Source: Streptomyces formicae
Lineage (GTDB): Bacteria > Actinomycetota > Actinomycetes > Streptomycetales > Streptomycetaceae
Assembly: GCF_002556545.1 (NCBI RefSeq)
Contig: NZ_CP022685.1
Span: 124,001 to 188,000, forward strand
Direction of reading: 5' to 3'
Length of the DNA stretch: 64,000 nucleotides
Shown here: one piece after another, positions 1 to 64,000 of the stretch
Layout of the letters: each line of letters begins with the position of its first letter
Numbering within the stretch: position 1 is the stretch's first letter
Made by a program: the position numbers and the translations under genes
Notes under the pieces: model-generated
What the model was told of the DNA's origin: nothing
Database searches by the model: none
The model's input: the letters and a program-made list of their open reading frames with translations, nothing else

Positions 1-2
1 AC

Positions 3-263
3 TGCTCCACCACTCTCGCGCTGCTGCACGGCCCGGCATGGGGCCTGCGGTTCGCCGATGCGTACGAGAAGGCCGGCGGGGTGCTGGCGGCGGCCTCGGG
101 CGAGCGGCTGTACTGGCAGGTGCGGGACGCGCTCGCCGCTTCGGAAGAAGTGGCGTTGGTGGCGCGGGCGTGGCGTGAGTCGGGGAGGACGGAGCTGACG
201 ACGCGGGCCGTGGAGGAGCGGCTCGACGCGTATGTCATCTCCGTGATGGATGCGCTGGGCTGA
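3..263 (+). CDS. C-terminal fragment of a probable phosphotransferase (APH-like)
   Basis: The gene is cut by the left edge of the window. Reading in frame from base 3 gives about 86 residues before TGA at 261-263. The visible part is helical and includes the stretches WGLRFADAYEKAGG and RAWRESGR. It resembles the last helices of aminoglycoside/choline-kinase-type phosphotransferases, but the catalytic HxD and DFG-like motifs would lie upstream, outside the window. The assignment therefore rests on general resemblance of the tail. No terminator-like hairpin is obvious in the 80 bp that separate it from the convergent TetR gene. Confidence 0.45.
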   Translation, partial: CSTTLALLHGPAWGLRFADAYEKAGGVLAAASGERLYWQVRDALAASEEVALVARAWRESGRTELTTRAVEERLDAYVISVMDALG

Positions 264-343
264 GCCGAGCGGCCCCGGGCGCGACGGGCGGGAAGTGACG
301 GCACACGGCGGACCGGTGGTTCCAGCAGGGGCCTAGGTCGCCA

Positions 344-916
344 CTACCTGCCAGGTGCCTGGCGCAGCGCCGCGGCGACCAGCCCTTCGAGGGCCTCGCG
401 CCGTACTTCGCCGCCGCTCACCAGCCCGTCGAAGACCAGTCCGTCGATGCAGGTCAGCAACGTGTGCGTGCGGTTCTCGACGTCCGTGACGCCGTGCGCG
501 GCGAGAAAGAGCCGGACGGCCTCGCGGCCGGGGTTGTCCCGGGGCACGAGGATCTCGCGCAGCTCCGCGTCGCGCACGCTCTCGACGGTGCAGGCATAGC
601 GGGCGAGCGAGCGGCGGCGGCCCTCGCCGGTGAGTCGCTTCCGGGTGAGCGCCGCCATGCCCTCCACCAACTCCTCGGCGGTACGCAGGGGTGGGAGCGC
701 TTCGGCCATCGCGTGAAGTTCCGCCTGGTCGCGTTGGACGAGGCGGGTGACGAGTCCGGTCAGCAGGGCCGCGCGGGTGCGGAAGTAGGCCGAGGTGGTG
801 CCGGGCGGCATGGCGGCCTTCCGGTCGACGGCGCGGTGGGTCAGGCCGCGCATGCCGTCGTCGGCGAGTACGTCGAGGGCCGCGTCTGCCAGCAGGGTGC
901 GCCGATCCGAGGTCAT
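344..916 (-). CDS. TetR/AcrR family transcriptional regulator
   Basis: A 190-residue protein with the usual TetR layout. The N-terminal helix-turn-helix lies at about residues 8-55 (ALDVLADDGMRGLTHRAVDR, then GTTSAYFRTRAALL), followed by an all-helical ligand/dimerisation domain. The ATG at 916 is 85 bp from the ATG of the divergent FAD monooxygenase. Two perfect 16-bp palindromes of the form TTCTAC-N4-GTAGAA lie between the two starts. The arrangement indicates a local repressor that controls itself and the oxygenase and is released by the oxygenase substrate or a related compound. The ligand cannot be read from the sequence. Confidence 0.9.
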   Translation of the reverse strand: MTSDRRTLLADAALDVLADDGMRGLTHRAVDRKAAMPPGTTSAYFRTRAALLTGLVTRLVQRDQAELHAMAEALPPLRTAEELVEGMAALTRKRLTGEGRRRSLARYACTVESVRDAELREILVPRDNPGREAVRLFLAAHGVTDVENRTHTLLTCIDGLVFDGLVSGGEVRREALEGLVAAALRQAPGR

Positions 917-923
917 GGCACCT

Positions 924-986
924 TTCTACACCCGCCTTCTACACCCGTAGAAGCACGGGGTAAGGTCCCTTTCTACAGATGTAGAA
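924..986. promoter_or_regulatory. Twin TetR operators and shared divergent promoter region
   Basis: Perfect palindromes TTCTACACCCGTAGAA (937-952) and TTCTACAGATGTAGAA (971-986) have identical 6-bp half-sites and 4-bp spacers, and start 34 bp apart. A lone half-site TTCTAC sits at 924-929. A possible -10 element TAAGGT (961-966) lies between the two palindromes, 18 bp after the first TTCTAC, so both operators would bracket the monooxygenase promoter. The second also touches its ribosome-binding site (GAAGGAGG, 984-991). Binding by the adjacent TetR protein is inferred from position and symmetry. Confidence 0.75.
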
Positions 987-1000
987 GGAGGGGCATCGGC

Positions 1001-2158
1001 ATGGGGAACACGGCAGTGGTGGTCGGCGGAGGCATCGGCGGACTGGCCGCCGCGATCGGCCTGGACCGCGTCGGATGGGACGTGACGGTCCTTGAACGCG
1101 CGGACGTGCTCGAGGACGCGGGCGCGGGCATCTCCCTGGCCGCCAACGGTCTGCGGGCCCTGGACGCACTCGGCGTCGGCGAGGCGGTTCGGGAGGCGTC
1201 GCGGGGCCAGTACACCGGTGGCACCCGGACGCCCGAGGGCAGGTGGCTGGCGCGGATGGACGGCTCGGCGCTGGAAGAGGCGGTGGGCACACCGATCATG
1301 GGCATCCCCCGCGCCACGTTGCACCGACTGCTCCGCGACGCGCTGCCCACCGCGTCACTGGTGATCGGATCCGAGGTGGACCGGGTCGAGGAGGTCGTCC
1401 CGGGGACCGTCCACGTCGGCTGCGACACCAGGGTCCTCGACGCCGATCTGGTGGTGGCGGCCGACGGCATCGGCAGCAGAGTCCGCGGCCGCCTCTTCCC
1501 GGACCACCCCGGCCCTGTGCACAGCGGCTCGACGGTGCTGCGCGCCCTCACCGAGCACGTCGTCGACCTGCGCGGCGACTTCGAACTGACCTGGGGCCGT
1601 GGCGCGGAGTTCGGACACATCGCCCTCCAGGACGTGAGGGCCGAGTGGCATGCCGTCCTCAACCTCCCCGCCGGTACGCGGTTCGCCGACCCGCTGGCCG
1701 AGCTGCGCCGACGGTTCCGCACCTGGCACGAGCCGATCCCCGCCCTGCTCGACGCGACCCGGCCGCAGGCCGTGCTGCATCACGACGTGAACGAACTCCG
1801 GACGCCCCTGCCTTCCTTCGTGGTCGGCCGGATCGCGTTGCTCGGCGACGCGGCCCACGCGATGACCCCCCATCTCGGGCAGGGTGCCTGCCAGGCCCTG
1901 GAGGACGCGGTCACCCTGGCCGCCGCCCTCCGCGCCGAATCCACCGTCGACGCCGCGCTCGCCCGCTACGACGCCGAACGCCGACCGCGCAGTCAGGCCG
2001 TCGCACGGGCCGCCCGGCAGGCCGGGAGGATGGGCCAGCAGCTCTCCCATCCCCTGGCGGTCACCCTGCGGAACACGGCGATGCGGCTCACGCCCTCCCG
2101 CCTCGCCATACGTATGCTCCTCCGTCACCACGCCTGGACGCCACCGTCGCTGAACTGA
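1001..2158 (+). CDS. FAD-dependent monooxygenase (PHBH / salicylate hydroxylase type)
   Basis: A 385-residue class A flavoprotein monooxygenase. The ATG at 1001 is chosen because GAAGGAGG lies 9 bp upstream and the dinucleotide-binding motif starts at once (VVVGGGIGGLAAAIGL, residues 5-20, GxGxxG). A second FAD contact is ADGIGSRVR near residue 150. The third is the GD motif GRIALLGDAAHAMTPHLGQG near residue 280. Family members hydroxylate aromatic or polyketide substrates with NAD(P)H and O2. An open frame extends upstream to base 464 but runs antisense through the TetR gene and is not used. Expression is probably inducible through the divergent TetR protein. Confidence 0.92.
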   Translation: MGNTAVVVGGGIGGLAAAIGLDRVGWDVTVLERADVLEDAGAGISLAANGLRALDALGVGEAVREASRGQYTGGTRTPEGRWLARMDGSALEEAVGTPIMGIPRATLHRLLRDALPTASLVIGSEVDRVEEVVPGTVHVGCDTRVLDADLVVAADGIGSRVRGRLFPDHPGPVHSGSTVLRALTEHVVDLRGDFELTWGRGAEFGHIALQDVRAEWHAVLNLPAGTRFADPLAELRRRFRTWHEPIPALLDATRPQAVLHHDVNELRTPLPSFVVGRIALLGDAAHAMTPHLGQGACQALEDAVTLAAALRAESTVDAALARYDAERRPRSQAVARAARQAGRMGQQLSHPLAVTLRNTAMRLTPSRLAIRMLLRHHAWTPPSLN

Positions 2159-2165
2159 TCCGGTC

Positions 2166-2948
2166 TCAGTCGGCGGCCCTGCCCGAGACGAAGCCGCGGG
2201 TGACGTGTGTGCCCGATCCGGCGTTCTGGGCCTGGTAGTTGGACTCGCCGACGCAGTCGCTGTACTCGTAGTTGGCCCGGGACGTGCCGCTCAGGCCGCC
2301 CCCTTCGGTGGTGGTGGGGCCGCCGAAGACGGCGTCGGACCTGGGCATCTCGGCGCAGCTGGGGATTCCCGCGTAGTACTCGACGAAACCGCCCTGGGAG
2401 CCCCGGAGGTTGCCGCTGCCCGTCGGCAGCGTGTAGCTGCCGAGGTGGGTTTCCTTGCCGGTGACCGTATCCCTGGCCGTGCCGGTCCAGGTGTCGGTTC
2501 CCGTGCGCTCGACCTTGAGGTCGTACCGGTTGCCGTACACGGCGTCGAAGTCGACCGCGCAGGTGACGCCGGGGCCACCGTCGGCTCCCGTGTGGCAGAG
2601 CGGGTCGGTGGTGGTCGAGCCCGCGACGAAGGTGGAGAAGCGGGCGGAGAGTCGCTCTTTCCCGCCGCTGTTCGCGCGCGGCTGCAGGCCCGTGTATCCG
2701 ACGTCCGACGCGTTCGTGAAGCCGAACTGCTGGGCGAAGTAGATGCCGTCCTTGTGGGCCGTGGCCTGGTTGACGGTGAGGGGGAAGGTGATGTCGCGCA
2801 GGCCCCCGGCGGGGGTGCCGGGGATCGACCAGCCGATCGACACGTTCCCGCCGCCGACCGAAGCGGCCGCGGGGTCGGACAGCGCCAGCATCAGCCCGAT
2901 GGACGCGGCGGCCGTGCCGCACCGCCGCCAGGTCTTGACTCCAGTCAT
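2166..2948 (-). CDS. Secreted protein, DUF3472-like
   Basis: A 260-residue exported protein. The ATG at 2948 is preceded by AGAGGAGG and followed by a Sec signal peptide: positive residues (KTWRR), a hydrophobic core to about residue 27, and an AAAS cleavage region. The mature part has the stretches FAQQFGFTNASDVGYTGLQPR and ARFSTFVAG. These resemble the DUF3472 type of extracellular beta-rich domain, whose function is unknown. At least four cysteines are visible and could form disulfides. It converges with the monooxygenase gene, 7 bp away, and has no clear partner. The DUF assignment is from memory of the motif and needs a profile search. Confidence 0.7.
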   Translation of the reverse strand: MTGVKTWRRCGTAAASIGLMLALSDPAAASVGGGNVSIGWSIPGTPAGGLRDITFPLTVNQATAHKDGIYFAQQFGFTNASDVGYTGLQPRANSGGKERLSARFSTFVAGSTTTDPLCHTGADGGPGVTCAVDFDAVYGNRYDLKVERTGTDTWTGTARDTVTGKETHLGSYTLPTGSGNLRGSQGGFVEYYAGIPSCAEMPRSDAVFGGPTTTEGGGLSGTSRANYEYSDCVGESNYQAQNAGSGTHVTRGFVSGRAAD

Positions 2949-3145
2949 GTGCTGGTCCTCCTCTGTGTGGGGCAGAGAACGGTGCTCGCGCGCACTGGCG
3001 GGGGCACCGCGCATGGCCAGGTGACGGAGCTCAGTGTCGTCCCCCGACCCCACAAGCACGCCATGGACATTCGCGGTCCGGGCTTGGACTATCCCGCGCG
3101 GCGCGCCCGCACCGCGTCAGCGGAGCACGGCACGGCGGCAGCGGC

Positions 3146-4441
3146 TCAGCACAGCAACAGAGCGGCCTGCCAGGGCAGTTCACCGAGCGGCGCCTCCGGG
3201 TGCGTCGCGTGGCGCAGGGCGAGCGCGGCGCCCACCGCTCCGTCCAGGAAGCCGGGCCGGTGCACGACCGTGCGCTCGCCGGGTGCGGCGGCGGGCCACA
3301 GGAAGGGGTACCCCGGGTCCGCCGCGGCCGCCAGCGCGTCGGTCAACCTCGGTACGAGAGCGGCCAGTTCGTCTCCCCCGGGCTCCTTGGACATGAGGGT
3401 CACGATCGTGGTGAGCCCCGCCAGGCCGTGGCAGAGCGTGGGGTCGGGGAAGTCCCTGCGGTCGCAGGCGGCGGCGACCGCGGCCACGGCCTGCCGGTTC
3501 CACTCCGGCTCCTTGAGTGCCAGCGCGGCCAGTTGGAGGGAGCGGGCGACGCCGGGCGTGCCGTAGCACCAGCCGGTGCGCGCCTCCGCCAGGTCGGGGC
3601 GGGCGCCGGAAGCCGCCGTCAGCTCGGCGCCCAGCGGCACGATGTTGGGCCACCCCGCACCGTCCGGGCTGCGGCGCGCGAGGAGCCAGTCGGCGATGGT
3701 GCGGATCGCCCGCTCCTGCCCCGGCACGCGGACGCCCGCGCGGTGGGCGAGGGAGAGCAGCGCGAGCGGCCCGGGGATGCCGTGGGCGAGACCCGCGTTG
3801 AAGTGTCCACCGGGGACTCCCTCGGGCTCGCTGAGCAGGATCGGGTCGCTGGTCCACCAGCCGGGCACGGTCCTGCCGCCCGGTTCCACGACCGGGCGGG
3901 TGAGCGCGACGAGGTGACCGAGGACGAGCTCGGTGGTGTCCCGGTGGTCGGGTCCGGCCGCGAGGAGCAGCCGCCCCAGACCGGTGAGGCCCGCCACCAC
4001 GTCGTACCCGGCCATCCGGGCCCCGGCCGTCCCTGCCGCCACCCGCGGGGCGTCCTCCGCCACGATCCTGCGGGCGAGCAGGGCGACTTGGTCGTCCAGC
4101 TTGGTGAGCAGCCCGGCGTACTCACCGGGCCGGGTGACGGCCGTGCGGGCGGCGAAGGCGACCGCGGGCAGGCCCGCGTACAGCCCTTCGCGCGCGGGCC
4201 TGCGCACCCCGGTGACGGCGCTCGTCAGGTGGGCGTGCGCGGCTCGCGCGTACCCGGCGTCGGTGTGGGCGAGCGCCCCGAGCAGCAGGGCGACGCCCGC
4301 GTGGCCGTCCGCGAGGGACTGGGGGTGCCACAGGGACCGGGTCTCGGCCAGTTCGGGGGTCTGCGCCTCGGTCACCTGTGCGGCCAGGGCGACCGGATCG
4401 GTGAGGCGCTCGGCGAGCAGCGCCACGGGGTTCTCGGTCAT
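3146..4441 (-). CDS. lanC: Lanthionine synthetase C family cyclase (LanC)
   Basis: A 431-residue LanC-type cyclase. The family adds cysteine thiols to dehydroalanine/dehydrobutyrine in a dehydrated precursor to form (methyl)lanthionine rings. The toroid repeat motifs are present: LADGHAGVALLLGAL, GLAHGIPGPLALL, WCYGTPGVARSL, LCHGLAGL and FLDGAVGAALAL. The zinc ligands are visible as Cys in WCYGTPG and Cys-His in CHGLAG. The length is normal for a free-standing LanC. The start at 4441 overlaps the stop of lanB by 4 bp (ATGA), so the two are translationally coupled. With the precursor gene at 7800 it forms a minimal class I lanthipeptide set. Confidence 0.93.
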   Translation of the reverse strand: MTENPVALLAERLTDPVALAAQVTEAQTPELAETRSLWHPQSLADGHAGVALLLGALAHTDAGYARAAHAHLTSAVTGVRRPAREGLYAGLPAVAFAARTAVTRPGEYAGLLTKLDDQVALLARRIVAEDAPRVAAGTAGARMAGYDVVAGLTGLGRLLLAAGPDHRDTTELVLGHLVALTRPVVEPGGRTVPGWWTSDPILLSEPEGVPGGHFNAGLAHGIPGPLALLSLAHRAGVRVPGQERAIRTIADWLLARRSPDGAGWPNIVPLGAELTAASGARPDLAEARTGWCYGTPGVARSLQLAALALKEPEWNRQAVAAVAAACDRRDFPDPTLCHGLAGLTTIVTLMSKEPGGDELAALVPRLTDALAAAADPGYPFLWPAAAPGERTVVHRPGFLDGAVGAALALRHATHPEAPLGELPWQAALLLC

Positions 4442-7400
4442 GATCCGGCCCTTTCCCGGTCGAGGTGTGCCTGGACCGCGCCCCGGGCCACGGCCAGGGC
4501 CTGCGCCTCGGCCGTACGGTCGGTGCCGAGGCGCCGGTTGCAGTGCATGTGGACGAGGGAGGCGAGCACCGCGTCCGGGGAGACGCTCAGTGTGCCGCGC
4601 CGCTGTTCCTCGCGCATCAGGTGCCCGAAGCGCTCGGGCGCCGCGTGGTGCGCGTGGGCCTCGGGACCGTCCGGCGTGATGCGCGCGAGGGCTTCGCGCC
4701 GTCGGGCCGCGAACGCCTTGTGGTGCTTCTCCCGCTTGGGGTACGTGGTGGTGATCCACTGCCGCCAGTCCCCGCCGTAGCCCCGGTGGAAGGCGCGGAC
4801 GAGCCCGGCCACGTCGTACGCGGTGGACAGGATCCGGTCGTCCGTCGGGGTCGCGAGCCGCTCGATCACCAGTCGGCTGTCCGCGTGGAACACCTCTTCG
4901 GCCGCGCCGAGCACGACCGGGCCGCCGTAGCGCTCGGTCTCGGGGGCGTAGCTGTCGAGGCGCAGCCCTCGGGCGAGCCCGTCGGCGGCCAGTTCCCCGG
5001 CCAGGTCGTGGAGTCCGGGCAGCACGACGCCGTTGAGCAGGGCCGGGTCGCCGTGCAGCCGGAGGCGCAGGTGCGGGTCCGGGTCGGCGTACCGGATGAA
5101 GAACCACCGGTCGACGCCGCCCGGTTCGTCCTGCGGGGCGGGCAGCTCGGTCAGGAAGCGCCGCAACGGCCCGGTCAGGAGTTCGTCCTGACGCTCGGCG
5201 GAGGTGTAGAGCGTCGCGTAGAGCCAGGGGCCGCCGGGCGGGATCTCGCCGGTGCCGCGTCGGCTCGCGGGGAGCGCGATGCGCGCGGGCTTCGCGGGCC
5301 TCGGTTCGGCGTTCCGCTGACGGGGCGTCAGCGTCACGACGGCTTCCGCTTCGTGGGCGCCGCCGGGCCCGTGCAGCCAACCGCTGTCGGGGTCCTGGCC
5401 CAGCGGCGGCTCGTGCACCACGGCCGCGCCGGTCCGCTCGCACTCGCGGCGCAGGATCTCCTGGTGCGCGGGAACGGAGAGGTTCAGGGGGATGCGGTGG
5501 TCGCCGAGGGTGAGCTGGACGTGGTCCGGCACGTGCCAGAGCGCGCGCCACTCCGCCAGGGACGGGCCCGTCGCCTCCAGGCGCCAGCGGGCCGGGGCCA
5601 GGACGGTGCGGCCGACGCGTACGGCGGGCAGGAACGGCAGGTCCTCCGCGGCGCCCCATTCCCACAGCCGCCACTGCCTGCGGCTGAACGCGGCGGCCTC
5701 GATGAGGAAGCGCACCGCGTTGGGCGCGGTCAGTTCGCGGTTGAGCACGTGCAGCGCCGAGGGGGTCAGCTCGCGGCCGAGTGCGAGCGACACGATCCGG
5801 AAGCCCTCGGAGTCGGCGCAGACGGCGATGTCGTCGAGCGTGAGGTCGGTGACGCCCGGCGCCGCGGGACCGGGATGCACGCCGATGACCAGGCGTCCGT
5901 CCAGCCAGGTGGGCACCTGCGCGACATTGGCGTGCCGGTGGTGCGAGGCCTGGTGGTGGACCTGGACGGGGAGGCGCCCGGTGTCCTCGCGCGCGTCCCG
6001 CACCGTGTGCCGGATCGCCTCGGCCTGCGCGGGCTCGAAGAGGTGGGCGAACCTGCCCATGAGGCCGCCGGACGCGGTGGCCGCGCCGTTGAGGACGAGC
6101 GTGTAGTCGCCCCTGTCCACCGCGTCGGCCGATGTCGCCGCGATCTGCACGACGAGTTCGAGGGCGGGCGGTCGCACGGCGGGCGCGTCCCGGTCGGCGG
6201 ACTCGGCGCGGTCGGCGGACTCCAGCTTGCGCAGCCACTGCTCGTCCAGGACGACCTCGCGCGACCCGCGCGCCTGCGCCTCGGCCGCGAGACCCAGCAG
6301 CAGCCGCTGGCGTACGGCGCCCAGGGGCGCGGGCCCCGGGTCGGAGCGGTGGCTGGGCGGCAGCCGGTATCCGGCAGGGGCACCGAGACCGATGTCGGGA
6401 TCGAGGAGTTCCTTGACGGGGACGTAGCGCCCGAGGCCGTACCGCTCGACGAAGTCCTGGTGGTAGGCGGTCAACCGGCCCCTGCCCTGGGGCGCGAGGC
6501 GCCACAGCGCGGCGGCGGCGTGCTCCAGTTCGCGGGCCACCTCGTGCGAGAGCACGACGGAGCCGTCCAGGCGCAGGTCCACCTGGACGGCGTGCCCGCT
6601 CGCCGGGGCGTCCTCGGTGGCACCTGTGGCGGCTCCCAGTGCCGTGCGCCAGGCGGCCCTTCCCTCGCCGAGCGGGGTACGGAGGTAGTCGGTGAGGGAC
6701 GTGCGCAGCTCGGCGATGCGTCGGGCGGCGGGGGTGTCGGCCGGGAGCAGCGCCTCGACGTGTGCCAGCGGGTCGGGGGCGTCCAGCGGCGGACGCAGTT
6801 CCGTCAGGAGCACTTCCGCGCCGATGAGCTGGGCGACGAGCCGGGCGACCGCGCCCTCGGGAGCCCCGGGGAAACGTGCTTCGACGTCGCGGACCAGTTC
6901 GTCGCAGCGGACGGGGCGGGCGGCGGCCTCGAGAACGGCGCGTACGACCGGGGTGTGGCGCAGCGTACGTGACTTGGGGCGGCTCGCGTCCGACGAGGCG
7001 GTGTCCGGGCCGGGTCCGGCGGGCGCGAAGGGCAGGACCAGGCGCCCGCCGCGTACGAAGCACAGTCCGTTGACCACCACGCTCAGTCCCTGGTGCACGG
7101 CGGGGTCGCGCTCCCACTCGGCGACCAGCCGGGCCAGCAGACCGGCGTCGAGCCGTGCCGCCTTGTGTCCCTCGCCGGTGAGTTCGCCCTTGGTCGCCGC
7201 GCCGAAGGAGCCCCACAGGACGCCCGCGAGCAGACCGAAGGGGGTGGGCCTCGACGCGGCCCTGAGCAGATAGCGGGTCACCGCCCGGTGGGCCTTGCGC
7301 AGATCGGCCGGGGTTACCGGCGCGTTCGCGAGGACGGCGTCGACGGTGCGGGCGAGCGAGGGGCTGGAGACCTCCACCGCCTCGCGAAAGCGGGCGTCGG

Positions 7401-7596
7401 CGAGCAGCTCTTCGAGTTGGGCCCGTCGGCCTTCGAGGTCCGTGGAATCCGGCGACTCCGCGCCGGTCCCGTCCTGGCTCTCCCGCACGCCGTCCTGCCA
7501 GGTCGCGCGAGCTCTCGGCCGTGCCAGGAGCGGCGCCCTCAAAAGCACTCCGTCCGCGCAGTGGAACACCGTTTCCGCGCTTTGGACCTGCCGCAT
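4438..7596 (-). CDS. lanB: Full-length class I lanthipeptide dehydratase (LanB)
   Basis: About 1052 residues, the normal size for a full-length LanB. The first roughly 780 residues form the glutamylation domain (early RAPLLARPRA and RAASRPTPFGLLAG motifs). The last roughly 270 form the elimination domain (WLYATLYTSAERQDELL, WFFIRYADPDPHLRLRL, SYAPETERYGG). The family uses glutamyl-tRNA to activate and then dehydrate Ser/Thr of the precursor. ATG at 7596 is preferred because AAGGGGG lies about 10 bp upstream. A GTG at 7605 would add three residues but is too close to that site. It overlaps lanC by 4 bp. A weak divergent promoter (TGACGG, 17 bp, TAGTGT on the minus strand, 7674-7702) may drive it. 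Confidence 0.94.
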   Translation of the reverse strand: MRQVQSAETVFHCADGVLLRAPLLARPRARATWQDGVRESQDGTGAESPDSTDLEGRRAQLEELLADARFREAVEVSSPSLARTVDAVLANAPVTPADLRKAHRAVTRYLLRAASRPTPFGLLAGVLWGSFGAATKGELTGEGHKAARLDAGLLARLVAEWERDPAVHQGLSVVVNGLCFVRGGRLVLPFAPAGPGPDTASSDASRPKSRTLRHTPVVRAVLEAAARPVRCDELVRDVEARFPGAPEGAVARLVAQLIGAEVLLTELRPPLDAPDPLAHVEALLPADTPAARRIAELRTSLTDYLRTPLGEGRAAWRTALGAATGATEDAPASGHAVQVDLRLDGSVVLSHEVARELEHAAAALWRLAPQGRGRLTAYHQDFVERYGLGRYVPVKELLDPDIGLGAPAGYRLPPSHRSDPGPAPLGAVRQRLLLGLAAEAQARGSREVVLDEQWLRKLESADRAESADRDAPAVRPPALELVVQIAATSADAVDRGDYTLVLNGAATASGGLMGRFAHLFEPAQAEAIRHTVRDAREDTGRLPVQVHHQASHHRHANVAQVPTWLDGRLVIGVHPGPAAPGVTDLTLDDIAVCADSEGFRIVSLALGRELTPSALHVLNRELTAPNAVRFLIEAAAFSRRQWRLWEWGAAEDLPFLPAVRVGRTVLAPARWRLEATGPSLAEWRALWHVPDHVQLTLGDHRIPLNLSVPAHQEILRRECERTGAAVVHEPPLGQDPDSGWLHGPGGAHEAEAVVTLTPRQRNAEPRPAKPARIALPASRRGTGEIPPGGPWLYATLYTSAERQDELLTGPLRRFLTELPAPQDEPGGVDRWFFIRYADPDPHLRLRLHGDPALLNGVVLPGLHDLAGELAADGLARGLRLDSYAPETERYGGPVVLGAAEEVFHADSRLVIERLATPTDDRILSTAYDVAGLVRAFHRGYGGDWRQWITTTYPKREKHHKAFAARRREALARITPDGPEAHAHHAAPERFGHLMREEQRRGTLSVSPDAVLASLVHMHCNRRLGTDRTAEAQALAVARGAVQAHLDRERAGS

Positions 7597-7706
7597 CTGC
7601 GCCACTCCCCCTTACTCCATGCCCCATAAAAAGAAGTTAAGAATCCCCAATTCCCTACCCGAGGAATGCGGTCACACTAACCCAGGCGCACTTCACCCGT
7701 CACCCC

Positions 7707-7736
7707 TTGACTCCGTCCGCTATCCGTACCTAGATT
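7707..7736 (+). promoter_or_regulatory. Probable sigma-70 promoter of the lanthipeptide precursor gene
   Basis: TTGACT (7707-7712), an 18-bp spacer and TAGATT (7731-7736) closely match the vegetative -35/-10 pattern of streptomycetes. Transcription would start near 7743, giving a leader of about 57 nt before the ATG at 7800. No operator symmetry is evident in the leader. Confidence 0.55.
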
Positions 7737-7799
7737 CCGTTCTCGTCGCCAAAGGGCGGCGATTCGTTCGGTTTCAAAGGTTCCATGGAAGGAATTCCC

Positions 7800-7943
7800 A
7801 TGCCCGAGAGCATGACGCAGGACCTCTTCGACATCGACCTCACCGAGACCTCCATCCAGGACGTCGCGCAGGACAGCGCCGCGGGCGCGATCTCCGGCGA
7901 AGAGTCCTGCTTCCGCACGTGTACGACCTGCTCGCTCTGCTGA
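7800..7943 (+). CDS. lanA: Class I lanthipeptide precursor peptide
   Basis: A 47-residue peptide. The ATG at 7800 follows GGAAGGAA by 6 bp; an in-frame ATG at 7785 lacks a good site. The leader is acidic and contains F10-D11-I12-D13-L14, matching the F-x-L-D type box that class I dehydratases recognise. The C-terminal segment SGEESCFRTCTTCSLC (residues 32-47) holds all four cysteines (37, 41, 44, 47) and six Ser/Thr (32, 36, 40, 42, 43, 45), as expected of a ring-forming core. A cleavage point near Gly29-Ile31 is a guess. The gene is divergent from lanB and ends in a cysteine codon just before TGA, as in many lantibiotics. The ring pattern and activity are unknown. Confidence 0.85.
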   Translation: MPESMTQDLFDIDLTETSIQDVAQDSAAGAISGEESCFRTCTTCSLC

Positions 7944-7958
7944 CGCAGGCCATGTGAA

Positions 7959-7999
7959 GGGCCGGTTCCGGCGACGCCTCGCATGGCCGGAACCGGCCC
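7959..7999 (+). terminator. 14-bp perfect hairpin after lanA
   Basis: GGGCCGGTTCCGGC (7959-7972) pairs perfectly with GCCGGAACCGGCCC (7986-7999) across a 13-nt loop, starting 16 bp after the lanA stop. There is no T-run, which is usual for streptomycete terminators. It could end or protect the lanA transcript. Confidence 0.6.
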
Positions 8000-8029
8000 G
8001 GTCGCACCCGTTTCACGGGCGCGAGAACA

Positions 8030-8057
8030 CTGAAGGGCAATGCGCATTGCCCTTCAG
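8030..8057. repeat. 28-bp perfect palindrome between lanA and the hydrolase gene
   Basis: CTGAAGGGCAATGC (8030-8043) is followed without a spacer by its exact reverse complement GCATTGCCCTTCAG (8044-8057). It lies 30 bp beyond the lanA hairpin and about 185 bp before the end of the convergent hydrolase gene. It may be a second, bidirectional terminator or a protein-binding site. The rest of 8058-8241 is lower in GC and shows no gene I can support. Confidence 0.6.
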
Positions 8058-8241
8058 GGCACACACCGTCGACCTGCTGGGCAGGGTTTCCGTGCTCTGC
8101 ACTTCACCGTTGACACAGCGAGGGATTATCGGCGACCTTTTCTTTCGTGACGCACTTTTCCGCGGGCGGCCGAGAACGCATTTCGCGCCCGTATATAAAC
8201 ATGCGTACGGGTAATTTCTGAGCCCGCTACGCAGAGGACCG

Positions 8242-9198
8242 CTAGGCGCGGAACACCTGGCGAAGGAGTTCGCCGAACTCGTCGGGGTGGGTGGTCAGGC
8301 CGGTGTGCCCGCCGGGGAAGTGACGGAGTTCCGTGCCGCATCGCTCGGCCAGGAAGGCCGCCGGGCGGTAGGGCAGTTCACCGTGGGAGTCCTGTCCACC
8401 GGCGAACACGACGCGGTCCGCGAGTTCTTGCAGGCGGGCGACGTCCGGGGCGTAGGCCATGAAGCTGGGGATCACGCGTCCGAAGAAGTACGGCAGGTTC
8501 GCCATCGTCCGCTCGGCCCGTGCCGCCGCCTGGGGCGGAAGCGTCAACTCGGGCTTCGGCGCGGCGGGTGCGCCCTTTCCGGCGTCGTCGTTCCCGGCAT
8601 CCCCCTTCCTCTTCGCCCCCTCGGCGAACACGGACACCGCGGGCATGAGCCCTTGCGTGCGGAACGTCTCCTGCACGCGCGCGAGGAGCGCGCGGTGTTC
8701 GGCGGCGTCCGGCAGGACCTCCACCACGGGCGGCTCATGCGCCACGAGACGCTCGACGCGTTCGGGGTGCGTGGTGAGCAGGTGCAGGGCCGCGATCGCG
8801 CCCGAGCTCATACCGAACACCCTGGCGGGTTCGCCGGGCGAGAGCAGTTCCAGGAGCCGGAAGGCGTCGTCGGCGTGTTCGGCCACCCGCTGCGCGGCCT
8901 CGGGGTCGTCGAGCGCGCTCCGGGAAATGCCACGCGGGTCGTAGGTGGCGACGGTGTACTCGGCGGCCAGACCGTCGGCGAGGTCGTCGAAGGCGGCCGC
9001 GCCGCCCGCCCCACCGGGTATCAGCAGCAGGAGCGGCCCTTCGCCGCGCACTTCGTAGTGCAGGGTCGCGCCCGGCACGCGGAGGGTGCCGGTGGTCGGG
9101 GCGGCCGAGGCCGTACCAGTCGGGGGCGTGGTCGGCGTGGTCGGCGTGGTCGGCGTGGTCGGCGTGGTCGGCGTGGTCGGCGTGGTCGGCGTGGTCAT
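8242..9198 (-). CDS. Alpha/beta-fold hydrolase with a Thr-Thr-Pro repeat N-terminus
   Basis: A 318-residue alpha/beta hydrolase. The oxyanion-hole loop is LLIPGGAGG (about residue 60), the nucleophile elbow is GMSSGAIAALHL (about residue 128), and the C-terminal histidine is in FPGGHTGL (about residue 302). The first 25 residues are Met followed by eight exact Thr-Thr-Pro units, encoded by a 9-bp tandem repeat. The repeat looks like a slippage product added in front of the fold, which begins near residue 40 (LRVPGATLHYEVRGEG). It overlaps the upstream TetR gene by 4 bp (ATGA), so both are one transcription unit. The substrate is unknown. A link to the neighbouring lanthipeptide is not supported. 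Confidence 0.88.
   Translation of the reverse strand: MTTPTTPTTPTTPTTPTTPTTPTTPPTGTASAAPTTGTLRVPGATLHYEVRGEGPLLLLIPGGAGGAAAFDDLADGLAAEYTVATYDPRGISRSALDDPEAAQRVAEHADDAFRLLELLSPGEPARVFGMSSGAIAALHLLTTHPERVERLVAHEPPVVEVLPDAAEHRALLARVQETFRTQGLMPAVSVFAEGAKRKGDAGNDDAGKGAPAAPKPELTLPPQAAARAERTMANLPYFFGRVIPSFMAYAPDVARLQELADRVVFAGGQDSHGELPYRPAAFLAERCGTELRHFPGGHTGLTTHPDEFGELLRQVFRA
9124..9195 (-). repeat. 9-bp tandem repeat (8 units) coding for (TTP)8
   Basis: Eight in-frame 9-bp units (ACCACGCCG on the coding strand) follow the start codon of the hydrolase. Each unit keeps the frame, so copy-number change would vary the length of the N-terminal tail without disrupting the gene. Confidence 0.85.
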
Positions 9199-9788
9199 GC
9201 GGATTCTCCGTCTCCGAGCGGGGGCCAGTGCTCCAGAAGGGCGTGCAGGGCGTCGAGGGCGCGGACCCAGGACTGCTGCGGCGCGCGCTGGTGCGCGAAG
9301 CCGCCCATGGCTTCCAGGGCGACGAACCCGTGGAAAGTGCTGCGCAGCAGCCGTACCGCGTCGGTCAGGTCGGGCTCGGCGAGGCCGTAGCCGCGCAGCA
9401 TGCCGTAGGTCAGCTCGACCGCGCGGCGCGGCCCCGGCGCGTGCGCGGCCAGTTCGGGGTCGATGTCGATCGGGGTCTGCGTCGCCGTGTAGCGGCCCGG
9501 GTGCTCGTGGGCGTACTCCCGCCAGGCGGTGGCGAACGCGACCAGCGCGTCCTTGCCCGCGAGGCCGACCGTCGCCTCGGCAATGCGGATGGTCTTCTCG
9601 TCCGCCGCGAGGAGCGCGATCCGTCCTCGCAGGTCCACCAGGTTCCGTACGTGCGTGTAGAGACTCGCGTCCTTCACGCCGAGCCGCCGCGCCACCCGCG
9701 ACATCGTCACCTGCTCGAACCCGACCTCGTCCGCGAGCTCGGCGCCCGCGACCGTCACTCGCTCCGCCGTCAGCCCGGCCCGCACCAT
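9195..9788 (-). CDS. TetR family transcriptional regulator (WHG/TetR_C_33-like)
   Basis: A 197-residue TetR protein. The DNA-binding helices are at about residues 8-50 (ADEVGFEQVTMSRVARRLGV, KDASLYTHVRNLVDLRGRI). The C-terminal region is of the WHG/TetR_C_33 kind (YAHEHPGRYTATQ, LLRSTFHGFVALEAMGGF). ATG at 9788 is preferred, with AGGGAG 5 bp upstream. A TTG at 9803 is a poorer alternative. Translation is coupled to the alpha/beta hydrolase by a 4-bp overlap. Four copies of the palindromic CCTAGG within 46 bp upstream are the likely operator. Confidence 0.9.
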   Translation of the reverse strand: MVRAGLTAERVTVAGAELADEVGFEQVTMSRVARRLGVKDASLYTHVRNLVDLRGRIALLAADEKTIRIAEATVGLAGKDALVAFATAWREYAHEHPGRYTATQTPIDIDPELAAHAPGPRRAVELTYGMLRGYGLAEPDLTDAVRLLRSTFHGFVALEAMGGFAHQRAPQQSWVRALDALHALLEHWPPLGDGESA

Positions 9789-9811
9789 GTGCACTCCCTG
9801 CAAGCTTGCCC

Positions 9812-9859
9812 TCCTAGGCGTTTCCTAGGACCCCTAGGATGCACTTTGAGGTCCTAGGA
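9812..9859. promoter_or_regulatory. Cluster of CCTAGG palindromes, likely TetR operator
   Basis: CCTAGG occurs at 9813-9818, 9824-9829, 9833-9838 and 9853-9858, directly upstream of the TetR start at 9788. The first two form TCCTAGG-N5-CCTAGGA (9812-9830). CTAG-containing hexamers are rare in high-GC streptomycete DNA, so four in 46 bp is very unlikely by chance. Autoregulation by the adjacent TetR protein is inferred. Confidence 0.65.
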
Positions 9860-10045
9860 ACGCAACAGAGAAGGGATCTCCGCAGAGCGCTACCGCGCTG
9901 GTTGACGCGGCAGCCGGGCCCTCAGCCCGTACAGGACACCGGGACGCGGGCCTGATCTTTGTGGCTTCAGCCAGTACGTCCCCTCGTCGAGGGGCGGGAA
10001 GACTGCGCGCCAGGACACGGCCACGCACCAGGGGAGAACAGCACG

Positions 10046-10786
10046 ATGAGCGCGCAGCAGTACGACGAGATCGGTGAGGCGTACGAGGGGTTCAAGGCTC
10101 TGCCGCTGGAGCAGTACTCGGTGGTGCCCGGGTTCCTGGCGCTGGTCGGCGACGTGCGTGGCAAGTCGGTCCTCGATCTGGCCTGTGGCACCGGTTTCTA
10201 CAGCAGGGAGTTCAAGCGGCGCGGCGCCACGGAGCTGCTCGGGATCGACATCTCCGGCGAAATGGTCGCCGTGGCACAGGCGTTGGAGGAGCGCGACCCG
10301 CTGGGCGTGCGCTACGAGGTGGGCGACGCGTCCGAACTCCGCGCGTTCGACGAGCGGTTCGACGTCGGCCTGGCGGTGCAGCTGCTCAACTACGCCGAGG
10401 ACATCGCCACCACGGAGCGGATGTGCCGCAACGTGCACCGCAGCCTCAAGCCCGGCGGCGAGTTCTTCCTGCTCAACCAGTCACCCGACTTCGATTTCGA
10501 CGGGCCGACGCCGGAGAAGTACGGGTTCCGCAGCGTGCTCACCGGCGAGCAGGTCGAGACCGGGCCGAAGGTGCGGACCACCGCCCTGCTCGACCCGCCC
10601 GTCTCGTTCGTCGCCAACCTCCCGCGCCGCGAGGTCTACGAGACGTGCCTGCGGGCCGCCGGGTTCAGCGAGTTGACCTGGGTCCCCCTGACGGTGTCGG
10701 AGGCCGGGGTGCGCGAGTTCGGCGCGGATCACTGGGCGGACTACCACGCCAATCCCCCGCTGGAGATGCTGCGTTGCCGTGTCTGA
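10046..10786 (+). CDS. Class I SAM-dependent methyltransferase
   Basis: A 246-residue methyltransferase. The ATG at 10046 has AGGGGAG 9 bp upstream; an open frame extending left to 9959 has no such site. SAM motif I is SVLDLACGTGFYS (about residues 40-52). The acidic end of strand 2 is LLGIDISGEM, motif II is in RYEVGDASEL, and motif post-I includes the FDVGLAVQLLNYA stretch. It resembles the small-molecule branch of the family (ubiE/BioC-like). It stands alone, about 260 bp from the divergent TetR gene and 28 bp from the convergent sigma factor gene. The substrate cannot be deduced. Confidence 0.9.
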   Translation: MSAQQYDEIGEAYEGFKALPLEQYSVVPGFLALVGDVRGKSVLDLACGTGFYSREFKRRGATELLGIDISGEMVAVAQALEERDPLGVRYEVGDASELRAFDERFDVGLAVQLLNYAEDIATTERMCRNVHRSLKPGGEFFLLNQSPDFDFDGPTPEKYGFRSVLTGEQVETGPKVRTTALLDPPVSFVANLPRREVYETCLRAAGFSELTWVPLTVSEAGVREFGADHWADYHANPPLEMLRCRV

Positions 10787-10814
10787 TCACCGCCGGGCTG
10801 GGCGTCCCGGCCCG

Positions 10815-11987
10815 TCACTGGCGGCGGGCGTTGAGCCGGGCCGCCTGGCGTGTCAGGTGGTCGCGCTCGGCGAGGTTGGCTGCCTTCCCGGCCGCATCGG
10901 CGTACAGCCGCGCCGCCGTCCCCAGGTCTCCGTCGCGCTCGTGGAGGTAGGCCGCCACCGCCGTGTGACGGGGCAGCGTGTCGTCCAGCTCCGCGAGCTC
11001 CGCCAGACCCGCGCGCGCTCCGTCGGCCTCGCCCACGGCCACCGCGCGGTTGAGACGGACGACCGGGCTGCCGGTCAGACGTACGAGCTCGTCGTACCAC
11101 TCCACGATCTGCACCCAGTCGGTCTCCTCGGCCCTCTGCGCGTCGGCGTGCAGGGCGGCGATGGCGGCCTGGGCCTGGAACTCCCCCAGCCGGTCGCGGG
11201 CGAGGGCCGTCTGCAGGATGCCGATGCCCTCGGTGATCAGTTCGGTGTCCCAGCGGCCCCGGTCCTGCTCGGCGAGCGGCACCAGGGCACTGTCGGGCCC
11301 TGTCCTGGCCGCGCGCCGGGCGTGGTGCAGCAGCATGAGGGCGAGCAGCCCCACCACCTCCGGGTGGTCGATGACGGCCGCGAGCTGGCGGGTGAGGCGG
11401 ATGGCCTCGGCGGTCAGGTCGACATCGGCGTCGGTCGAGTACCCCTCGTTGAAGACCAGGTAGAGGACGCGCAGCACGGTGGCGACGTCGCCGTGCCGGT
11501 CGAGGCGCACGCCGGACACGGTGCGTTTGGCGCGGCTGATGCGCTGCGCCATGGTCGCCTCGGGGACCAGGTAGGCGCGGGCGATCTGGCGGGTGGTCAG
11601 CCCGCCGACGGCGCGCAGGGTGAGCGCCACGGCGGACGACGGGGTCAGGGACGGGTGGGCGCACAGGAAGTACAGCTGGAGGGTGTCGTCCACCGCGGGT
11701 GCGGGGCCCGGGGCCGGTTCCTCCTCGATGAGGTCCTCCCGCCGACGGCGGGCGGTGTCCGCCCGCCGCGCGTCCAGGAAGCGGCGCCACGCCACCGTGA
11801 CCAGCCAGCCCTTCGGGTCGCGCGGCGGGTCGGCGGGCCAGACGCGCACCGCCTCCACCAGCGCGTCCTGCACCGCGTCCTCGGCCGCCGCGAAGTCGGC
11901 TCCGCGGCGGACGAGGACGGCGAGCACGCTCGGGGTGAGGCTCCGGAGCAGGGTCTCGTTCATCGAGGAGGTCACCGAGGAGGTCAC
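10815..11987 (-). CDS. ECF42-type RNA polymerase sigma factor (DUF6596, TPR-like extension)
   Basis: About 390 residues. Sigma-2 is at residues 15-80 (FAAAEDAVQDALVEAVRVWP, PKGWLVTVAWRRFLDARR). Sigma-4 is at about 120-170 (LTLRAVGGLTTRQIARAYLV, EATMAQRISRAKRTV). A C-terminal helical extension of roughly 200 residues (ALLALMLLHHARRAAR, WDTELITEGI, IAALHADA) is the hallmark of ECF42. ECF42 factors lack an anti-sigma and are encoded next to DGPF/YCII proteins, as here. GTG at 11987 overlaps the YCII stop (GTGA), indicating coupling. ATG at 11963 is an alternative start. A 12-bp tandem duplication lies between them. Confidence 0.92.
   Translation of the reverse strand: MTSSVTSSMNETLLRSLTPSVLAVLVRRGADFAAAEDAVQDALVEAVRVWPADPPRDPKGWLVTVAWRRFLDARRADTARRRREDLIEEEPAPGPAPAVDDTLQLYFLCAHPSLTPSSAVALTLRAVGGLTTRQIARAYLVPEATMAQRISRAKRTVSGVRLDRHGDVATVLRVLYLVFNEGYSTDADVDLTAEAIRLTRQLAAVIDHPEVVGLLALMLLHHARRAARTGPDSALVPLAEQDRGRWDTELITEGIGILQTALARDRLGEFQAQAAIAALHADAQRAEETDWVQIVEWYDELVRLTGSPVVRLNRAVAVGEADGARAGLAELAELDDTLPRHTAVAAYLHERDGDLGTAARLYADAAGKAANLAERDHLTRQAARLNARRQ
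11964..11987 (-). repeat. 12-bp tandem duplication at the sigma-factor start
   Basis: CGAGGAGGTCAC occurs twice in tandem (11964-11975 and 11976-11987, plus-strand reading), each copy carrying a possible GTG start on the minus strand. It adds four codons per copy between the coupled GTG and the first ATG. Confidence 0.75.
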
Positions 11988-12391
11988 TCGGTGATGGTGG
12001 GCTTCGCGCCCATGAACGGGCGTACTTCCAGCCACTCGTGGATCGGCTTGCCGCCCGCGCCGGGCGCGGCCGACAGCTCCCCGGCGAGCTCGACGGCCCG
12101 CTCCTGGCTGTCGACGTCGATGATCATCCAGCCCGCGATGAGGTCCTTCGTCTCGGCGAAGGGGCCGTCGGTGACCGGCGGGCGGCCTTCGCCGTCGTAG
12201 CGGACGAAGGATCCCCCGGGGGCGAGCGCCTGGCTGTCGACGAACTCGCCAGTCTCCTTGAGCCGGTCCGCGAAGTCGTTCATGTACCGCATGTGGTCCG
12301 AGACCTCCTCGGGCGTCCACTGGTCCATGGGGACGTCGTTGACCGATGCCGGGGCGCCTCGGTAGTGCTTGAGCAGCAGGTACTTGGCCAT
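11984..12391 (-). CDS. YCII/DGPF domain protein, ECF42 partner
   Basis: A 135-residue protein of the DGPF (YCII-related) family. The diagnostic stretch DGPFAETKDLIAGWMIIDV is at about residues 75-93, and the family start MAKYLLLKHY is present. ATG at 12391 follows AAGGAGA by 5 bp. It overlaps the start of the ECF42 sigma gene by 4 bp. DGPF proteins are the standard genetic partners of ECF42 factors and are thought to be their targets or sensors. Their biochemical role is not established. The fold is a ferredoxin-like dimer related to muconolactone isomerase. Confidence 0.92.
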   Translation of the reverse strand: MAKYLLLKHYRGAPASVNDVPMDQWTPEEVSDHMRYMNDFADRLKETGEFVDSQALAPGGSFVRYDGEGRPPVTDGPFAETKDLIAGWMIIDVDSQERAVELAGELSAAPGAGGKPIHEWLEVRPFMGAKPTITE

Positions 12392-12500
12392 GGTGGCTCT
12401 CCTTGGTGCTGGTGCGGCCCATTGTGGTCGCGTTCGTACCGGGGACGGAGCCGATCACGGGTTCTCGACATCGGCGACCGGATTTTTCTGCCGACTTTCG

Positions 12501-12572
12501 CTACCCCTTGCGTGACTTCATGTACCAGGCGGCGGCGATGCCGATGAGGACGAGGATGATGAGGATCTTCAT
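12501..12572 (-). CDS. 23-residue single-pass membrane peptide
   Basis: A very short gene: ATG at 12572, preceded by a near-perfect ribosome-binding site (GGGGAGGT, 7 bp spacing), and TAG at 12501-12503. The product has MKILIILVLIGIAAAW, a hydrophobic segment of about 14 residues, then a basic tail YMKSRKG. That is the topology of a small inner-membrane protein with a cytoplasmic C-terminus by the positive-inside rule. It sits alone between the YCII gene and the phosphatase gene on the same strand. Start site, codon use and composition favour a real gene; no family is recognised. Confidence 0.55.
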   Translation of the reverse strand: MKILIILVLIGIAAAWYMKSRKG

Positions 12573-12587
12573 GGTCTTCACCTCCCC

Positions 12588-12641
12588 CCGATCGTGAGGG
12601 ACATGCCGATCGTGAGGGACGTGCCGATCGCGCGGGACATG
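12588..12641. repeat. Three tandem 18-bp repeats
   Basis: CCGATCGTGAGGGACATG (12588-12605), the same with one change (12606-12623), and a third copy with two changes from the first (12624-12641). They lie directly upstream of the small membrane peptide gene and just beyond the end of the phosphatase gene, so they could be a binding-site array or a slippage product. Confidence 0.7.
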
Positions 12642-12655
12642 GCTGGGCCGACGGG

Positions 12656-13834
12656 TCAGCGGCCCGGCGGCTGCCACTCGATCATGAGGATGGTCGCGTC
12701 GTCCCTGAGCGACTGGGACTGCGTGTCCAGGACCGAGTGGATGAGCCTGCGCAGGGTCTCGGGCGCCACTTCCCCGGCGGTCGAGGCACGGATCACCGAG
12801 TCGGCGAACCGTTCGAGGCCGAATTCCGTGCCGTCGGCTAGCCGCGCCTCGGTCAGTCCGTCGGTGTAGAGGAGCACGCGGTCGCCGGGTTCCAGCGCCG
12901 TCTCGTGCACTTGGCGCTCCGCGCTGCGGAACGACGCGGAGAAGCCCATGGGCGAGTCGGGTTCACGTTCCAGGGCCCCCTCGACGAGCCGGTTGCCGCG
13001 GATCAGCAGGGGTGCCGGGTGTCCGCAGTTGCTCCAGCGCAGGGCCCCGCTCGCGAGGTCGAGCCGGAGCAGGACGCCCGTGCAGAACTGGTCGGGCAGC
13101 CATTGGCCGAGCGCCGCGTCCACGGCCTCCATGAGCTCCGGCAGGTCCGACCCGGTGCGTCGGCCGTTGCGGCAGGCGGCGAGAGCCACCGCCGTGGTGA
13201 GCCCGGAGAGCAGGTTGTGGCCCATGGCGTCGACGATCGTGGCGTGCAGGGCCGTCCGGGTGAGGCAGTGATCGAAGGCATCACCCCCGATCTCGTACGC
13301 GGGTTCGAGCACTGCGGTCGAGATCACGTGGTGGTTGCCGATGGTGCGCGGCGGCAGGAAGGCGCGGAGCATCTCGGCGGGGAGCCGCATGGGTTCGGCG
13401 CGGGTGCACTGGACGACGTTGTCCTTGTAGGCGCGCTTCGAGGTGATCATCATCGCGGCCAGCGCTGCCAGGGCCCGGCCGCGCCGCAGCAGGGCGGCGT
13501 CCAGGTACGGCGCGTGGACGGCGAGCACGCCCAGCCGCTCGGCCCCGTCCAGAAGGGGCAGCCAGGCGGTCATGCCACCGGTCGCGGACTCCCCCGCGCG
13601 CAGGGACAACGTGCGGTAGGCCCAGCCCGCGGCCGAGCCGTCCACCGCGACGGCCGCCGCCGATTCGTCCAGGGGGACCAGGAGGCGCTGCTGGAGGTCG
13701 ACGAGGTAGACCGTCGCCTCGGGCACGCCCAGGGCGCTCGCGCAGCGGGCCACCGCGGTGGAGAGGTCCAGTACGGCGTTGTCGCGGTCCGCGAGGAAAT
13801 CCACGAGTCCGCTCGGCGGGTCCGATGTCGACAC
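12656..13834 (-). CDS. PP2C-type (SpoIIE/RsbU-like) phosphatase with N-terminal GAF-like domain
   Basis: 392 residues from GTG 13834, with GGAGGGA 6 bp upstream. Residues 1 to about 150 look like a GAF-type sensor domain (ATVYLVDLQQRLLVPL, AWLPLLDGAERLGVLAVHA). The rest is the SpoIIE/PPM phosphatase. Metal-binding acidic motifs are visible in YEIGGDAFDH (about residue 195), IVDAMGHNLLSG, DRVLLYTDGLTEA and LRDDATILMIEW. Such proteins dephosphorylate anti-sigma-factor antagonists in partner-switching pathways of streptomycetes. No antagonist or anti-sigma gene is adjacent. An open frame extending to 14056 lacks a start signal. Confidence 0.9.
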   Translation of the reverse strand: MSTSDPPSGLVDFLADRDNAVLDLSTAVARCASALGVPEATVYLVDLQQRLLVPLDESAAAVAVDGSAAGWAYRTLSLRAGESATGGMTAWLPLLDGAERLGVLAVHAPYLDAALLRRGRALAALAAMMITSKRAYKDNVVQCTRAEPMRLPAEMLRAFLPPRTIGNHHVISTAVLEPAYEIGGDAFDHCLTRTALHATIVDAMGHNLLSGLTTAVALAACRNGRRTGSDLPELMEAVDAALGQWLPDQFCTGVLLRLDLASGALRWSNCGHPAPLLIRGNRLVEGALEREPDSPMGFSASFRSAERQVHETALEPGDRVLLYTDGLTEARLADGTEFGLERFADSVIRASTAGEVAPETLRRLIHSVLDTQSQSLRDDATILMIEWQPPGR

Positions 13835-14012
13835 GTCGTCTCCCTCCACCTGCGGCAGCAGGAGCAGTCTCACACCCCCGTGCCCGATCCGCCCGTGCCC
13901 GTGTCGCAGATCCCGCGCGACTGGTCCACGGTGATCAGTACGAGTTGTCCCGCCGCGTGCGGGTACCTGCACCCCAGCCCCGGACGGACCGGCGCGGCAG
14001 AGAGGAGCCATC

Positions 14013-14327
14013 GTGAGTGAACAGGTACCGGCGTCCCCCGGCGCGGACGGCAGCACGCCCGTACCCAGGGACCTGCCCGATCAGCAGGCGGACGGCGGAC
14101 AGGACCCCTGGGAGCTGGCCGAGGACGGCAAGGACGCCAAGAGCGGCAGGACCGGCGCGGCCGAGGACGGCGATGGCGGGGCCGCGGACGACGTGCCCGA
14201 CACCGACGAGGCAGGCACCGGTCGGCGCGGTGAATCCGGAGGCGACCAGGGCGGACGGGACGCGGAGGACGGGCACGATGCGAGCGCCCCGACCGACAAC
14301 CCGGAGCCCGAGGAGCCTTCCGGATGA
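14013..14327 (+). CDS. Acidic, low-complexity protein of unknown function
   Basis: A 104-residue protein from GTG 14013 with AGAGAGGAG upstream. It is made almost wholly of Gly, Asp, Glu, Ala, Pro and Ser with hardly any hydrophobic core, so it should be intrinsically disordered. It begins 178 bp beyond the divergent phosphatase start and is followed 46 bp later by another small unknown gene on the same strand, likely its operon partner. No family is recognised; a stress-related or hydrophilin-like role is only a possibility. Confidence 0.55.
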   Translation: MSEQVPASPGADGSTPVPRDLPDQQADGGQDPWELAEDGKDAKSGRTGAAEDGDGGAADDVPDTDEAGTGRRGESGGDQGGRDAEDGHDASAPTDNPEPEEPSG

Positions 14328-14373
14328 GGCGAAGCGGGACGACACGAGACAACGCGAGGGAAAGGGAACGGCC

Positions 14374-14745
14374 GTGAGTGGTACGGGAGATGCCCCGGCG
14401 CAGGTGTCGGTGGAACTGAGCGGTGGCGCGGACGACGCCGGGAGCGTGTTCGCCCTGCTGGGGGCGGCTTTCGCCTCGGACCGGGCCGATGGTCCCGCGC
14501 CGCGGGCGGCGGAGTCCGGTGGACCGACCGTGTGGAGCGGCGTCTTCGACACCGCGCGTCCCGCGGGCGGCGGGCCGAGCGGGTCACCGTCCCTGAGCGG
14601 CCCGGTGACCGCCAGCGTGCAAGGCGGCTACGTGGCGGTCGACCGGGTCGTCACGGTGCTCTCGGCGGCGTTCACCGTCACCGAGGAGGGCTCCGCTTCG
14701 GGCGACCAGGAGAAGGACGTGAACCTGCGGCTGGAAGGCGCGTGA
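14374..14745 (+). CDS. Small protein of unknown function
   Basis: 123 residues from GTG 14374, with GAGGGAAAGGGA upstream. It has two similar-looking alternating hydrophobic segments (VSVELSGGADDAGSVFALLG near the start and YVAVDRVVTVLSAAFTVTEE near residue 90) separated by a Pro/Gly/Ser-rich middle. This suggests a small beta/alpha fold with a flexible insert. It ends in a charged tail. It probably shares a transcript with the acidic protein upstream. I do not recognise a family. Confidence 0.55.
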   Translation: MSGTGDAPAQVSVELSGGADDAGSVFALLGAAFASDRADGPAPRAAESGGPTVWSGVFDTARPAGGGPSGSPSLSGPVTASVQGGYVAVDRVVTVLSAAFTVTEEGSASGDQEKDVNLRLEGA

Positions 14746-14758
14746 CGCTGCCCCGGGG

Positions 14759-14794
14759 GCCCGGCCGGGGCGTCCCGCCCGGCCGGGGCGTCCC
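14759..14794. repeat. Two exact 18-bp tandem repeats between convergent genes
   Basis: GCCCGGCCGGGGCGTCCC occurs at 14759-14776 and again at 14777-14794, followed by GCCGGGC, which can pair with GCCCGGC in either copy. Lying between the 3' ends of convergent genes, the block probably works as a terminator. Confidence 0.6.
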
Positions 14795-14819
14795 AGCCGG
14801 GCCGCCTGGAGCGGGCTTC

Positions 14820-15365
14820 TCACCCCCGTTGCCCACCCGGAATGCGCTCCAGCAGACCGCGCAGGTCGTCGGCGTGCTCCTCCTCCTGTGCGAGGAGTTC
14901 CTCGAAGACGCGGCGCGTGGTGGGGTCGCCGTCCCCCAGCCACTTGGCGATCTCGGTGTAGGCGGCCACGGCGACGCGCTCGGCCACCAGGTCCTCCTTG
15001 ATCATCTCGATCAGGTCGGTGCTGGCGTCGTACTCCGCGTGGGCCCGTGACGTGAGGGTGTCGGGGTTGAAGTCGGGCTCGCCGCCCAGCTGCACGATCC
15101 GCTGCGCCAGCTTGTCGGCGTGCTCCTGCTCCTCCTGCGCGTGTTCCAGGAACTCCGCGGCCACCGGCTCGGAGTAGAGCCCGGAGGCGGTGTAGTAGTG
15201 CCGCTTGTAGCGCAGCGTGCAGACGATCTCCGTGGCAAGGGCCTCGTTGAGTACGCCGAGAACGCGCTCCAGGTCCGCCCCGTAGGCGTCCGTCACCGGA
15301 CCCTTCTCGATCTGCTGGCGGGCCCGCTCGCGGATGGTCTTGATGTCGGTCAGGAACTCGGCCAT
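14820..15365 (-). CDS. Ferritin-like (bacterioferritin/Dps-type) protein
   Basis: A 181-residue four-helix-bundle protein; ATG 15365 has AAGGAGG upstream. Predicted di-iron ligands follow the ferritin-like pattern: Glu in LNEALATEIVCTLRY, ExxH in FLEHAQEEQEHADKL, Glu in LVAERVAVAAYTEI and ExxH in LLAQEEEHADDL. The protein would store or detoxify iron or peroxide in the cytoplasm. The heme-binding Met of true bacterioferritin is not clearly placed, so ferritin-like is the safer name. It is divergent from the permease gene 278 bp away and converges with the small unknown gene. Confidence 0.85.
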   Translation of the reverse strand: MAEFLTDIKTIRERARQQIEKGPVTDAYGADLERVLGVLNEALATEIVCTLRYKRHYYTASGLYSEPVAAEFLEHAQEEQEHADKLAQRIVQLGGEPDFNPDTLTSRAHAEYDASTDLIEMIKEDLVAERVAVAAYTEIAKWLGDGDPTTRRVFEELLAQEEEHADDLRGLLERIPGGQRG

Positions 15366-15585
15366 GACAACTGATCCCTCCTTGGTGAACGACGTGCGGT
15401 GGCGGACCGTCCTGCGGGCCGCCACCGTGGACCGTACCCATTTCTCCGCATTTATCCCGAAGGCGCCTCACAAGGCGTTTCATCCCGCGTGCCACCCCAC
15501 GCGCCGGGTGCACATCGCGTAACCACCGACCGACCCGCCCAAACAGGGTCATGGCGTGTTCTCGCTGTCACCCGCGGTAGTCACG

Positions 15586-15646
15586 GTGTTCGGATATCGG
15601 ACACCGCTCTCACCATGCGGGCAAGAAATCCAGACTTGCCCGCATG
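15586..15646 (+). promoter_or_regulatory. Perfect inverted repeat overlapping the permease start codon
   Basis: CATGCGGGCAAG (15614-15625) and CTTGCCCGCATG (15635-15646) are exact reverse complements around a 9-nt loop. The permease ATG is the last three bases of the right arm, and there is no purine-rich ribosome-binding site upstream of it. Thirty bases earlier is an imperfect operator-like palindrome, GTGTTCGGATATCGGACAC (15586-15604). The main repeat could be an operator at the start of a nearly leaderless transcript or an RNA hairpin hiding the start codon. Confidence 0.65.
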
Positions 15647-17041
15647 CCTTCCTCGACAAGCACACCTCCCAAGCCCGCGCTCACCCCGGAGCCACAGCTC
15701 GCCAAGGGGCTCAAGCAGCGGCACTTGTCGATGATCGCGCTCGGCGGAGTCATCGGCGCCGGGCTCTTCGTGGGGTCCGGAGCGGGCATCGCCGCCGCGG
15801 GACCCTCGATCGTCCTCGCCTACACCGCTTCCGGCCTGCTCGTCATGCTGGTGATGCGGATGCTCGGCGAGATGTCGGCCGCCCATCCGGCCTCCGGCTC
15901 CTTCTCCGTGCACGCCGAACGCGCGATCGGACCGTGGGCGGGCTTCACCTCGGGCTGGTCGTTCTGGTTCATGCTGTGCATGGGCGTGGGCCTGGAGGGC
16001 ATCGGCGCCGCCCACATCATGACCGGCTGGCTGCCCGGCACGCCCGAGTGGGCGTGGGTGGCGCTGTTCATGGCGGTGTTCTGCGGCGCGAACCTGGCGG
16101 CGGTGAAGAACTTCGGCGAGTTCGAGTTCTGGTTCGCCGCGCTGAAGGTCGGCGCGATCGTCCTCTTCCTCGCCGTCGGCGGACTCGCCATCGCCGGGGT
16201 GCTGCCCGGCACGGACGCGCCCGGCACCGCCAACCTCGTCGGGCACGGGGGCTTCCTGCCCAACGGCACCGAGGGGCTGATCATCGGCTTGCTCGCCTCG
16301 GTCCTCGCGTACGGCGGCCTGGAGACCGTGACCATCGCCGCCGCCGAGTCGGACGACCCGGTGCGCGGCGTCGCCGGGGCCGTGCGCACGGCGATGTGGC
16401 GGATCGCGGTCTTCTACATCGGCTCGATGCTGGTGATCGTGGCGCTGGTGCCGTGGGACGACAAGGAGGTCGTGGAGAAGGGCCCCTACGTCGCCGCTCT
16501 CGACCAGCTGGGGATCCCCGGTGCGGGCCAGATCATGAACGTAGTCGTCCTGATCGCACTCCTGTCGGCGATGAACGCCAACATCTACGGCTCCTCGCGC
16601 ATGGCCTGTTCGCTGGTCTCCCGCGGCCAGGGGCCCGCCGCGCTCGGCCGCACCGTCTCCGGAGTGCCGCGCCGCTCGGTCATCGCCTCGTCCGCCTTCG
16701 GCTTCCTCTGCGTCCTGCTGAGCTACTGGCGGCCCGACGACATCTTCCAGTGGCTGCTGAACATGATCGGCGCGGTGATCCTCGTCGTCTGGACGTTCAC
16801 CGCCGTCTCCCAGCTGATCCTGCGCCGCCGCACCGAACAGGAGGAGCCCGGGAAGCTCGCGGTGCGGATGTGGGCGTATCCGTATCTGACCTGGGTGGCG
16901 CTGGCGGGCATGGCGGCCGTGTTCGTCCTGATGGCGCTGGAGCCGACCACCCGGGGGCAGCTCGCGTGGACGAGCGGCCTCACCCTCGCGCTCGTGATCG
17001 CCGGATACGTACGGCAGCGAACGGCCCGCGGACGTCGTTGA
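15644..17041 (+). CDS. Amino acid permease (APC superfamily, GabP-like)
   Basis: A 465-residue transporter with about 12 membrane segments. The first helix carries the APC hallmark MIALGGVIGAGLFVGSGAGI (about residues 30-49). The AAT-family motif is in GEMSAAHPASGSFSVHAERA, and ETVTIAAAESDDPVRGVAGA (about residues 227-246) is the conserved loop of amino acid permeases. It resembles GABA/proline-type importers, but substrate cannot be fixed. The ATG at 15644 is the only suitable in-frame start before helix 1, yet it has no Shine-Dalgarno sequence and lies in a perfect inverted repeat. Confidence 0.9.
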   Translation: MPSSTSTPPKPALTPEPQLAKGLKQRHLSMIALGGVIGAGLFVGSGAGIAAAGPSIVLAYTASGLLVMLVMRMLGEMSAAHPASGSFSVHAERAIGPWAGFTSGWSFWFMLCMGVGLEGIGAAHIMTGWLPGTPEWAWVALFMAVFCGANLAAVKNFGEFEFWFAALKVGAIVLFLAVGGLAIAGVLPGTDAPGTANLVGHGGFLPNGTEGLIIGLLASVLAYGGLETVTIAAAESDDPVRGVAGAVRTAMWRIAVFYIGSMLVIVALVPWDDKEVVEKGPYVAALDQLGIPGAGQIMNVVVLIALLSAMNANIYGSSRMACSLVSRGQGPAALGRTVSGVPRRSVIASSAFGFLCVLLSYWRPDDIFQWLLNMIGAVILVVWTFTAVSQLILRRRTEQEEPGKLAVRMWAYPYLTWVALAGMAAVFVLMALEPTTRGQLAWTSGLTLALVIAGYVRQRTARGRR

Positions 17042-17053
17042 GCCGCGCTTCGT

Positions 17054-17081
17054 GCCCCCGCCGGGAGGTCCCGGCGGGGGC
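17054..17081. terminator. Bidirectional hairpin between permease and stress protein genes
   Basis: GCCCCCGCCGGGA (17054-17066) and TCCCGGCGGGGGC (17069-17081) pair perfectly, leaving a minimal loop. It sits 12 bp after the permease stop and 6 bp before the stop of the convergent gene, an ideal place for a two-way terminator. Confidence 0.8.
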
Positions 17082-17087
17082 GCGGTG

Positions 17088-17981
17088 CTAGGCGGGCACC
17101 ACCGCGACCGGGCACTGGGCGTGCAGCAGGACCGCGTTGGCGGCCGAGCCGACGAGGAACGAGTCGGCGTTCACGCGGCGCCGGTGACGGCCGACGACCA
17201 GCAGGTCGGCGGTCTGCGAGGCCACGACGAGACGGCCCGCGGCGTCGGCCGCGGTGACCACCTTCTCGACGGCCACATCGGGGTAGCGCTCGATGAAGGC
17301 GCCGAGCCGTTCGTCCTGCGCCTCCGACAACGCCTTCTCCTCGCGCGGGCTCTCGGGCGTCCCCGCCGCGTCCAGGTATCCGCCCATGAGCGCCAAGGTC
17401 GAGAACGGCACCGGGTACGTGGTGATCACCTGGAGCCCGGCGCCCCTGCGCCCGGCCTCCTCGAACGCGAACTCCACCGTGGCATCGCTCGTCTCCTCCG
17501 GCGCGAGGCCGAGCGCGACCCTGCCGAACGTGCCCGCCGCCTCGACCGACTCGGTCCTCGCGGCATGCGGGACGACGACCACGGGACAGGCGGCGCGCGC
17601 GGCGCACGCGCGGCTGACGGAGCCGAGCAGCAGACTCGCGAAGCCGCCGCGCCCCCGCGAACCGAGCACCAGGAGCTGTGCCTCGTCGGCGAGTTCGATC
17701 AGCGCCGGGGCGGGGCTCCCGTCGACCGCGGAGTAGCGGACGGGCGGCAGGTCCGCTCGGCCCTCGATCGCCTCCCGCACCGAGGCGAGGACGGGGACCT
17801 CGTCCACGGGTGGCATGGCGGGCAGCGCGCCCGGCAGGGGAAGGGCCTTCACGTAGTCGGCCCTGATGTGCACGACGAGCAGTTCCGCACTGCGGCGCCG
17901 CGCGGCGTCCAGCGCCCACTCGAGGGCCTTGAGGCTGTGGTCTGATCCGTCGACGGCGGTGATGACCGGAAGACTGTTCAT
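17088..17981 (-). CDS. Universal stress protein with two tandem UspA domains
   Basis: About 297 residues. Two UspA domains, about residues 1-145 and 155-297, each start with a strand-Asp (VITAVDGSDHSLKALEWAL; GRVALGLAPEETSDATVEF). Each ends with the ATP-binding loop G-2x-G-9x-G-(S/T): GSRGRGGFASLLLGSVSRA in the first, GRHRRRVNADSFLVGSAANA in the second. The second domain has a changed first Asp and a less canonical glycine loop, so nucleotide binding may rest mainly in domain 1. ATG 17981 is preferred; an ATG 9 bp upstream (17990) is also possible. In actinobacteria such proteins accumulate under hypoxia and redox stress. Confidence 0.88.
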   Translation of the reverse strand: MNSLPVITAVDGSDHSLKALEWALDAARRRSAELLVVHIRADYVKALPLPGALPAMPPVDEVPVLASVREAIEGRADLPPVRYSAVDGSPAPALIELADEAQLLVLGSRGRGGFASLLLGSVSRACAARAACPVVVVPHAARTESVEAAGTFGRVALGLAPEETSDATVEFAFEEAGRRGAGLQVITTYPVPFSTLALMGGYLDAAGTPESPREEKALSEAQDERLGAFIERYPDVAVEKVVTAADAAGRLVVASQTADLLVVGRHRRRVNADSFLVGSAANAVLLHAQCPVAVVPA

Positions 17982-18125
17982 GATCTCCATCCTGCGCCCG
18001 GCGAAGGCCGTACGGCAGGGACGAAGGGCCCGAACGGATGCGCATCGCCGCCCGCTCCACCGGCACGCGGCGCACCTCGGTCGGCGGGCCCGCCCCCTCG
18101 CCCCGCGTCCTCCGCGGCGGGCGAC

Positions 18126-18875
18126 GTGACCCTGACCTGCGGCAACTCGAAATCACTTCGTAGAATCTTGGACGAGTACGCGGACGTCCTGACCCTGGAA
18201 GGCCGCCGGCACCCGACCTCTCCCGCCGACCGCGAGGAGGCCGCGCCGACTCCTGCCCTGCCGTCCCCGCCGTCCGGTCCCCCGGCCGCCCAGTCCCGGA
18301 ACTCCCCTGTCTTGAGCACCGACGTCCTGAACACCGACGAGACCGTCGAGGTCTCGCCCGCGCCCGTCCGCCCCCGCATCCGCACCCGTCTCGCGGGCCG
18401 CGCGCCCGCCCCACCGTCACCGGGCACCGCGCTGCACGCCGTCAGCGCCGCCACCGCCGTCCTGCTGGCCTTGGTCGCCATCGGCTCGCTCATCCACGAG
18501 CCCGTGCTCATACCCCCGCTGGCCGCGTCCGCCGCGATCATCCACAGCGTGCCCGGGCTGCCGCTCGCCCAGCCGCGCAGCGTGATCGCGGGCCATCTGC
18601 TGTGCACCGCCGTCGGCTACGCGGTCGCCGCCTCGCTCGGCACCACGCCGTGGGCTGCGGCGCTCGCGGCAGGGATCGGCCTCGCGGTGATGACCGTCGC
18701 CCGTACCCCGCACTCACCGGCGTGCGCCACGTCCGTCGTCATCGTCCTGCACACCCCGCAGCCCGCCTCCTTCGTCCCCCTCCTGGTGGGCTCCACGGTG
18801 CTGCTCGTCCTCGCGGGCTGGGCCCTCTCGTACGCCCGTCCGGGGGCAGCGCGCTATCCCGCGTACTGGTGGTGA
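18126..18875 (+). CDS. HPP family integral membrane protein
   Basis: Up to 249 residues. The C-terminal 150 form the HPP domain with four predicted membrane helices and the family motif region PPLAASAAIIHSVPGLPLAQ followed by PRSVIAGHLLCTAVGY. Plant and cyanobacterial HPP proteins have been linked to nitrite transport; the role in actinobacteria is open. The first 95 residues are polar and Pro/Ser-rich, start from a weak GTG and may be partly untranslated. A start nearer residue 65-90 is possible. It lies 144 bp from the divergent stress protein and 54 bp before the BTAD regulator on the same strand. Confidence 0.75.
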   Translation: MTLTCGNSKSLRRILDEYADVLTLEGRRHPTSPADREEAAPTPALPSPPSGPPAAQSRNSPVLSTDVLNTDETVEVSPAPVRPRIRTRLAGRAPAPPSPGTALHAVSAATAVLLALVAIGSLIHEPVLIPPLAASAAIIHSVPGLPLAQPRSVIAGHLLCTAVGYAVAASLGTTPWAAALAAGIGLAVMTVARTPHSPACATSVVIVLHTPQPASFVPLLVGSTVLLVLAGWALSYARPGAARYPAYWW

Positions 18876-18929
18876 GGTGACGTCCGCTCCGGGCGGCCGA
18901 GCACGACGTGCGGCGTCTAGCCTGCACGG

Positions 18930-21900
18930 GTGAGCACCGAACTGACCTTGCTGGCACGGGTCGCCTGGCGCGGACAGGAGGTCACCGCGCCCCGGCTGCG
19001 TGGACTCCTGGCACTCCTGGCGAGCGAGCCGCACACCGGCTGCGGCACCGAACGGCTCATCGAGGGGCTGTGGCCCGACGCGTTGCCGCAGCACCCGGAC
19101 AAGGCGTTGCAGGTTCTGGTGTCCAGGGCGCGGGCCCTGTTGGGCGCCGGTGTCCTGGTCGGTACGCCGGTCGGGTACCGGCTCGCGCTGGCCGATGAGC
19201 AGGTCGACAGTTCCGTGTTGCCGGTGCGTGCCGCCGCGAGCGAGGAGCTGGCCAGGGCCGGGGACCCCACCGGTTCGCTGGCGGCGGCCGAGGCCGGGCT
19301 CGCACTCTGGGAGGGCGGCGGTGAACTCGGCGGACCCCTCGGCGAGTTGCGTGCCGCGCGGGCCCCGGTGCGCGACCGGCTCGTCCGCGCACGGGCCCTC
19401 GCGCTGGCGAGGCTGGGTCGGCACGCCGAAGCCGCGGGACCGCTGGCGACGCTCGCCGAGGAGCGGCCGCGCGACGAGGAGGTGCTCGCCGAGCTGCTGC
19501 GCGGCCTGGCCGCCACGGCGGGCCCGGCAGCCGCGCTGACGCGGTACGAGGAGTACCGGCGCGACCTGCGCGAGCAGCTCGGTACGGATCCGGGCGCCGC
19601 CCTCAAGGCGGTTCATGAGGAGCTGCTCGACGACGAGCCGCGCGCGGTCCGGATCGGCGTACCCCATGAGCCGAACCCGCTCCTCGGCCGTGCGGACGAC
19701 ATCGCCGCGGTGACGGAGCTGCTGCGCACGTCCCGTGCCGTCACCGTCGTGGGCCCCGGTGGCCTCGGCAAGACCCGGCTCGCGCACGCCGTCGGCCGCG
19801 CGGCCGAGCAGCGCCTGGTGTACTTCGTGCCGCTGGCCGGGGTGAGCGAGGACCGGGACGTGGCCAGGGAGGTGGCCTTCGCGCTCGGCGCCGGCCAGGG
19901 TCCGCACAGGCCGGTGGGCCAGCACGCCCTCGCATCGCCCGCTCTCCCGGCCGACCCGGTCCCCGCCATCCTCGGCGTCCTCGGCGCCGGGCCCGCGCTG
20001 CTGGTCCTGGACAACTGCGAGCACGTCGTCGAGGGCGCCGCCTCCCTCGTCCACGCGTTGGTCTCCTCTTCGGCGCGGCTGCGCGTGCTCGCCACCAGCC
20101 GGGCTCCACTCGGCCTGACCTCCGAGGCGGTGCACGCACCGGACGCGCTCCCTCCCGACACGGCCGCCGAGTTGTTCACCCAGCGCGCCCGCGCCGCCCG
20201 GCCCGGTGTGCGGGTGCCGCATCGGGAGGTCGCCGTGCTCTGCCGTCATCTGGACGGTCTGCCGCTGGCCGTGGAGCTGGCCGCGGCACGGGTACGGGTC
20301 CTGTCGGTGACGGAGATCGCCCGCCGTCTCGACGACCGGTTCGCGCTGCTGCGCGGCGGGGCCAGGGACGCGCCGGAGCGCCACCGCACGCTGCACGCGG
20401 TTGTGGATTGGAGCTGGAACCTGCTCACCCAGGACGCCCGGGCGGCGCTGCGCACCCTGTCCGTCTTCCCCGGCGGATTCTCCGGCCCGGCGGCGGAGCA
20501 CGTCATCGGCGGGGACGCGTTGGGGCTGTTGGAGCAGTTGGCAGGCCAGTCGCTCGTCACCGTCATCGACACGCCGGCCGGTGTCCGCTTCGGGATGCTG
20601 GAGACCGTACGGGAGTTCAGCGCGGCCCGTCGTACGGAGGCGGGTGAGGACGAGAGGGCGAAGGCCCGGTTCCTGGACTGGGCACGGGAGTTCGGGCTCG
20701 CCCACCACGATGTGCTCTTCGGCGCCGATCCGTCGACCGCCCGCGAGCGGATACGGGCCGAGCAGGACAATCTCGTCGGGGCCCTGCGGCTCGCCCTGGC
20801 CCGCGCGGACGGCCCGGCCACCGCGGCCGTCACCGCCGTCCTCGCCGCCCTGTGGTTCACCGGCTCGCACTATCCGCGCCTCGCCGCCCTCGCCGCCGAC
20901 ACCGGTCCCGCCCTCTCCCGCTACCGCCCGGACGCGGCTCGGCCCGCCGGTTCCGCGCACGTCGAAGCGGCCCGTACCGCCGCGGTGTTGTGCGCGGCGG
21001 GGCTGTTCATGAGCTTCGGTCCGCACGCGGGCGCCGCGCGTCAGCTCCTCGCTCTGCGCCGGCTGCCTCCGGGCCCGGCCGACACCCTGCCGCGCGCCGC
21101 CGCGACCGTGCTCGCCGCGATTCCGGCGATGCGGCCTCCCGCGTACGACGTGTTGCACCGGCTCCGCGCCGGTGGGGAGCCGCTCGTCGCGGGGATCGCC
21201 GAGTTCGTGGCCACCTACGTGTGGGAGTACGAGCACGACACCGAACGCCAACTCGCCGCCGCCGAGCGGATGATCTCGGCCCTGGCTCCGGTCGACATTC
21301 CGTCCCTGCGGGTCATCGGCCACGGCCGGGTGAGCGATCTGTACCTGCGGACGGGACAGGGCGCGCGTGCCCATCAGCACCTCACCTCGGTGCTCGAAAC
21401 GATGGACCGGCCCGGTGCGGAGCACGACGTGCTCGGCGTGCTCGGTGTCCGCCAGGCGCTCGCCCTGGCCTGCCTGCAACGTGGCCGTACGGACGAGGCC
21501 GAGCGGTGGCTGCGCCGGGCCGAGGGCGAGAGCGGCCCTGCGGACGACGCCTCGCGGAGTCCGCACCAGGACGCCTTCTACAGTCCCCTGCCCGGCATCC
21601 GCGCCGAGATCGCGCTCGCCCGCGGGCTGACCGGGACCGGGCTCGGCCTGTGGCGCACCGCGGTTCAACAGATGCCAGGGACCGGCTCCCAGCACCGCGG
21701 TGATCCCTGGCTGGATCCCTGGGCGCTGCAGATCCAGGCCGCGGCGGTGACCGCGCACGCGAGCGCCGGTGACCTCGAACCCGTCGCGGAACTGGCCGAA
21801 CAGCTCGGCCGACGGCTGCGCGCGCTGCTCGACGACGCGGCCTCCGGGCCCGTGGACCTCCGGGTTCTCGGGACCGTGCTGCACGCGCTGGGCACGGCTG

Positions 21901-22151
21901 GGCTCTCGTCAGGAGCGGCTCGGTCCGCCTATGGAGACGACGCCCGCGCCGACGCCGTACGCATGATCGCGCTGGCCGAACGGCTGGGGGCGCTGCGGGA
22001 GTTCCAGCCCACCATGTCGGCGGACCGCGCCCGTCGGGCAGCGCGGGACGCCGACGCGGCGGTGTACGCCGAAGCGGTATCGGCGTACACCGCCCTGCGA
22101 CCGGGCGAGCTGCGTCAGGCGGCCCGCGCGCTCACTTCGGGTCGCGGTTGA
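18930..22151 (+). CDS. AfsR/SARP-like BTAD regulator with NTPase domain
   Basis: A 1073-residue regulator. An OmpR-type winged helix is at about residues 1-90 (PRLRGLLALLASEP through VGYRLALA). A BTAD domain of TPR-like helices is at 95-240, ending DPGAALKAVHEELL. An NTPase domain follows at about 250-520 with Walker A VVGPGGLGKTRLAHAVG, Walker B ALLVLDNCEHVVE and the sensor ATSRAPLG. The rest, about 550 residues, is helical TPR-like. This is the architecture of large AfsR-like activators that control secondary metabolism or exporters. It starts at GTG 18930, and its 3' end overlaps the convergent ABC permease gene by 20 bp, so transcripts would interfere. Confidence 0.9.
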   Translation: MSTELTLLARVAWRGQEVTAPRLRGLLALLASEPHTGCGTERLIEGLWPDALPQHPDKALQVLVSRARALLGAGVLVGTPVGYRLALADEQVDSSVLPVRAAASEELARAGDPTGSLAAAEAGLALWEGGGELGGPLGELRAARAPVRDRLVRARALALARLGRHAEAAGPLATLAEERPRDEEVLAELLRGLAATAGPAAALTRYEEYRRDLREQLGTDPGAALKAVHEELLDDEPRAVRIGVPHEPNPLLGRADDIAAVTELLRTSRAVTVVGPGGLGKTRLAHAVGRAAEQRLVYFVPLAGVSEDRDVAREVAFALGAGQGPHRPVGQHALASPALPADPVPAILGVLGAGPALLVLDNCEHVVEGAASLVHALVSSSARLRVLATSRAPLGLTSEAVHAPDALPPDTAAELFTQRARAARPGVRVPHREVAVLCRHLDGLPLAVELAAARVRVLSVTEIARRLDDRFALLRGGARDAPERHRTLHAVVDWSWNLLTQDARAALRTLSVFPGGFSGPAAEHVIGGDALGLLEQLAGQSLVTVIDTPAGVRFGMLETVREFSAARRTEAGEDERAKARFLDWAREFGLAHHDVLFGADPSTARERIRAEQDNLVGALRLALARADGPATAAVTAVLAALWFTGSHYPRLAALAADTGPALSRYRPDAARPAGSAHVEAARTAAVLCAAGLFMSFGPHAGAARQLLALRRLPPGPADTLPRAAATVLAAIPAMRPPAYDVLHRLRAGGEPLVAGIAEFVATYVWEYEHDTERQLAAAERMISALAPVDIPSLRVIGHGRVSDLYLRTGQGARAHQHLTSVLETMDRPGAEHDVLGVLGVRQALALACLQRGRTDEAERWLRRAEGESGPADDASRSPHQDAFYSPLPGIRAEIALARGLTGTGLGLWRTAVQQMPGTGSQHRGDPWLDPWALQIQAAAVTAHASAGDLEPVAELAEQLGRRLRALLDDAASGPVDLRVLGTVLHALGTAGLSSGAARSAYGDDARADAVRMIALAERLGALREFQPTMSADRARRAARDADAAVYAEAVSAYTALRPGELRQAARALTSGRG

Positions 22152-22944
22152 ACAGCGACAGCGACCAGGCGTAGCCGAGCTCGGCGAGGCCCAGGCACCA
22201 CGCGACCGTGAGCCAGCCGTCGCCGCCGATCCCGTTGCCGAGCAGCAGGCCGCGCAGTGTCTCGATGGCCGGGGTGAACGGCTGGTACTCGGCGATCGGC
22301 CTGAACCAGGCGGGCATCGCGGACAGCGGGACGAACGCGCTGGAGATGAACGGCAGGACGATCAGCGGCACCGCGTTGTTCCCCGCCGCTTCCCCGTTCG
22401 GGCTGGCCATGCCCACGCCCACCGCGATCCAGGTGAGCGCCAGGGCCACGAGGACGAGGAGCCCGAAGGCCGCGAGCCACTCCGCCGCCGTGGCGTTCGC
22501 GGAGCGGAAGCCGATGGCCACCGCGACGGCCCCGACCAGGACCACGCTGACGACCGCCTGCAGCACGCTGCCCACCACGTGTCCCACCAGCACCGAGGCG
22601 CGGTGGATCGGCATCGTGCGGAAGCGCGTGACGATGCCCTCGGTCATGTCGTCGCAGACCGACACGGCGGTCCCCACCAGGGAGCAGCCCAGGGTCATCA
22701 GGAGGATGCCGGGGACGAGATAGGCGACGTACGCGGATCGGTCGCCGCCACCGGGGCCGGTGCTCGCCTCGGTGCTCGCCTCGGTGCCGATGCCGGCGCT
22801 CATCACGTCGCCGAAGATGTACACGAACAGGAGGAGCAGGACGAGGGGGGTGAGGAGGGTGTTCAGGGTGAGTGAGGGGTAGCGGCGTACGTGCAGGAGG
22901 TTGCGGCGCAGCATGGTGACGCTGTCGCGCACGGCCCCGCTCAC
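22132..22944 (-). CDS. ABC-2 type transporter permease (DrrB-like)
   Basis: 270 residues with six predicted membrane helices. The ABC-2 signature region is in VYIFGDVMSAG, YLVPGILLMTLG and RFRTMPIHRASVLVGHVVG. It resembles DrrB-type permeases of daunorubicin-class exporters. It overlaps the ATPase gene by 4 bp (22941-22944) and its 3' end overlaps the BTAD gene by 20 bp. With the ATPase it should form a multidrug or natural-product exporter. Substrate unknown. Confidence 0.9.
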   Translation of the reverse strand: MSGAVRDSVTMLRRNLLHVRRYPSLTLNTLLTPLVLLLLFVYIFGDVMSAGIGTEASTEASTGPGGGDRSAYVAYLVPGILLMTLGCSLVGTAVSVCDDMTEGIVTRFRTMPIHRASVLVGHVVGSVLQAVVSVVLVGAVAVAIGFRSANATAAEWLAAFGLLVLVALALTWIAVGVGMASPNGEAAGNNAVPLIVLPFISSAFVPLSAMPAWFRPIAEYQPFTPAIETLRGLLLGNGIGGDGWLTVAWCLGLAELGYAWSLSLFNRDPK

Positions 22945-23954
22945 CGGTTCACCCCCTGCTTCTTCTCCTTCTCGCTGCCGGGGTGGCCGGTCACGGCGAA
23001 GAAGACGTCGTCCAGGTCGGGTCGTTCGAGGGTGAGTCCCTCGACCTCGAGGCCCGCGCCGTCGACCCGGTCGAGGATCGCCTTGACCGACCGCACGCCG
23101 CCGTCGCTGGGAACCTGCAAGGTCGGCGCCTCGTCGTGGCCGGTCCCGAGGCCGAGCTCCCGCTCCGCCTCGGGGAACAGCCGCCGCGCCCTGCCGAGTG
23201 CGTCCGCGTCGGCGAACCGCAGCCGCACGTGGCCGCCGGGGACGAGCCGTTTCAGTTCGTCGGGGGTGCCCTCGGCGACGAGCCCACCGCCGTTCAACAC
23301 CGCGATGCGGTCGGCGAGTTCATCGGCTTCCTGGAGGTACTGCGTGGTGAGGAAGACGGTCACACCGTCGGCCACCAGTGCACGGACGATCTCCCACATG
23401 GCGTGGCGGCTGCGCGGATCGAGGCCGGTGGTCGGCTCGTCGAGGAAGATGATCCGCGGCTCGCCGACCAGGGTCATGGCGATGTCCAGGCGCCGCCGCA
23501 TCCCTCCGGAGTACGTGGACGCGGGCTTCTTCGCGGCGTCCACCAGATCGAAACGCTCCAGGAGCGCGGCGACACGGCTGCGGCCTTGGCGGCGGGGCAC
23601 CTTGTGCAGATCGGCCATTAGCCACATGTTCTCCTCCCCGGTGATCAGCCCGTCCACGGCGGAGAACTGCCCGGTGACACCGATCGCCTCCCGCACGGCG
23701 CGCGGGTCGGCGACCAGGTCGTGACCGCCTACGCGCAGGTCACCGGCGTCGGCGGTGACCAGGGTCGAGAGGATCTTCACGACGGTGGTCTTCCCGGCAC
23801 CGTTCGGCCCGAGCAGGGCGAAAACGGTGCCGACCGGAACCGTCAGATCGATCCCGTCCAGAATCGTCCGCCCCTCGTACATCTTCCTCAGCCCTCGGAC
23901 GTGAACTGCCGATGCGCGGGTGGATGGGCGGGTGGCTGTTGCTCTTCTCGTCAT
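22941..23954 (-). CDS. ABC transporter ATP-binding protein (DrrA-like)
   Basis: A 337-residue ATPase. Walker A is LLGPNGAGKTTVVKIL (about residues 49-64), Q-loop GVTGQFSAVD, signature TYSGGMRRRLDIAMTL, Walker B IIFLDEPTTGLDPR and switch His in FLTTQY (Gln replaces the usual His region, as in many DrrA proteins). A C-terminal DUF4162-like extension ends with LERPDLDDVFFAVTG, typical of the daunorubicin-resistance group. It is the first gene of the exporter pair, downstream of a TetR gene on the same strand with a 109-bp gap that carries an inverted repeat. Confidence 0.93.
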   Translation of the reverse strand: MTRRATATRPSTRASAVHVRGLRKMYEGRTILDGIDLTVPVGTVFALLGPNGAGKTTVVKILSTLVTADAGDLRVGGHDLVADPRAVREAIGVTGQFSAVDGLITGEENMWLMADLHKVPRRQGRSRVAALLERFDLVDAAKKPASTYSGGMRRRLDIAMTLVGEPRIIFLDEPTTGLDPRSRHAMWEIVRALVADGVTVFLTTQYLQEADELADRIAVLNGGGLVAEGTPDELKRLVPGGHVRLRFADADALGRARRLFPEAERELGLGTGHDEAPTLQVPSDGGVRSVKAILDRVDGAGLEVEGLTLERPDLDDVFFAVTGHPGSEKEKKQGVNR

Positions 23955-23999
23955 GCCGAAGAGCCTGCGACGCCCCGCTTTCAGCGCGCACTCACCACG

Positions 24000-24017
24000 G
24001 TTTCACCACGTTGAAAC
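24000..24017. promoter_or_regulatory. Inverted repeat upstream of the ABC exporter, possible TetR operator
   Basis: GTTTCA (24000-24005) and TGAAAC (24012-24017) flank CCACGT in the 109-bp gap between the TetR gene and the exporter genes. TCACCACG also occurs twice as a direct repeat (23992-23999, 24003-24010). Position suggests an operator for the neighbouring TetR regulator. Confidence 0.45.
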
Positions 24018-24063
24018 GGCCTGCCGCCTGCGCCACGGCTCAGGCAGGCCCTGGATGACTGAA

Positions 24064-24642
24064 CTACCCCTGTCGGTCCCCACGCCCCGCGTCGAGCACC
24101 CCGCTCACCAACTGCCGCGCGTACGCAGAGTCATGTCCGCCGGGGCGGAACAGGATGCGGTACATCATCGGGGCGACGACGTGGTCCAGCACCGTCTCCA
24201 CGTTCGGACCCGGCTCGCCCCGGTCGGTCGCCCTGGTGAGGATGACGTCGACCTGCTCCGCCGCGTAGGCGGAGCAGCGGCCCGCGTTGCTGCCGTCCGG
24301 GTCGCCGAGCAGGGCGTCGCGGATGTAGGCGCGGCCCGCGGGGGACGCCATCTCGTCGAGGAACTGTTCGGCCCAGGCTTGGAGGTCGGATTCCAGGTCG
24401 CCCCTGTCCTCGGGGGGCGCCTCGGGGCGCAGGTGCTCGACCGCGACGTCCGAGAGGAGCGCTTGGAGGTCGCCCCAGCGGCGGTAGATCGTCGACGGGG
24501 TGACCTCGGCGCGGGCCGCGATCAGGGGGACCGTCAGTGCGTCGCGGCCCACCTCCGCCGAGAGGTCGCGCACGGCGGTGTGCACCGCTTCCTGTACTCG
24601 GGCGCTGCGCCCGCCGGGGCGCGCCATCGGTCTACGACTCAC
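24064..24642 (-). CDS. TetR/AcrR family regulator, likely exporter repressor
   Basis: 192 residues from GTG 24642, with AAGGTGA 6 bp upstream; an internal ATG 15 bp later is an alternative. The helix-turn-helix is at about residues 25-65 (LTVPLIAARAEVTPSTIYRRWGDLQALLSD in two pieces). The C-terminus, with VLDHVVAPMMYRILFRPGG, is of the TetR_C_16/AcrR kind common beside ABC exporters. It is transcribed in the same direction as the DrrAB-like pair downstream and probably represses it. Confidence 0.88.
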   Translation of the reverse strand: MSRRPMARPGGRSARVQEAVHTAVRDLSAEVGRDALTVPLIAARAEVTPSTIYRRWGDLQALLSDVAVEHLRPEAPPEDRGDLESDLQAWAEQFLDEMASPAGRAYIRDALLGDPDGSNAGRCSAYAAEQVDVILTRATDRGEPGPNVETVLDHVVAPMMYRILFRPGGHDSAYARQLVSGVLDAGRGDRQG

Positions 24643-24696
24643 GACATCACCTTAAAGCCCGGTCGCGGCGCCGCCTCGGAACCCTGGTTCACGAGG

Positions 24697-26100
24697 TCAG
24701 AGGGCCACGGCCGCCGGGACGTATCCGTGGGCGCCGGCGGTCTCCTCGTACGCGTGCCCCACCCGCAGGACCACGTCCTCGGCGAGCGGACGGCCGAGCA
24801 GTTGCATGCCGATCGGCAGGCCCGCACCGTCGCGGCCGACCGGCAGGGACAGGGCCGGTATCCCGGTGATGTTGGCCGGGGCCGACAGGCGGACGTACGC
24901 GTCGGAGACGCTCTCCGTCGTGCCGTCGGGCCAGGTGATGGTCTCCTGGTCCGAGCGCACCGCGGTCGTGGGAACCGTCGGGGCGGCGACCACGTCGACC
25001 TCGTCCAGCATGCGCAGCCACGCCTGTCGCATGAGCGTGCGGGCCCGTTGGGCGCGCAGGTAGTCCCCGGCCGACATCAGCTCCCCGGCCTCCAGGAGGA
25101 CCCGGATGTCGTCCCCGTAGCGCTCGGGGGCCGAGCGCAGCGTCCGCTCGTGGTAGGCCGTGGCCTCCGGGACCATCAGGCCCCACTGGGTGGCCTGGAC
25201 GTAGCGGGCCATCGGGATCTCGACCTCGACGAGGGTCGCCCCGAGGGCTTCCAGGTGGCTGTGGGCGGCGCGTACCGCGGCTTCGACCTCGGGGTCGACG
25301 TGGTCGAAGTAGTAGTTCAGGGGGACGCCGACGCGCAGTCCGCGCAGGTTTCCGCCGGGGACCGGCCGGTAGTCCTTGGCGGGCACGGACAGGCTGGCGG
25401 GGTCGCGGGCGTCGTGCCCGGCGAGGACGGACAGCACCAGGGCGGCGTCCTCGACGGTGCGGGTGAGGGGTCCGACGTGGTCCAGCGACCACGACAGGGA
25501 CGTCACGCCGTGCCGCGCGACGAGGCCGTACGTGGGCTTGAGGCCGACGACGCCGTTCAGCGCGGCGGGCACGCGGATCGAGCCGCCGGTGTCGGTCCCC
25601 AGGGCGAAGGTCGCCGCGCCCGCCGCCACGGCGACCGCCGAACCTCCGCTCGAGCCGCCCGCCACCCGGTCCCGGTCCCACGCGTTGCGGGTCTGCGGCG
25701 TGGTCAGCCCGTACGCGAACTCGTGGGTGTGGGTCTTGCCCACCAGGGCGGTACCGGCGGCGGCCAGTCGCGCCGCGACCGAGCTGTCGGCGTCCGCCCG
25801 GTGTTCCGAGCGGACCCGGGAGCTCGCTGTGGTCGGCACACCGGCGACGTCGATCAGATCCTTGAGCGCTACGGGGATGCCGTGCAGCGGCGACCTCGGG
25901 TGGGCTCGGGTACGCAGCTCGCGCTCCGCGTCGCGCGCAGCGTCACGCGCCCGTTCCGCCGTCACCGTGACGTACGCCTGGAGGCCGGGCTCCGTCCGCT
26001 CGATCCGCTCCAGTACGGAGTCCACCAACTCCACCGGGGAGAGCCGCTGTTCGCGCATCTCCTGCGCGGCCACGGCGAGGGTCAGCTCATACGGCCGCAT
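24697..26100 (-). CDS. Amidase signature family hydrolase (AtzE/GatA-like)
   Basis: A 467-residue amidase. The Ser-cisSer-Lys triad is visible: Lys80 in GIPVALKDLID, the cis-Ser in the GGSSGGSA loop (Ser150/151) and the nucleophile Ser174 in TDTGGSIRVP. The family cleaves amides, carbamates or biuret-type bonds. It overlaps by 14 bp the gene for a 69-residue AtzG-like protein. That pairing is typical of AtzE-type hydrolases, which need a small GatC-like subunit. That makes a heteromeric cytoplasmic amidase more likely than a stand-alone enzyme or a GatCAB component. Confidence 0.92.
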   Translation of the reverse strand: MRPYELTLAVAAQEMREQRLSPVELVDSVLERIERTEPGLQAYVTVTAERARDAARDAERELRTRAHPRSPLHGIPVALKDLIDVAGVPTTASSRVRSEHRADADSSVAARLAAAGTALVGKTHTHEFAYGLTTPQTRNAWDRDRVAGGSSGGSAVAVAAGAATFALGTDTGGSIRVPAALNGVVGLKPTYGLVARHGVTSLSWSLDHVGPLTRTVEDAALVLSVLAGHDARDPASLSVPAKDYRPVPGGNLRGLRVGVPLNYYFDHVDPEVEAAVRAAHSHLEALGATLVEVEIPMARYVQATQWGLMVPEATAYHERTLRSAPERYGDDIRVLLEAGELMSAGDYLRAQRARTLMRQAWLRMLDEVDVVAAPTVPTTAVRSDQETITWPDGTTESVSDAYVRLSAPANITGIPALSLPVGRDGAGLPIGMQLLGRPLAEDVVLRVGHAYEETAGAHGYVPAAVAL

Positions 26101-26296
26101 CGTGTCGCTCCTCTCCCGCGCGGTGCGCGGCGGGCGGAGTCTCGGCGAAGTCCAGTTCCCGCAGTCGGCTCACCACGGAGTGGATGTGGTTCGCGGTGGC
26201 CGCCACCACCTGGTGGCGGTCGGTCGCCAGCGGGAGGCCGGAACGGGCTGCCCAGCGGGCGGCCTCCGGCGGGGTGAGTTCTTCGGGGGCAGGCAT
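26087..26296 (-). CDS. AtzG-like small amidase subunit (DUF4089-type)
   Basis: 69 residues; ATG 26296 has GAGAGGGA upstream. The pattern AARWAARSGLPLATDRHQVV, then VAATANHIHSVVSRLRELDF is a short GatC-like helical pair with the LPL-x(3)-R turn seen in AtzG/DUF4089 proteins. Those wrap around AtzE-type amidases and are needed for their folding. The C-terminal 14 bp overlap the amidase start, supporting stoichiometric production. The assignment rests on pattern and context because the protein is short. Confidence 0.65.
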   Translation of the reverse strand: MPAPEELTPPEAARWAARSGLPLATDRHQVVAATANHIHSVVSRLRELDFAETPPAAHRAGEERHDAAV

Positions 26297-26316
26297 GGCA
26301 ATCCCTCTCGCACTAC

Positions 26317-26386
26317 TAAAAGCTAAGTGTTTGCTTTAGCGCCACGGTAGGACCTAGGCTCGACTAACGCAAACGCTTAGCTTTTA
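26317..26386. promoter_or_regulatory. 18-bp inverted repeat in the amidase/MBL divergent promoter
   Basis: TAAAAGCTAAGTGTTTGC (26317-26334) and GCAAACGCTTAGCTTTTA (26369-26386) match as reverse complements at 17 of 18 positions, 34 bp apart. The stretch is AT-rich against the surrounding sequence. Further partial copies of the half-site (GCTTTAGC at 26333-26340) lie inside. It is placed to control both divergent units, but no regulator gene is adjacent. Confidence 0.65.
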
Positions 26387-26404
26387 CGAGAAGGGGAGAC
26401 CCCC

Positions 26405-27334
26405 GTGCCGTACTGGACCGTCGGCGACATCACCGTCCACCGCATCGACGAGACACCCCTGCCGCCCGGAACCGGGCCCTGGCTCCTGCCCGACGCCACG
26501 GCCGAGGTCGTCTCACAACAGGACTGGCTGCGCCCCGACTTCGCGGACCACGAGGGCGTACCGCGCCTGGACAGCCACAGCTTCGCGCTCACCGTGGGCG
26601 GCCTCCGCGTGCTCGTCGACACGGGCATCGGCAACGGAAAGACGCGGGCCAACCCCGCCTGGCACGACCTGCGCACCGACTACCTGCGGCGACTCACCAC
26701 CGCCGGGTTCACACCGGACTCGGTCGACCTGGTGATCCTCACGCACCTGCACACCGACCACGTCGGCTGGAACACCCGGGAGGTGGACGGCGCGTGGGTC
26801 CCCACCTTCCCCCGCGCCCGGTACGTCACCTCGCGCGCCGAGCGGGAGTTCTGGGCCGCGCAGGACATGGACGAGCCCCGCAAGCAGATGTTCCGCGACT
26901 CCGTGCATCCGGTCGAGGACACCGGGCTGCTGGATCTCGTCGACGTCCCGCCCCAGGGCACCGACCTCTCCCCGGGGCTACGGCTGGTGCCGGCCCCCGG
27001 CCACACGCCCGGCCAGGTGACCGTCGAGGTGAGCAGCCTGGGCGAGAAGGCGGTCATCACCGGCGACGTGATCCACCACCCCGTACAACTCCCCCACCCC
27101 CACATCGGTAGCTGCGTCGACATCGACCCGGAACAGGCCGAGACCTCTCGCCGCGCGCTGCTCGGCGCGCTCGCCGACACAGACACCCTCCTTCTCGGCA
27201 CGCACTTCCCCGAGCCCACGTCAGGCCGCGTGACCTCGCACGAAGGCGCCTATCGCCTGACGCCCGTACCCCCGACGCGTCGGGCCCAGCCGGGTGCCGC
27301 CCGTTTCAGCGCTCGCAATCGGGGCACTTCGTGA
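26405..27334 (+). CDS. MBL-fold metallo-hydrolase
   Basis: 309 residues from GTG 26405. The metallo-beta-lactamase motif HLHTDHVGW (about residues 117-125) supplies three His and the Asp. Further ligands are His in APGHTPGQ, Asp in VITGDVIHH and His in LLGTHFPEP. The family includes lactonases and other hydrolases; this one resembles the quorum-quenching/AttM-like group in layout, but no substrate can be named. It is divergent from the amidase unit and shares the 18-bp inverted-repeat region, suggesting one catabolic function. A two-hairpin terminator follows. Confidence 0.9.
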   Translation: MPYWTVGDITVHRIDETPLPPGTGPWLLPDATAEVVSQQDWLRPDFADHEGVPRLDSHSFALTVGGLRVLVDTGIGNGKTRANPAWHDLRTDYLRRLTTAGFTPDSVDLVILTHLHTDHVGWNTREVDGAWVPTFPRARYVTSRAEREFWAAQDMDEPRKQMFRDSVHPVEDTGLLDLVDVPPQGTDLSPGLRLVPAPGHTPGQVTVEVSSLGEKAVITGDVIHHPVQLPHPHIGSCVDIDPEQAETSRRALLGALADTDTLLLGTHFPEPTSGRVTSHEGAYRLTPVPPTRRAQPGAARFSARNRGTS

Positions 27335-27362
27335 TATCGGCGGAGCAACCGAGTCATCCCCC

Positions 27363-27421
27363 AAGGGCGGGTTCGGCAGTGAGCCCGCCCTTCGCCCCTT
27401 GCCCAGCGGCAAGGGGCGAAG
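27363..27421. terminator. Double hairpin, bidirectional terminator
   Basis: Stem 1 is AAGGGCGGG (27363-27371) with CCCGCCCTT (27384-27392). Stem 2 is CTTCGCCCCTTGCC (27390-27403) with GGCAAGGGGCGAAG (27408-27421), 14 perfect pairs around a 4-nt loop. It separates the convergent MBL and ANTAR genes. The two stems share three bases, so only one can form fully at a time. Confidence 0.8.
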
Positions 27422-27484
27422 CAATGGGACAGTCAGTGACGCATCGAACGGCCGTCGCCGGGCCACGGCGGCCGGGCCCGGGGC

Positions 27485-27850
27485 TCAGCCGGTCGGCGGT
27501 TCCACGTCCGCGCACTGGCTGTTGCGCCGCTGCTGCATCAGACGATGTTCGAGTTCCGCACGTATGTCGCCCGGCAGCACCCCGCTGCACCCCCAGTCGA
27601 TCAGTGTCTCGGCCACCTCGCGCAGCTTGGTGTTGGTGTTCATGGAGACTTCGCGCAGGGCGTCCCACGCCTCGGCCGGAGTGATCTGCCCGAGTCCGAC
27701 GAGGAGCCCGATCGCCTGGTCGACGATCGCGTGCGACTGCACGGCTTGCTGCAGCTGAGCGACCTCTTCCTTGAGCTCGGCCACCTCTTCGGCGACCTCT
27801 TCGTCGGAGCCGGTCGCGCCGTCGGGGCGCTCATGGCCGTGCTGGGTCAA
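27485..27850 (-). CDS. ANTAR-domain protein with N-terminal coiled coil
   Basis: 121 residues. TTG 27850 is chosen because GGAGG lies 5 bp upstream. An acidic coiled coil (EEVAEEVAELKEEVAQLQQA, about residues 17-36) runs into an ANTAR domain (about 37-90: SHAIVDQAIGLLVGLGQIT, then EAWDALREVSMNTNTKLREV). ANTAR domains bind paired RNA hairpins to prevent transcription termination. There is no GAF or receiver domain here, so the sensing part must be elsewhere or the protein acts constitutively. No pair of hexaloop hairpins was spotted nearby. Confidence 0.88.
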   Translation of the reverse strand: MTQHGHERPDGATGSDEEVAEEVAELKEEVAQLQQAVQSHAIVDQAIGLLVGLGQITPAEAWDALREVSMNTNTKLREVAETLIDWGCSGVLPGDIRAELEHRLMQQRRNSQCADVEPPTG

Positions 27851-27997
27851 TAGAGCCTCCGGTGTGAAGGTTTCGGCACCACCCCCTCACTGTTGCGGCC
27901 CTTGCGTCGGCGCGCAATCCCCAACAACTGGGAGTGGTAAGGCGATTCTGTCAGGCCGTCGGCGCGGTGGGCCCCGTACGCCGAAGCGGGTGCGCGG

Positions 27998-28612
27998 TCA
28001 CTTCCGTTCGTCGGCCTCGATGCCACGGAGCGTCCACAGTCCGTAGAGCGCAAGCAGCGGTTTGACCGCCATCCACTCACCGGCGCGGTAGTCCTCCGCG
28101 CGGACCACCCTCGCGGCGAGGTCCGGGCGTTGACGCCGCAGGTACGCGCGGGCCTTGAGCGCGTGAGCGGGCTGGGAGACGATCTTGATGCGGTCGACGT
28201 CCTCGATCAGCGGGATCACTCGCGTGATGTTCTCCCAGGTCGTCGCGCTGCGGTCTTCGAGGAGCAGCGTGCCGTCGAATCCGAGCTGCGACTTCGCGTA
28301 GTCAGCCATCAACCGGGCCTCCGCCGCGCCACCGCCGATCGCACCGCCACTGAAGATCACGCGGGTTCCCCGGGCGCCGTCTGTCGCGAGGGAGCGCATT
28401 CCGGCGCGGACCCGCCAGCGGTTGATCGCGTTGGCCGTCGGCTGGGGATTCCGGAAGCCCAGCACCACCACGGCTTCCACCCCGGCTCCACCACCGACCC
28501 CGGAAGCGTGCCCGCCGTCTCCCACGAGAGCGCGAGACCAGCGCCTGTTCAACCACTCGCCCCAGGCCAGGGCCACGACCCCGACCACCGCCACCCCAGT
28601 CCTTCGTCGCAT
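27998..28612 (-). CDS. YdcF family (DUF218) protein
   Basis: 204 residues with an N-terminal hydrophobic segment (GVAVVGVVALAWGEWL) acting as signal anchor. The DUF218 core follows: AVVVLGFRNPQPTANAINR (about residue 47), RVIFSGGAIGGGAAEARLMA (about residue 84), LEDRSATTWENI and IKIVSQPAHALKARAYLRRQ. Family members such as ElyC and SanA are linked to envelope integrity and vancomycin tolerance. The conserved E-x-R-S-x2-T-x2-N motif is intact. It stands alone on the minus strand. Confidence 0.88.
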   Translation of the reverse strand: MRRRTGVAVVGVVALAWGEWLNRRWSRALVGDGGHASGVGGGAGVEAVVVLGFRNPQPTANAINRWRVRAGMRSLATDGARGTRVIFSGGAIGGGAAEARLMADYAKSQLGFDGTLLLEDRSATTWENITRVIPLIEDVDRIKIVSQPAHALKARAYLRRQRPDLAARVVRAEDYRAGEWMAVKPLLALYGLWTLRGIEADERK

Positions 28613-28647
28613 GCGGCGACTCTAGGGCACCGTCGCCCGCAACCCGG

Positions 28648-29565
28648 CTACGACGTGGTCGTCGACACAGCCCCGCTCCCCGCACTCCCGTCCAGTGCGT
28701 CCAGCAGCAGGAAGTGCGCCTCCCCCACCGTCAGGTGCTCCCCGGTGACGGACCTGACGTGGCGCCAGTAGCGCCGCATCCCCGCGCTCCGGTCCAGTGC
28801 CGCGGCCCCGGCAAGCTCGCGCCGGAACGACGGCGTGTCCTTCTCCCCCCGTGCGGACGCGTGCACCCTCACGTACGCGTCGAGCAGCCCGGCAGGCCGC
28901 GCGCCCGCGCGCACCGCGTCACAGAGCACACCGATCTCCCCGCGCAACACCGTGTGCTGGTACGCGGCCACCGCGTCGGCTCTGCGCCTCCTGAACGCCC
29001 GCTCGCGCAGGACGGGTTCGGAGACGACACCGACCATCCCGGCGTACGCGACGACCTGTTCCGGGGACGGGTCGGTCGGCGGCCGCGGTACTCCCACCGC
29101 GAGGAACATGCCCAGGTCGTCAGCGACCACCGTCGGCGCGAACGCGAGCCTCCAGAACCCTTCGAGCGTGCTACGAGCGGTCGCCCCGTCGCTCGCCGCG
29201 GCCAGCAACTCAAGGCGTGCGGCGCGCTCTTCGGTCGAGGCGACCCCCTCCAAGGCGCGCAACGACGCCCGGCGCCAGGCCAACGCCGCCAAGGACACAT
29301 CGAGCGCGGCACGTTCCTGGGCGGCGGCCTCCGCGACGGACCGCTCCCCCGCGAGGACCTCGACGACGGCCCGCAGCCCGAGGCCCAGTGCGCGCAACCT
29401 CCGTACGAGAGTGAGCCGTTCCACCGCGGACGCGTCGAAGCGTCGGTGTCCGCCCGCGCTGCGCAGCGACTGGAGCACGCCCTCGTCGCAGTAGAAGCGC
29501 ACCGTCCGCACCGGCACCCCGCAGCGCCGCGCGAGCTCACCGATGCTCATCGTGACGTCATCCAC
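28648..29565 (-). CDS. MerR family transcriptional regulator
   Basis: About 305 residues. GTG 29565 has GGAGG 6 bp upstream; an ATG at 29550 is the other option. The winged helix is SIGELARRCGVPVRTVRFYC followed by GGHRRFDASAVERLTLVRRL (about residues 7-60), then a helical linker. The C-terminus is a long helical domain of about 200 residues, unlike the short metal-binding tails of MerR, so an organic ligand is more likely. The divergent gene starts 41 bp away, and a canonical MerR-type promoter with a 20-bp spacer and central palindrome lies between them. Confidence 0.9.
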   Translation of the reverse strand: MDDVTMSIGELARRCGVPVRTVRFYCDEGVLQSLRSAGGHRRFDASAVERLTLVRRLRALGLGLRAVVEVLAGERSVAEAAAQERAALDVSLAALAWRRASLRALEGVASTEERAARLELLAAASDGATARSTLEGFWRLAFAPTVVADDLGMFLAVGVPRPPTDPSPEQVVAYAGMVGVVSEPVLRERAFRRRRADAVAAYQHTVLRGEIGVLCDAVRAGARPAGLLDAYVRVHASARGEKDTPSFRRELAGAAALDRSAGMRRYWRHVRSVTGEHLTVGEAHFLLLDALDGSAGSGAVSTTTS

Positions 29566-29566
29566 C

Positions 29567-29598
29567 TTGAACCTCCACCCGGGTGGAACTCCTACCGT
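29567..29598 (+). promoter_or_regulatory. MerR-type promoter with over-long spacer and central dyad
   Basis: TTGAAC (29567-29572) and TACCGT (29593-29598) are separated by 20 bp, with the perfect palindrome TCCACCCGGGTGGA (29574-29587) in the spacer. Over-long spacers with a central dyad are the signature of MerR-activated promoters, where the regulator untwists DNA to align the boxes. Transcription would begin at about 29605, at the ATG of the next gene. Confidence 0.75.
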
Positions 29599-29605
29599 TC
29601 GGCAC

Positions 29606-30424
29606 ATGAGCCACCGACCCGATCATGACATCGCCGACGACACGGATCAGCACCTGGACACCGACCAGCTCGCCGCCGCCCTCGTCGAACAGACCACGGC
29701 GTTCACAGAAGCCGTCGCGGGAGCCGACTGGGACGCGCCGGTCCCCACCTGTCCCGCGTGGCAACTCCGGGTGCTCGTCGGCCACATAGGACAGGAGCAC
29801 CGTTGGATGTCCGACATCGTCAGGACCGGCGGCGCCTCGCCCGTCCCCGACCCGCACCACGCGGAGCCGCCAGCCGACTGGCGAGGGTGGCTGCGCGACG
29901 GCGCTGCGGGCCTCGTCGACGCCGTATGGACGGTGGGCGCCGACACACCGGTGTGGACCTTCGTCGGCCCCCGGCCCGCACGCTTCTGGCTGCGTCGGGC
30001 CACCCACGACACCACCCTCCACCGAGTCGACGCCGCCCTGCACGCCGCCGTCCCCTACCGGCTCCCGCCGCGCCTCGCGGCCGACGCGATCACGGAACTG
30101 CTCCAGCTCCTGCGCCTGCTCGCCCTGCCCGCCGCCGAGGGCCTGCGCCCGACGGCCGCGAAGCTGCGCGGGCAGGGCGAAACGATGCGGATCGTCACGA
30201 CCGACGTCGGAACCAGCCCTCACACAGTGACCGCGTGGCTCGTCACCCGCACCCCCGAGGGCCTCACCTGGCAATCCGACACCGGCGGTGTCGCCGACGT
30301 GGAGGTCTCGGGGACGGCACAGGACCTGTTGCTCGTACTCGCCCGTCGCCTGCCGCCCACCCGGGTCTCCGTAGACGGCCAAGCCGCCCTGCTTCACCAC
30401 TGGTTGGAGCACTCGCTCCTCTAA
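29606..30424 (+). CDS. Maleylpyruvate isomerase / DinB-like mycothiol-dependent family protein
   Basis: 272 residues of the TIGR03083-type actinobacterial family. An N-terminal DinB four-helix bundle has metal-ligand candidates in LVGHIGQEHRW (about residue 60) and RATHDTTLHRVDA (about residue 135). A C-terminal MDMPI_C-like domain ends near VDGQAALLHHWL. Relatives are mycothiol-dependent transferases or isomerases; many are unassigned. The ATG at 29606 has no ribosome-binding site and coincides with the predicted transcription start, so the mRNA is probably leaderless. Induction through the divergent MerR protein is likely. Confidence 0.85.
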   Translation: MSHRPDHDIADDTDQHLDTDQLAAALVEQTTAFTEAVAGADWDAPVPTCPAWQLRVLVGHIGQEHRWMSDIVRTGGASPVPDPHHAEPPADWRGWLRDGAAGLVDAVWTVGADTPVWTFVGPRPARFWLRRATHDTTLHRVDAALHAAVPYRLPPRLAADAITELLQLLRLLALPAAEGLRPTAAKLRGQGETMRIVTTDVGTSPHTVTAWLVTRTPEGLTWQSDTGGVADVEVSGTAQDLLLVLARRLPPTRVSVDGQAALLHHWLEHSLL

Positions 30425-30433
30425 GCGGGAGCC

Positions 30434-31726
30434 CTAGAGGGCACTGCGTCGCGCACCGTCCAGACCGACCGGAAGGCCGCTCAGGCTGTTGAAGAGCAGG
30501 GAGCGCAGCGGCGGCGGATCCGCCTGCGCCAAGGCGAGTTCCGGGAAGCGCTTGAACAGCGCGGGCAGGGCCACGGTTGCCTCCAGACGTGCCAGGGGCG
30601 CGCCCAGGCAGTGGTGGATGCCGTGGCCGAAGGTGAGGTGTTGCCGGTCGCCGCATCGGGTGATGTCGAACTCGGCTGCCTTCGGGCCGTGTTGGTCGCT
30701 GTCCCGGCCGAAGGCGGTGTAGCCGAGGACTACCGGTTCGCCCTCGCGCACCGTGCGTCCTGCGAGATCCACGTCGCGGCGGGCGTAGCGGAAGGGAAGA
30801 TTGGCGACGGGCGGGTCCCAGCGCAGGGTCTCCTCGACGGCCGCCGTCCAAGGCGCTCGCCCGCGTCGCAGCAGTTCGCGTTGCGCGGGGTGCGTGAGCA
30901 GGGCTCGTACCGCGTTCACCAGCAGGTTCACGGTGGTCTCGTGGCCCGCCACGAGCATCAGGAGGAGGGTGTCGATGAGTTCGGAGGTGCTCAGTTCGGG
31001 CTGAGGGAGAGCGTCGGCTGCCTCCCCGCCGGTGGCTCCCCGTGCGTCGATCAGGGCCGTCGTCAGGTCGTCGGCCGGGTGGGCCCGCCGTTCGTCGATC
31101 AGGGCGGCGAGTTCCCCGCGCAGCGCGGCGTGCGTGGCCGCGGCCTCCGTGGGCGAGGGCTCGGTGCCGAACAGCGCACCGCACAACGCGCGCACCCGTG
31201 GCGCGCGGCGGGCGGGCACACCGAACAGCTCACAGATGACGCGGATGGGGAGCGGGTGGGCGAAGCACGCCCGCAGGTCGACCGGCTCTCCTGCCGCGCG
31301 GGCAGGCATCTCCGCTATTTCCCGCAGGAGTTGGTCGGTCAGCGCGGCGACCCGCGGCTCCAGTTCCCGGACTCGGCGCATGGTGAATGCGCGGGCGAGA
31401 GGGGCCCTGAGGCGGCGGTGGTCGGCGCCCGTCGCGGTGGTCATGTTCTGGATGGTCACCAGCGGCGTCAACGGCCAGCCGACCGGGACCTCGCCGCGCC
31501 GCCAGGCACCCCACGCGGCCGGATCCTTCACGAACCGGGCGTCCGCGAGCACCTGACGGCCCACCTCCGGCCGCGTGACCAGCCACGCGGCGACCCCGCC
31601 CGGCAGTTCCACCGCGACCACGGGGCCCCGGGCCCGCAGCCGGGCGCTCTCTGTGTGGTGGTCCTGTCCTGCGGGGTCGAGGCGGTAGAGATCACAGAGG
31701 GGCGTGGTGGCCAGGCTCATGCGCAT
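30434..31726 (-). CDS. Cytochrome P450
   Basis: About 430 residues, the normal bacterial P450 length. Motifs in order: I-helix [16 protein letters not shown] (about residue 235), K-helix ExxR in [10 protein letters not shown] (about residue 275), and the heme loop [17 protein letters not shown] with the cysteine ligand near residue 375. ATG 31726 is used; ATG 31720 and GTG 31729 are alternatives and none has a strong binding site. No ferredoxin gene is adjacent. It converges with the isomerase-like gene at 9 bp and lies 31 bp downstream of an NmrA-like gene on the same strand, with which it may be co-transcribed. Confidence 0.93.
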
Positions 31727-31757
31727 CACGGTAGTGCCCGGCTGGGCACCACGGCAC

Positions 31758-32630
31758 TCACGTACTGGAGACGGCCGTCGCGAGCAGCTCGGCTGCGAAG
31801 TCCTCGGCCGAGCGCGGCGGGCGGCCGAGTACGCGTGAAACCCCGTCACCGAGACCGGCCACGCCCTCTTGGCGATAGTTCGCGTACAGGTCGTGCAATC
31901 CGTCGATGACCTGCGGCGTGACGCCGCGGTCCGCGAGCGCGCTCCGCCAGGCGTCGTCCAGGGGGACGTCGACGTACCTCACCGGTCTGCCGAGAGCGGC
32001 GCCGAAGCGGTCGCAGAGTTCCTGCAGTGTCAGTGCCCGAGGACCGCTGATCTCGATGTCACCGCCGATGGGACGCTCCGCCAGGAGTTCAGCGGCCGCG
32101 ACGTCCGCGATGTCCCGGGTGTCCACATAGCCCCGGGCGCCTGGTCCCGCCGGATCGGCCAGTGCGCCCTCGGCGATGGAGGCCGCCGCGGGCAGGAAGT
32201 TCTGCAGGAAGCGGTCGGGCCGGAGAACAGTCAGTTCCGGGACACCGACGCGTCGCAGGCGCTCGGTGATCGTGTCGTGGGCGCCGGTGACGGCGTCCGG
32301 GACGATCCCCTTGCCGGAGAAGGCGCGGGCACCGAGTTTGACGATCCGGCGCGTGCCGGCCTCGATGGCGGCAAGACCGAGGTTCGTCTCGACGTCGACC
32401 TGGTTGTCGACAAAGGGATGCGCGAGATAGAGCCGGTCCACGCCGGTGACCGCGGCCCGGACGTCCGCCGGATCGGTGACCTCCCCGCGGAAGACCTCAC
32501 CGCGGACCTCGCCGAGCTTCTTGGCGCCGGCCTCGGAGCGAACGAAGAACCGCACATCGCTGTGGTCGCGCAGCACTTCGGTGAGGAAGCGTCCCACCGT
32601 TCCGTTCGGCGTAGTGACCAGGATGGTCAT
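31758..32630 (-). CDS. NmrA-like NAD(P)-binding protein (atypical SDR)
   Basis: 290 residues. The N-terminal nucleotide-binding motif is [19 protein letters not shown] (G-x2-G pattern, residues 9-13), followed by a Rossmann fold and a variable C-terminal part. The usual Tyr-Lys catalytic pair of classical SDRs is not evident, as in NmrA/HSCARG-type redox sensors and quinone reductases. ATG 32630 has GGAGGGG 5 bp upstream. It is probably co-transcribed with the P450 gene. Confidence 0.87.
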
Positions 32631-32709
32631 AGATCCCCTCCACGAATACGGACACGGCCACGGACACGGCCACTGACACGGCCAAGGCCACGAACACCGT
32701 CACGATCAC
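32497..32709 (-). CDS. Possible hydrophobic small protein or leader peptide
   Basis: GTG 32709 follows an excellent binding site (GGAGGTGA) and opens a 70-codon frame. Its first 22 residues are almost only Val, Ala, Ser, Phe and Leu (VTVFVALAVSVAVSVAVSVF), encoded over three 12-bp repeats. The frame then runs 134 bp into the NmrA gene in another frame and loses coding character. It may be a translated leader that couples to NmrA, or a chance product of the repeat. Low confidence as a real protein. Confidence 0.25.
   Translation of the reverse strand: MIVTVFVALAVSVAVSVAVSVFVEGIYDHPGHYAERNGGTLPHRSAARPQRCAVLRSLRGRRQEARRGPR
32648..32683. repeat. Three 12-bp tandem repeats upstream of the NmrA-like gene
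   Basis: ACGGACACGGCC at 32648-32659 and 32660-32671, then ACTGACACGGCC at 32672-32683, followed by a partial unit. They lie 18 bp upstream of the NmrA-like start. Confidence 0.75.
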
Positions 32710-32803
32710 GGCTCACCTCCGCCCCAACTCCGCCTGGCTCCGGCCGATTCCCGGCCGAGGGACCGCGTGGTGAACCCGGACGTTCGTCGACGTCGGCGCG
32801 CCG

Positions 32804-33664
32804 TCAGCCCGCGGTGTGCTCCGGGGGAAAGTCGGCGCCGAGCGTCACCTCCCGCCAGTCCTCGAACGTGGTCCTGAGGGAGTCGAGCTTGGCGGTGGCG
32901 ATGTCGTACGCGGCCTTGCCCAACAGCAGCCGGAGCGGGGGGTCTTCGGCCGTGACCGCGTCGACGACGGCCTGGGCCGCGCGTGCCGGGTCCCCGGGCT
33001 GGTGCCCGTAGGAGGCCAGGGTGCTCGCGCGTCGCGTGCCCGCGGTTTCGGCGTAGTCGTCGATGGTGGTGGGCGACTGGCGCATCGAGGGCCCGGACCA
33101 GTTGGTGCGGAACGCGGCGGGTTCGACGATCGTGACCTTGATGCCGAGCGGAGCGACCTCGACGGCGAGGGACTCGGAGATGCCTTCCACGGCGAACTTG
33201 CTGGCGTGGTAGTAGCCGGTGGCCCCGAAGCCGACCAGGCCGCCGATGGAGGACACGTTCACGATGTGGCCGGTGCGGTGGGCCCGCATGCCGGGCAGGA
33301 CGGCCCTGGTGGTGTCCACCAGACCGAAGACGTTGGTGTCGAACAGGGCACGGACCTCGTCGTCCTCGCCCTCCTCGACGGCGGCGAGGTAGCCGTAGCC
33401 CGCGTTGTTGACCAGTACGTCGATCCGTCCGAAGGCGGCCTGCGCCCGGGCGACCGCGTCGGCGATCTGTTCGGCGTCGGTGACGTCCAGCGCCAGGACG
33501 ACGGCGCGTTCCTCGTGCCCGGCGATCACGTCGGCGGCCTTGCCGGGATCCCGGGCCGTGACCACCGCCCGCCAGCCGTGTTCCAGTACGGTGCGGGCCA
33601 GTTCCCGGCCGAGGCCTGAGGAGCAGCCGGTGATGAACCAGACGGGGGAATCAGTGGAGGTCAT
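32804..33664 (-). CDS. Short-chain dehydrogenase/reductase
   Basis: 286 residues, classical SDR. The cofactor motif is WFITGCSSGLGRELA (TGxxxGxG, residues 9-20), the structural motif is LVNNAGYG, and the catalytic Ser-Tyr-Lys are in NVSSIGG and YYHASKFAVEG (YxxxK). The Arg in TARDPGK after strand 2 suggests NADP(H). It overlaps the start-proximal XRE regulator gene by 14 bp (33651-33664). The two form a unit in which the regulator probably controls the reductase. Substrate unknown. Confidence 0.92.
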   Translation of the reverse strand: MTSTDSPVWFITGCSSGLGRELARTVLEHGWRAVVTARDPGKAADVIAGHEERAVVLALDVTDAEQIADAVARAQAAFGRIDVLVNNAGYGYLAAVEEGEDDEVRALFDTNVFGLVDTTRAVLPGMRAHRTGHIVNVSSIGGLVGFGATGYYHASKFAVEGISESLAVEVAPLGIKVTIVEPAAFRTNWSGPSMRQSPTTIDDYAETAGTRRASTLASYGHQPGDPARAAQAVVDAVTAEDPPLRLLLGKAAYDIATAKLDSLRTTFEDWREVTLGADFPPEHTAG

Positions 33665-34511
33665 GCGAGGTGTGCCCTTCGTCGTGGGTGTCGGGGAGTT
33701 CGGGGAGGCCGAGGCTGCCCAGCAGGGCGAGCGACTGTTCGGCGGCGCTGCCGGGTTCGGCGCGGTAGACCACCAGGTGCTGGCCGGGCGCGCTGTTGAC
33801 GGAGAAGGTCTCGAAGTCCAGCGTCAGGTCGCCGACCGACGCGTGGTGGAAACGTTTGGCCGAGGCCGTCTTGGCCCCCACCTCGTGGCGCGCCCACATG
33901 CGGGCGAAGTCGTGGTCGCGTACGGAGAGTTCACCCACCAGCTTCTGCAACCGCTTGTCGTCCGGGGCGGGGTTGGCGGCCCGCAGCGCGGCCACGCACC
34001 CCTGCGCCACAACGGCCCAGTCGCGGTAGAAGTCCTGTGCGGCGGGGTTGAGGAACATCGCGGTGATCAGGCTCGTCTCGCCGCCGAGCCAGGAGAACAG
34101 CGCCTCGCCCAGGGAGTTGACGGCCAGCAGGTCGAGGTAGCGGCCGTAGACCAGAGCCGGTGTGTCCGCCCAGGTGTCCAGCAAGGCGACCAGTTGCGGG
34201 CCCGCGTACTCCCTGGCGGCGGCCGGAGGCCGCCCGTGCTGGGGCGGATCGATGAGGGCGCGCAGGTAGGCGGCCTCCTCGTCCGCCAGCAGGAGCGCGG
34301 CCGCCAATGCCCTTTGGACCTGCGGGGAGGGATTGCGTTCGCGCCCCTGTTCCAACCGTACGTAGTAGTCGGTGCTGACCCCGGCGAGGACGGCGACCTC
34401 CTCCCGGCGCAGGCCAGGAGTGCGGCGCGTCCCCGCGGGCATGCCGTGGTCCTCGGGGCGCACCAGCGCGCGTCGGGCCCGCAGGAAGTCACTGAGCCGG
34501 TTCTTGTCCAT
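33651..34511 (-). CDS. XRE family regulator with MmyB-like ligand-binding domain
   Basis: 286 residues from ATG 34511. The N-terminal Cro/C1 helix-turn-helix is at about residues 8-75 (LSDFLRARRALVRPEDHG, RREEVAVLAGVSTDYYVRLE, GRERNPSPQVQRALAAAL). A PAS-like MmyB_LBD domain follows (about 100-270), with YLDLLAVNSLGEALFSWL and FSVNSAPGQHLVVYRAEPGS. This family is thought to sense fatty acids or related small molecules and often controls an adjacent SDR gene, as here (14-bp overlap). A G-rich intergenic stretch and a decayed gene follow upstream. Confidence 0.92.
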   Translation of the reverse strand: MDKNRLSDFLRARRALVRPEDHGMPAGTRRTPGLRREEVAVLAGVSTDYYVRLEQGRERNPSPQVQRALAAALLLADEEAAYLRALIDPPQHGRPPAAAREYAGPQLVALLDTWADTPALVYGRYLDLLAVNSLGEALFSWLGGETSLITAMFLNPAAQDFYRDWAVVAQGCVAALRAANPAPDDKRLQKLVGELSVRDHDFARMWARHEVGAKTASAKRFHHASVGDLTLDFETFSVNSAPGQHLVVYRAEPGSAAEQSLALLGSLGLPELPDTHDEGHTSHDLH

Positions 34512-34666
34512 GCCCGTCAACGTAGGGGCCCGCACCGTTGTCCGGGTGGCCCTGTCACACCCACCCTGACGGGAGCGCGAGCGGAAGCCCGCGTACCGGC
34601 CTGGGAAGGAGCACCCGGACGGGCAACACCTTTATTTCAGGGCGCGTTGGCCGGTAGTTCACAACA

Positions 34667-35293
34667 GTGCCCATCGGCCTTTCGACAGACGCACACACAC
34701 CGTCACCATCGACGACCTCCTCCTCGACGCGCGCGAAGCGGGTTACCCAGACGTCACCGAGCGGCTGATCAACACCTGGACCGCCAAGGGGCTACTGGAC
34801 CACCCTCGCCCGCGCCCCGCACAGCGCGGCTCGCACAAGGCCGAGCATCCGGCGAGCCAGCGCAGACTCCTGCTGGTCCTCCTGGAGCAGCGCCGACGCG
34901 ATCCGCAGCCGAAGCTGCACTCCCTCGCCCCCCCCTGACGCTCCTGCCCCATCCGCACGCCACGGCCCCGGTCCGCTCACGGCTCGTGCGTCTGGTCACC
35001 CGGCTGAGCCTCGCCAGCCAACTGACGCCGAGCGAGCACTCCGAACTCCTGGACGCCGTAGGGGCGGTGCTGTCCCCCGACGACAACCCGGCCCACACCT
35101 CCCTGCCCCTCGCCCCGCGCAGCACCTCCTGCGCGGCCGCCCCGGCGAACGGCTCCTCGAACAAGCGCGTGCCGCCCACCGCGCGGCCGAGGCCCACCGG
35201 GCCCCGCCGCGGCTCAAGGCGATCGACGGCACGGGGCAGCAACTGCCCTTCAGACTCGGTCACTTACTGCGCCGCGAGCACGACGCCTGGTGA
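34667..35293 (+). pseudogene. Frameshifted remnant of a helix-turn-helix-like gene
   Basis: Coding-like sequence runs on in three frames. Frame A (about 34702-34935) reads TIDDLLLDAREAGYPDVTE and then RLINTWTAKGLLDHP, which looks like a MerR-type winged helix. It hits TGA at 34936 directly after a run of eight C (34928-34935). Frame B then reads LVRLVTRLSLASQLTPSE up to about 35120. Frame C reads RPGERLLEQARAAHRAAEAH and ends at TGA 35291-35293. One added base at the C-run and one near 35100-35120 would restore a single frame of about 200 codons. No in-frame start codon with a binding site was found. It lies directly upstream of the Trypco1/nSTAND pair. Confidence 0.65.
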
Positions 35294-35404
35294 GTCGCGG
35301 GCGCGGCACGGACATCCCCGGGAACGCCTGCGCCGCGCCCGCGCCGTACTCCAGGATTGGGGAGTACCGGTGATCTGCCGGCGGACGCGGATGCAAGGGG
35401 CATC

Positions 35405-35725
35405 GTGGCAGAACTCGTGATGGCGCTGGGGAACGACGACGGGGCGACCGCCGTCTTCGAGGTGGACGGCGAACAACTCGGCTCGGATCTGGATCTGGCA
35501 GCCGGTGGAGACGGCGTCGTGGCCAGGGCGCACTTGACGCTTCAGGAGGCGCTCGACCAGGTGCGGCCGACACTCGCCCATGTCGCGCAGACCGTACGGG
35601 AGTTGAAGCCCGACGAGACGGAGATCCAGTTCGGTCTCAAGATGGGCGGTGAGACCGGAGTGATCATCGCCAAGGGGACGGCAGAGGTCAACTTCGCGAT
35701 TCGGGTGGTCTGGAAGAGCGGCTGA
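35405..35725 (+). CDS. Trypco1 (CU044_2847-like) protein
   Basis: 106 residues from GTG 35405, with AAGGGG 4 bp upstream. A short N-terminal beta strand region (ATAVFEVDGEQL) and a helix (LTLQEALDQVRPTLAHVAQT) lead to the conserved C-terminal stretch DETEIQFGLKMGGETGVIIA and VNFAIRVVWKSG. It matches the trypsin-co-occurring domain 1 pattern (EIxFGLK...G.IAK...). Such proteins are encoded beside trypsin-like or nSTAND proteins in conflict-type operons. Here the partner starts 5 bp downstream, so the two are certainly co-translated. Biochemical role unknown; a protease substrate or adaptor is suspected. Confidence 0.8.
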   Translation: MAELVMALGNDDGATAVFEVDGEQLGSDLDLAAGGDGVVARAHLTLQEALDQVRPTLAHVAQTVRELKPDETEIQFGLKMGGETGVIIAKGTAEVNFAIRVVWKSG

Positions 35726-35730
35726 TTCCG

Positions 35731-38700
35731 GTGCGTGCCCAGCGCGAAGGGCTCATCGTCAAGATCCGGGTCGCCACATCGGACGCCCCCGTCGGGGTCG
35801 GCTTCGTCGTCGGCGAGCGGCACATCGTCACCTGCGCCCACGTGGTCAACGCCGCGCTCGGCCGGGACAGGACCGTGCGCGACCGGCCCGCCGACACGGC
35901 GCGCGTGCAGGTCGAGTTCGTACTGCTGGGGGATGCCGAGGGCGCGCCGCTGCGGCACTGCCGGGTCGCCGCCTGGGATCCGCCGCCGTACGCCGGGTGT
36001 CCCGGGCGGGACGTGGCGGGTCTGATCCTGGTGGGCGGGGACACCTTGCCGGTCGGTGCCGGTCCCGCCCGATTGCTGGACGCGCGGGTGGGTCTGGTGG
36101 GTGACGCGCCCGTGTCGGTGTTCGGGTACGCGGGCGTGCCGGACCGGAAGGCTAACGGGGCCTGGAGCACGTGCGTGCTGCGCGGTGCCGTCGGCGGAGG
36201 GCTGATCCAGCTGGACTCCGGCGCGGAGTCGGCGCTGCGGGCCCAGCCCGGGTACAGCGGGGCACCGGTCGTCGCGACCGACCGGTGGGGGGACGCCGTC
36301 CTCGGCATGCTCGCCGTCGCCGGTCGTGGTGGTGGCGCTCAGGACGCGTACGCGGTGCCGATGACCGAGGTCGCCGCGGCCTGGCCCGAGATCCTGGGCC
36401 GTACCGTGCTGCCGCCCTGCCCCTATCGCGGACTGCGGGCCTTCACCGCGGCGGACGCGCGGACCGGGGTGTTCGTCGGCAGGGAGCGCGAGGTCGACCG
36501 GCTGCGCGACATGGTGAAGGCACAGCCCTTCGTCATGGTCACCGGCCCCTCGGGGGTCGGGAAGTCCTCCCTGGTCGCCGCCGGTCTGCAACCCGCCCTG
36601 TCGGCCGACGGCTGGAGCGTGGTGTCCTTCCGCCCCGGTGTGATGCCGTACGAGTCGGTGGCGCGGGCCCTGCTCGATCTGGAACACCCGGGCGGGGACC
36701 ACTCGCTCGAGCAGTTGGAGCACCGGGCACGAGCGGTGCGGGAGAACGGCTTCTGGCCCGTGGCCTCCCGGGTCGCGGTACTCACCGGCCAGCGACTCGC
36801 CCTGATCGGCGACCAGTTCGAGGAGATCCTCAGCGTCGGATCGGACGGCGAGAAGCCGCTGGAGTATCTGCAGCAGTTGCTGCCGCCGCCGGACGCCGTC
36901 CAGGATCCGCGCGTACGACTGGTGTGCACGCTGCGCTCGGACTTCCTGCCCGAACTGCTCGAACTCCCCGACCTGGGCCCGCGCCTCCAGGACCGTCAGC
37001 TGAACGTCTCCCCGCTGGACGAGGGCGCGTTGACGCGGGTCATCGTCGAACCGGCCCAGCTGGCGGGCGTCTCCTTCACTCCGGGGCTCGCCGAGCAGAT
37101 CGCCTGCGAGGCCAGCAAGGCCGCGGGAAGCCTGCCACTGCTCGAATTCACCCTGACCGAGTTGTGGCCCATGCAGCACGACCGCCGGATCAGCTTCGAC
37201 AGCTATCACGGTCTCGGCGGTGTCTCCGGAGCGCTCAATCAGCATGCGGAGAAGGTCTACATCTGGCTCTCCGAGCAGCTCGGGCTCGACGAACCCCGCA
37301 TCAGGCGGGCCCTGTTGACCATGGTCAGGGCCCGCGGTGGCGCCTCCAGCGCGGTGCGCGTCACGGCCCACCGCTCCCACCTGGGCAGCGACTGGTCGAT
37401 CGCGCAGCTCCTCGCCGACCCCGAGCGTCGCCTGGTGATCCTGGGTCCCGAGGGGCCGGACACGGCCGAGATCGCGCACGAGGCCCTCATCCGCGAATGG
37501 GGCCGCCTGGCCACCTGGGTCGAGGCCGACGCGGACTTCCAGCAGTGGCTGACGCTCATGGAGGAGCGGGCGCAGGGCAAGGAGAAGGACCTGCTGTCCG
37601 CCACCCGTGTGGCGGAGGCGCAGCACTGGCTCGCCGAACGCAGGACCGACGTTCCCTCCGAGGTCGCCGACCTGATCGAGCACAGCAGCGCGGAGGTGGT
37701 CAAACAGCAGCAGACCCAACAACAGCTCAGCCAGTCACAGGCGTTGACCGAGCAGCTGCGCGCCCGCTCCGCGGAGCTCGAACGCCATCAGGAGGCCCTG
37801 CGCGAATCCAACAGGAAACTCGAGGCCAAGACGGTCGAGATCGAGGAAGCCCGGCAGGTGCTGGAGGAACGCAACGAGCAGCTCGCCTACTCCATGAGCT
37901 ACAAGGCGGAGTTCCTCGCCAACATGTCCCACGAGCTGCGCACGCCTCTCCAGTCCATGCTGATCCTCTCGAAGATGCTCTCCGACAACGCGGAGGCCAA
38001 TCTCACGGAGCAGCAGGTGCAGTTCGCCGAGACGATTCACGGCGCGGGGTCCGATCTGCTCGTGTTGATCAACGACATCCTCGATCTCTCCCGGGTCGAG
38101 GCGGGCAAGATGGACGTGTCGCCGCGGCCTGTGAACCTGGAGGAACTCCTCGACTACGTCGCCGCCACGTTCCGTCCGCTCACGACGGAGAAGGGCCTCG
38201 ACCTCTCCTTCCACCTCTCCCCCGACCTGCCCCCTACCGTCCCCACGGACGAGCAACGCCTCCTTCAGGTGCTGCGGAACCTGCTGTCCAACGCCGTGAA
38301 GTTCACCGACACCGGGGCCGTCGAACTTGCCGTGGCCCTCGCCGGTTCCGGCGTGCCGCCCGCGATCCGCGAGTACCTGCACGAAGCCGGGTCGTTGCAG
38401 CAACTCGAATCCGAACTGCTCGCCTTCTCCGTGACGGACACCGGCATCGGTGTCCCTGCCGACAAGATGCAGGTGATCTTCGACGCGTTCAAACAGGCGG
38501 ACGGCACGACCAGCAGGAAGTACGGCGGTACCGGTCTCGGCCTGTCCATCAGCCGGGAGATCGCGCATCTGCTCGGCGGCGAGATCCACGCGGAGAGCGA
38601 ACTGGGCCGGGGATCCGCCTTCACGCTCTACCTCCCGCTGCACCACCCCGGCGCGCCTCACCCGGCCGCGGCGCCCCTCCCCGAACCACCGCTCTGGTCG

Positions 38701-39117
38701 CAACCCGTCGCGGACAGCCCTCTCGACCCCGACACGTCCCTCATGTTCCACGGCGAGTGCGTGCTGGTGGTCGACGACGACATCCGGAACGTGTTCGCTC
38801 TCACCAGCCTGCTGGAGCATCGCGGGTTGGTGGTCCTGTACGCGGAGGACGGCGGCGAGGCCATCGACGTCCTGGAACAGCACGCCGAGGTTGCACTCGT
38901 CCTCATGGACACGATGATGCCGGACATGGACGGCTACGAGACGACGGCGGCCATCCGCAAGAAGCCGCGGTTCGCCGGTCTCCCCATCATCGCGCTCACC
39001 GCGAAGGCCATGAGGTACGACCGCGAGAAGGCGCTGGAGTCCGGCGCCTCCGACTACGTGGCGAAACCGGTGGAGCCCGAGGAACTGCTCACCGTGCTGC
39101 GGCGTTGGCTCGTGTGA
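35731..39117 (+). CDS. Trypsin-like protease / nSTAND NTPase / histidine kinase / receiver fusion
   Basis: An 1128-residue protein from GTG 35731. A trypsin-like domain spans about residues 10-215 with a full triad: His37 (TCAHVVN), Asp94 (GRDVAGLIL), Ser176 (QPGYSGAP). An nSTAND1-type NTPase begins PYRGLRAF (231), with GREREV (250), Walker A GPSGVGKSS (272-280), Walker B LALIGDQFEE (356-365) and a helical end near 640. A coiled coil spans about 650-720. HisKA has His734 in EFLANMSHELRTPLQ. HATPase_c has an N-box (Asn850, NLLSNAVKFTD), DTGIG (903-907) and GGTGLGL (932-938). The receiver has acidic pocket 1015-1017, phospho-acceptor Asp1060 (LMDTMMPDMDGYE), Thr1090 and Lys1112. No membrane helix is seen, so it is cytoplasmic. 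All catalytic residues look intact. Confidence 0.95.
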   Translation: MRAQREGLIVKIRVATSDAPVGVGFVVGERHIVTCAHVVNAALGRDRTVRDRPADTARVQVEFVLLGDAEGAPLRHCRVAAWDPPPYAGCPGRDVAGLILVGGDTLPVGAGPARLLDARVGLVGDAPVSVFGYAGVPDRKANGAWSTCVLRGAVGGGLIQLDSGAESALRAQPGYSGAPVVATDRWGDAVLGMLAVAGRGGGAQDAYAVPMTEVAAAWPEILGRTVLPPCPYRGLRAFTAADARTGVFVGREREVDRLRDMVKAQPFVMVTGPSGVGKSSLVAAGLQPALSADGWSVVSFRPGVMPYESVARALLDLEHPGGDHSLEQLEHRARAVRENGFWPVASRVAVLTGQRLALIGDQFEEILSVGSDGEKPLEYLQQLLPPPDAVQDPRVRLVCTLRSDFLPELLELPDLGPRLQDRQLNVSPLDEGALTRVIVEPAQLAGVSFTPGLAEQIACEASKAAGSLPLLEFTLTELWPMQHDRRISFDSYHGLGGVSGALNQHAEKVYIWLSEQLGLDEPRIRRALLTMVRARGGASSAVRVTAHRSHLGSDWSIAQLLADPERRLVILGPEGPDTAEIAHEALIREWGRLATWVEADADFQQWLTLMEERAQGKEKDLLSATRVAEAQHWLAERRTDVPSEVADLIEHSSAEVVKQQQTQQQLSQSQALTEQLRARSAELERHQEALRESNRKLEAKTVEIEEARQVLEERNEQLAYSMSYKAEFLANMSHELRTPLQSMLILSKMLSDNAEANLTEQQVQFAETIHGAGSDLLVLINDILDLSRVEAGKMDVSPRPVNLEELLDYVAATFRPLTTEKGLDLSFHLSPDLPPTVPTDEQRLLQVLRNLLSNAVKFTDTGAVELAVALAGSGVPPAIREYLHEAGSLQQLESELLAFSVTDTGIGVPADKMQVIFDAFKQADGTTSRKYGGTGLGLSISREIAHLLGGEIHAESELGRGSAFTLYLPLHHPGAPHPAAAPLPEPPLWSQPVADSPLDPDTSLMFHGECVLVVDDDIRNVFALTSLLEHRGLVVLYAEDGGEAIDVLEQHAEVALVLMDTMMPDMDGYETTAAIRKKPRFAGLPIIALTAKAMRYDREKALESGASDYVAKPVEPEELLTVLRRWLV

Positions 39118-39179
39118 CGCCGACGACAGCCGACGACAGGTGTGTGAGGCGGGGGGGGCGGGGTGCGAAAGTGATCCCC

Positions 39180-39701
39180 ATGACAGACGCAGTCGTACGG
39201 CTCCCGCACTACACCCTGGCGGAGCGCGATGAGATCACCGGCGGTGGCGCCGACCCCTTCGGCGTGGCTTCGGCCGGGCTGACGTGGCGCGACAAGGACG
39301 TGCACTTCGGCCTCAGGCGGCAGGGCCGTCTCGTGGCGCACGCCGGATGGGTGCGGGTGCCGCTCTCGGCGGGTTCCGAACGGTGGCACGCGGCCGGTCT
39401 CGGTGGCGTCGCCGTGGCACCCGACCTCAGAGGGCAGGGGCTCGCGCGCCTGGTGGTGACGGCGGCCATGGAACACGCCCGCGACGCGGGCGACTTGGCA
39501 CACGGCCTCCTCTTCTGCCTGCCGAAGCTCACCGCGCTCTACGGCCGCATGGGATGGCGCGTTCTGGACGACGGCATACGGGTCGAACAGCCCGCTGCCG
39601 ACGGCCCGGTCCCCATGCCGTTGCGCGCGATGTGGACACCGCTGGGCAAGGGCGCGAGATGGCCGACGGGCGAGGCGCGGCTGCATTCCTTGCCGATGTG
39701 A
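39180..39701 (+). CDS. GNAT family N-acetyltransferase
   Basis: 173 residues. ATG 39180 is used; GTG 39171 is in frame too. The acetyl-CoA loop is GGVAVAPDLRGQGLARLVVT (Q/RxxGxG/A, about residues 77-96), followed by the motif B region LLFCLPKLTALYGRMGWRVL. It resembles small-molecule or aminoglycoside-type GNAT enzymes. An open frame continuing upstream to 36171 is only a shadow of the fusion gene. A run of G residues (about 39152-39159) lies in the 62-bp gap after the fusion gene. Confidence 0.85.
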   Translation: MTDAVVRLPHYTLAERDEITGGGADPFGVASAGLTWRDKDVHFGLRRQGRLVAHAGWVRVPLSAGSERWHAAGLGGVAVAPDLRGQGLARLVVTAAMEHARDAGDLAHGLLFCLPKLTALYGRMGWRVLDDGIRVEQPAADGPVPMPLRAMWTPLGKGARWPTGEARLHSLPM

Positions 39702-39733
39702 GACGCGCGCGCCGCGCTCTGATCCGCACCCTC

Positions 39734-40207
39734 TCAGTGCCGGATCAGTCCGCCCACAGGAACGGGAGCCACATGGCCCGTCGCCGGTGTGGTCAGGGCC
39801 AGGGACAGGCCGATGTCGAGCAGCGAGGAGCGGGCGAGGCGGGTGACGTCGGGGATCGGGGTCCAGACCGACTCGGCGGTCTCGCCGTTGGGTTCGGGGC
39901 GGAGCCGACCGCCGGTGATACGGACCCGGTAGAAGACGCCGACGTTCTGAAGCTCGGGCCGACCGGGCACGCGGCGCTCCTCGGCCGGGACCACCCTGGA
40001 GTCCACACCCAGCAGCCGCTCGACCACGGCGTCAAGCCCGGTCTCCTCGGCGACCTCCCGGATCACCGCCTCGAAGGGGTCCTCCGCGTGCTCGACCCTG
40101 CCACCGGGCAGCGTCCAGGTCTTCGTGCCGTCGGGCTTCACGGAGTGCGCGAGCAGCACCCGCCCCTCCTCGATGCACACGGCGTACGCCGCCAGTCGCA
40201 GATCCAT
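39734..40207 (-). CDS. NUDIX hydrolase
   Basis: 157 residues. The Nudix box is complete in GGRVEHAEDPFEAVIREV-AEETGL (G-x5-E-x7-REVxEE, about residues 36-58). The start is MDLRLAAYAVCIEEGRVLLA. The enzyme would hydrolyse a nucleoside diphosphate linked to another group. It converges with the GNAT gene (32 bp) and lies 9 bp downstream of the ComB-like gene on the same strand, so it may be the last gene of that unit. Confidence 0.92.
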   Translation of the reverse strand: MDLRLAAYAVCIEEGRVLLAHSVKPDGTKTWTLPGGRVEHAEDPFEAVIREVAEETGLDAVVERLLGVDSRVVPAEERRVPGRPELQNVGVFYRVRITGGRLRPEPNGETAESVWTPIPDVTRLARSSLLDIGLSLALTTPATGHVAPVPVGGLIRH

Positions 40208-40216
40208 CCCGCGAGG

Positions 40217-40999
40217 CTATCCGGACATCCGGCCCGGCCGCCCGGCCACCCCGTCCCGGAACGCGCCCTCCGTCAGGACGGGGACCGTGCTACTGGCATC
40301 CAACTCGGTGGCGATGACGACGTCCTGCGCGAATCCGCCCTCGACGAGTTCTCGCCCGGAGGCGCTGTCAGCTACGGCGGCTGCGACGTCCCGCGTCGTG
40401 TGGAACGCGGACGCGGCGACGGCGGCCTCGAGAGACAGCACGTCGCCGACGTGTTCGCGGAGAGCGGTGACGATGGCGCCCGATCCGATCAGGTCCTCCA
40501 GGGCGGGCCGCAGGCTGTCGTCGGGCCAGCGCTCGCCCGCGGCGATCAGCGCGACGGGCCGGTCAGGCGTTCCGTAACCGTGGCGGGCCAGCCAGTTCCC
40601 GACGGCTGTCGCGTTCCGCAAGGCACCCGCGACCACCGGCGTTCCCCCGGCGCCGGCCGCGATCGCGGAGCCGTTGGGGGAAGGAAGGACGAGTCGCGGT
40701 GTGAAGGGGGCATCGCGCAGGGCAGCGGGCGAGAGTGACCACGGAGACGCGGCGTTCGCCGCCCGGCGTCCCACAGCGAGGCTCGCCTCGTGCTCGGCGG
40801 CGAACACGGCGGCGGTCTCGTCCCGCCAGCGGTAGGGGAAGACACGTGTCCCGGCGTCGGCCACGACGGTCACTGCGGTGGTGAACGACAGCACATCGAC
40901 GATCACGACGCAGCTCACATGCGGTGCCAGCCGCTGCGCGCCGGTGGGTCCCCATTCGAAGCGGACGCCGTGGCCCGACTGCAGGTGTGGGTGGCTCAT
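40217..40999 (-). CDS. 2-phosphosulfolactate phosphatase (ComB) family protein
   Basis: 260 residues from ATG 40999. The ComB pattern is present: CVVIVDVLSFTTAVTVVADA (about residues 30-49), then LVLPSPNGSAIA, VVAGALRNATAVGNWLA and PVALIAAGERWPDDSLRPAL, with AIEDLIGSGAIV-like LEDLIGSGAIVTAL. In archaea ComB removes phosphate from phosphosulfolactate in coenzyme M synthesis. Streptomycetes do not make coenzyme M, so the actinobacterial protein probably acts on another substrate. It overlaps the LiaF-like gene by 4 bp (ATGA). Confidence 0.85.
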   Translation of the reverse strand: MSHPHLQSGHGVRFEWGPTGAQRLAPHVSCVVIVDVLSFTTAVTVVADAGTRVFPYRWRDETAAVFAAEHEASLAVGRRAANAASPWSLSPAALRDAPFTPRLVLPSPNGSAIAAGAGGTPVVAGALRNATAVGNWLARHGYGTPDRPVALIAAGERWPDDSLRPALEDLIGSGAIVTALREHVGDVLSLEAAVAASAFHTTRDVAAAVADSASGRELVEGGFAQDVVIATELDASSTVPVLTEGAFRDGVAGRPGRMSG

Positions 41000-41451
41000 C
41001 GGCGCGCGTGACGGGCCGTGAGGCGTCCGAAGCCCATCGTCCCCGAGATGCGGATCTCCGGGCCACCGGGGTCGCTTGACCGTCGCGGAGGTCGGTAGCG
41101 GTAGTCCTTCCAGCCCGTCTGCAGGTCGTCGAGGAGCACGATCGCGTCGCGCGGCACGATGATCTTCGCTCTGCCGGTGCCGAGCGCCAGCTCGATGTCG
41201 ATCGCCGGGTGCTCGATGACCACCCGCGACAGGCCCAGCCGCGCGCGTCCGTAGGCGGAGGCGACCTTGAGGGTCCGCGGGACCTGCCACGCCCCGCGCC
41301 GCTTGATCCGACCGCTGGCGGCGCCGGTCGTGGTCGTGGTTCCCGGCTTCTCCGCCGGAGCGACGACAGCGCCGAGGTGAGCTCGCTCCGCCGCGTCGCG
41401 GTCCTCGTCGCCGATCGCTGTCGGCAGGTCTTCTGGCAGGGAGGAGGTCAC
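40996..41451 (-). CDS. LiaF-like / cell-wall-active antibiotic response protein (C-terminal type)
   Basis: 151 residues from GTG 41451. The first 55 are polar and Thr/Ala-rich. The rest is beta-rich: LKVASAYGRARLGLSRVVIE, IDIELALGTGRAKIIVP and EIRISGTMGFGRLTARHARR. This resembles the LiaF/DUF2154-type beta-helix without the membrane helices of full LiaF. It is coupled to the ComB-like gene by a 4-bp overlap. It probably lies in the cytoplasm. Role unknown. Confidence 0.7.
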   Translation of the reverse strand: MTSSLPEDLPTAIGDEDRDAAERAHLGAVVAPAEKPGTTTTTGAASGRIKRRGAWQVPRTLKVASAYGRARLGLSRVVIEHPAIDIELALGTGRAKIIVPRDAIVLLDDLQTGWKDYRYRPPRRSSDPGGPEIRISGTMGFGRLTARHARR

Positions 41452-41586
41452 CGGTTCACTCTAGTCCGCCTTTCCCACAACTCCCCTTGGTCACCGTCGT
41501 CTTGTCGGTGGGGTGTGATGGTGGTTCCCCGCGACCACGGACGGATTGTTGGTTAGGGTGACACGAAGAGGCTGGAGTTCGACACG

Positions 41587-41694
41587 GTGGAGGGGCTCGC
41601 GTTGGATCGTCTGGCCGGAGCGGAACCGGGCGTCGGTTTACGCCAGTTGGTGCACGACGGGATGCTCGTCCCGCACGGTCCGGTGGGCGCGTGA
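41587..41694 (+). CDS. Possible short coding sequence coupled to the PAP2 gene
   Basis: An open frame reads VEGLALDRLAGAEPGVGLRQ and then LVHDGMLVPHGPVGA before TGA 41692-41694. That stop overlaps the GTG of the PAP2 gene as GTGA, the usual sign of translational coupling. Start candidates are GTG 41587 and TTG 41602; the TTG has GGAGGGG 6 bp upstream. The product would be 30-35 residues. It could be a real leader peptide or the tail of a lost gene. Confidence 0.3.
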   Translation: MEGLALDRLAGAEPGVGLRQLVHDGMLVPHGPVGA

Positions 41695-42365
41695 CCGGCC
41701 GACCCGCGCCCACGGCGCTCCCCCGAACCCTGCGCGCGTGGCTGGGTCTCGTCGCCGTGCTCGCCGCGTTGGTGGTCGTCGCGCTCGGGGTCCTGTACGC
41801 CGGTCACAGCGAGCCCGGCACCGTCGACAGGTGGTTCGTCGATCCGACGGCGGACAGTGTGCGGCCGCCGTGGCGGCGCCCCGCTCTGGCCACGGACTTC
41901 CTGGGCGAGCCCGCCGGATCGGCGACGCTTGTCGTGGCCGCCGTGGCGGGCTGTCTGCTGTGGCTCGGCCGTCGCGCGGCGGTGTTCGTCGTTGCCGGGG
42001 TCGGCCTCACCGTGGTGACGGCGACGCTCCTCAAGTCCCTGGTGGGGCGCACCATCCACGGCGCCGACAACCTCTCCTACCCGAGCGGGCACACCGCCTT
42101 CCTCACCGCGCTCGCCCTGGTGGCGGCCCTGCTCGCGACCGGGCGGCTCGGCCTCGGCAGGACGGCGGGCGCCTCGCTCGTGCTCGGTGCGGCGCTGGTG
42201 GCGGGCGCCGCCATGGGCTGGGCGCAGGTCGCCCTGGGCGCGCACTATCCGACCGACGTCCTCGGCGGCTGGTGCACCGCGCTCGCGGTGGTGCCGTCGA
42301 CCGCATGGCTGGTCGACCGGCTGGTCGACTGCCGGGCCGACGCCGGTCGGTCGGAGCGCCGCTGA
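41691..42365 (+). CDS. PAP2-family membrane phosphatase
   Basis: 224 residues with about five to six membrane helices. The three-part acid phosphatase signature is complete: KSLVGRTIHG (about residue 107), SYPSGHTAF (about 121-129) and GAHYPTDVLGG (about 182-192), with active-site His in each of the last two. The family dephosphorylates undecaprenyl diphosphate or phosphatidic acid type lipids. The start GTG 41691 overlaps the stop of a short upstream frame. It converges with the large polysaccharide operon, which also depends on lipid-carrier recycling, but no functional link is shown. Confidence 0.92.
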   Translation: MTGRPAPTALPRTLRAWLGLVAVLAALVVVALGVLYAGHSEPGTVDRWFVDPTADSVRPPWRRPALATDFLGEPAGSATLVVAAVAGCLLWLGRRAAVFVVAGVGLTVVTATLLKSLVGRTIHGADNLSYPSGHTAFLTALALVAALLATGRLGLGRTAGASLVLGAALVAGAAMGWAQVALGAHYPTDVLGGWCTALAVVPSTAWLVDRLVDCRADAGRSERR

Positions 42366-42413
42366 CGTCACCTCACGTCGGCCCGCGGCGCGCCATCCCG
42401 TATCGGGCTCGGC

Positions 42414-43766
42414 TCACGCCAAGCGGCGGAACACCGGCTTCACCGGCCTCCCCGCCAGCCACGGCGTGGGGTCGGCGGCATCCAGCGCCTTCCGGTAGAC
42501 GGCACATGCCTGGGCCACCGCGTCAATGGTGTGGTCGATGTCGGCCTCGCTGAGCGCGCTGCTCACCACGAACGACGGGGCGAGCACGCCGCCCGCGAGG
42601 AGTCGGCGCAGGAACAGGGTGCGGTACCCCTGCGACGGCTGCCCGTTCTCGTCGAGGGTGGCGAAGACCAGGTTGCTGGCCCGGCCCCTGACGACGACGT
42701 GGTCGCCGACGCCCATCCCGGCCGCCACGTCACGGACCCCTGCGGCCAACCGCTCGCCGAGGGCGTGCAGTCGGTCGGTGATGCCCTCCTCGGCGTAGGT
42801 GCGCTGCACGGCCATCGCGGCGGCCAGCGAGTGCGTCTCCGCTCCGTGCGTGGTGGACAGCAGGAACACCCGCTCGCCGGAGTGACGAAGTCCGCCCCGC
42901 TCCATCAGCTCTCGGCGCCCCGCGAGGGCGGAGACGGCGAACCCGTTGCCGAGCGCCTTGCCGAACGTGGAGAGGTCGGGGACGACGCCGTACAGGCCCT
43001 GGGCGCCCGCCTCCGACCAGCGGAAGCCGGTGATCATCTCGTCGAAGATCAGCACGCAGCCGTGCCGGTCGGCCAGTTCGCGCAGCGCGGCGAGGTACCC
43101 GGCGGGAGGCTCGGTGTGCCCGGCCGGTTCGAGGATCAGGCACGCGATCTCGTCCTGGTACCGGCTCAGCAACTCCTCCGTGGCGGCCAGGTCCCCGTAC
43201 GGGAACGCCACCGTGAGCTCGGTGGTAGCCGCCGGGATACCGGCGGACATCGGCGTGGTGCCGATGAACCAGTCGTCGACGGAGAAGAAGGGGTGGTCGC
43301 CGCAGACGGCCACCCGGGGACGTCCGGTGACGGCGCGGGCCAGGCGCACCGCGGCGGTGGTGGCGTCGGAGCCGTTCTTCGCGAACTTCACCATCTCGGC
43401 GGTCGGCACCGTGGCCAGGAAGCGCTCCGCGGCCTCGACCTCCACGATGGAGGGCCGGACGAAGTTGCTGCCCCGGTCGATCTCCCGCCGCACCGCCTCG
43501 GTGACGCGCGGGTGGGCGTGGCCGAGGCTGACGGAGCGGAGTCCTGAGCCGTACTCGACGTACCGGTTCCCGTCGACGTCCCACACGTGGGCGCCTCGGC
43601 CGTGGCTGATGACCGGGGCGAGGTCCTCGGGGTACTGGTCGTCGCCCTTGGCGTAGGTGTGGGCGCCGCCGGGGATCAGGGCGTGCAGCCGCTCGTTCGC
43701 CGTCCGCGACCGGGGCAGCTCCAACTCCTCGGCCGCCCCGGCCTCTTGGGTGTGTTCGGTGTCCAC
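42414..43766 (-). CDS. Glutamate-1-semialdehyde aminotransferase-like (class III PLP enzyme)
   Basis: 450 residues. Class III aminotransferase features are VWDVDGNRYVEYGSGLRSVS (about residue 62), VKFAKNGSDATTAAVRLARA, LIFDEMITGFRWS and the PLP lysine in STFGKALGNGFAVSAL. It resembles GSA aminomutase in sequence, but the context is a polysaccharide operon. It most likely aminates a sugar or a sugar side chain, as HemL-like enzymes do in several capsule loci. It is the last gene of the operon, 7 bp after the RmlC-like gene. Confidence 0.9.
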   Translation of the reverse strand: MDTEHTQEAGAAEELELPRSRTANERLHALIPGGAHTYAKGDDQYPEDLAPVISHGRGAHVWDVDGNRYVEYGSGLRSVSLGHAHPRVTEAVRREIDRGSNFVRPSIVEVEAAERFLATVPTAEMVKFAKNGSDATTAAVRLARAVTGRPRVAVCGDHPFFSVDDWFIGTTPMSAGIPAATTELTVAFPYGDLAATEELLSRYQDEIACLILEPAGHTEPPAGYLAALRELADRHGCVLIFDEMITGFRWSEAGAQGLYGVVPDLSTFGKALGNGFAVSALAGRRELMERGGLRHSGERVFLLSTTHGAETHSLAAAMAVQRTYAEEGITDRLHALGERLAAGVRDVAAGMGVGDHVVVRGRASNLVFATLDENGQPSQGYRTLFLRRLLAGGVLAPSFVVSSALSEADIDHTIDAVAQACAVYRKALDAADPTPWLAGRPVKPVFRRLA

Positions 43767-43773
43767 GGCGACC

Positions 43774-44325
43774 TCACTTCTCCTTGTGCTTCAGGACCTC
43801 GGCGAGGCTCGGTGCCTCGCGGTCCCGCTGGGACATCGACGTGACGGGCAGCGGCCACGGAATGGCGAGCTCCGGGTCGTCGAAGGCGATCGTCACGTCC
43901 TCGGCCGGATCGTGCGGGCGGTCGATCCGGTACGAGGTGTCGGCGGTCTCGGTCAGTGCCTGGAAGCCGTGCGCGCACCCCGCGGGGATGTACAGGGTCA
44001 CCTGCGTATCGCCGGACAGCTCGAAGACGGCCACGTTGCGGTAGGTCGGCGAGTCCTGGCGCAGGTCCACGACGACGTCGAAGACCTTGCCGTACGAGCA
44101 CCGCACCAGCTTGGCCTCGCCCGCCCCCGAGCGCAGGTGCAGCCCGCGCACCACGCCCCGGACCGAGCGGGACAGGCTGTCCTGGATGAAGGCGTCCGGG
44201 TCGAGGCCCACCGAGCGGACCACGTCGGCGTCGAAGGTGCGGCAGAAGAAGCCGCGTTCGTCGGCGTACGGCGTCGGTTCGAAGAGGTACGCGCCGAGGA
44301 TCGCCGGGACTTCGGTCGCTTTCAT
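43774..44325 (-). CDS. dTDP-4-dehydrorhamnose 3,5-epimerase-like protein
   Basis: 183 residues with the RmlC cupin pattern: YADERGFFCRTFDADVVR, IQDSLSRSVRGVVRGLHLR (catalytic His in RGLHLR), LYIPAGCAHGFQAL (second His) and SYRIDRPHDPAEDVTIAFDD. The usual GLHYQ/FQ is changed to GLHLR and the N-S-R segment reads QDSLSRS, so it may be a mono-epimerase or act on a CDP- rather than dTDP-linked sugar. It overlaps the pyruvyl transferase gene by 4 bp. No 4,6-dehydratase typical of RmlB is visible in the window. Confidence 0.9.
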   Translation of the reverse strand: MKATEVPAILGAYLFEPTPYADERGFFCRTFDADVVRSVGLDPDAFIQDSLSRSVRGVVRGLHLRSGAGEAKLVRCSYGKVFDVVVDLRQDSPTYRNVAVFELSGDTQVTLYIPAGCAHGFQALTETADTSYRIDRPHDPAEDVTIAFDDPELAIPWPLPVTSMSQRDREAPSLAEVLKHKEK

Positions 44326-45566
44326 CGGATCTCCCGCAGGGCGTGGTCATGGGCGTGGGCGTGGGCGGCCGCGGGGAACAGGGCCGCGGTCAAGGCGGTG
44401 AACTGGTGCTCCAGTTGGCGGGTGGCGACCCGGTTGCGCTCGGCGAGCGTGGCCCGCAGCTCCGTCGATCGCCCTTCCAGCTCACGGAACTGTTCGAGCA
44501 GCCGGTCGGCGTCGACCTCGCGGGCCGGGTGGCGGTACGCGCCGAGACCCATCCGCTCCATGAGCGCGTCGCTCTTGGCCGCGTAGCTGAGGGCGAGCGT
44601 CGGGGTGCCGGCCTTCAGCGCGCAGATCAGGTTGTGGTAGCGGGTGGCCACCACGGAGTCGGCGGCCGCCGTCTCCTTCATCAGGTCGGCGAGCGAGGCC
44701 GTGTCCGCTGCCGTGACCAGGGGCGAGTCCACCGCGTCGAGGATCGAGGCGACCACAGGGGCGTCGCACTCGTCGCCGGTGAGCAGCCGGACGGGCCTGC
44801 CCGCGTCGACCAGCGCGCGGACGAAGCGAGTCGTCCCTTCGAGGTAGCGGCGGTGGATCTCGTCGGCGCGGGCGCGGTCGTCGTCACCGCCGTGGAAGTC
44901 CATGACGCCGACGCAGACCAGGCCCTGAGCGTCGGAGGCTGCGCTCGCCGAGGGCGTCGGCAGGGCGAACGCGAGGTCCGGGTAGACCTCGTCGCGCGTG
45001 GTGTCCACGCCCATCGCCCGTATGGCATCGCGGGACAGGGCGTCCCGGTACGAGCGGTAGGTGGCGAGCCGGGCCGAAAGGCGCACCAGGGCCCTGGTCG
45101 GCCTGCTGCCGATCGGTGCGGCGCCGACGCCGACCAGCGCGACCCGGGTGCCGAACAGGCGTCCTGACGCGCAGAGCAGGAACAGTGCGTACGGGAAGCC
45201 CCACGGCCGCAGCGGCAGCGTGGCCTCCAGGACGCCCATGCCCGGCACGATCACCACGTCGTGGCGGCGCACCCAGGCGGCGGTGCGGAAGACGTCGACG
45301 AGTTTGCCGAGGCCCTTCCCCACGATCGCGCCCGCACGCGACGCGGTCCGGTACTCGCCCCGGTACCAGTGCAGCCGCGTCGCGGGGATCCGGTACCGGG
45401 CGGCGACGGCCTCGGGGCCGCCGCACAGCGCGTCCACGGCCGCGTCCGGATGCTCGGCGCGGAGGTAGCCGAGCACGGCTTCCAGCGACCCGTCGTTGCC
45501 GAGGTTGCCGGAGCCGAGCAGGCCGAACACCCCGACGCGCACCGGGGTTTCGCGTGCGGCTCTCAC
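44322..45566 (-). CDS. Polysaccharide pyruvyl transferase family protein
   Basis: 414 residues of the CsaB/WcaK-type family, which adds ketal pyruvate to cell-wall or extracellular polysaccharides. N-terminal GVFGLLGSGNLGNDGSLEAV (about residues 12-31) is the typical G-x2-N-x-G-D/N pattern. The C-terminal signature is VVATRYHNLICALKAGTPTL (R-x-H) followed by LSYAAKSDALMERMGL. The tail is His/Ala-rich (AHAHAHDH), perhaps incidental. It overlaps genes on both sides by 4 bp. Confidence 0.9.
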   Translation of the reverse strand: MRAARETPVRVGVFGLLGSGNLGNDGSLEAVLGYLRAEHPDAAVDALCGGPEAVAARYRIPATRLHWYRGEYRTASRAGAIVGKGLGKLVDVFRTAAWVRRHDVVIVPGMGVLEATLPLRPWGFPYALFLLCASGRLFGTRVALVGVGAAPIGSRPTRALVRLSARLATYRSYRDALSRDAIRAMGVDTTRDEVYPDLAFALPTPSASAASDAQGLVCVGVMDFHGGDDDRARADEIHRRYLEGTTRFVRALVDAGRPVRLLTGDECDAPVVASILDAVDSPLVTAADTASLADLMKETAAADSVVATRYHNLICALKAGTPTLALSYAAKSDALMERMGLGAYRHPAREVDADRLLEQFRELEGRSTELRATLAERNRVATRQLEHQFTALTAALFPAAAHAHAHDHALREIR

Positions 45567-46510
45567 GCCTGCCTCCCCTCGCGTCCGGCGACGAGGGCGT
45601 CGACGGAGACGTCGAGCCCTGCGGGGTCGACCGGGGCCCGGTCCTCGACCCGCTCACCGGCGCCGGGGCGGGCCCTGCTGGTCATCCAGGCGGCGAGGTG
45701 GCCGTAGCACGCACGCCGGTCGGCGGCGGACAGCGGCGCCCGGCGGATGGCCGAGACGAAGCCCCCGACGTACTCGGCGAGCAGCCGGGGCGTCGGGTGC
45801 AGCGGGCCCGCCCTGCGCGGGTCAAGGTTGACGCACCGGGAGCGCTTGGAGGGGTTCGCCCGCTCGGCGCGGGTGGGGTGGTCGCGGCGGAAGTACAGCA
45901 GCTCGGGCACCTGGTGGAAGGGCCCGTGCAGGACGATCTCGGCGACGAACGTGCGGTCCGCGTGGTGGTAGCTGTCGTGCGGCTTCACCCGGCGCAGCAT
46001 GTCGGAGCGCATCACCCCGTAGAAGTCGTCGCCACCGGGCTCGAAGAGGAAGCTGCGGAAGCGCTCGGGCGCGCGGGGCGAGTCGGTGGCGATCCCGTAC
46101 TCGTAGGGGACCTTCACCTGGGCCTCCTCGTCGATGACGGCCTGCCCGGAGTGCGCGAGGACCACGTCGGGACGCTCGTCGAGCGCCTCGACGCAGCGTC
46201 GCAGCAGGTCCCTGGCGTACAGGTCGTCGTGCGACGCCCACTTGAACAGCTCGCCCCTGCACTGGGTGAACACGTAGTTGTGGTTCGGTGCGGCGCCGAT
46301 GTTCTTGCGCAGCTTGATGTACCGCACGCGTGCGTCCTGGGCGGCGTACTTGCGGCAGATGTCCTGCGTCCCGTCGGTCGAGGCGTTGTCCGAGATGACC
46401 AGCTCGAAGTCCTCGTAGGTCTGGCCGAGCAGGGCATCGAGCGCCTCGGCGAGATACTCCTCGCCGTTGTACACGGGCAGGCCGATGCTCAACCGGGGAT
46501 GGGCGGTCAT
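45563..46510 (-). CDS. Glycosyltransferase family 2
   Basis: 315 residues from ATG 46510. The GT-A fold start is LSIGLPVYNGEEYLAEALDA, with LVISDNASTDGTQDICRKYA and the metal-binding acidic pair in FKWASHDDLYARD (about residue 90). Later YYHHADRTFVAEIVLHG gives a likely catalytic region. No membrane helix. It should add one sugar to the lipid-linked repeat unit. It overlaps both neighbours by 4 bp. Confidence 0.92.
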   Translation of the reverse strand: MTAHPRLSIGLPVYNGEEYLAEALDALLGQTYEDFELVISDNASTDGTQDICRKYAAQDARVRYIKLRKNIGAAPNHNYVFTQCRGELFKWASHDDLYARDLLRRCVEALDERPDVVLAHSGQAVIDEEAQVKVPYEYGIATDSPRAPERFRSFLFEPGGDDFYGVMRSDMLRRVKPHDSYHHADRTFVAEIVLHGPFHQVPELLYFRRDHPTRAERANPSKRSRCVNLDPRRAGPLHPTPRLLAEYVGGFVSAIRRAPLSAADRRACYGHLAAWMTSRARPGAGERVEDRAPVDPAGLDVSVDALVAGREGRQA

Positions 46511-47802
46511 GACGTCCTCACTTCGGGAATGGAGTTCTGGTGGCGCTCGCGCAGGGCGGCCCGCAACTGGAGCCACCAGGCGCAGGAGCCGCAGACGGTG
46601 GCGGCGGCGACGCCCCAGGCCGAGCCGACCGTGTTCGCCACGGCCGCCCCGCCGAGCCCGCCGCCGACGTAGCAGGCGGAGGCGAACAGTTGACAGCGCA
46701 GGCTGCGCCGGGCCGCGGCGAGCGCGCGGAGCCCGGCGGCCGCGCCGGTGCCGAGTCCGGCGGCCGCGACGCCGAGGGTGACCGGCACGATGAGCTCGGA
46801 CGCGGAGCTCCAGACGTCGCCGAGCACGAGCTCGCCGAGCCGGTCCGGCATCAGCAGCAGGGCGGCGCCCCAGAGCAGCGCGGCGACGGCCTGCACGCCG
46901 CCGAGGAGCAGGCAGAACGTGCCGAGGCGGTGCGGGGCCCGCCGCAGCACCCGGGCCGCCTCCGCGACGGTGACCAGGGAAAGGCCCATCAGTACGGCCA
47001 TGAAGGGGCCGAGCAGGAGCTCGGCGCCCCGCACCACGCCCACCGCGCTGACTCCGACGATCGCGCCGAGCCCGTACGCCCGCAGTTGGCTGGCGCCGCT
47101 GACGCCGACGTTCTCGGCCAGGTAGCGGTAGCTGAGGTCACGGTGTTCGCGGAGCCACTCGCGGGCCCGGGTGATCCGGGGCCGGATGCCGGACTGGAAG
47201 CAGCCGTACACCGCGGCCACCGCGGCGGACACGCCCCAGGCGAGCACGAAGGCGGCCACGGTGCCCACGCGGGCCGCCACCACCATGGCGGGGACGAGCG
47301 CGACGCCCCACACCAGGTCGTTGACGAACGCCTTGCGTCCGGTGCCCGCGGCGAAGAACGCGTACCGCCAGGCGTCCTGGAGCAGCAGGCCGGGCAGCAT
47401 GACGCCGAGGCAGGCGAACGCGGGCCCCACGCGCCCGCCGAGGGCCAGGCCGACCACCAGACACACCGCGCCGATGGCGGTGCCGACGCCGAGCGCGGTG
47501 CCCGACGACTGTGCCACCGCCCTGCGCCACGACCAGTCGGGCACCCCGCTGAAGCGCACCACGAGCGGGTCGGTGGCCAGGCCGCGGGAGACGCTGAGCA
47601 CCACGCCGTACGTCACCCAGGCCAGGCTGAACACGCCGAACGCGGCGAGCCCCAGCGAGCGGGCGACGTAGATCCCCACCACGAAGTTGGACAAGCTGGA
47701 GGCCGCCTGGTCGGCGAGCCCCCAGGACAACCGGCCGACGATGGCCCGCCGCGCGGGTCCGGCCCGCCTCGTCTTCTCCTCCTCGGTGGTCATCGGCGTC
47801 AT
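46507..47802 (-). CDS. Wzx-like polysaccharide flippase (MOP superfamily)
   Basis: 431 residues with about 12 membrane helices, beginning SWGLADQAASSLSNFVVGIY (about residues 26-45), the standard first helix of O-antigen flippases. Later helices include LSYRYLAENVGVSGASQL. It would flip the undecaprenyl-linked repeat unit across the membrane for the Wzy-like polymerase at 54073. It overlaps both neighbours by 4 bp. Confidence 0.9.
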   Translation of the reverse strand: MTPMTTEEEKTRRAGPARRAIVGRLSWGLADQAASSLSNFVVGIYVARSLGLAAFGVFSLAWVTYGVVLSVSRGLATDPLVVRFSGVPDWSWRRAVAQSSGTALGVGTAIGAVCLVVGLALGGRVGPAFACLGVMLPGLLLQDAWRYAFFAAGTGRKAFVNDLVWGVALVPAMVVAARVGTVAAFVLAWGVSAAVAAVYGCFQSGIRPRITRAREWLREHRDLSYRYLAENVGVSGASQLRAYGLGAIVGVSAVGVVRGAELLLGPFMAVLMGLSLVTVAEAARVLRRAPHRLGTFCLLLGGVQAVAALLWGAALLLMPDRLGELVLGDVWSSASELIVPVTLGVAAAGLGTGAAAGLRALAAARRSLRCQLFASACYVGGGLGGAAVANTVGSAWGVAAATVCGSCAWWLQLRAALRERHQNSIPEVRTS

Positions 47803-49073
47803 GCCTTGATCAGTCCGGCGGCGCCCAGGGCGTCGGCCGCACCGGCGACGGTGTCGAACGCGAGCCCGGAGCGCTCGGCCACGTCGAGCAGACTGCGCTC
47901 GCCGTCGGAGAGGCTGAGCACCCAGAGCATCGCCATCTGGGCCTGTTGCGCATCGCTGCGGCCGCCCAGCGAGTCGTACAACCCGCGTCGGCCCAGCTGT
48001 GGTTCGCCGTAGGGACTGAGGTTGAGGTAGCGCCGGTTGCGGTCCAGGACGGCGAACGCCTCGCGGCAGACGGCGAGCGTGTCCGTCATCGCCTCCGGGG
48101 AGACGAAGTCCGGGTTGTCCGCCGAGGTGTGGTACTCGGGGTATCCGGCGTACGGGGTCCTGCTGAGCGAGCCCACGCCGAGGTTGAACCCGGGTGAGCA
48201 GTACTGCCGCTCGTCGTAGCCGTACGGCGTGAACTCCGTGACGCGGTGCGGGCGTTCGGAGGTGGTGAGGACGTGCCGCAGCACCCGGTCGATCTCCGCG
48301 TCACCGCGTCTGCTCTGCTTGTACGTCAGGTCGCCCGCGTCACCGGCGCAGGCCAGCACGAGGCCGTGCTTGACCTGGTCGATCCGCTCCTGGTTGCGGG
48401 CCAGCCAGGTGATCGCCCCGACGGTGCCGGGCGCGTAGACGAACCGGTAGGTGTAGTACGGCGTCCGCTCGGCCAGCGCCCGTGCCAGGAACGTCGCCAC
48501 CGCGATGCCCGCGAGGTTGTCGTTGGCCAGCGAAGGGTGGCAGGTGTGGCAGGAGACGATCACCTCCTCGGGGACCTGGCCGGGGATCACGTGCTCGGCG
48601 TAGGTGAGGTGGCCGTCTTCGAGCGTGGAGTCGACGCACACCTGGTAGTCGCCGTCCGGCAGGGCGTCCAGGGTCTCCTGGGCCAGGCAGAATCCCCATT
48701 GCGGCTTGTAGTAGCTGGTGCGGTAGGGCACCCAACTCGGGTGCTCCGGCAGGGTGTACAGGTGCTCGCGCAGCTCGGCGAGCGGCATGGTCCTGGACAC
48801 CGGCACGCTGTAGCCGAGCACGTGCAGGCTGGACGCGGCGAAGTCGACGACGCGGTTTCCCGCGGAGTCGGCGATGTACGCGTCGCGGATGTTCCACTCC
48901 TGCGGCACCGTCCAGTCCAGGACCTGGGTCCCGGTCGGCACCTCGTGCACCTGCAGCGGAACGTACTCGTCGACGATCTTCAAGGTGGCGCGGACGCCGT
49001 CGCCCGTGATGCTCCGGCACAGCGGGTACAGCCGCTGGACCAGGGCGTGCATCTCCTCGCCGACCGTGGCCAT
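47799..49073 (-). CDS. DUF4910 zinc aminopeptidase-like protein with C-terminal winged helix
   Basis: 424 residues from ATG 49073. It has the M28-like peptidase layout: an N-terminal helix LVQRLYPLCRSITGDGVRAT, a DUF2172 insert (about 85-180, with WVPYRTSYYKPQWGFCL), metal-ligand motifs SCHTCHPSLANDNLAG (about residue 193) and PEYHTSADNPDFV (about residue 325). A C-terminal winged-helix (HTH_47-like, LWVLSLSDGERSLLDVAERS) ends the protein. The family occurs in surface-polysaccharide loci rather than in protein catabolism, so it may act on an aminoacyl- or amide-modified sugar. Its start shares one base with the stop of the epimerase gene. Confidence 0.88.
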   Translation of the reverse strand: MATVGEEMHALVQRLYPLCRSITGDGVRATLKIVDEYVPLQVHEVPTGTQVLDWTVPQEWNIRDAYIADSAGNRVVDFAASSLHVLGYSVPVSRTMPLAELREHLYTLPEHPSWVPYRTSYYKPQWGFCLAQETLDALPDGDYQVCVDSTLEDGHLTYAEHVIPGQVPEEVIVSCHTCHPSLANDNLAGIAVATFLARALAERTPYYTYRFVYAPGTVGAITWLARNQERIDQVKHGLVLACAGDAGDLTYKQSRRGDAEIDRVLRHVLTTSERPHRVTEFTPYGYDERQYCSPGFNLGVGSLSRTPYAGYPEYHTSADNPDFVSPEAMTDTLAVCREAFAVLDRNRRYLNLSPYGEPQLGRRGLYDSLGGRSDAQQAQMAMLWVLSLSDGERSLLDVAERSGLAFDTVAGAADALGAAGLIKA

Positions 49074-50095
49074 CAGCGCCACCGCAGGGTGTCGTCGACG
49101 GCACCGGTCTCGGAGGCCGCGCGCAGCACGGCGAGCCGGGTGAAGCGCCGCTCGAAGTCGTCGCGGGTCAGCCCGTGCTTCCGGTAGGCGTCGGCGAGTT
49201 CGAGCGCGCCCTGCTTGACCGTCCACTCGCAGTCGAAGCCGGGTATCGCGGCACGGAACCGGGAGAAGTCCACCCGGTAGGAGCGCGGATCGGCGCCGGT
49301 CTCCCCGGTGATGACCACCTTCGATCCGGCCACCGCCGCGGCGACCTGCTCGGCGATCTCGGCGACCGTGACGTTGTTGACCTCGCTGCCGATGTTGAAC
49401 GCGCGGTCGTGCACCGCTTCGCGCGGCGCGGTCAGCGCGGCCGTGAAGGCGCGGGCGATGTCGGCGGCGTGCACGAGGGGGCGCCACGGGGTGCCGTCGG
49501 ACATCACGAGGACCTCGCCGGACAGGAGCGCGTGGCCCACGAGGTTGTTCAGGACGATGTCGGCGCGCAGCCGGGGCGAGAACCCGAAGGCGGTGGCGTT
49601 GCGCATGTAGACCGGGCTGAAGTCCCCGTCGGCGAGCGCGTGCAGGTCGTCCTCCACCCGCACCTTGGACTCCGCGTACGGCGTCACCGGGCGCAGCGGT
49701 GCGGCCTCGGAGACCAGCTCGCCGCCGCCCGCGGCGCCGTAGACGGAGCAGGTGGACGCGTACAGGAAGCGTCCCACTCCGGCGTCGCGGGCCAGTTGGG
49801 CCAGGCGTACGGACGCGTGGTGGTTGATGTCGTAGGTGAGCTCCGGCGCGAGGGAGCCCAGGGGGTCGTTGGAGAGCGCGGCCAGGTGGATGACGGCGTC
49901 CACCCCGGCCACGTGTTCGGCCGTGACGTCGCGCAGGTCGACCCGGTGTCCCGCGGGGTCCGCGGGCAGGGGGCCGAGGACACAGCCGGCGAAGAGTCCG
50001 GCGTCGAGACCGACGACCTCGTGCCCGGCGGCCGCGAGGACGGGAGCCATCACGGTGCCGAGGTAGCCCTGGTGTCCGGTGAGCAGTACGCGCAA
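49073..50095 (-). CDS. NAD-dependent epimerase/dehydratase
   Basis: 340 residues, extended SDR. The cofactor motif is RVLLTGHQGYLGTVMAPVLA (GxxGxxG, residues 7-13). The catalytic Ser/Thr region is YASTCSVYG and the YxxxK is in TPYAESKVRVE (about residue 139). C-terminal sugar-binding part includes RPLVHAADIARAFTAAL. It could be an epimerase, reductase or 4,6-dehydratase of a nucleotide sugar made by the RfbF-like enzyme two genes upstream. The gap to the PIG-L gene is 3 bp. Confidence 0.9.
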   Translation of the reverse strand: MRVLLTGHQGYLGTVMAPVLAAAGHEVVGLDAGLFAGCVLGPLPADPAGHRVDLRDVTAEHVAGVDAVIHLAALSNDPLGSLAPELTYDINHHASVRLAQLARDAGVGRFLYASTCSVYGAAGGGELVSEAAPLRPVTPYAESKVRVEDDLHALADGDFSPVYMRNATAFGFSPRLRADIVLNNLVGHALLSGEVLVMSDGTPWRPLVHAADIARAFTAALTAPREAVHDRAFNIGSEVNNVTVAEIAEQVAAAVAGSKVVITGETGADPRSYRVDFSRFRAAIPGFDCEWTVKQGALELADAYRKHGLTRDDFERRFTRLAVLRAASETGAVDDTLRWR

Positions 50096-50098
50096 GTT

Positions 50099-50746
50099 TC
50101 AGTCCCCCAGATCGAGCGTGATTTTGGTGGCGGCGAACGCCTCGGCGTAGCGCGCCTGGCATTCGATGCCGCGGATCCGCGCGAGGCCGATGAAGGCCTC
50201 GCGGTCGTACCAGGCCCGGTGCCGCTGCGAGGCGTAGTGCTCCTGCAGCAGCCGGACCTTCTGTTCGGCGATCTCCGGTGTGAGCGGCTGGTACGCGGTG
50301 GGACGGCCGAGATCGCCGTCCCACTTGACGATCTCGTAGCCGAGTACGAGGTGGTCGCGGAACGCGGTCGGGATCAGCTTCGCCAGGCCGCGGTGGTCCT
50401 GGTGCGCGTCGTCGGTGCGCGGGGCGAGCACGAGGTCGGGGTCGGTCCGCTGGCGCAGTTCCTCGACGGCGGCCTTGGCCTCCTCCCAGTGCGCGGGCAC
50501 GCGGCCGTCCGGCAGTTTGAGCACGGTCAGGCGCAGGTCGGCGCCCGGGCAGAAGGCGGCGAGCGCGGCCCGCTCCTCCTGCTCCCGTTCGCCGCCACCG
50601 CCGGAGAGCACCAGCGCGTCGACGCGGATGCCCGGCCGCGCGAGGCACGCCGTGAGGAGCGTGCCGCCCGCGCCGATGGCGATGTCGTCGCAGTGCGCGC
50701 CCACCGCGGCGATCCGCGTCAGAGGGCCCGCCCCGAGCCGGATCAC
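50099..50746 (-). CDS. PIG-L family (LmbE-like) deacetylase
   Basis: 215 residues from GTG 50746. The zinc site is in AAVGAHCDDIAIGAGGTLL (AHPDD with Cys for Pro, about residues 14-32) and the third ligand in TDDAHQDHRGLAKLIPTA (about residue 108). The family removes N-acetyl groups from sugars such as GlcNAc-inositol. Here it probably deacetylates a sugar of the repeat unit or precursor. GTG overlaps the stop of the nucleotidyltransferase gene by 4 bp. Confidence 0.9.
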   Translation of the reverse strand: MIRLGAGPLTRIAAVGAHCDDIAIGAGGTLLTACLARPGIRVDALVLSGGGGEREQEERAALAAFCPGADLRLTVLKLPDGRVPAHWEEAKAAVEELRQRTDPDLVLAPRTDDAHQDHRGLAKLIPTAFRDHLVLGYEIVKWDGDLGRPTAYQPLTPEIAEQKVRLLQEHYASQRHRAWYDREAFIGLARIRGIECQARYAEAFAATKITLDLGD

Positions 50747-51537
50747 GCGCCCACCCCGGCAGTGTCCCGCTCCCACACGGCCCACGGGCGGTCGCCGCGG
50801 GCGTACGCCTCGTCGAGCGCGGCCCGCTCCTTGACCGTGTCGGTCGGCTTCCAGAAGCCGCGGTGCTGGTGCGCCACCAGGCGTCCCTGCTTGGCGAGTT
50901 GACCACAGCCGTCGGCCACCAGGTCGCCGTTCTCCGGTATGTGGTCGAAGACCTCCTGGCGCAGGACGAAGTAGCCGCCGTTCTCCCACAGCGGCATGTC
51001 GCTCACCGCGGTGATGCCTCCCACCAGGCCGTCCTCGCCCAGTTCCACACAGTGGAACGAGGACTGCGGCGGCACCACCATCATCGACGCGCCGGCGTCG
51101 CGCCCGGCGAAGGAGTCGATCATCTCCGGCAGCGGGGCGTCGGTGAGCACGTCGGCGTAGTTGGCGAGGAACATCTCGTCGCCGCCGAGGTGGTGGCGCA
51201 CCCGGCGGAGGCGTTCACCGATCGGCGACTCGATGCCGGTCTGCGCGAACGTGATCGTCCAGTCGGCTATGTCGGTGGAGAGGAGCTCGGTCTTCCCGCC
51301 GCGCAGCACGAAGTCGTTGGACGTCGTCTCCTCGTAGTTGAGGAAGAAGTTCTTGATGTGGTGCGCACCGTAGCCGAGGCACAGGATGAACTCCGTGTGC
51401 CCGAAGTGGGCGTAGTAGCGCATGACGTGCCAGATCAGCGGTCGCGGGCCGACCATCGCCATCGGCTTGGGCACGTCGTCGGCGGCGCCGCTGCGCATCC
51501 GCATCCCGTAACCGCCGCAGAACAGTACGACCTTCAT
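50743..51537 (-). CDS. Glucose-1-phosphate cytidylyltransferase-like nucleotidyltransferase
   Basis: 264 residues. RfbF-type pattern: VVLFCGGYGMRMR (the usual GGxGTR has Met for Thr), VPKPMAMVGPRPLIWHVMRY, EFILCLGYGAHHIKNFFLNY and FLANYADVLTDAPL (metal-binding Asp). ENGGYFVLRQEVFDHI follows. Salmonella-type RfbF makes CDP-glucose, the entry to CDP-dideoxy and branched sugars, so a CDP-linked sugar is likely. Overlaps both neighbours by 4 bp. Confidence 0.9.
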   Translation of the reverse strand: MKVVLFCGGYGMRMRSGAADDVPKPMAMVGPRPLIWHVMRYYAHFGHTEFILCLGYGAHHIKNFFLNYEETTSNDFVLRGGKTELLSTDIADWTITFAQTGIESPIGERLRRVRHHLGGDEMFLANYADVLTDAPLPEMIDSFAGRDAGASMMVVPPQSSFHCVELGEDGLVGGITAVSDMPLWENGGYFVLRQEVFDHIPENGDLVADGCGQLAKQGRLVAHQHRGFWKPTDTVKERAALDEAYARGDRPWAVWERDTAGVGA

Positions 51538-52796
51538 GATGTGACCTCTTTCAAGGACGCGCCCTCGACAATGCTCAGTTCCGGGATGGGGAAGACGAGG
51601 CGGCCGCCCCAGTCGTGCACGAAGGACAGCTGCTCGACCAGCTCGGCCCGCAGGTTCCACGGCAGGACCAGGACGTAGTCCGGCTCGTCCGCGGCGATCT
51701 GCTCGGGCGCCATGATCGGGATGCGGGTGCCCGGGGTGAACCTGCCGTGCTTGTAGGGGTTGCGGTCGACCGTGTAGGCGAGCAGGTCGGGCCGGATGCC
51801 GCAGTGGTTGAGCAGGGTGTTGCCCTTGCCGGGGGCGCCGTAGCCGACGACGCTCTCGCCGCGCTCGGCCGCGGTGATGAGGAACTTCAGGAGGTCCCTG
51901 CGCACCTTGGCCACGCGGGCGGAGAACTCGGTGTATCCGGACAGCTCCTGCAGCCCGGCCGCCTTCTCGCGCGCCAGTACGTCGGACACGCGCTGCGAAG
52001 GCTCGCCCGCGACCTCGGCGGGCCGGGCCCACAGCCGGATGGAGCCGCCGTGCGTGGGCAGCAACTCGACGTCCACGAGCGACAGTCCGCCGCTCGCGAG
52101 GGCGCGGATCGCGGAGGCGACCGTGTAGTACTGGAAGTGCTCGTGGTAGATCGTGTCGTACTGGTTCTCCTCGATCAGGGTCAGCAGGTGCTGCACCTCG
52201 ATGGAGACCCAGCCGTCGTCGGCGACCAGGGCCCGCAGCCCCTGGGTGAACCCGACCACGTCGGGGATGTGCGCGTAGACGTTGTTGGCCACGACCAGGT
52301 CCGCCGGGCCGTGTTCGGCGCGGACGGCCGCGCCGGTGTCCGGGCTCAGGAACTCGGTGACCGTGGGCACACCGGCCTCCCGTGCCGCGGCGCCGACGTT
52401 CACCGACGGCTCGATGCCGAGGCAGCGGATCCCCCGGTCCACCACGTGCTTCAGGAGGTAGCCGTCGTTGCTCGCGACCTCGACCACGAAGGCTTCCTTG
52501 TCTTCGGCGTCGAGGCCCACCCGCTGGACGGCGTCGGCAACGAACGTGCGCGCGTGCTCCACCCACGAGGTCGAGAAGGAGGAGAAGTACGCGTACTCGC
52601 TGAACGTCTCCTCCGGCGTGATCAGCGGCGGGATCTGCGCGAGCCAGCAGTCGGTGCAGACCTGCAGGTGCAGCGGGTAGGCCGGTTCCGGCTTGTCCAG
52701 TTGGTCCGCGGCGAGAAAGCTCTCGCACGGCGGGGTCGCCCCCAGATCGACGACGCTCGCCAGCGCCGCCGAGCCGCAGAGTCGGCATCGTGTCAT
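51534..52796 (-). CDS. Sugar C-methyltransferase (TylC3-like)
   Basis: 420 residues in three parts. An N-terminal zinc-ribbon-like domain has MTRCRLCGSAAL and QVCTDCWLAQIP (four Cys). The SAM domain is at about 85-200 (FVVEVASNDGYLLKHVVDRG). The C-terminal domain holds IYHEHFQYYTVASAIRALAS and SVVGYGAPGKGNTLLNHCGI. This is the architecture of deoxysugar C-methyltransferases such as TylC3, which methylate C3 next to a C4 keto group. Its place beside the RfbF-like gene predicts a branched-chain sugar. Confidence 0.92.
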   Translation of the reverse strand: MTRCRLCGSAALASVVDLGATPPCESFLAADQLDKPEPAYPLHLQVCTDCWLAQIPPLITPEETFSEYAYFSSFSTSWVEHARTFVADAVQRVGLDAEDKEAFVVEVASNDGYLLKHVVDRGIRCLGIEPSVNVGAAAREAGVPTVTEFLSPDTGAAVRAEHGPADLVVANNVYAHIPDVVGFTQGLRALVADDGWVSIEVQHLLTLIEENQYDTIYHEHFQYYTVASAIRALASGGLSLVDVELLPTHGGSIRLWARPAEVAGEPSQRVSDVLAREKAAGLQELSGYTEFSARVAKVRRDLLKFLITAAERGESVVGYGAPGKGNTLLNHCGIRPDLLAYTVDRNPYKHGRFTPGTRIPIMAPEQIAADEPDYVLVLPWNLRAELVEQLSFVHDWGGRLVFPIPELSIVEGASLKEVTS

Positions 52797-54070
52797 TTAC
52801 TGCCCCCATCCCTGCTCGCGCGGGTCCCCCACCGCGAGCCAGTGTTTCCGTTCCTTGCCGGCGGCGGGCTTTCCCCGCCGCCCGACCGGTCCGCGATCGC
52901 GGTCCGGTACCCCTCCACCAGGCGTTCGAGGCCGACGGCCGGGCTGAAGCCCTGCTCGTAACGGCGTCGGGCCGCCTGGCCCATCTCCCGGTTGCGGCCC
53001 TGATCGGCCGCGATCCGGCGTATGCGGGCCGCGAGCGAGCCGGAATCGCCCGGCCGGTGCAGCAGCCCGGTCACCCCGTCGTCGACGAGTTCGACGAAGG
53101 CGCCGTGCCCCGCGGCGACGGTCGGCACCCCGGCCGCCATCGCCTCCACGACGACCAGGCCGAACGCCTCAAGCCACGTCGAGGGAGCCAGCACGGCGAC
53201 CGAGCGGGCGATGGCCCGTTGGCACTGGGCCGTGTCGTACAGGCCGACGTACCGCACGTCGTCCCGGCCCGCCGCCCAGTCGGTCACCTCGTGCTCCAGC
53301 GGTCCCGTACCGGCGATCACGAGCGGCACGCCCACCCCGCCGCTCGCCGCGAGTTCGTCCCACGCGGCCATGAGCAGCCGCAGGCCCTTGGCCTCCGCGA
53401 GCCGCCCGAGGTAGAGCAGGTGCTCGCCGTCGCCCGTGCGGCGATCGTCCGGATCCGGTACGAAGTTGTGCTTCACCGCGAGACGCTCCGCGGGCATCCC
53501 GGCTCGTACCAGGATGTCGCGCTGCGCCGCGGAGATGCAGAAGAACCGCTCCACGCCGGACCACCAGCGTCGCCGGTTGACCGACAGGCTGACCGCGAGC
53601 GGCACCGTCGCCAGGCGGGAGTTCCGGTAGCAGCCGTGCCGCACCGCGGGCACGGGGGCGGTCGCCCCGACGCACTCGGTGCACGGCTTGCCGTCCCGCT
53701 GGAGCGTGCCGGGCGGACAGATCTGCGTGTAGTTGTGCAGCGTCGCGACGGCGGGCACGCCCGCGTCGGCGCAGGCGGCCAGGACCGCGGGCGAAAGCAG
53801 CGGGAAGACGTTGTGGACGTGCACCACGTCAGGGCGCGAGGTGCGAAGGCGGGTGGCGAGCTCCGAGCGGACCGAAGGGTTCCACGGCACCAGGAGCGGC
53901 ACCGCGACCTTGCCCATCAGGGAGCGGGCGCCGATGTCGTCGCTGCGCCGCTCGAACACCTCGACCCGGTGTCCTGCCGCGCGCAGCAGGGCCACCTCCT
54001 GGTCGACGACCTTGTTCTCCCCGCTCGGCTGCGCCGAACCGTAGCGGTTGTGCACCACCAGAACGTGCAT
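52793..54070 (-). CDS. Glycosyltransferase family 4
   Basis: 425 residues from ATG 54070. GT-B fold: N-terminal LVVHNRYGSAQPSGENKVVD (about residues 4-23), VVHVHNVFPLLSP, and the acceptor-side TLHNYTQICPPG with a Cys-rich CTEC region. The C-terminal GT4 motif is STWLEAFGLVVVEAMAAGVP (E-x7-E, about residue 320). A Gly/Arg/Ser-rich tail ends the protein. It should add a sugar to the growing lipid-linked unit. Its 5' end lies 2 bp after the stop of the Wzy-like gene. Confidence 0.92.
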   Translation of the reverse strand: MHVLVVHNRYGSAQPSGENKVVDQEVALLRAAGHRVEVFERRSDDIGARSLMGKVAVPLLVPWNPSVRSELATRLRTSRPDVVHVHNVFPLLSPAVLAACADAGVPAVATLHNYTQICPPGTLQRDGKPCTECVGATAPVPAVRHGCYRNSRLATVPLAVSLSVNRRRWWSGVERFFCISAAQRDILVRAGMPAERLAVKHNFVPDPDDRRTGDGEHLLYLGRLAEAKGLRLLMAAWDELAASGGVGVPLVIAGTGPLEHEVTDWAAGRDDVRYVGLYDTAQCQRAIARSVAVLAPSTWLEAFGLVVVEAMAAGVPTVAAGHGAFVELVDDGVTGLLHRPGDSGSLAARIRRIAADQGRNREMGQAARRRYEQGFSPAVGLERLVEGYRTAIADRSGGGESPPPARNGNTGSRWGTRASRDGGSK

Positions 54071-54072
54071 GC

Positions 54073-55305
54073 TCAGCTCACCTCCGTGCGCCGGGCCCAG
54101 CGCGGCACTCGTCGTCGTGGAACGTCGGGCGTCGCGAGATCCGGGGCCTCGGTGGGTGCCGCGAGGAGCGCGGCGGCCAGGGCCAGGTGCAGCAGGTACG
54201 GCGAGGCGTCGCCGAGTCCGGCCTCGGTGTACGACGCGATCGCGCAGTAACTGATCAGGAAGATCGCGCAGGCCCGCTGGAGCGACGGCGGGCGCAGCAG
54301 CGCGACGCCGCCGAGCACGACGACCATCGTCCCCACCAGGACGACGCCGATCAGGCCCTGCTCGTTGTAGACGGCGAGCCAGCTGTTGTCGATCGGCAGC
54401 CCGCCGAACGACTTGTCGCCGAGGCCCGCGCCGAACAGTTGCTCCGAGGTGCTCCGGGGGGCTGCGAGGAGGGCGTCCCAGACCTTGGCCCTGCCGGTGA
54501 GGCTGGAGAAGTTCTCCTTGCTCTGGCCGCGCAGGAACCACGCCTGGAGCATGGAGCCGAGCGCCACCGCGGCCACCGCGGCGAGCAGCACCGTCCAGGT
54601 GAAGAACCGGCGGGCGGCGGAGCTGGTCAGGACGAGCGAGCCGATCGCCAGGACGAGGCCGATGACGAGCCCGAGGGTGGCCGTGCGGGTGTGGGTGAGC
54701 GCGAGAAGGACGAGCGAGGGCACGATGACGAACGCCGCGCTGGCCCGGTCGGTCCTGCGGCCGAGCAGGAGCAGCACGGTGAGCCCGATGATCACCGCGG
54801 CGTACTGTCCGATCTGCGGCGGGGTGAGCGGCCACAGCGCGCCGACGAGGCGTCCGCCGTAGAGCTCGGGCATGGCCGCGCCGGGCGACATGACCAGTCC
54901 CGCGGCGACCGACCCGAGCACCAGGAAGTACACCTTGATGTGGTGCCTGACGAAGGTCAGGCTGCCGTCCCACCAGCGGCTGAGCAGCCACAGCGTGGCG
55001 ACGAAGAGCATCAGCCTGCCGCAGCGGAACAGCGCGCCGAACCCGGACTCCAAATGCGCGCTGGAGATCACGCTCGGCACGAGGAGCAGGGTGAGCAGGA
55101 AGACGTAGGCACTGGCGTGGACGCGCAGCCGGAGGTTGGCGGCGAGCGCCAGCGCGAACGCGGCGACCAGAGCGCCCATGGTGACCATCTGGATGAGCGA
55201 GCGGGGCAGCGGAACGATCGTCACCGCCCCCGCGGAGCCGAGCGTGTTGAGGATCAGCAGTCCCCAGGCCGTCCCGACGAGCTTCGAGGTGTGGTCAGCG
55301 CCCAT
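54073..55305 (-). CDS. Wzy-like polymerase / O-antigen ligase family membrane protein
   Basis: About 410 residues with 11-12 membrane helices and one large external loop (about residues 265-320: SKENFSSLTGRAKVWDALL, FGAGLGDKSFGGLPIDNSWL). This is the arrangement of Wzy_C/O-antigen ligase proteins, whose loop Arg and His or Asp residues are important. It would polymerise repeat units outside the membrane. ATG 55305 is used; GTG 55317 would add four residues and enlarge the overlap with the beta-helix gene. Confidence 0.88.
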   Translation of the reverse strand: MGADHTSKLVGTAWGLLILNTLGSAGAVTIVPLPRSLIQMVTMGALVAAFALALAANLRLRVHASAYVFLLTLLLVPSVISSAHLESGFGALFRCGRLMLFVATLWLLSRWWDGSLTFVRHHIKVYFLVLGSVAAGLVMSPGAAMPELYGGRLVGALWPLTPPQIGQYAAVIIGLTVLLLLGRRTDRASAAFVIVPSLVLLALTHTRTATLGLVIGLVLAIGSLVLTSSAARRFFTWTVLLAAVAAVALGSMLQAWFLRGQSKENFSSLTGRAKVWDALLAAPRSTSEQLFGAGLGDKSFGGLPIDNSWLAVYNEQGLIGVVLVGTMVVVLGGVALLRPPSLQRACAIFLISYCAIASYTEAGLGDASPYLLHLALAAALLAAPTEAPDLATPDVPRRRVPRWARRTEVS

Positions 55306-56836
55306 CTCCCTCACCACCCCGTACGCGGAAGGTGCTGCCCTTGTCCTGCTCGTAGGGCGCGCCCTGCCACTGCCCGGAGTCCAGCACCCGGCTCGGGTCG
55401 TGGGCGACGAACTTCCACGGTCCGACGTAGGTGTTGTCGTGCCAGCGGTTGTGCTGCTTCTGGGTGATCGCCTCGGCCACCCGCTCGCCCTGGTAGGGCG
55501 ACCAGTCCGGGTAGGTGCCGTAGTTGGCCAGGAGCGCCATGCGGTCGCACCGCTCCGCGCACTCGACGACGGACTTGTCCAGGGCGAAGCGGTTGTCGTG
55601 GATGTCCACCCGCTGGGTCTTCCACCGGCAGTCGGAGTAGAGCGGCGCCTTGGCGATCGCGGGCTTCGCGCAGCGGTCGACGTCCCGCACCAGCAACGTG
55701 CAGTCGCCGGACGAGGTGTTGGCCGGGCTGTTGCAGAACCGGTCGGCGTTCTCCCACAGGGTGATCCCCGACCAGTTGTCCTGGAGGACGTTCCGGTAGA
55801 TCTCGATCTTGTCCGTGCGGGCCTTGACCCGGGGCTCGCCGCCGGATTCGGAGACGTAGACGGTCGCGAAGGGGAAGCTGTCGCCCCGGTCGGCCGCCTT
55901 GCGGCCCTCGACCCAGTTGTTGCGGCGGATCGTGTTCTTCCTGATGACCGCGTTGTAGCTGGTCTCGTAGATCAGCGCGGCACCGTCGTTGGCCTCGAGG
56001 ACGTTCTCCTCGATGCGGAAGTCGTTGTTGTTGGTGTCCGCCCACAGTCCGGTGCCCCGGTTGTCGTGCACCCAGTTGCCGCGCACGTCGGCGCCGTCGA
56101 CGGCCCAGAACTTGATGCCTCCGGTGCAGCCGCAGCCCTTCCGCCGCCGCTCCCAGTCGCCGGTGTTGTTGCCCACGATCTCGTTGCCCTCGACGACCAG
56201 GCCGCTGATGCGGCCCTTGGACTTGTACGCGTTCATGCCGTACTGGCCGTTCTCGCGCAGGCAGTTGGCGCGGACCTGCTGGCGGGCACCGGCCATCAGA
56301 CCGGCACCGGAGTTCCGCTGGATCGTCGCGTGCTCGATCACCCACCCGTCGGCCGAGTCGTGGTTGACCACGCCCTCGTCCGGGGGCGCCACGAAACGCT
56401 GCACCGTCAGATAGCCGATGGTGACGTCGTGGGCGGTGCCGCCGAACGCGTACTGGTTCTTCTTGCGGCCGTCGAGCACGGCGCCCGGCGCGCCGAGGTA
56501 GCGGTTCCCCTTCTTCGGGATGACCTGGGAGAAGCGGTCGGGATCGAGCCTGTGCTTGCCCGGCTCGAGCCAGAACGTGGTGTGCGCGGGGCTGCTCTTG
56601 GTCTTCGCCACCAGGTCACCGACGACCGAGGGGTCGACCGTGACCGCGCCCTTCGGCGCCTTCGCGGGGCCGTCCGCGGGTTTGGCGCAGACCCGCGCCA
56701 CGGAACGCGCCGCGGCCGTGGACGGCTCGCCCTTCGACTCCGCCGCCGGGGTGTCCGACGTGCCCATGCAGCCGGTCGCCGCCAGCAGGACGATCGTCTG
56801 CGCCGCCACCGGCAACGCCCAGTTCCGCCACTTCAT
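55295..56836 (-). CDS. Right-handed parallel beta-helix lipoprotein
   Basis: 513 residues from ATG 56836. A lipoprotein signal peptide (AAQTIVLLAATGC, lipid Cys23) is followed by a Ser/Ala/Lys-rich linker, then a pectin-lyase-like beta-helix (about 70-480) with PbH1 repeats such as GLVVEGNEIVGNNTGDW, NWVHDNRGTGLWADTNNN, FRIEENVLEANDGAALIYE and AVIRKNTIRRNNW. Several Cys (for example GCGCTGG) may be disulfide-bonded outside. Beta-helix proteins of this kind bind or cleave polysaccharide (lyase, epimerase). Its place in the operon suggests it processes the product at the cell surface. Confidence 0.88.
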   Translation of the reverse strand: MKWRNWALPVAAQTIVLLAATGCMGTSDTPAAESKGEPSTAAARSVARVCAKPADGPAKAPKGAVTVDPSVVGDLVAKTKSSPAHTTFWLEPGKHRLDPDRFSQVIPKKGNRYLGAPGAVLDGRKKNQYAFGGTAHDVTIGYLTVQRFVAPPDEGVVNHDSADGWVIEHATIQRNSGAGLMAGARQQVRANCLRENGQYGMNAYKSKGRISGLVVEGNEIVGNNTGDWERRRKGCGCTGGIKFWAVDGADVRGNWVHDNRGTGLWADTNNNDFRIEENVLEANDGAALIYETSYNAVIRKNTIRRNNWVEGRKAADRGDSFPFATVYVSESGGEPRVKARTDKIEIYRNVLQDNWSGITLWENADRFCNSPANTSSGDCTLLVRDVDRCAKPAIAKAPLYSDCRWKTQRVDIHDNRFALDKSVVECAERCDRMALLANYGTYPDWSPYQGERVAEAITQKQHNRWHDNTYVGPWKFVAHDPSRVLDSGQWQGAPYEQDKGSTFRVRGGEGDGR

Positions 56837-56849
56837 CACCACGTGCCCC

Positions 56850-58817
56850 CTAGCCCCGGAACCGGAGTGCGGTGGTGAACTCCCGCGCGCCGTCGGCGGA
56901 ACCCGTGCCGACCAGCGTCGTGGTGGGTTCCTTGCGCCCGAATCCCGCGGAGTACCAGCCGAGCGGCGGCTCGGTCTCGCCGCGGTGCGCCCGCCAGGAC
57001 AGTTGACTCGGCAGGTCGAGCACCGCGGAGCGGTCCTCGCCGTCCCTGGTCCAGCTGAGCTCGGCCCGGTTGCCCGACAGCTCCGCGGTGATCTCCGGGC
57101 CGAGGTGGAAGGCCAGGCGCACGACCCCGCGCGAGTCACGCACCTCGTCGACCACGGTCAATTCCCGGCTCTCGGCTGCCAGTTCCACACTGCGCCGGTG
57201 CACGGACGGCTGGTAGCCGTCGTGCTCGGCGGACCAGCGGGCCGTCCCGCCCGCGGAGACGTCGGGCGTGTCCACGGCCAGGACACGGCTCCGGGCCTGC
57301 CGGGTCCACAGGAAAGGGCCGCCGGAGACGGACTGGTCCTCGCCGTCCAGTTGCAGGGTGTTGTGGCCGAGGGTCGAGCGGAAGTACTGCCGCCACTCGG
57401 GCTGCCCGTGGTAGCAGAACGTCCCCGGGTCGGCGAGCACGTCGACCCCGTCGTGCCGGACCTCCACGGACAGCGCGTCCGCGTGGGCGTGCGCGGCGAT
57501 GGAGAGGAAGCCGTGCGGCCCGCCGTCACAGCGGCACCAGATCCCCTCGGGGCCGCGCAGGACCGTCATGCCCGCGTCGGCGAACCGGGCCGGACGCCGC
57601 GCCGGGCGGGACACGGCCCGTCCGGTCCCGTTCTTCGCGTACGGCCTGATGAGCGCGGCGAGGAGCGGGGTGCGCACATCGGTGGCGGTCACCTCGGGCC
57701 ACCAGGCGAGCCGCCCGAACACGGCGTCACCGGTGGCCAGGAGCGAGGCCCAGCGGTCGGTGCCGGCGCCGTCCACGATCAGACCGTGCCCGTCGTCGGC
57801 GTCGCCCTGCCGCGGCGGCCGCAGCCGGTCGTCCACCACGGCCGCGAGCGCGTCGGTCATCCGCAGCAGCACGATGCGGACCGTCGCGGGGACGGGTACG
57901 TCGGCGGCGTCGGCCTCGGCCAGCGCGGCCAGGCCGAGTTCGAGGACGAGCCCGTGGTACTCGGTGGCCAGTTCGCGGTTGAGGCCCGAGTGGAAGGTGT
58001 TGCTCCGCAGATGCCGTTCGAGGGAGCGCAGCGCGCCCTTGCGCCAGCGCGCCGACGCGGGGAACCACCCGAAGGCGCAGGCCGCGGCGAACTGTCCGGC
58101 GGCCTCCGCGATGACGTGGTTGTTCGCCGAAGAACCACGGCTGGGGAAGGCGGCGAGCCAGCGCTGGTGGTGCCAGATCTGGTTGAGCGCGACCGGGTTG
58201 TGCTCGAACAGGGCGGCCGCGCCCTGCCAGCCGTCGAGCAGCCTGCGGATCCACACCCAGGAGAGCAGCCGGATGCCCAGCTCGATGCCGCTGATCCAGT
58301 GCACCCCGCGCAGGGGCGCGTTGGCCGCCCACCACAGCCTCAGGAGTTCGGCCACGCGCTCGGCGTACCGCTCGTCCCCGGTCAGCGCGTAGGCGGCGGC
58401 GAGCACCGTGAGGAACTGGTGCCGGGACGGCTCCCAGATCTGCTTGATGTCGCCGACCACGTCCTCGTTCCGGTAGGGCACGTCGAAGGCGTAGCCCCAC
58501 GGTGCCCTGCGGCCGGTCTTCGGGTCGTACCACCAGTCGGGGTCGGCCAGGTCGTCGCGGACCACCCCGAAGAACTCGCCGTGCCCGGCCATCAGCCGGT
58601 CCGCCTCGGCGACGAGGCTCTTCACGGCGTCCGTCGGCACCGCGGCGAGCGTCCCCGCGGGCAGTACGGCGGTGAACCTGGCGTCGGCCACGCCGGGGCA
58701 GTCCGGCCGCGCGGACCGCCACAGCCTCCTGCGCACCGCGTCCTGCGCCCGGCCGCCGATCTCCCTCGGCCCCATCCGGGAGAGCCGCCGTACGTACCAG
58801 CCCGCGCTCATGGTCAC
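56850..58817 (-). CDS. Heparinase II/III family protein
   Basis: About 655 residues. An N-terminal alpha/alpha toroid (about 1-340) includes GSSANNHVIAEAAGQF and NRELATEYHGLVLELGL. The C-terminal beta-sandwich (Hepar_II_III) has SIAAHAHADALSVEVRHDG, LADPGTFCYHGQPEWRQY and LGHNTLQLDGEDQS, carrying the His/Tyr residues used in uronate elimination. Relatives are common in exopolysaccharide loci as lyases or modifying enzymes. GTG 58817 overlaps the stop of the upstream gene (GTGA); ATG 58811 is an alternative. No signal peptide is evident, so export is uncertain. Confidence 0.9.
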   Translation of the reverse strand: MTMSAGWYVRRLSRMGPREIGGRAQDAVRRRLWRSARPDCPGVADARFTAVLPAGTLAAVPTDAVKSLVAEADRLMAGHGEFFGVVRDDLADPDWWYDPKTGRRAPWGYAFDVPYRNEDVVGDIKQIWEPSRHQFLTVLAAAYALTGDERYAERVAELLRLWWAANAPLRGVHWISGIELGIRLLSWVWIRRLLDGWQGAAALFEHNPVALNQIWHHQRWLAAFPSRGSSANNHVIAEAAGQFAAACAFGWFPASARWRKGALRSLERHLRSNTFHSGLNRELATEYHGLVLELGLAALAEADAADVPVPATVRIVLLRMTDALAAVVDDRLRPPRQGDADDGHGLIVDGAGTDRWASLLATGDAVFGRLAWWPEVTATDVRTPLLAALIRPYAKNGTGRAVSRPARRPARFADAGMTVLRGPEGIWCRCDGGPHGFLSIAAHAHADALSVEVRHDGVDVLADPGTFCYHGQPEWRQYFRSTLGHNTLQLDGEDQSVSGGPFLWTRQARSRVLAVDTPDVSAGGTARWSAEHDGYQPSVHRRSVELAAESRELTVVDEVRDSRGVVRLAFHLGPEITAELSGNRAELSWTRDGEDRSAVLDLPSQLSWRAHRGETEPPLGWYSAGFGRKEPTTTLVGTGSADGAREFTTALRFRG

Positions 58818-61000
58818 AGCGGCCTCGCCAGCGTCACCGGCGCGCCGGCGGCCAGGCCCGCCCGCACGGCGAGGGTGGCCGCCGTGGTGGCGACGAGGGA
58901 CTCCAGCGGCACCGGCATCGGGCCGCCGGTCCGCACGGCCTTGACGAACGAGGCAAGCTCCGCCGACTGGCCCTTGTCCCGGGCCTTGGGCAGCCGCGAA
59001 CTGACCCACTTCTTGCGGCCGTGGACCGAGGCGCGGACGAAGTCGTCGAGGTGCAGCACCTTGCCGTCGGCGACGAGGTCCAGCGTCTCCTTGGGGAAGC
59101 TGGCCGCGCCGGTGGTGACGTAGCTGATGGTGGCGGTGGACCCGTCCGGGTAGTGCAGCACGATCTGCAGGTCCTCGTTGCCGGCCGTGGCGGCCGCGTA
59201 CACCGAGACGGGGTCGGCGCCGAGCAGCCAGCTCGCCGTGTCGATGAAGTGCCCGCCCTCGCCCGCGAACCGCGAGCCCTCGGTGCCCTGCTGGAGGTAC
59301 CAGCTGCCGTGCTGCAGTTGCCCCGCGTTGACCAGGTAGCGCAGGCTCGCCGGTCCCGTCCTGGCGCCGAAGCGCTTCTTGGCCTCGTGGAGGAGTGGCG
59401 CGAACCGGCGGTTGAACCCGACTTGGAGCCGGTCGTTGCCGGACTCCTCCACCGCCGCGAGCACGCCTGCCAGTTCGTCCTCGGAGAGCGCCAACGGCTT
59501 CTCCACGAACACGGCCTTGCCCGCGAGCAGCGCCTTGCGGGTCAGTTCGGCGTGCGAGCTGTGCCGGGTGACCACGAACACCGCGTCGATGGACTTGTCG
59601 CCGAGCACGGCGTCGAGATCGGTGGTCGCCTCGGCGAAGCCGAACTTCCGCTGGGCGTTGGCCGCGGAGAGCGCCGTCGTGGTGACGACCGTCGACAACG
59701 CGACGCTGTCGCGTCCCACCAGGTGCGGAAGCAGCATCGACGTCGCGTAGTTCCCCGCGCCGACGAACGCCAGGCGCACCGGCGTCCTGGCCGCCCGCGC
59801 CGAGCCGGACGCCCCACCGCCGCGCCGCACCGCGGGCACGGCCACCGACGGAGCCTCCGCCTCGCCCTCAGCCGCCTGTTCGGGGTACCGGAAGAGCACG
59901 GCGACGGCCTTGAGGTCGCCGTCCTTCAGGCTCTGGTACGTCTCGACGGCGTCGTCGAAGTCGGCGATGTGGGAGATCAGCGGATCCACGTCGACGCGAC
60001 CGCGGGCCACGAGGTCGAGGAAGCACGCCAGGTTGCGGCGCTCGGTCCAGCGCACGTAGCCGATCGGGTAGTCGCGCCCTTCCAGTTCGTACGACGGGTC
60101 ATAGCGCCCGGGACCGTACGAGCGGGAGAACCGGACGTCGAGCTCCTTCTCGTAGTACGCGTTCCACGGCAGGTCCAGACGGCACTTGCCGATGTCGACG
60201 ACGCGTCCCCGGTCCCTGCTCAACTGGGCGGCCAGTTCGACGGGTTGGTTGCTGCCGCCGCCCGCGGCCAGGTACACCTGGTCCACTCCGTGGCCGTCGG
60301 TGAGCTCGGCGACGGCGGCTTCCACGGCCGCGGACGCGGGATCGCCGCAGGCCGCCGCGCCCAGGCGCTCGGCGAGTTCGCAGCGCGCCGGGTCGGGGTC
60401 GACGCCGACCACGCGTACGCCCGACGCGGTGAGGAGCTGCACCACCAGCTGCCCGATCAGACCGAGGCCGATGACCAGGGCCACCTCGCCGAGCTGCGGC
60501 TCGCCCTGCCGGACGCCCTGCATGGCGATCGATCCGACGGTGCCGAAGGCCGCGTGGCGCGGCGCGAGTCCGTCGGGCACGGGGGTGTAGAGGTTCTTCG
60601 GCACCCAGTTCAGCTCGGCGTGCAACGCGTGTTCGTTGCCCGCGCAGGCCACGAGGTCGCCGACCTTCACGTCGTCGATCCCCGTGCCGACCTGCTCGAC
60701 CACTCCGCACAGCGAGTAGCCGAGCGGCGTGTAGGAGTCCAGCTTGCCCATCACCTTGCGGTACGTGGCGGGCACCCCGTTGGTGGCCACGCTCTGCATG
60801 ACCTTGGCCACCTGGTCGGGGCGGGAGCGGGCCTTGCCGATCATCGACATGCCCGCCTCGGAGACCTTCATGAGCTCGGTCCCGGTGGATATCAGCGAGA
60901 AGGCGGTCCTGACGAGCACACCGTCCGGCTTGCATCCCGGCACCGGGACGTCGAGCAGCGCCAGTTCGCCGCTCTTGTAGTTCTGCACAACCTGTTTCAC
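58814..61000 (-). CDS. Zn-type alcohol dehydrogenase / Gfo-Idh-MocA bi-domain oxidoreductase
   Basis: 728 residues in two enzymes. Residues 1 to about 350 are a medium-chain dehydrogenase (FSLISTGTELMKV, GYSLCGVVEQVG, cofactor motif ALVIGLGLIGQLVVQLL). After a Pro/Ala/Gly linker (about 375-405), residues 406-728 are a Gfo/Idh/MocA oxidoreductase (LAFVGAGNYATSMLLPHLVG, VFVEKPLALSEDEL with the EKP lysine). The zinc-binding Cys/His of classical ADH are only partly kept. Such fusions recur in capsule and exopolysaccharide loci and are thought to oxidise and re-reduce a sugar. It starts 24 bp after the asparagine synthase stop. Confidence 0.92.
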   Translation of the reverse strand: MKQVVQNYKSGELALLDVPVPGCKPDGVLVRTAFSLISTGTELMKVSEAGMSMIGKARSRPDQVAKVMQSVATNGVPATYRKVMGKLDSYTPLGYSLCGVVEQVGTGIDDVKVGDLVACAGNEHALHAELNWVPKNLYTPVPDGLAPRHAAFGTVGSIAMQGVRQGEPQLGEVALVIGLGLIGQLVVQLLTASGVRVVGVDPDPARCELAERLGAAACGDPASAAVEAAVAELTDGHGVDQVYLAAGGGSNQPVELAAQLSRDRGRVVDIGKCRLDLPWNAYYEKELDVRFSRSYGPGRYDPSYELEGRDYPIGYVRWTERRNLACFLDLVARGRVDVDPLISHIADFDDAVETYQSLKDGDLKAVAVLFRYPEQAAEGEAEAPSVAVPAVRRGGGASGSARAARTPVRLAFVGAGNYATSMLLPHLVGRDSVALSTVVTTTALSAANAQRKFGFAEATTDLDAVLGDKSIDAVFVVTRHSSHAELTRKALLAGKAVFVEKPLALSEDELAGVLAAVEESGNDRLQVGFNRRFAPLLHEAKKRFGARTGPASLRYLVNAGQLQHGSWYLQQGTEGSRFAGEGGHFIDTASWLLGADPVSVYAAATAGNEDLQIVLHYPDGSTATISYVTTGAASFPKETLDLVADGKVLHLDDFVRASVHGRKKWVSSRLPKARDKGQSAELASFVKAVRTGGPMPVPLESLVATTAATLAVRAGLAAGAPVTLARPL

Positions 61001-61024
61001 CGGAACTCCTGTTGTTCTACGCCG

Positions 61025-62950
61025 TCAGTGAGTGCTCTGGCCTGAGCCAGTTGTCGCGTCGCGGTACCAGTACTCGAGGGTGAGTACGTGCCAGAGGTGT
61101 TTGGAGAAGTCCCGCTGCCCGGAGGCGTCCTCGGCGACCATGCGCGCCAGTGCGTCGCGGCGCAGGAACCCGGACTCGACGAGCAGTCCGTCGTTCACCA
61201 CCTCGCGCACCAGCGGTGCCAGGTCCCGGCTCATCCACGCGCGCAGCGGGGCGCTGAACAGGCCCTTGGGGCGGTACACGATCTCCTTGGGCAGGATCGA
61301 GGTGGCCGCTTCCTTGAGGACGGCCTTGCCCTGCCGTCCGACGATCTTGCGGTCGCCCGGCACGGCGAACGCCGCCTTCACGACCTCGACGTCCACGTAC
61401 GGGACGCGCACCTCGGTCGACGCGGCCATGCTGGAGCGGTCCGTGTAGGCGAGGTTCAGGCCCGGCAGGAACATCCGGGCGTCACCCAGGCACATGCGGT
61501 TGACGAAGTCGTCGAGTTCGTTGTCCTCGTAGACGTCCGCGTGCTCGGTCAGCACGTCGTCGACCGTGCCCGCCAGGTCGGGGTCGATCAGGGCGAGCAG
61601 CTCGTCCTGGTCGTACATGGTGTAGCTGCGCCGGAACGCGGTCTCCTCCGGCAGCTCGGCGAAGGAGAGGAACCGCTTCGCGAAGCGCACCGACCGGTAC
61701 CCGCGCCGGGCCGTGGCGACCGGCAGCCGGTCCACGGCCTTGGCCACGCCGCGCCGCAGCGGCCCCGGAACGCGCTGGTAACGCAGCGCGATCAGGTTGG
61801 CCAGGTGCTTGCGGTACCCGGCGAACAGCTCGTCGGCGCCCATCCCCGAGAGCATCACCTTGACCCCGGCCTCCCGGGCGGCCGAGCAGATCAGGAACGT
61901 GTTGATCGCGGCGGGGTCGCCGATCGGCTCGTCCAGGCTGTACGTCATCCGGGGCAGCAGGTCGAGCACGTTCGGCGCGATCTCGATCTCGTGCAGATCG
62001 ACGCCGAACCGCTCGGCGACCTGCCGGGCGTAGCGCAGGTCGTCCGGCATCGCCTCGAACTTGGCGTCCTCGGCGCGGAATCCGATCGTGTAGGCGGAGA
62101 TCCCCGGCTGGTGCCGGGCCGCCAGCGCGGTCAGGTAGCTGGAGTCGAGACCGCCGGAGAGGAAGGTCGCCACGGGGACGTCGGAGAGCAGGTGCTGCCG
62201 GGTCGACTCCTCGACGATGGCGGCGAGGTCCGGCTGCTCGCCGCTGCGGGCCCGCTCCCGGCCCTCGGCGGCGACGTCCTTCAGGTTCCAGTACGTGCCG
62301 CGCTCCACCCGTCCGTCGGGTCTGCACCGGAGCCAACTGCCCGGCGGCAGCTTCTCCGCCTCGCGGAACGCGCACCGCGAGTCCGGCACCCAGTAGTAGA
62401 GGAGCGAGGCCACGAGCGCCGCGTGGTCCACCTCGAGGGACCCGCCGGTGGCGGCGGCGAGCGCCTTGAGCTCGGAGGCGAACACCAGCCCCTCGCCGCG
62501 CCGGAGCAGGAACAGGGGCTTGATGCCGAGCTGGTCGCGGGCGAGCACCAGGTCACCGGTGCGCTCGTCGAAGACCCCGAGCGCGAACATGCCGCGCAGC
62601 CGGGGCAGGCAGTCCGTGCCCCAGTGCCGCCATGCCTCCAGGAGCACCTCGGTGTCGGAGGTGCCCCGGAAGCGCGCCCCTGCGGCGGTGAGTTCGGCGC
62701 GCAGCTCGGGCGCGTTGTACAGCTCGCCGTTGTACGTCAGGACGAGCCCGTCCTTGACCATCGGCTGGGCGCCGGTCTCGGACAGGTCGATGATGGCGAG
62801 GCGACGGTGCCCGAGGTGCACTTCGCCGTCGCCGACGGGGTGGTTGTACCGGCCCGCCCCGTCAGGCCCGCGGTGGGCGAGGGTGTCGGTGAGCCGGTCG
62901 GTCACGACCTTGCCGTCCGGCCATCGGTACGTGCCTGCGATGCCACACAT
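61025..62950 (-). CDS. asnB: Asparagine synthase (glutamine-hydrolysing) family protein
   Basis: 641 residues. The N-terminal nucleophile domain begins MCGIAGTYRW with Cys2 as glutaminase nucleophile. It keeps HRGPDGAG and LTYNGELYN. The synthase domain has the PP-loop FLSGGLDSSYLTAL (265-275) and MLSGMGADELFAGYRK. Length and motifs fit AsnB. In polysaccharide operons AsnB-like enzymes usually amidate a carboxyl group, for example of a uronic acid, rather than make free asparagine. 3 bp separate it from the Wzz-like gene. Confidence 0.92.
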   Translation of the reverse strand: MCGIAGTYRWPDGKVVTDRLTDTLAHRGPDGAGRYNHPVGDGEVHLGHRRLAIIDLSETGAQPMVKDGLVLTYNGELYNAPELRAELTAAGARFRGTSDTEVLLEAWRHWGTDCLPRLRGMFALGVFDERTGDLVLARDQLGIKPLFLLRRGEGLVFASELKALAAATGGSLEVDHAALVASLLYYWVPDSRCAFREAEKLPPGSWLRCRPDGRVERGTYWNLKDVAAEGRERARSGEQPDLAAIVEESTRQHLLSDVPVATFLSGGLDSSYLTALAARHQPGISAYTIGFRAEDAKFEAMPDDLRYARQVAERFGVDLHEIEIAPNVLDLLPRMTYSLDEPIGDPAAINTFLICSAAREAGVKVMLSGMGADELFAGYRKHLANLIALRYQRVPGPLRRGVAKAVDRLPVATARRGYRSVRFAKRFLSFAELPEETAFRRSYTMYDQDELLALIDPDLAGTVDDVLTEHADVYEDNELDDFVNRMCLGDARMFLPGLNLAYTDRSSMAASTEVRVPYVDVEVVKAAFAVPGDRKIVGRQGKAVLKEAATSILPKEIVYRPKGLFSAPLRAWMSRDLAPLVREVVNDGLLVESGFLRRDALARMVAEDASGQRDFSKHLWHVLTLEYWYRDATTGSGQSTH

Positions 62951-62953
62951 GTC

Positions 62954-64000
62954 CTACCTCGCCTCCTGGTCGTTGTCCGGTACTCCTGCGGCCCAGATCG
63001 GCTGCCGTTCCTTGCGCGAGCGGCCCATCTCGTCCTGGCGGGCAAGGCGCTCGCTGTGCACCCGTAACGCGATGTGCAGGCCGTCCCAGAGCGTGCCGTC
63101 GGTCCTGTCCCGCGGGTCGGGGTCGATCAGCACCACGCCGATCACCGGGATGCGCTGGTCCGAGAGCTGCCGCGCCACGGTGTGCAGCCAGGTGGCACTG
63201 CCGTGTCCCGCGCGGACGACGAGCACGGTCTGGCTGCCGAGGTACTGGAGGTCGGTCCACGCCGTCCCGGGCGCGACCGAGCCGACCCCGAGGCGGCGCA
63301 CCTGCTGCGGCAGGGCCGCGGCCCGGCCGCCGCTGACCACGGCCGGCTCGCCCTGTTCCTGACGGCCGCCGGAGAGCTCCGGTCCCGGCAGGCCGTCGAC
63401 GATGACGACACGCCCCTCCGCCGCCAGTTCCCTGGCGACGTCCTTGGCGATCAGGCTCGTGCTGCGCGCGCAGCCCAGTTCGAGGAGCGACACCGGTTCC
63501 GCGGTGCCGCGCACGGTGCGGACCAGGGTCGTGGTGAGCCGTTCGCGCGTCGCCCTGGTCCTTCGGCGCTGCCACAGCTTGGAGGGCCTGCGCAGTTCGG
63601 CGATGACCGAGGCGCCCAGGTGTGCCGCGATCTCGCGGCGCAGCACGGGTCGGCCCGCGACCACGGCGCCGACCGCGGCCGCCGCGATCCCGAGCACGAG
63701 CCCGAGGAGGAACCCGATCCCGGCGTTGGTGACGGCGGCCTTGGGCAGGGAGTGCCGCACCGCGCGCGGCGCGTCCACGATCTGCGTGCCCGCGACGACC
63801 CGGGGCGTGCCGACCCGCGCGTCCTCGGCGCGCTGGTCGAAGTCGGCGATCCGCGAGTTGAGCTCGGCCCTGCGGGCGAAGAGCGACTCGATGCTCGCCG
63901 ATGCCTTCGGATCGCCCTCCGGCGACCGGTCCCCGATCGACTTGTTGACCTTGGCGAGTTCGTCCCGCATGCGGTCGCGCTGGTCGCGCAGGGCCTTGGC
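62954..64000 (-). CDS. Wzz-like chain-length/tyrosine-kinase-adaptor protein (5' end missing)
   Basis: Only the C-terminal part, about 348 residues, is in the window; the frame stays open to base 64000. It shows a coiled coil with SIESLFARRAELNSRIADFD, the proline-rich approach to a membrane helix (IVDAPRAVRHSLPKAAVTNA, GIGFLLGLVLGIAAAAVGAV) and a P-loop-fold-like cytoplasmic domain. That domain lacks a clear Walker A (LLELGCARSTSLIAKDVARE replaces it), though VVIVDGLPG resembles a Walker A' strand. It looks like a Wzz/BY-kinase fusion with a dead kinase. It is the first visible gene of the operon. Confidence 0.82.
   Translation of the reverse strand, partial: AKALRDQRDRMRDELAKVNKSIGDRSPEGDPKASASIESLFARRAELNSRIADFDQRAEDARVGTPRVVAGTQIVDAPRAVRHSLPKAAVTNAGIGFLLGLVLGIAAAAVGAVVAGRPVLRREIAAHLGASVIAELRRPSKLWQRRRTRATRERLTTTLVRTVRGTAEPVSLLELGCARSTSLIAKDVARELAAEGRVVIVDGLPGPELSGGRQEQGEPAVVSGGRAAALPQQVRRLGVGSVAPGTAWTDLQYLGSQTVLVVRAGHGSATWLHTVARQLSDQRIPVIGVVLIDPDPRDRTDGTLWDGLHIALRVHSERLARQDEMGRSRKERQPIWAAGVPDNDQEAR

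What the first reader, a model, noticed from the sequence alone, without database searches (positions are those of the whole stretch)
35405..39117. Trypsin-nSTAND-histidine kinase-receiver fusion with a Trypco1 partner
One 1128-residue chain carries a protease triad (H37, D94, S176), a STAND NTPase with intact Walker motifs, a coiled coil, a full HisKA/HATPase core (H734) and a receiver (D1060). It is co-translated with a Trypco1 protein. Trypsin and nSTAND modules are known partners in bacterial conflict systems, but they normally end in repeats or toxic effectors. Here that end is a hybrid two-component module, and the receiver has no output domain and no neighbouring response regulator. Proteolysis, NTP-driven oligomerisation and phosphorelay could thus be linked in a single switch. 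I cannot search databases, so whether the exact architecture is undescribed is open.
Basis: partly seen in the sequence, partly recalled or inferred. Interest (0 to 1): 0.88.

Follow-up and report, generated by a model that had tools for sequence, protein, structure and literature searches.

The report
Protease switch carrying captured host kinase
A Streptomyces protein joins a protease and a molecular switch to a copy of the tail end of the bacterium's own stress-sensing kinase, and some related bacteria carry their own version of that kinase in the same slot, much as plant immune receptors carry copies of host proteins that pathogens attack.

Summary
In detail: one 1128-aa chain, Trypsin_2–nSTAND1–coiled coil–HisKA–HATPase–receiver, 5 nt after a Trypco1 gene. 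It is not a singleton: 42 of the 120 best database relatives show all four modules; the named ones are actinomycetes. All 11 loci examined carry Trypco1 directly upstream; four lie on linear Streptomyces plasmids. The C-terminal half (from about residue 640) is a copy of the coiled coil–kinase–receiver half of a conserved host hybrid kinase, OsaA. The trypsin–nSTAND halves form one clade, but the kinase halves group with OsaA-type kinases of their own host family in three families. In Nonomuraea the tail is 83% (DNA 89%) identical to the same genome's OsaA-like kinase. A single origin of all kinase halves is rejected; within Streptomycetaceae it is not. Protease triad and Walker residues are almost never lost; the phospho-histidine was lost in two groups, and the receiver pocket is intact in 30 of 58 members, against 51 of 51 OsaA rows with every site kept. 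I therefore read the kinase half as sitting in the sensor slot of a STAND-driven protease, tied to the OsaA pathway (decoy, guard or input), rather than as a universal phosphorelay output. Domains and capture are shown; function is inferred.

The parts
35405..35725 (+). Trypco1 (trypsin-co-occurring domain 1; CU044_2847 family), 106 aa
   Evidence: PF19493 E 1.2e-24; NF041216; present directly upstream in 11 of 11 fusion loci (10 as called genes; one, L050, by tblastn)
35731..39117 (+). Trypsin_2-nSTAND1-coiled coil-HisKA-HATPase-REC fusion protein, 1128 aa
   Evidence: ORF, Pfam, AF2 model mean pLDDT 79.8, pTM 0.53
35794..36282 (+). trypsin-like peptidase domain (residues 22-184; H37, D94, S176)
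   Evidence: PF13365; triad complete in 50 of 53 distinct fusion proteins with this segment: one S176A, two whose gene models lack the stretch holding H37
36421..37575 (+). nSTAND1 NTPase (residues 231-615; Walker A with K278, S279; D361)
   Evidence: PF20703 2.1e-86; K278 and D361 in 73 of 73 rows
37648..39111 (+). segment homologous to host OsaA (residues 640-1127): coiled coil, kinase core, receiver
   Evidence: 60% protein identity to own OsaA 1444-2007; DNA 80% and 82% in two blocks
37903..38106 (+). HisKA / DHp with H734
   Evidence: PF00512
38245..38643 (+). HATPase_c (N854, D903, G905, G907, G933, G935, G937)
   Evidence: PF02518; N854 and the five glycines in 77 of 77 rows
38761..39099 (+). 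receiver domain with D1060 (pocket D1015, T1090, K1112 intact in this copy)
   Evidence: PF00072; pocket of this copy intact

Best explanation
A two-gene mobile cassette: Trypco1 plus a STAND-driven protease whose C-terminal sensor slot holds a captured copy of the host's own hybrid kinase OsaA (coiled coil-DHp-CA-REC), where some relatives of the trypsin-nSTAND half carry WD40 repeats. Shown: domains, Trypco1 linkage, patchy and partly plasmid-borne distribution, OsaA-type origin of the C-terminal half, and its separate capture or re-copying in at least three host families. Inferred: the OsaA-like half reports on the OsaA/OsaB pathway or on an agent that attacks OsaA; a change there, through ATP binding, phosphorylation or pairing with OsaA via the well-kept DHp helices, lets the nSTAND module exchange nucleotide and assemble, and the assembled trypsin domains cleave Trypco1 and/or cell proteins as the output.
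For: OsaA origin: the kinase cores of 7 of 7 fusions compared are closer to the window genome's OsaA than to the window fusion, P0002, P0003 or P0005. The window kinase is 77% to own OsaA and 76% to its closest relative P0002. OsaA is present separately in 8 of 8 same-genus genomes searched by handle, 7 of them fusion-bearing. Capture by host lineage: the nSTAND halves of 75 fusions, with one kinase-less 703-aa relative (P0062), are one side of a 99* branch, but in the kinase trees fusions never form one clade (0% of 200 bootstrap trees; at least 6 changes forced by starred branches); AU p 2.4e-78, dlnL 218, with the Nonomuraea OsaA-like kinase in the set. Nonomuraea fusion residues 656-1143 are 83% identical to that genome's OsaA-like kinase, DNA 89.2% over 1445 columns; its kinase core is 84% to that kinase but 63% to its sister fusion P0050. 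Actinoplanes fusion P0066: among the 120 best hits to its kinase-receiver part P0066 is the only fusion; the named ones are mainly Actinoplanes and other Micromonosporaceae HAMP-GAF kinases. Sensor-slot reading: P0006 and P0008 (H734Y with D1060E) and P0020 and P0023 (H734A, no recognisable receiver) keep a complete triad; dN/dS medians HK 0.37 and REC 0.46 in fusions against 0.11 and 0.063 in OsaA and 0.18 for nSTAND; the WD40-bearing relative L058 has Trypco1 upstream too.
Against: Most members keep the phospho-His (65 of 71 distinct) and, where a receiver is recognisable, D1060 (47 of 58), so real kinase signalling is plausible, and the window copy looks fully competent. For the receiver alone only 4 of 7 fusions are closer to OsaA; two tie with the window fusion and P0002 is closer to the window fusion. 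Window fusion and P0002 are sisters in both halves, so they share one capture; within Streptomycetaceae a single capture is not rejected (AU p 0.27). The Saccharothrix fusion P0058 falls in the Micromonosporaceae group on a long branch, with no kinase of its own family in the set. dS is near saturation for many pairs. Of 71 distinct fusions 13 lack a recognisable receiver, some perhaps as truncated gene models. Nothing here shows protease activity, a trigger, or defence; PADLOC gave no convincing hit.
Confidence: 0.5

Rival explanations
1. Sensor kinase reading: trypsin-nSTAND is the input and the OsaA-type kinase is the output, phosphorylating OsaB (or competing with OsaA for it), so a plasmid- or arm-borne protein plugs into the host's osmotic-stress and antibiotic-control pathway.
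For: DHp helices are well kept (0.81-0.86 identity to the OsaA consensus) and putative partner-specificity positions mostly match OsaA (S742 in 62 and L746 in 64 of 66 rows; G771 in 53 of 66 where the second hybrid kinase has R); H734 kept in 65 of 71; receiver protein beside own OsaA; S. coelicolor OsaB affects osmoadaptation and antibiotics (PMC9739842, passages).
Against: Only position 771 of the six separates OsaA from the second hybrid kinase, so partner choice is weakly tested; phospho-His lost in two groups and receiver pocket damaged in 28 of 58 while triad and Walker residues persist; no response regulator recurs beside the fusion.
Confidence: 0.27
2. Old fusion with relaxed evolution: one ancestral trypsin-nSTAND-kinase protein whose kinase half simply decays, with occasional gene conversion from OsaA; no decoy or guard meaning.
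For: Higher dN/dS in kinase and receiver; lost receiver residues; Streptomycetaceae-only monophyly not rejected; the nSTAND tree is also grouped by host family.
Against: Single origin rejected overall; N854 and five ATP-site glycines in 77 of 77 rows argue for continued use; close re-copying in Nonomuraea.
Confidence: 0.15
3. Ordinary housekeeping stress kinase of the host, unrelated to conflict or mobile elements.
For: OsaA/B link to osmotic stress (PMC9739842, passages).
Against: Found in 4 of 294 other genus genomes in one draw, a lower bound; on four linear plasmids and with unrelated neighbours in 11 loci.
Confidence: 0.05

Closest known systems
Trypco1-trypsin conflict systems (Kaur et al. 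2020, PMC7159879) and nSTAND1 proteins (PMC8195603)
   Same: Trypsin-like peptidase, NTPase, Trypco1 encoded next door
   Different: No VMAP-C match near the window; C-terminal half is a histidine kinase plus receiver. The 2020 text says no histidine kinase domains were found among the vWA-associated effectors (passages)
Trypsin-nSTAND1-WD40 proteins (P0070, P0072-P0075; L058); own-genome paralogue L054 without recognised repeats
   Same: Homologous trypsin-nSTAND halves; Trypco1 upstream in L054, L057 and L058
   Different: WD40 repeats (precomputed Pfam; L058) or no recognised domain (L054; L057) instead of the kinase half
OsaA (SCO5748-type hybrid kinase) of Streptomyces
   Same: Coiled coil-HisKA-HATPase-REC, 60% identical over residues 640-1127
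   Different: OsaA has HAMP arrays and GAF upstream and a receiver protein next door; the fusion has trypsin-nSTAND instead
Plant NLRs with integrated domains
   Same: STAND NTPase with a copy of a host protein while the original gene persists (abstract starts of PMC4759884 and PMC11611257)
   Different: Different STAND clade, N-terminal protease, and no pathogen effector known here; analogy only
bNACHT25 (PMC12169576)
   Same: Bacterial STAND protein proposed to guard a host protein, DnaJ (passages)
   Different: The passages describe a separate host protein, not one fused into it

Membership tests
nSTAND1 STAND NTPases (PF20703) | Family model over cut-off with intact Walker A | tested here: met
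   291 bits vs cut-off 27.1; K278 in 73 of 73 rows
Trypco1-trypsin pair | Trypco1 gene beside a trypsin-like peptidase gene | tested here: met
   11 of 11 fusion loci
VMAP/MoxR-vWA ternary system | VMAP gene alongside | tested here: not met
   The own-genome VMAP-C matches lie at 8.01, 7.89 and (below cut-off) 9.47 Mb, the window at 0.12-0.19 Mb
VMAP/MoxR-vWA ternary system | MoxR and vWA genes alongside | tested here: inconclusive
   Not searched by profile; only Trypco1 recurs beside the fusion in 11 loci, apart from two weak cross-hits, and the five window neighbours scanned are other families
Hybrid histidine kinase of OsaA type | Kinase core and receiver of OsaA kind | tested here: met
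Hybrid histidine kinase of OsaA type | HAMP array and GAF input of OsaA | tested here: not met
   No HAMP or GAF listed for the fusion at E up to 1; GAF listed for Kitasatospora fusions P0035, P0048 and P0051 (precomputed Pfam)
Active two-component phosphorelay | Autophosphorylation and phosphotransfer | not testable with these tools
   Needs biochemistry; residues intact in this copy
Integrated-decoy STAND receptor | Fused copy of a host protein, original kept elsewhere | tested here: met
Integrated-decoy STAND receptor | An attacker that targets the original and is bound by the fused copy | not testable with these tools
   None known to me; needs experiment
Known anti-phage systems (PADLOC) | Convincing model match | tested here: not met
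   Best E 1.7e-4 over a 56-residue P-loop stretch only; none for Trypco1

The most novel reading that the evidence does not exclude
A bacterial counterpart of plant NLRs with integrated decoys: a mobile STAND protease that carries a bait copied again and again from the host's own core kinase OsaA, so that an invader (phage, plasmid or rival) that attacks or hijacks OsaA springs the protease instead.
Probability: 0.3. Interest if true: 0.95.

Novelty: new variant of a known kind. Interest (0 to 1): 0.8.

Why it matters
If right, it shows that STAND proteins in bacteria take up copies of host proteins by repeated capture, as plant immune receptors do, and it points to OsaA as a target worth attacking. 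It also gives a handle on an open question named in PMC9739842 (passages): how the cytosolic hybrid kinases of Streptomyces signal when no HPt protein is known there. Either reading, bait or plug-in kinase, is directly testable in laboratory Streptomyces.

Tried and rejected
Considered and dropped: chance or frame artefact (single long ORF, family-wide conservation); membership of a VMAP ternary system; known PADLOC system. Single ancient capture of the kinase half: rejected overall, not rejected inside Streptomycetaceae. Codon composition as a sign of recent transfer: the plasmid copies measured have lower GC3, the window copy does not, so no claim for this copy. A first dN/dS run used wrong OsaA frames and was redone. 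A first kinase data set missed minus-strand loci and was redone. Dead ends: the genome-contig scan gave three distant kinase or receiver matches; the phage collection gave partial nSTAND matches in 3 records; the Trypco1 fold was too weak (mean pLDDT 58.4) and was not searched; the fold search of the fusion showed histidine-kinase-type structures in its 50 rows; the promoter/terminator scan was uninformative. Rows dropped before trees: two spurious kinase matches (FUS_G570.0, OWN_L054.5); near-duplicates and some long or incomplete rows (lists); the tree used 34 chosen fusion rows of 77. dN/dS used 10 fusion genes (window and 9 loci; the frameshifted L042 left out) and 8 OsaA genes, and its medians only pairs with dS 0.05-1.5: 29, 41, 28, 45 and 41 of 45 for trypsin, nSTAND, coiled coil, HK and REC. 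In one search at most 4 candidates per genome were scored (3), so the genome counts are lower bounds.
Full report
What is there. The ORF at 35731-39117 (+) encodes 1128 residues with Trypsin_2, nSTAND1, HisKA, HATPase_c and Response_reg domains over Pfam cut-off; Trypco1 lies at 35405-35725, 5 nt upstream. All named catalytic residues are present. The genome is one contig of 9.61 Mb and the window starts at base 124001, so the locus is about 160 kb from one end of the sequence. The AF2 model has mean pLDDT 79.8 but pTM 0.53, so domain placement is not reliable.

How common. In genome draws the trypsin-nSTAND half was found at E<=1e-90 in 5 of 295 genus genomes (own included), in 4 of 394 of the family draw (own, two fusions, one without a kinase domain), and in 5 of 394 of the class draw, of which the own genome is the only known fusion; two of the other four were checked and lack the kinase half, two were not checked. 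Few candidates per genome were scored, so these are lower bounds. Four Streptomyces linear plasmids carry it; the S. clavuligerus copy is broken by a frameshift. All 11 fusion loci (window, four plasmids, Nonomuraea, five genomes) have Trypco1 directly upstream. No other neighbour recurs beside the fusion: the comparison of called genes gave two weak cross-hits of general enzyme kind and one receiver protein several kb from the fusion in L051. The 11 loci were picked because they hold the fusion, not because of Trypco1.

Where the kinase half comes from. In the own genome the best match to the kinase half is a 2010-aa protein with HAMP arrays, GAF, HisKA, HATPase and REC, followed by a receiver protein. 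I call these OsaA and OsaB from the architecture described for SCO5748/SCO5749 in PMC9739842 (passages); orthology was not tested against S. coelicolor sequence. Homology runs from residue 640 to 1127. The 8 same-genus genomes searched by handle all carry an OsaA 83% or more identical to the own one over the part compared; 7 of them carry the fusion, and the eighth (G391) has a trypsin-nSTAND protein without a recognised kinase.

Separate capture. The nSTAND tree places 75 kinase fusions, with one 703-aa relative without kinase (P0062), on one side of a 99* branch against nine WD40-type or undefined relatives, several with very long branches. The kinase trees do not: AU tests reject one clade for all fusions with p 0.033 (kinase only), 0.016 (kinase plus receiver) and 2.4e-78 after adding the Nonomuraea OsaA-like kinase. 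The Nonomuraea fusion and that kinase are sisters at 100/98, with 83% protein and 89% DNA identity, and identity along the chain rises at the junction. The Actinoplanes fusions P0066 and P0067, sisters by nSTAND (100*), fall in a group with nine Micromonosporaceae kinases (95/86), P0067 inside an Actinoplanes kinase group at 97/93. In the same group lie P0052 and P0057 (no name), P0063 (Virgisporangium) and, on a long branch, P0058 from Saccharothrix, which does not fit the host-family pattern; no kinase of its family was in the set. Junctions differ: the four Streptomyces fusions compared begin at OsaA residues 1423-1444, the two Kitasatospora ones at 1291, before the GAF domain. Capture and gene conversion cannot be told apart here. 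Window fusion and P0002 are sisters in both halves, and within Streptomycetaceae one capture is not rejected (p 0.27). For receivers the picture is weaker: of 7 fusions, 4 are closer to own-genome OsaA, two tie with the window fusion, and P0002 is closer to the window fusion. The bootstrap had not fully settled.

What is kept. Over 77 fusion rows (71 distinct kinases) N854 and five G-box glycines are invariant. H734 is lost in 6 of 71: Y in three that also have D1060E, A in three without a recognisable receiver; two changes at the fewest on the nSTAND tree. D1060 is kept in 47 of 58 distinct receivers, four changes at the fewest; the four-residue pocket is intact in 30 of 58, the window copy among them, and 13 of 71 have no recognisable receiver. 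The triad is complete in 50 of 53 distinct trypsin segments, with one S176A and two whose gene models lack the N-terminal stretch. All 51 OsaA rows keep every site checked, but they are close relatives. dN/dS medians: fusion trypsin 0.21, nSTAND 0.18, coiled coil 0.45, HK 0.37, REC 0.46; OsaA coiled coil 0.17, HK 0.11, REC 0.063; dN of HK exceeds that of nSTAND in 45 of 45 fusion pairs and dN of REC in 42 of 45 (pairs not independent). In 66 Streptomycetaceae rows identity to the OsaA consensus is highest in the DHp helices, N box and lid (0.81-0.86), lower in the DHp turn (0.64), some CA stretches (0.55-0.69) and REC (0.50-0.74). Of the six partner-specificity positions used there, five are named in titles of HK853 entries, one (272) is recalled, and I mapped them to the fusion by counting from the histidine and by eye, not by an alignment to HK853.

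Reading. STAND proteins usually have an effector at the N-terminus and a sensor at the C-terminus (general knowledge). With WD40 repeats in the same place in a relative that also has Trypco1 (L058), the OsaA half sits in the sensor slot. Lineages that lost phosphotransfer residues keep the protease triad, so the protease is the more likely output. That a host kinase is copied more than once, evolves faster than its source, and sometimes loses catalytic residues is what integrated decoys of plant NLRs look like (general knowledge; abstract starts seen for PMC4759884 and PMC11611257). The rival, a plug-in kinase acting on OsaB, remains live because most members, this one included, keep a complete kinase.

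Literature. The Trypco1 search found two papers; none of the passages read describes a histidine kinase fusion. 'nSTAND1' with 'histidine kinase' found one paper, without this architecture in the passages read. A Streptomyces/STAND/trypsin-like/histidine kinase/phage defence search listed 11 of 12 papers, none by its title on such a fusion. Searches for integrated decoys, guards or integrated domains listed 12 of 16, 15 of 136 and 10 of 15 papers: plant and fungal NLR work, antiphage systems such as bNACHT25, and unrelated papers. The bNACHT25 passages describe guarding of DnaJ, not fusion; a 2025 review's passages on decoys mention no fused host domain. Supplementary files and most subscription journals were not searched.

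Noticed in passing
L042 (S. clavuligerus pSCL3), 7001-10464: The fusion gene is broken by a frameshift in the nSTAND part (two tblastn pieces in different frames); the Trypco1 gene upstream is open.
   Followed up: partly
L042-L045 gene tables: In all four plasmid records two locus tags appear to be skipped exactly at the fusion gene in the PLSDB table, as if it were annotated in pieces or as a pseudogene; that table is known to be incomplete.
   Followed up: no
P0006, P0008, P0038 and P0020, P0023, P0039: Phospho-His changed to Tyr together with receiver Asp to Glu in one trio, and to Ala together with no recognisable receiver in another.
   Followed up: partly
G000:C1 7503002, 8013094, 7892992: Three further Trypco1 genes in the same genome: one beside a trypsin-nSTAND1 protein of 1440 aa without recognised repeats (L054), two within a few kb of VMAP-C matches.
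   Followed up: partly
P0271, P0286, P0288, P0290, P0301: The precomputed Pfam list shows a Trypco1 (PF19493) match inside OsaA-type HAMP kinases, four of them named Krasilnikovia; may be spurious coiled-coil matching.
   Followed up: no
G000:C1:3151154 (L053): A second hybrid kinase, 58% identical in its kinase-receiver part, with a receiver protein resembling the one beside OsaA directly downstream.
   Followed up: partly
fusion residue R170: A nearly invariant Arg six residues before the catalytic Ser may bear on the protease's cleavage preference; recalled reasoning only.
   Followed up: no
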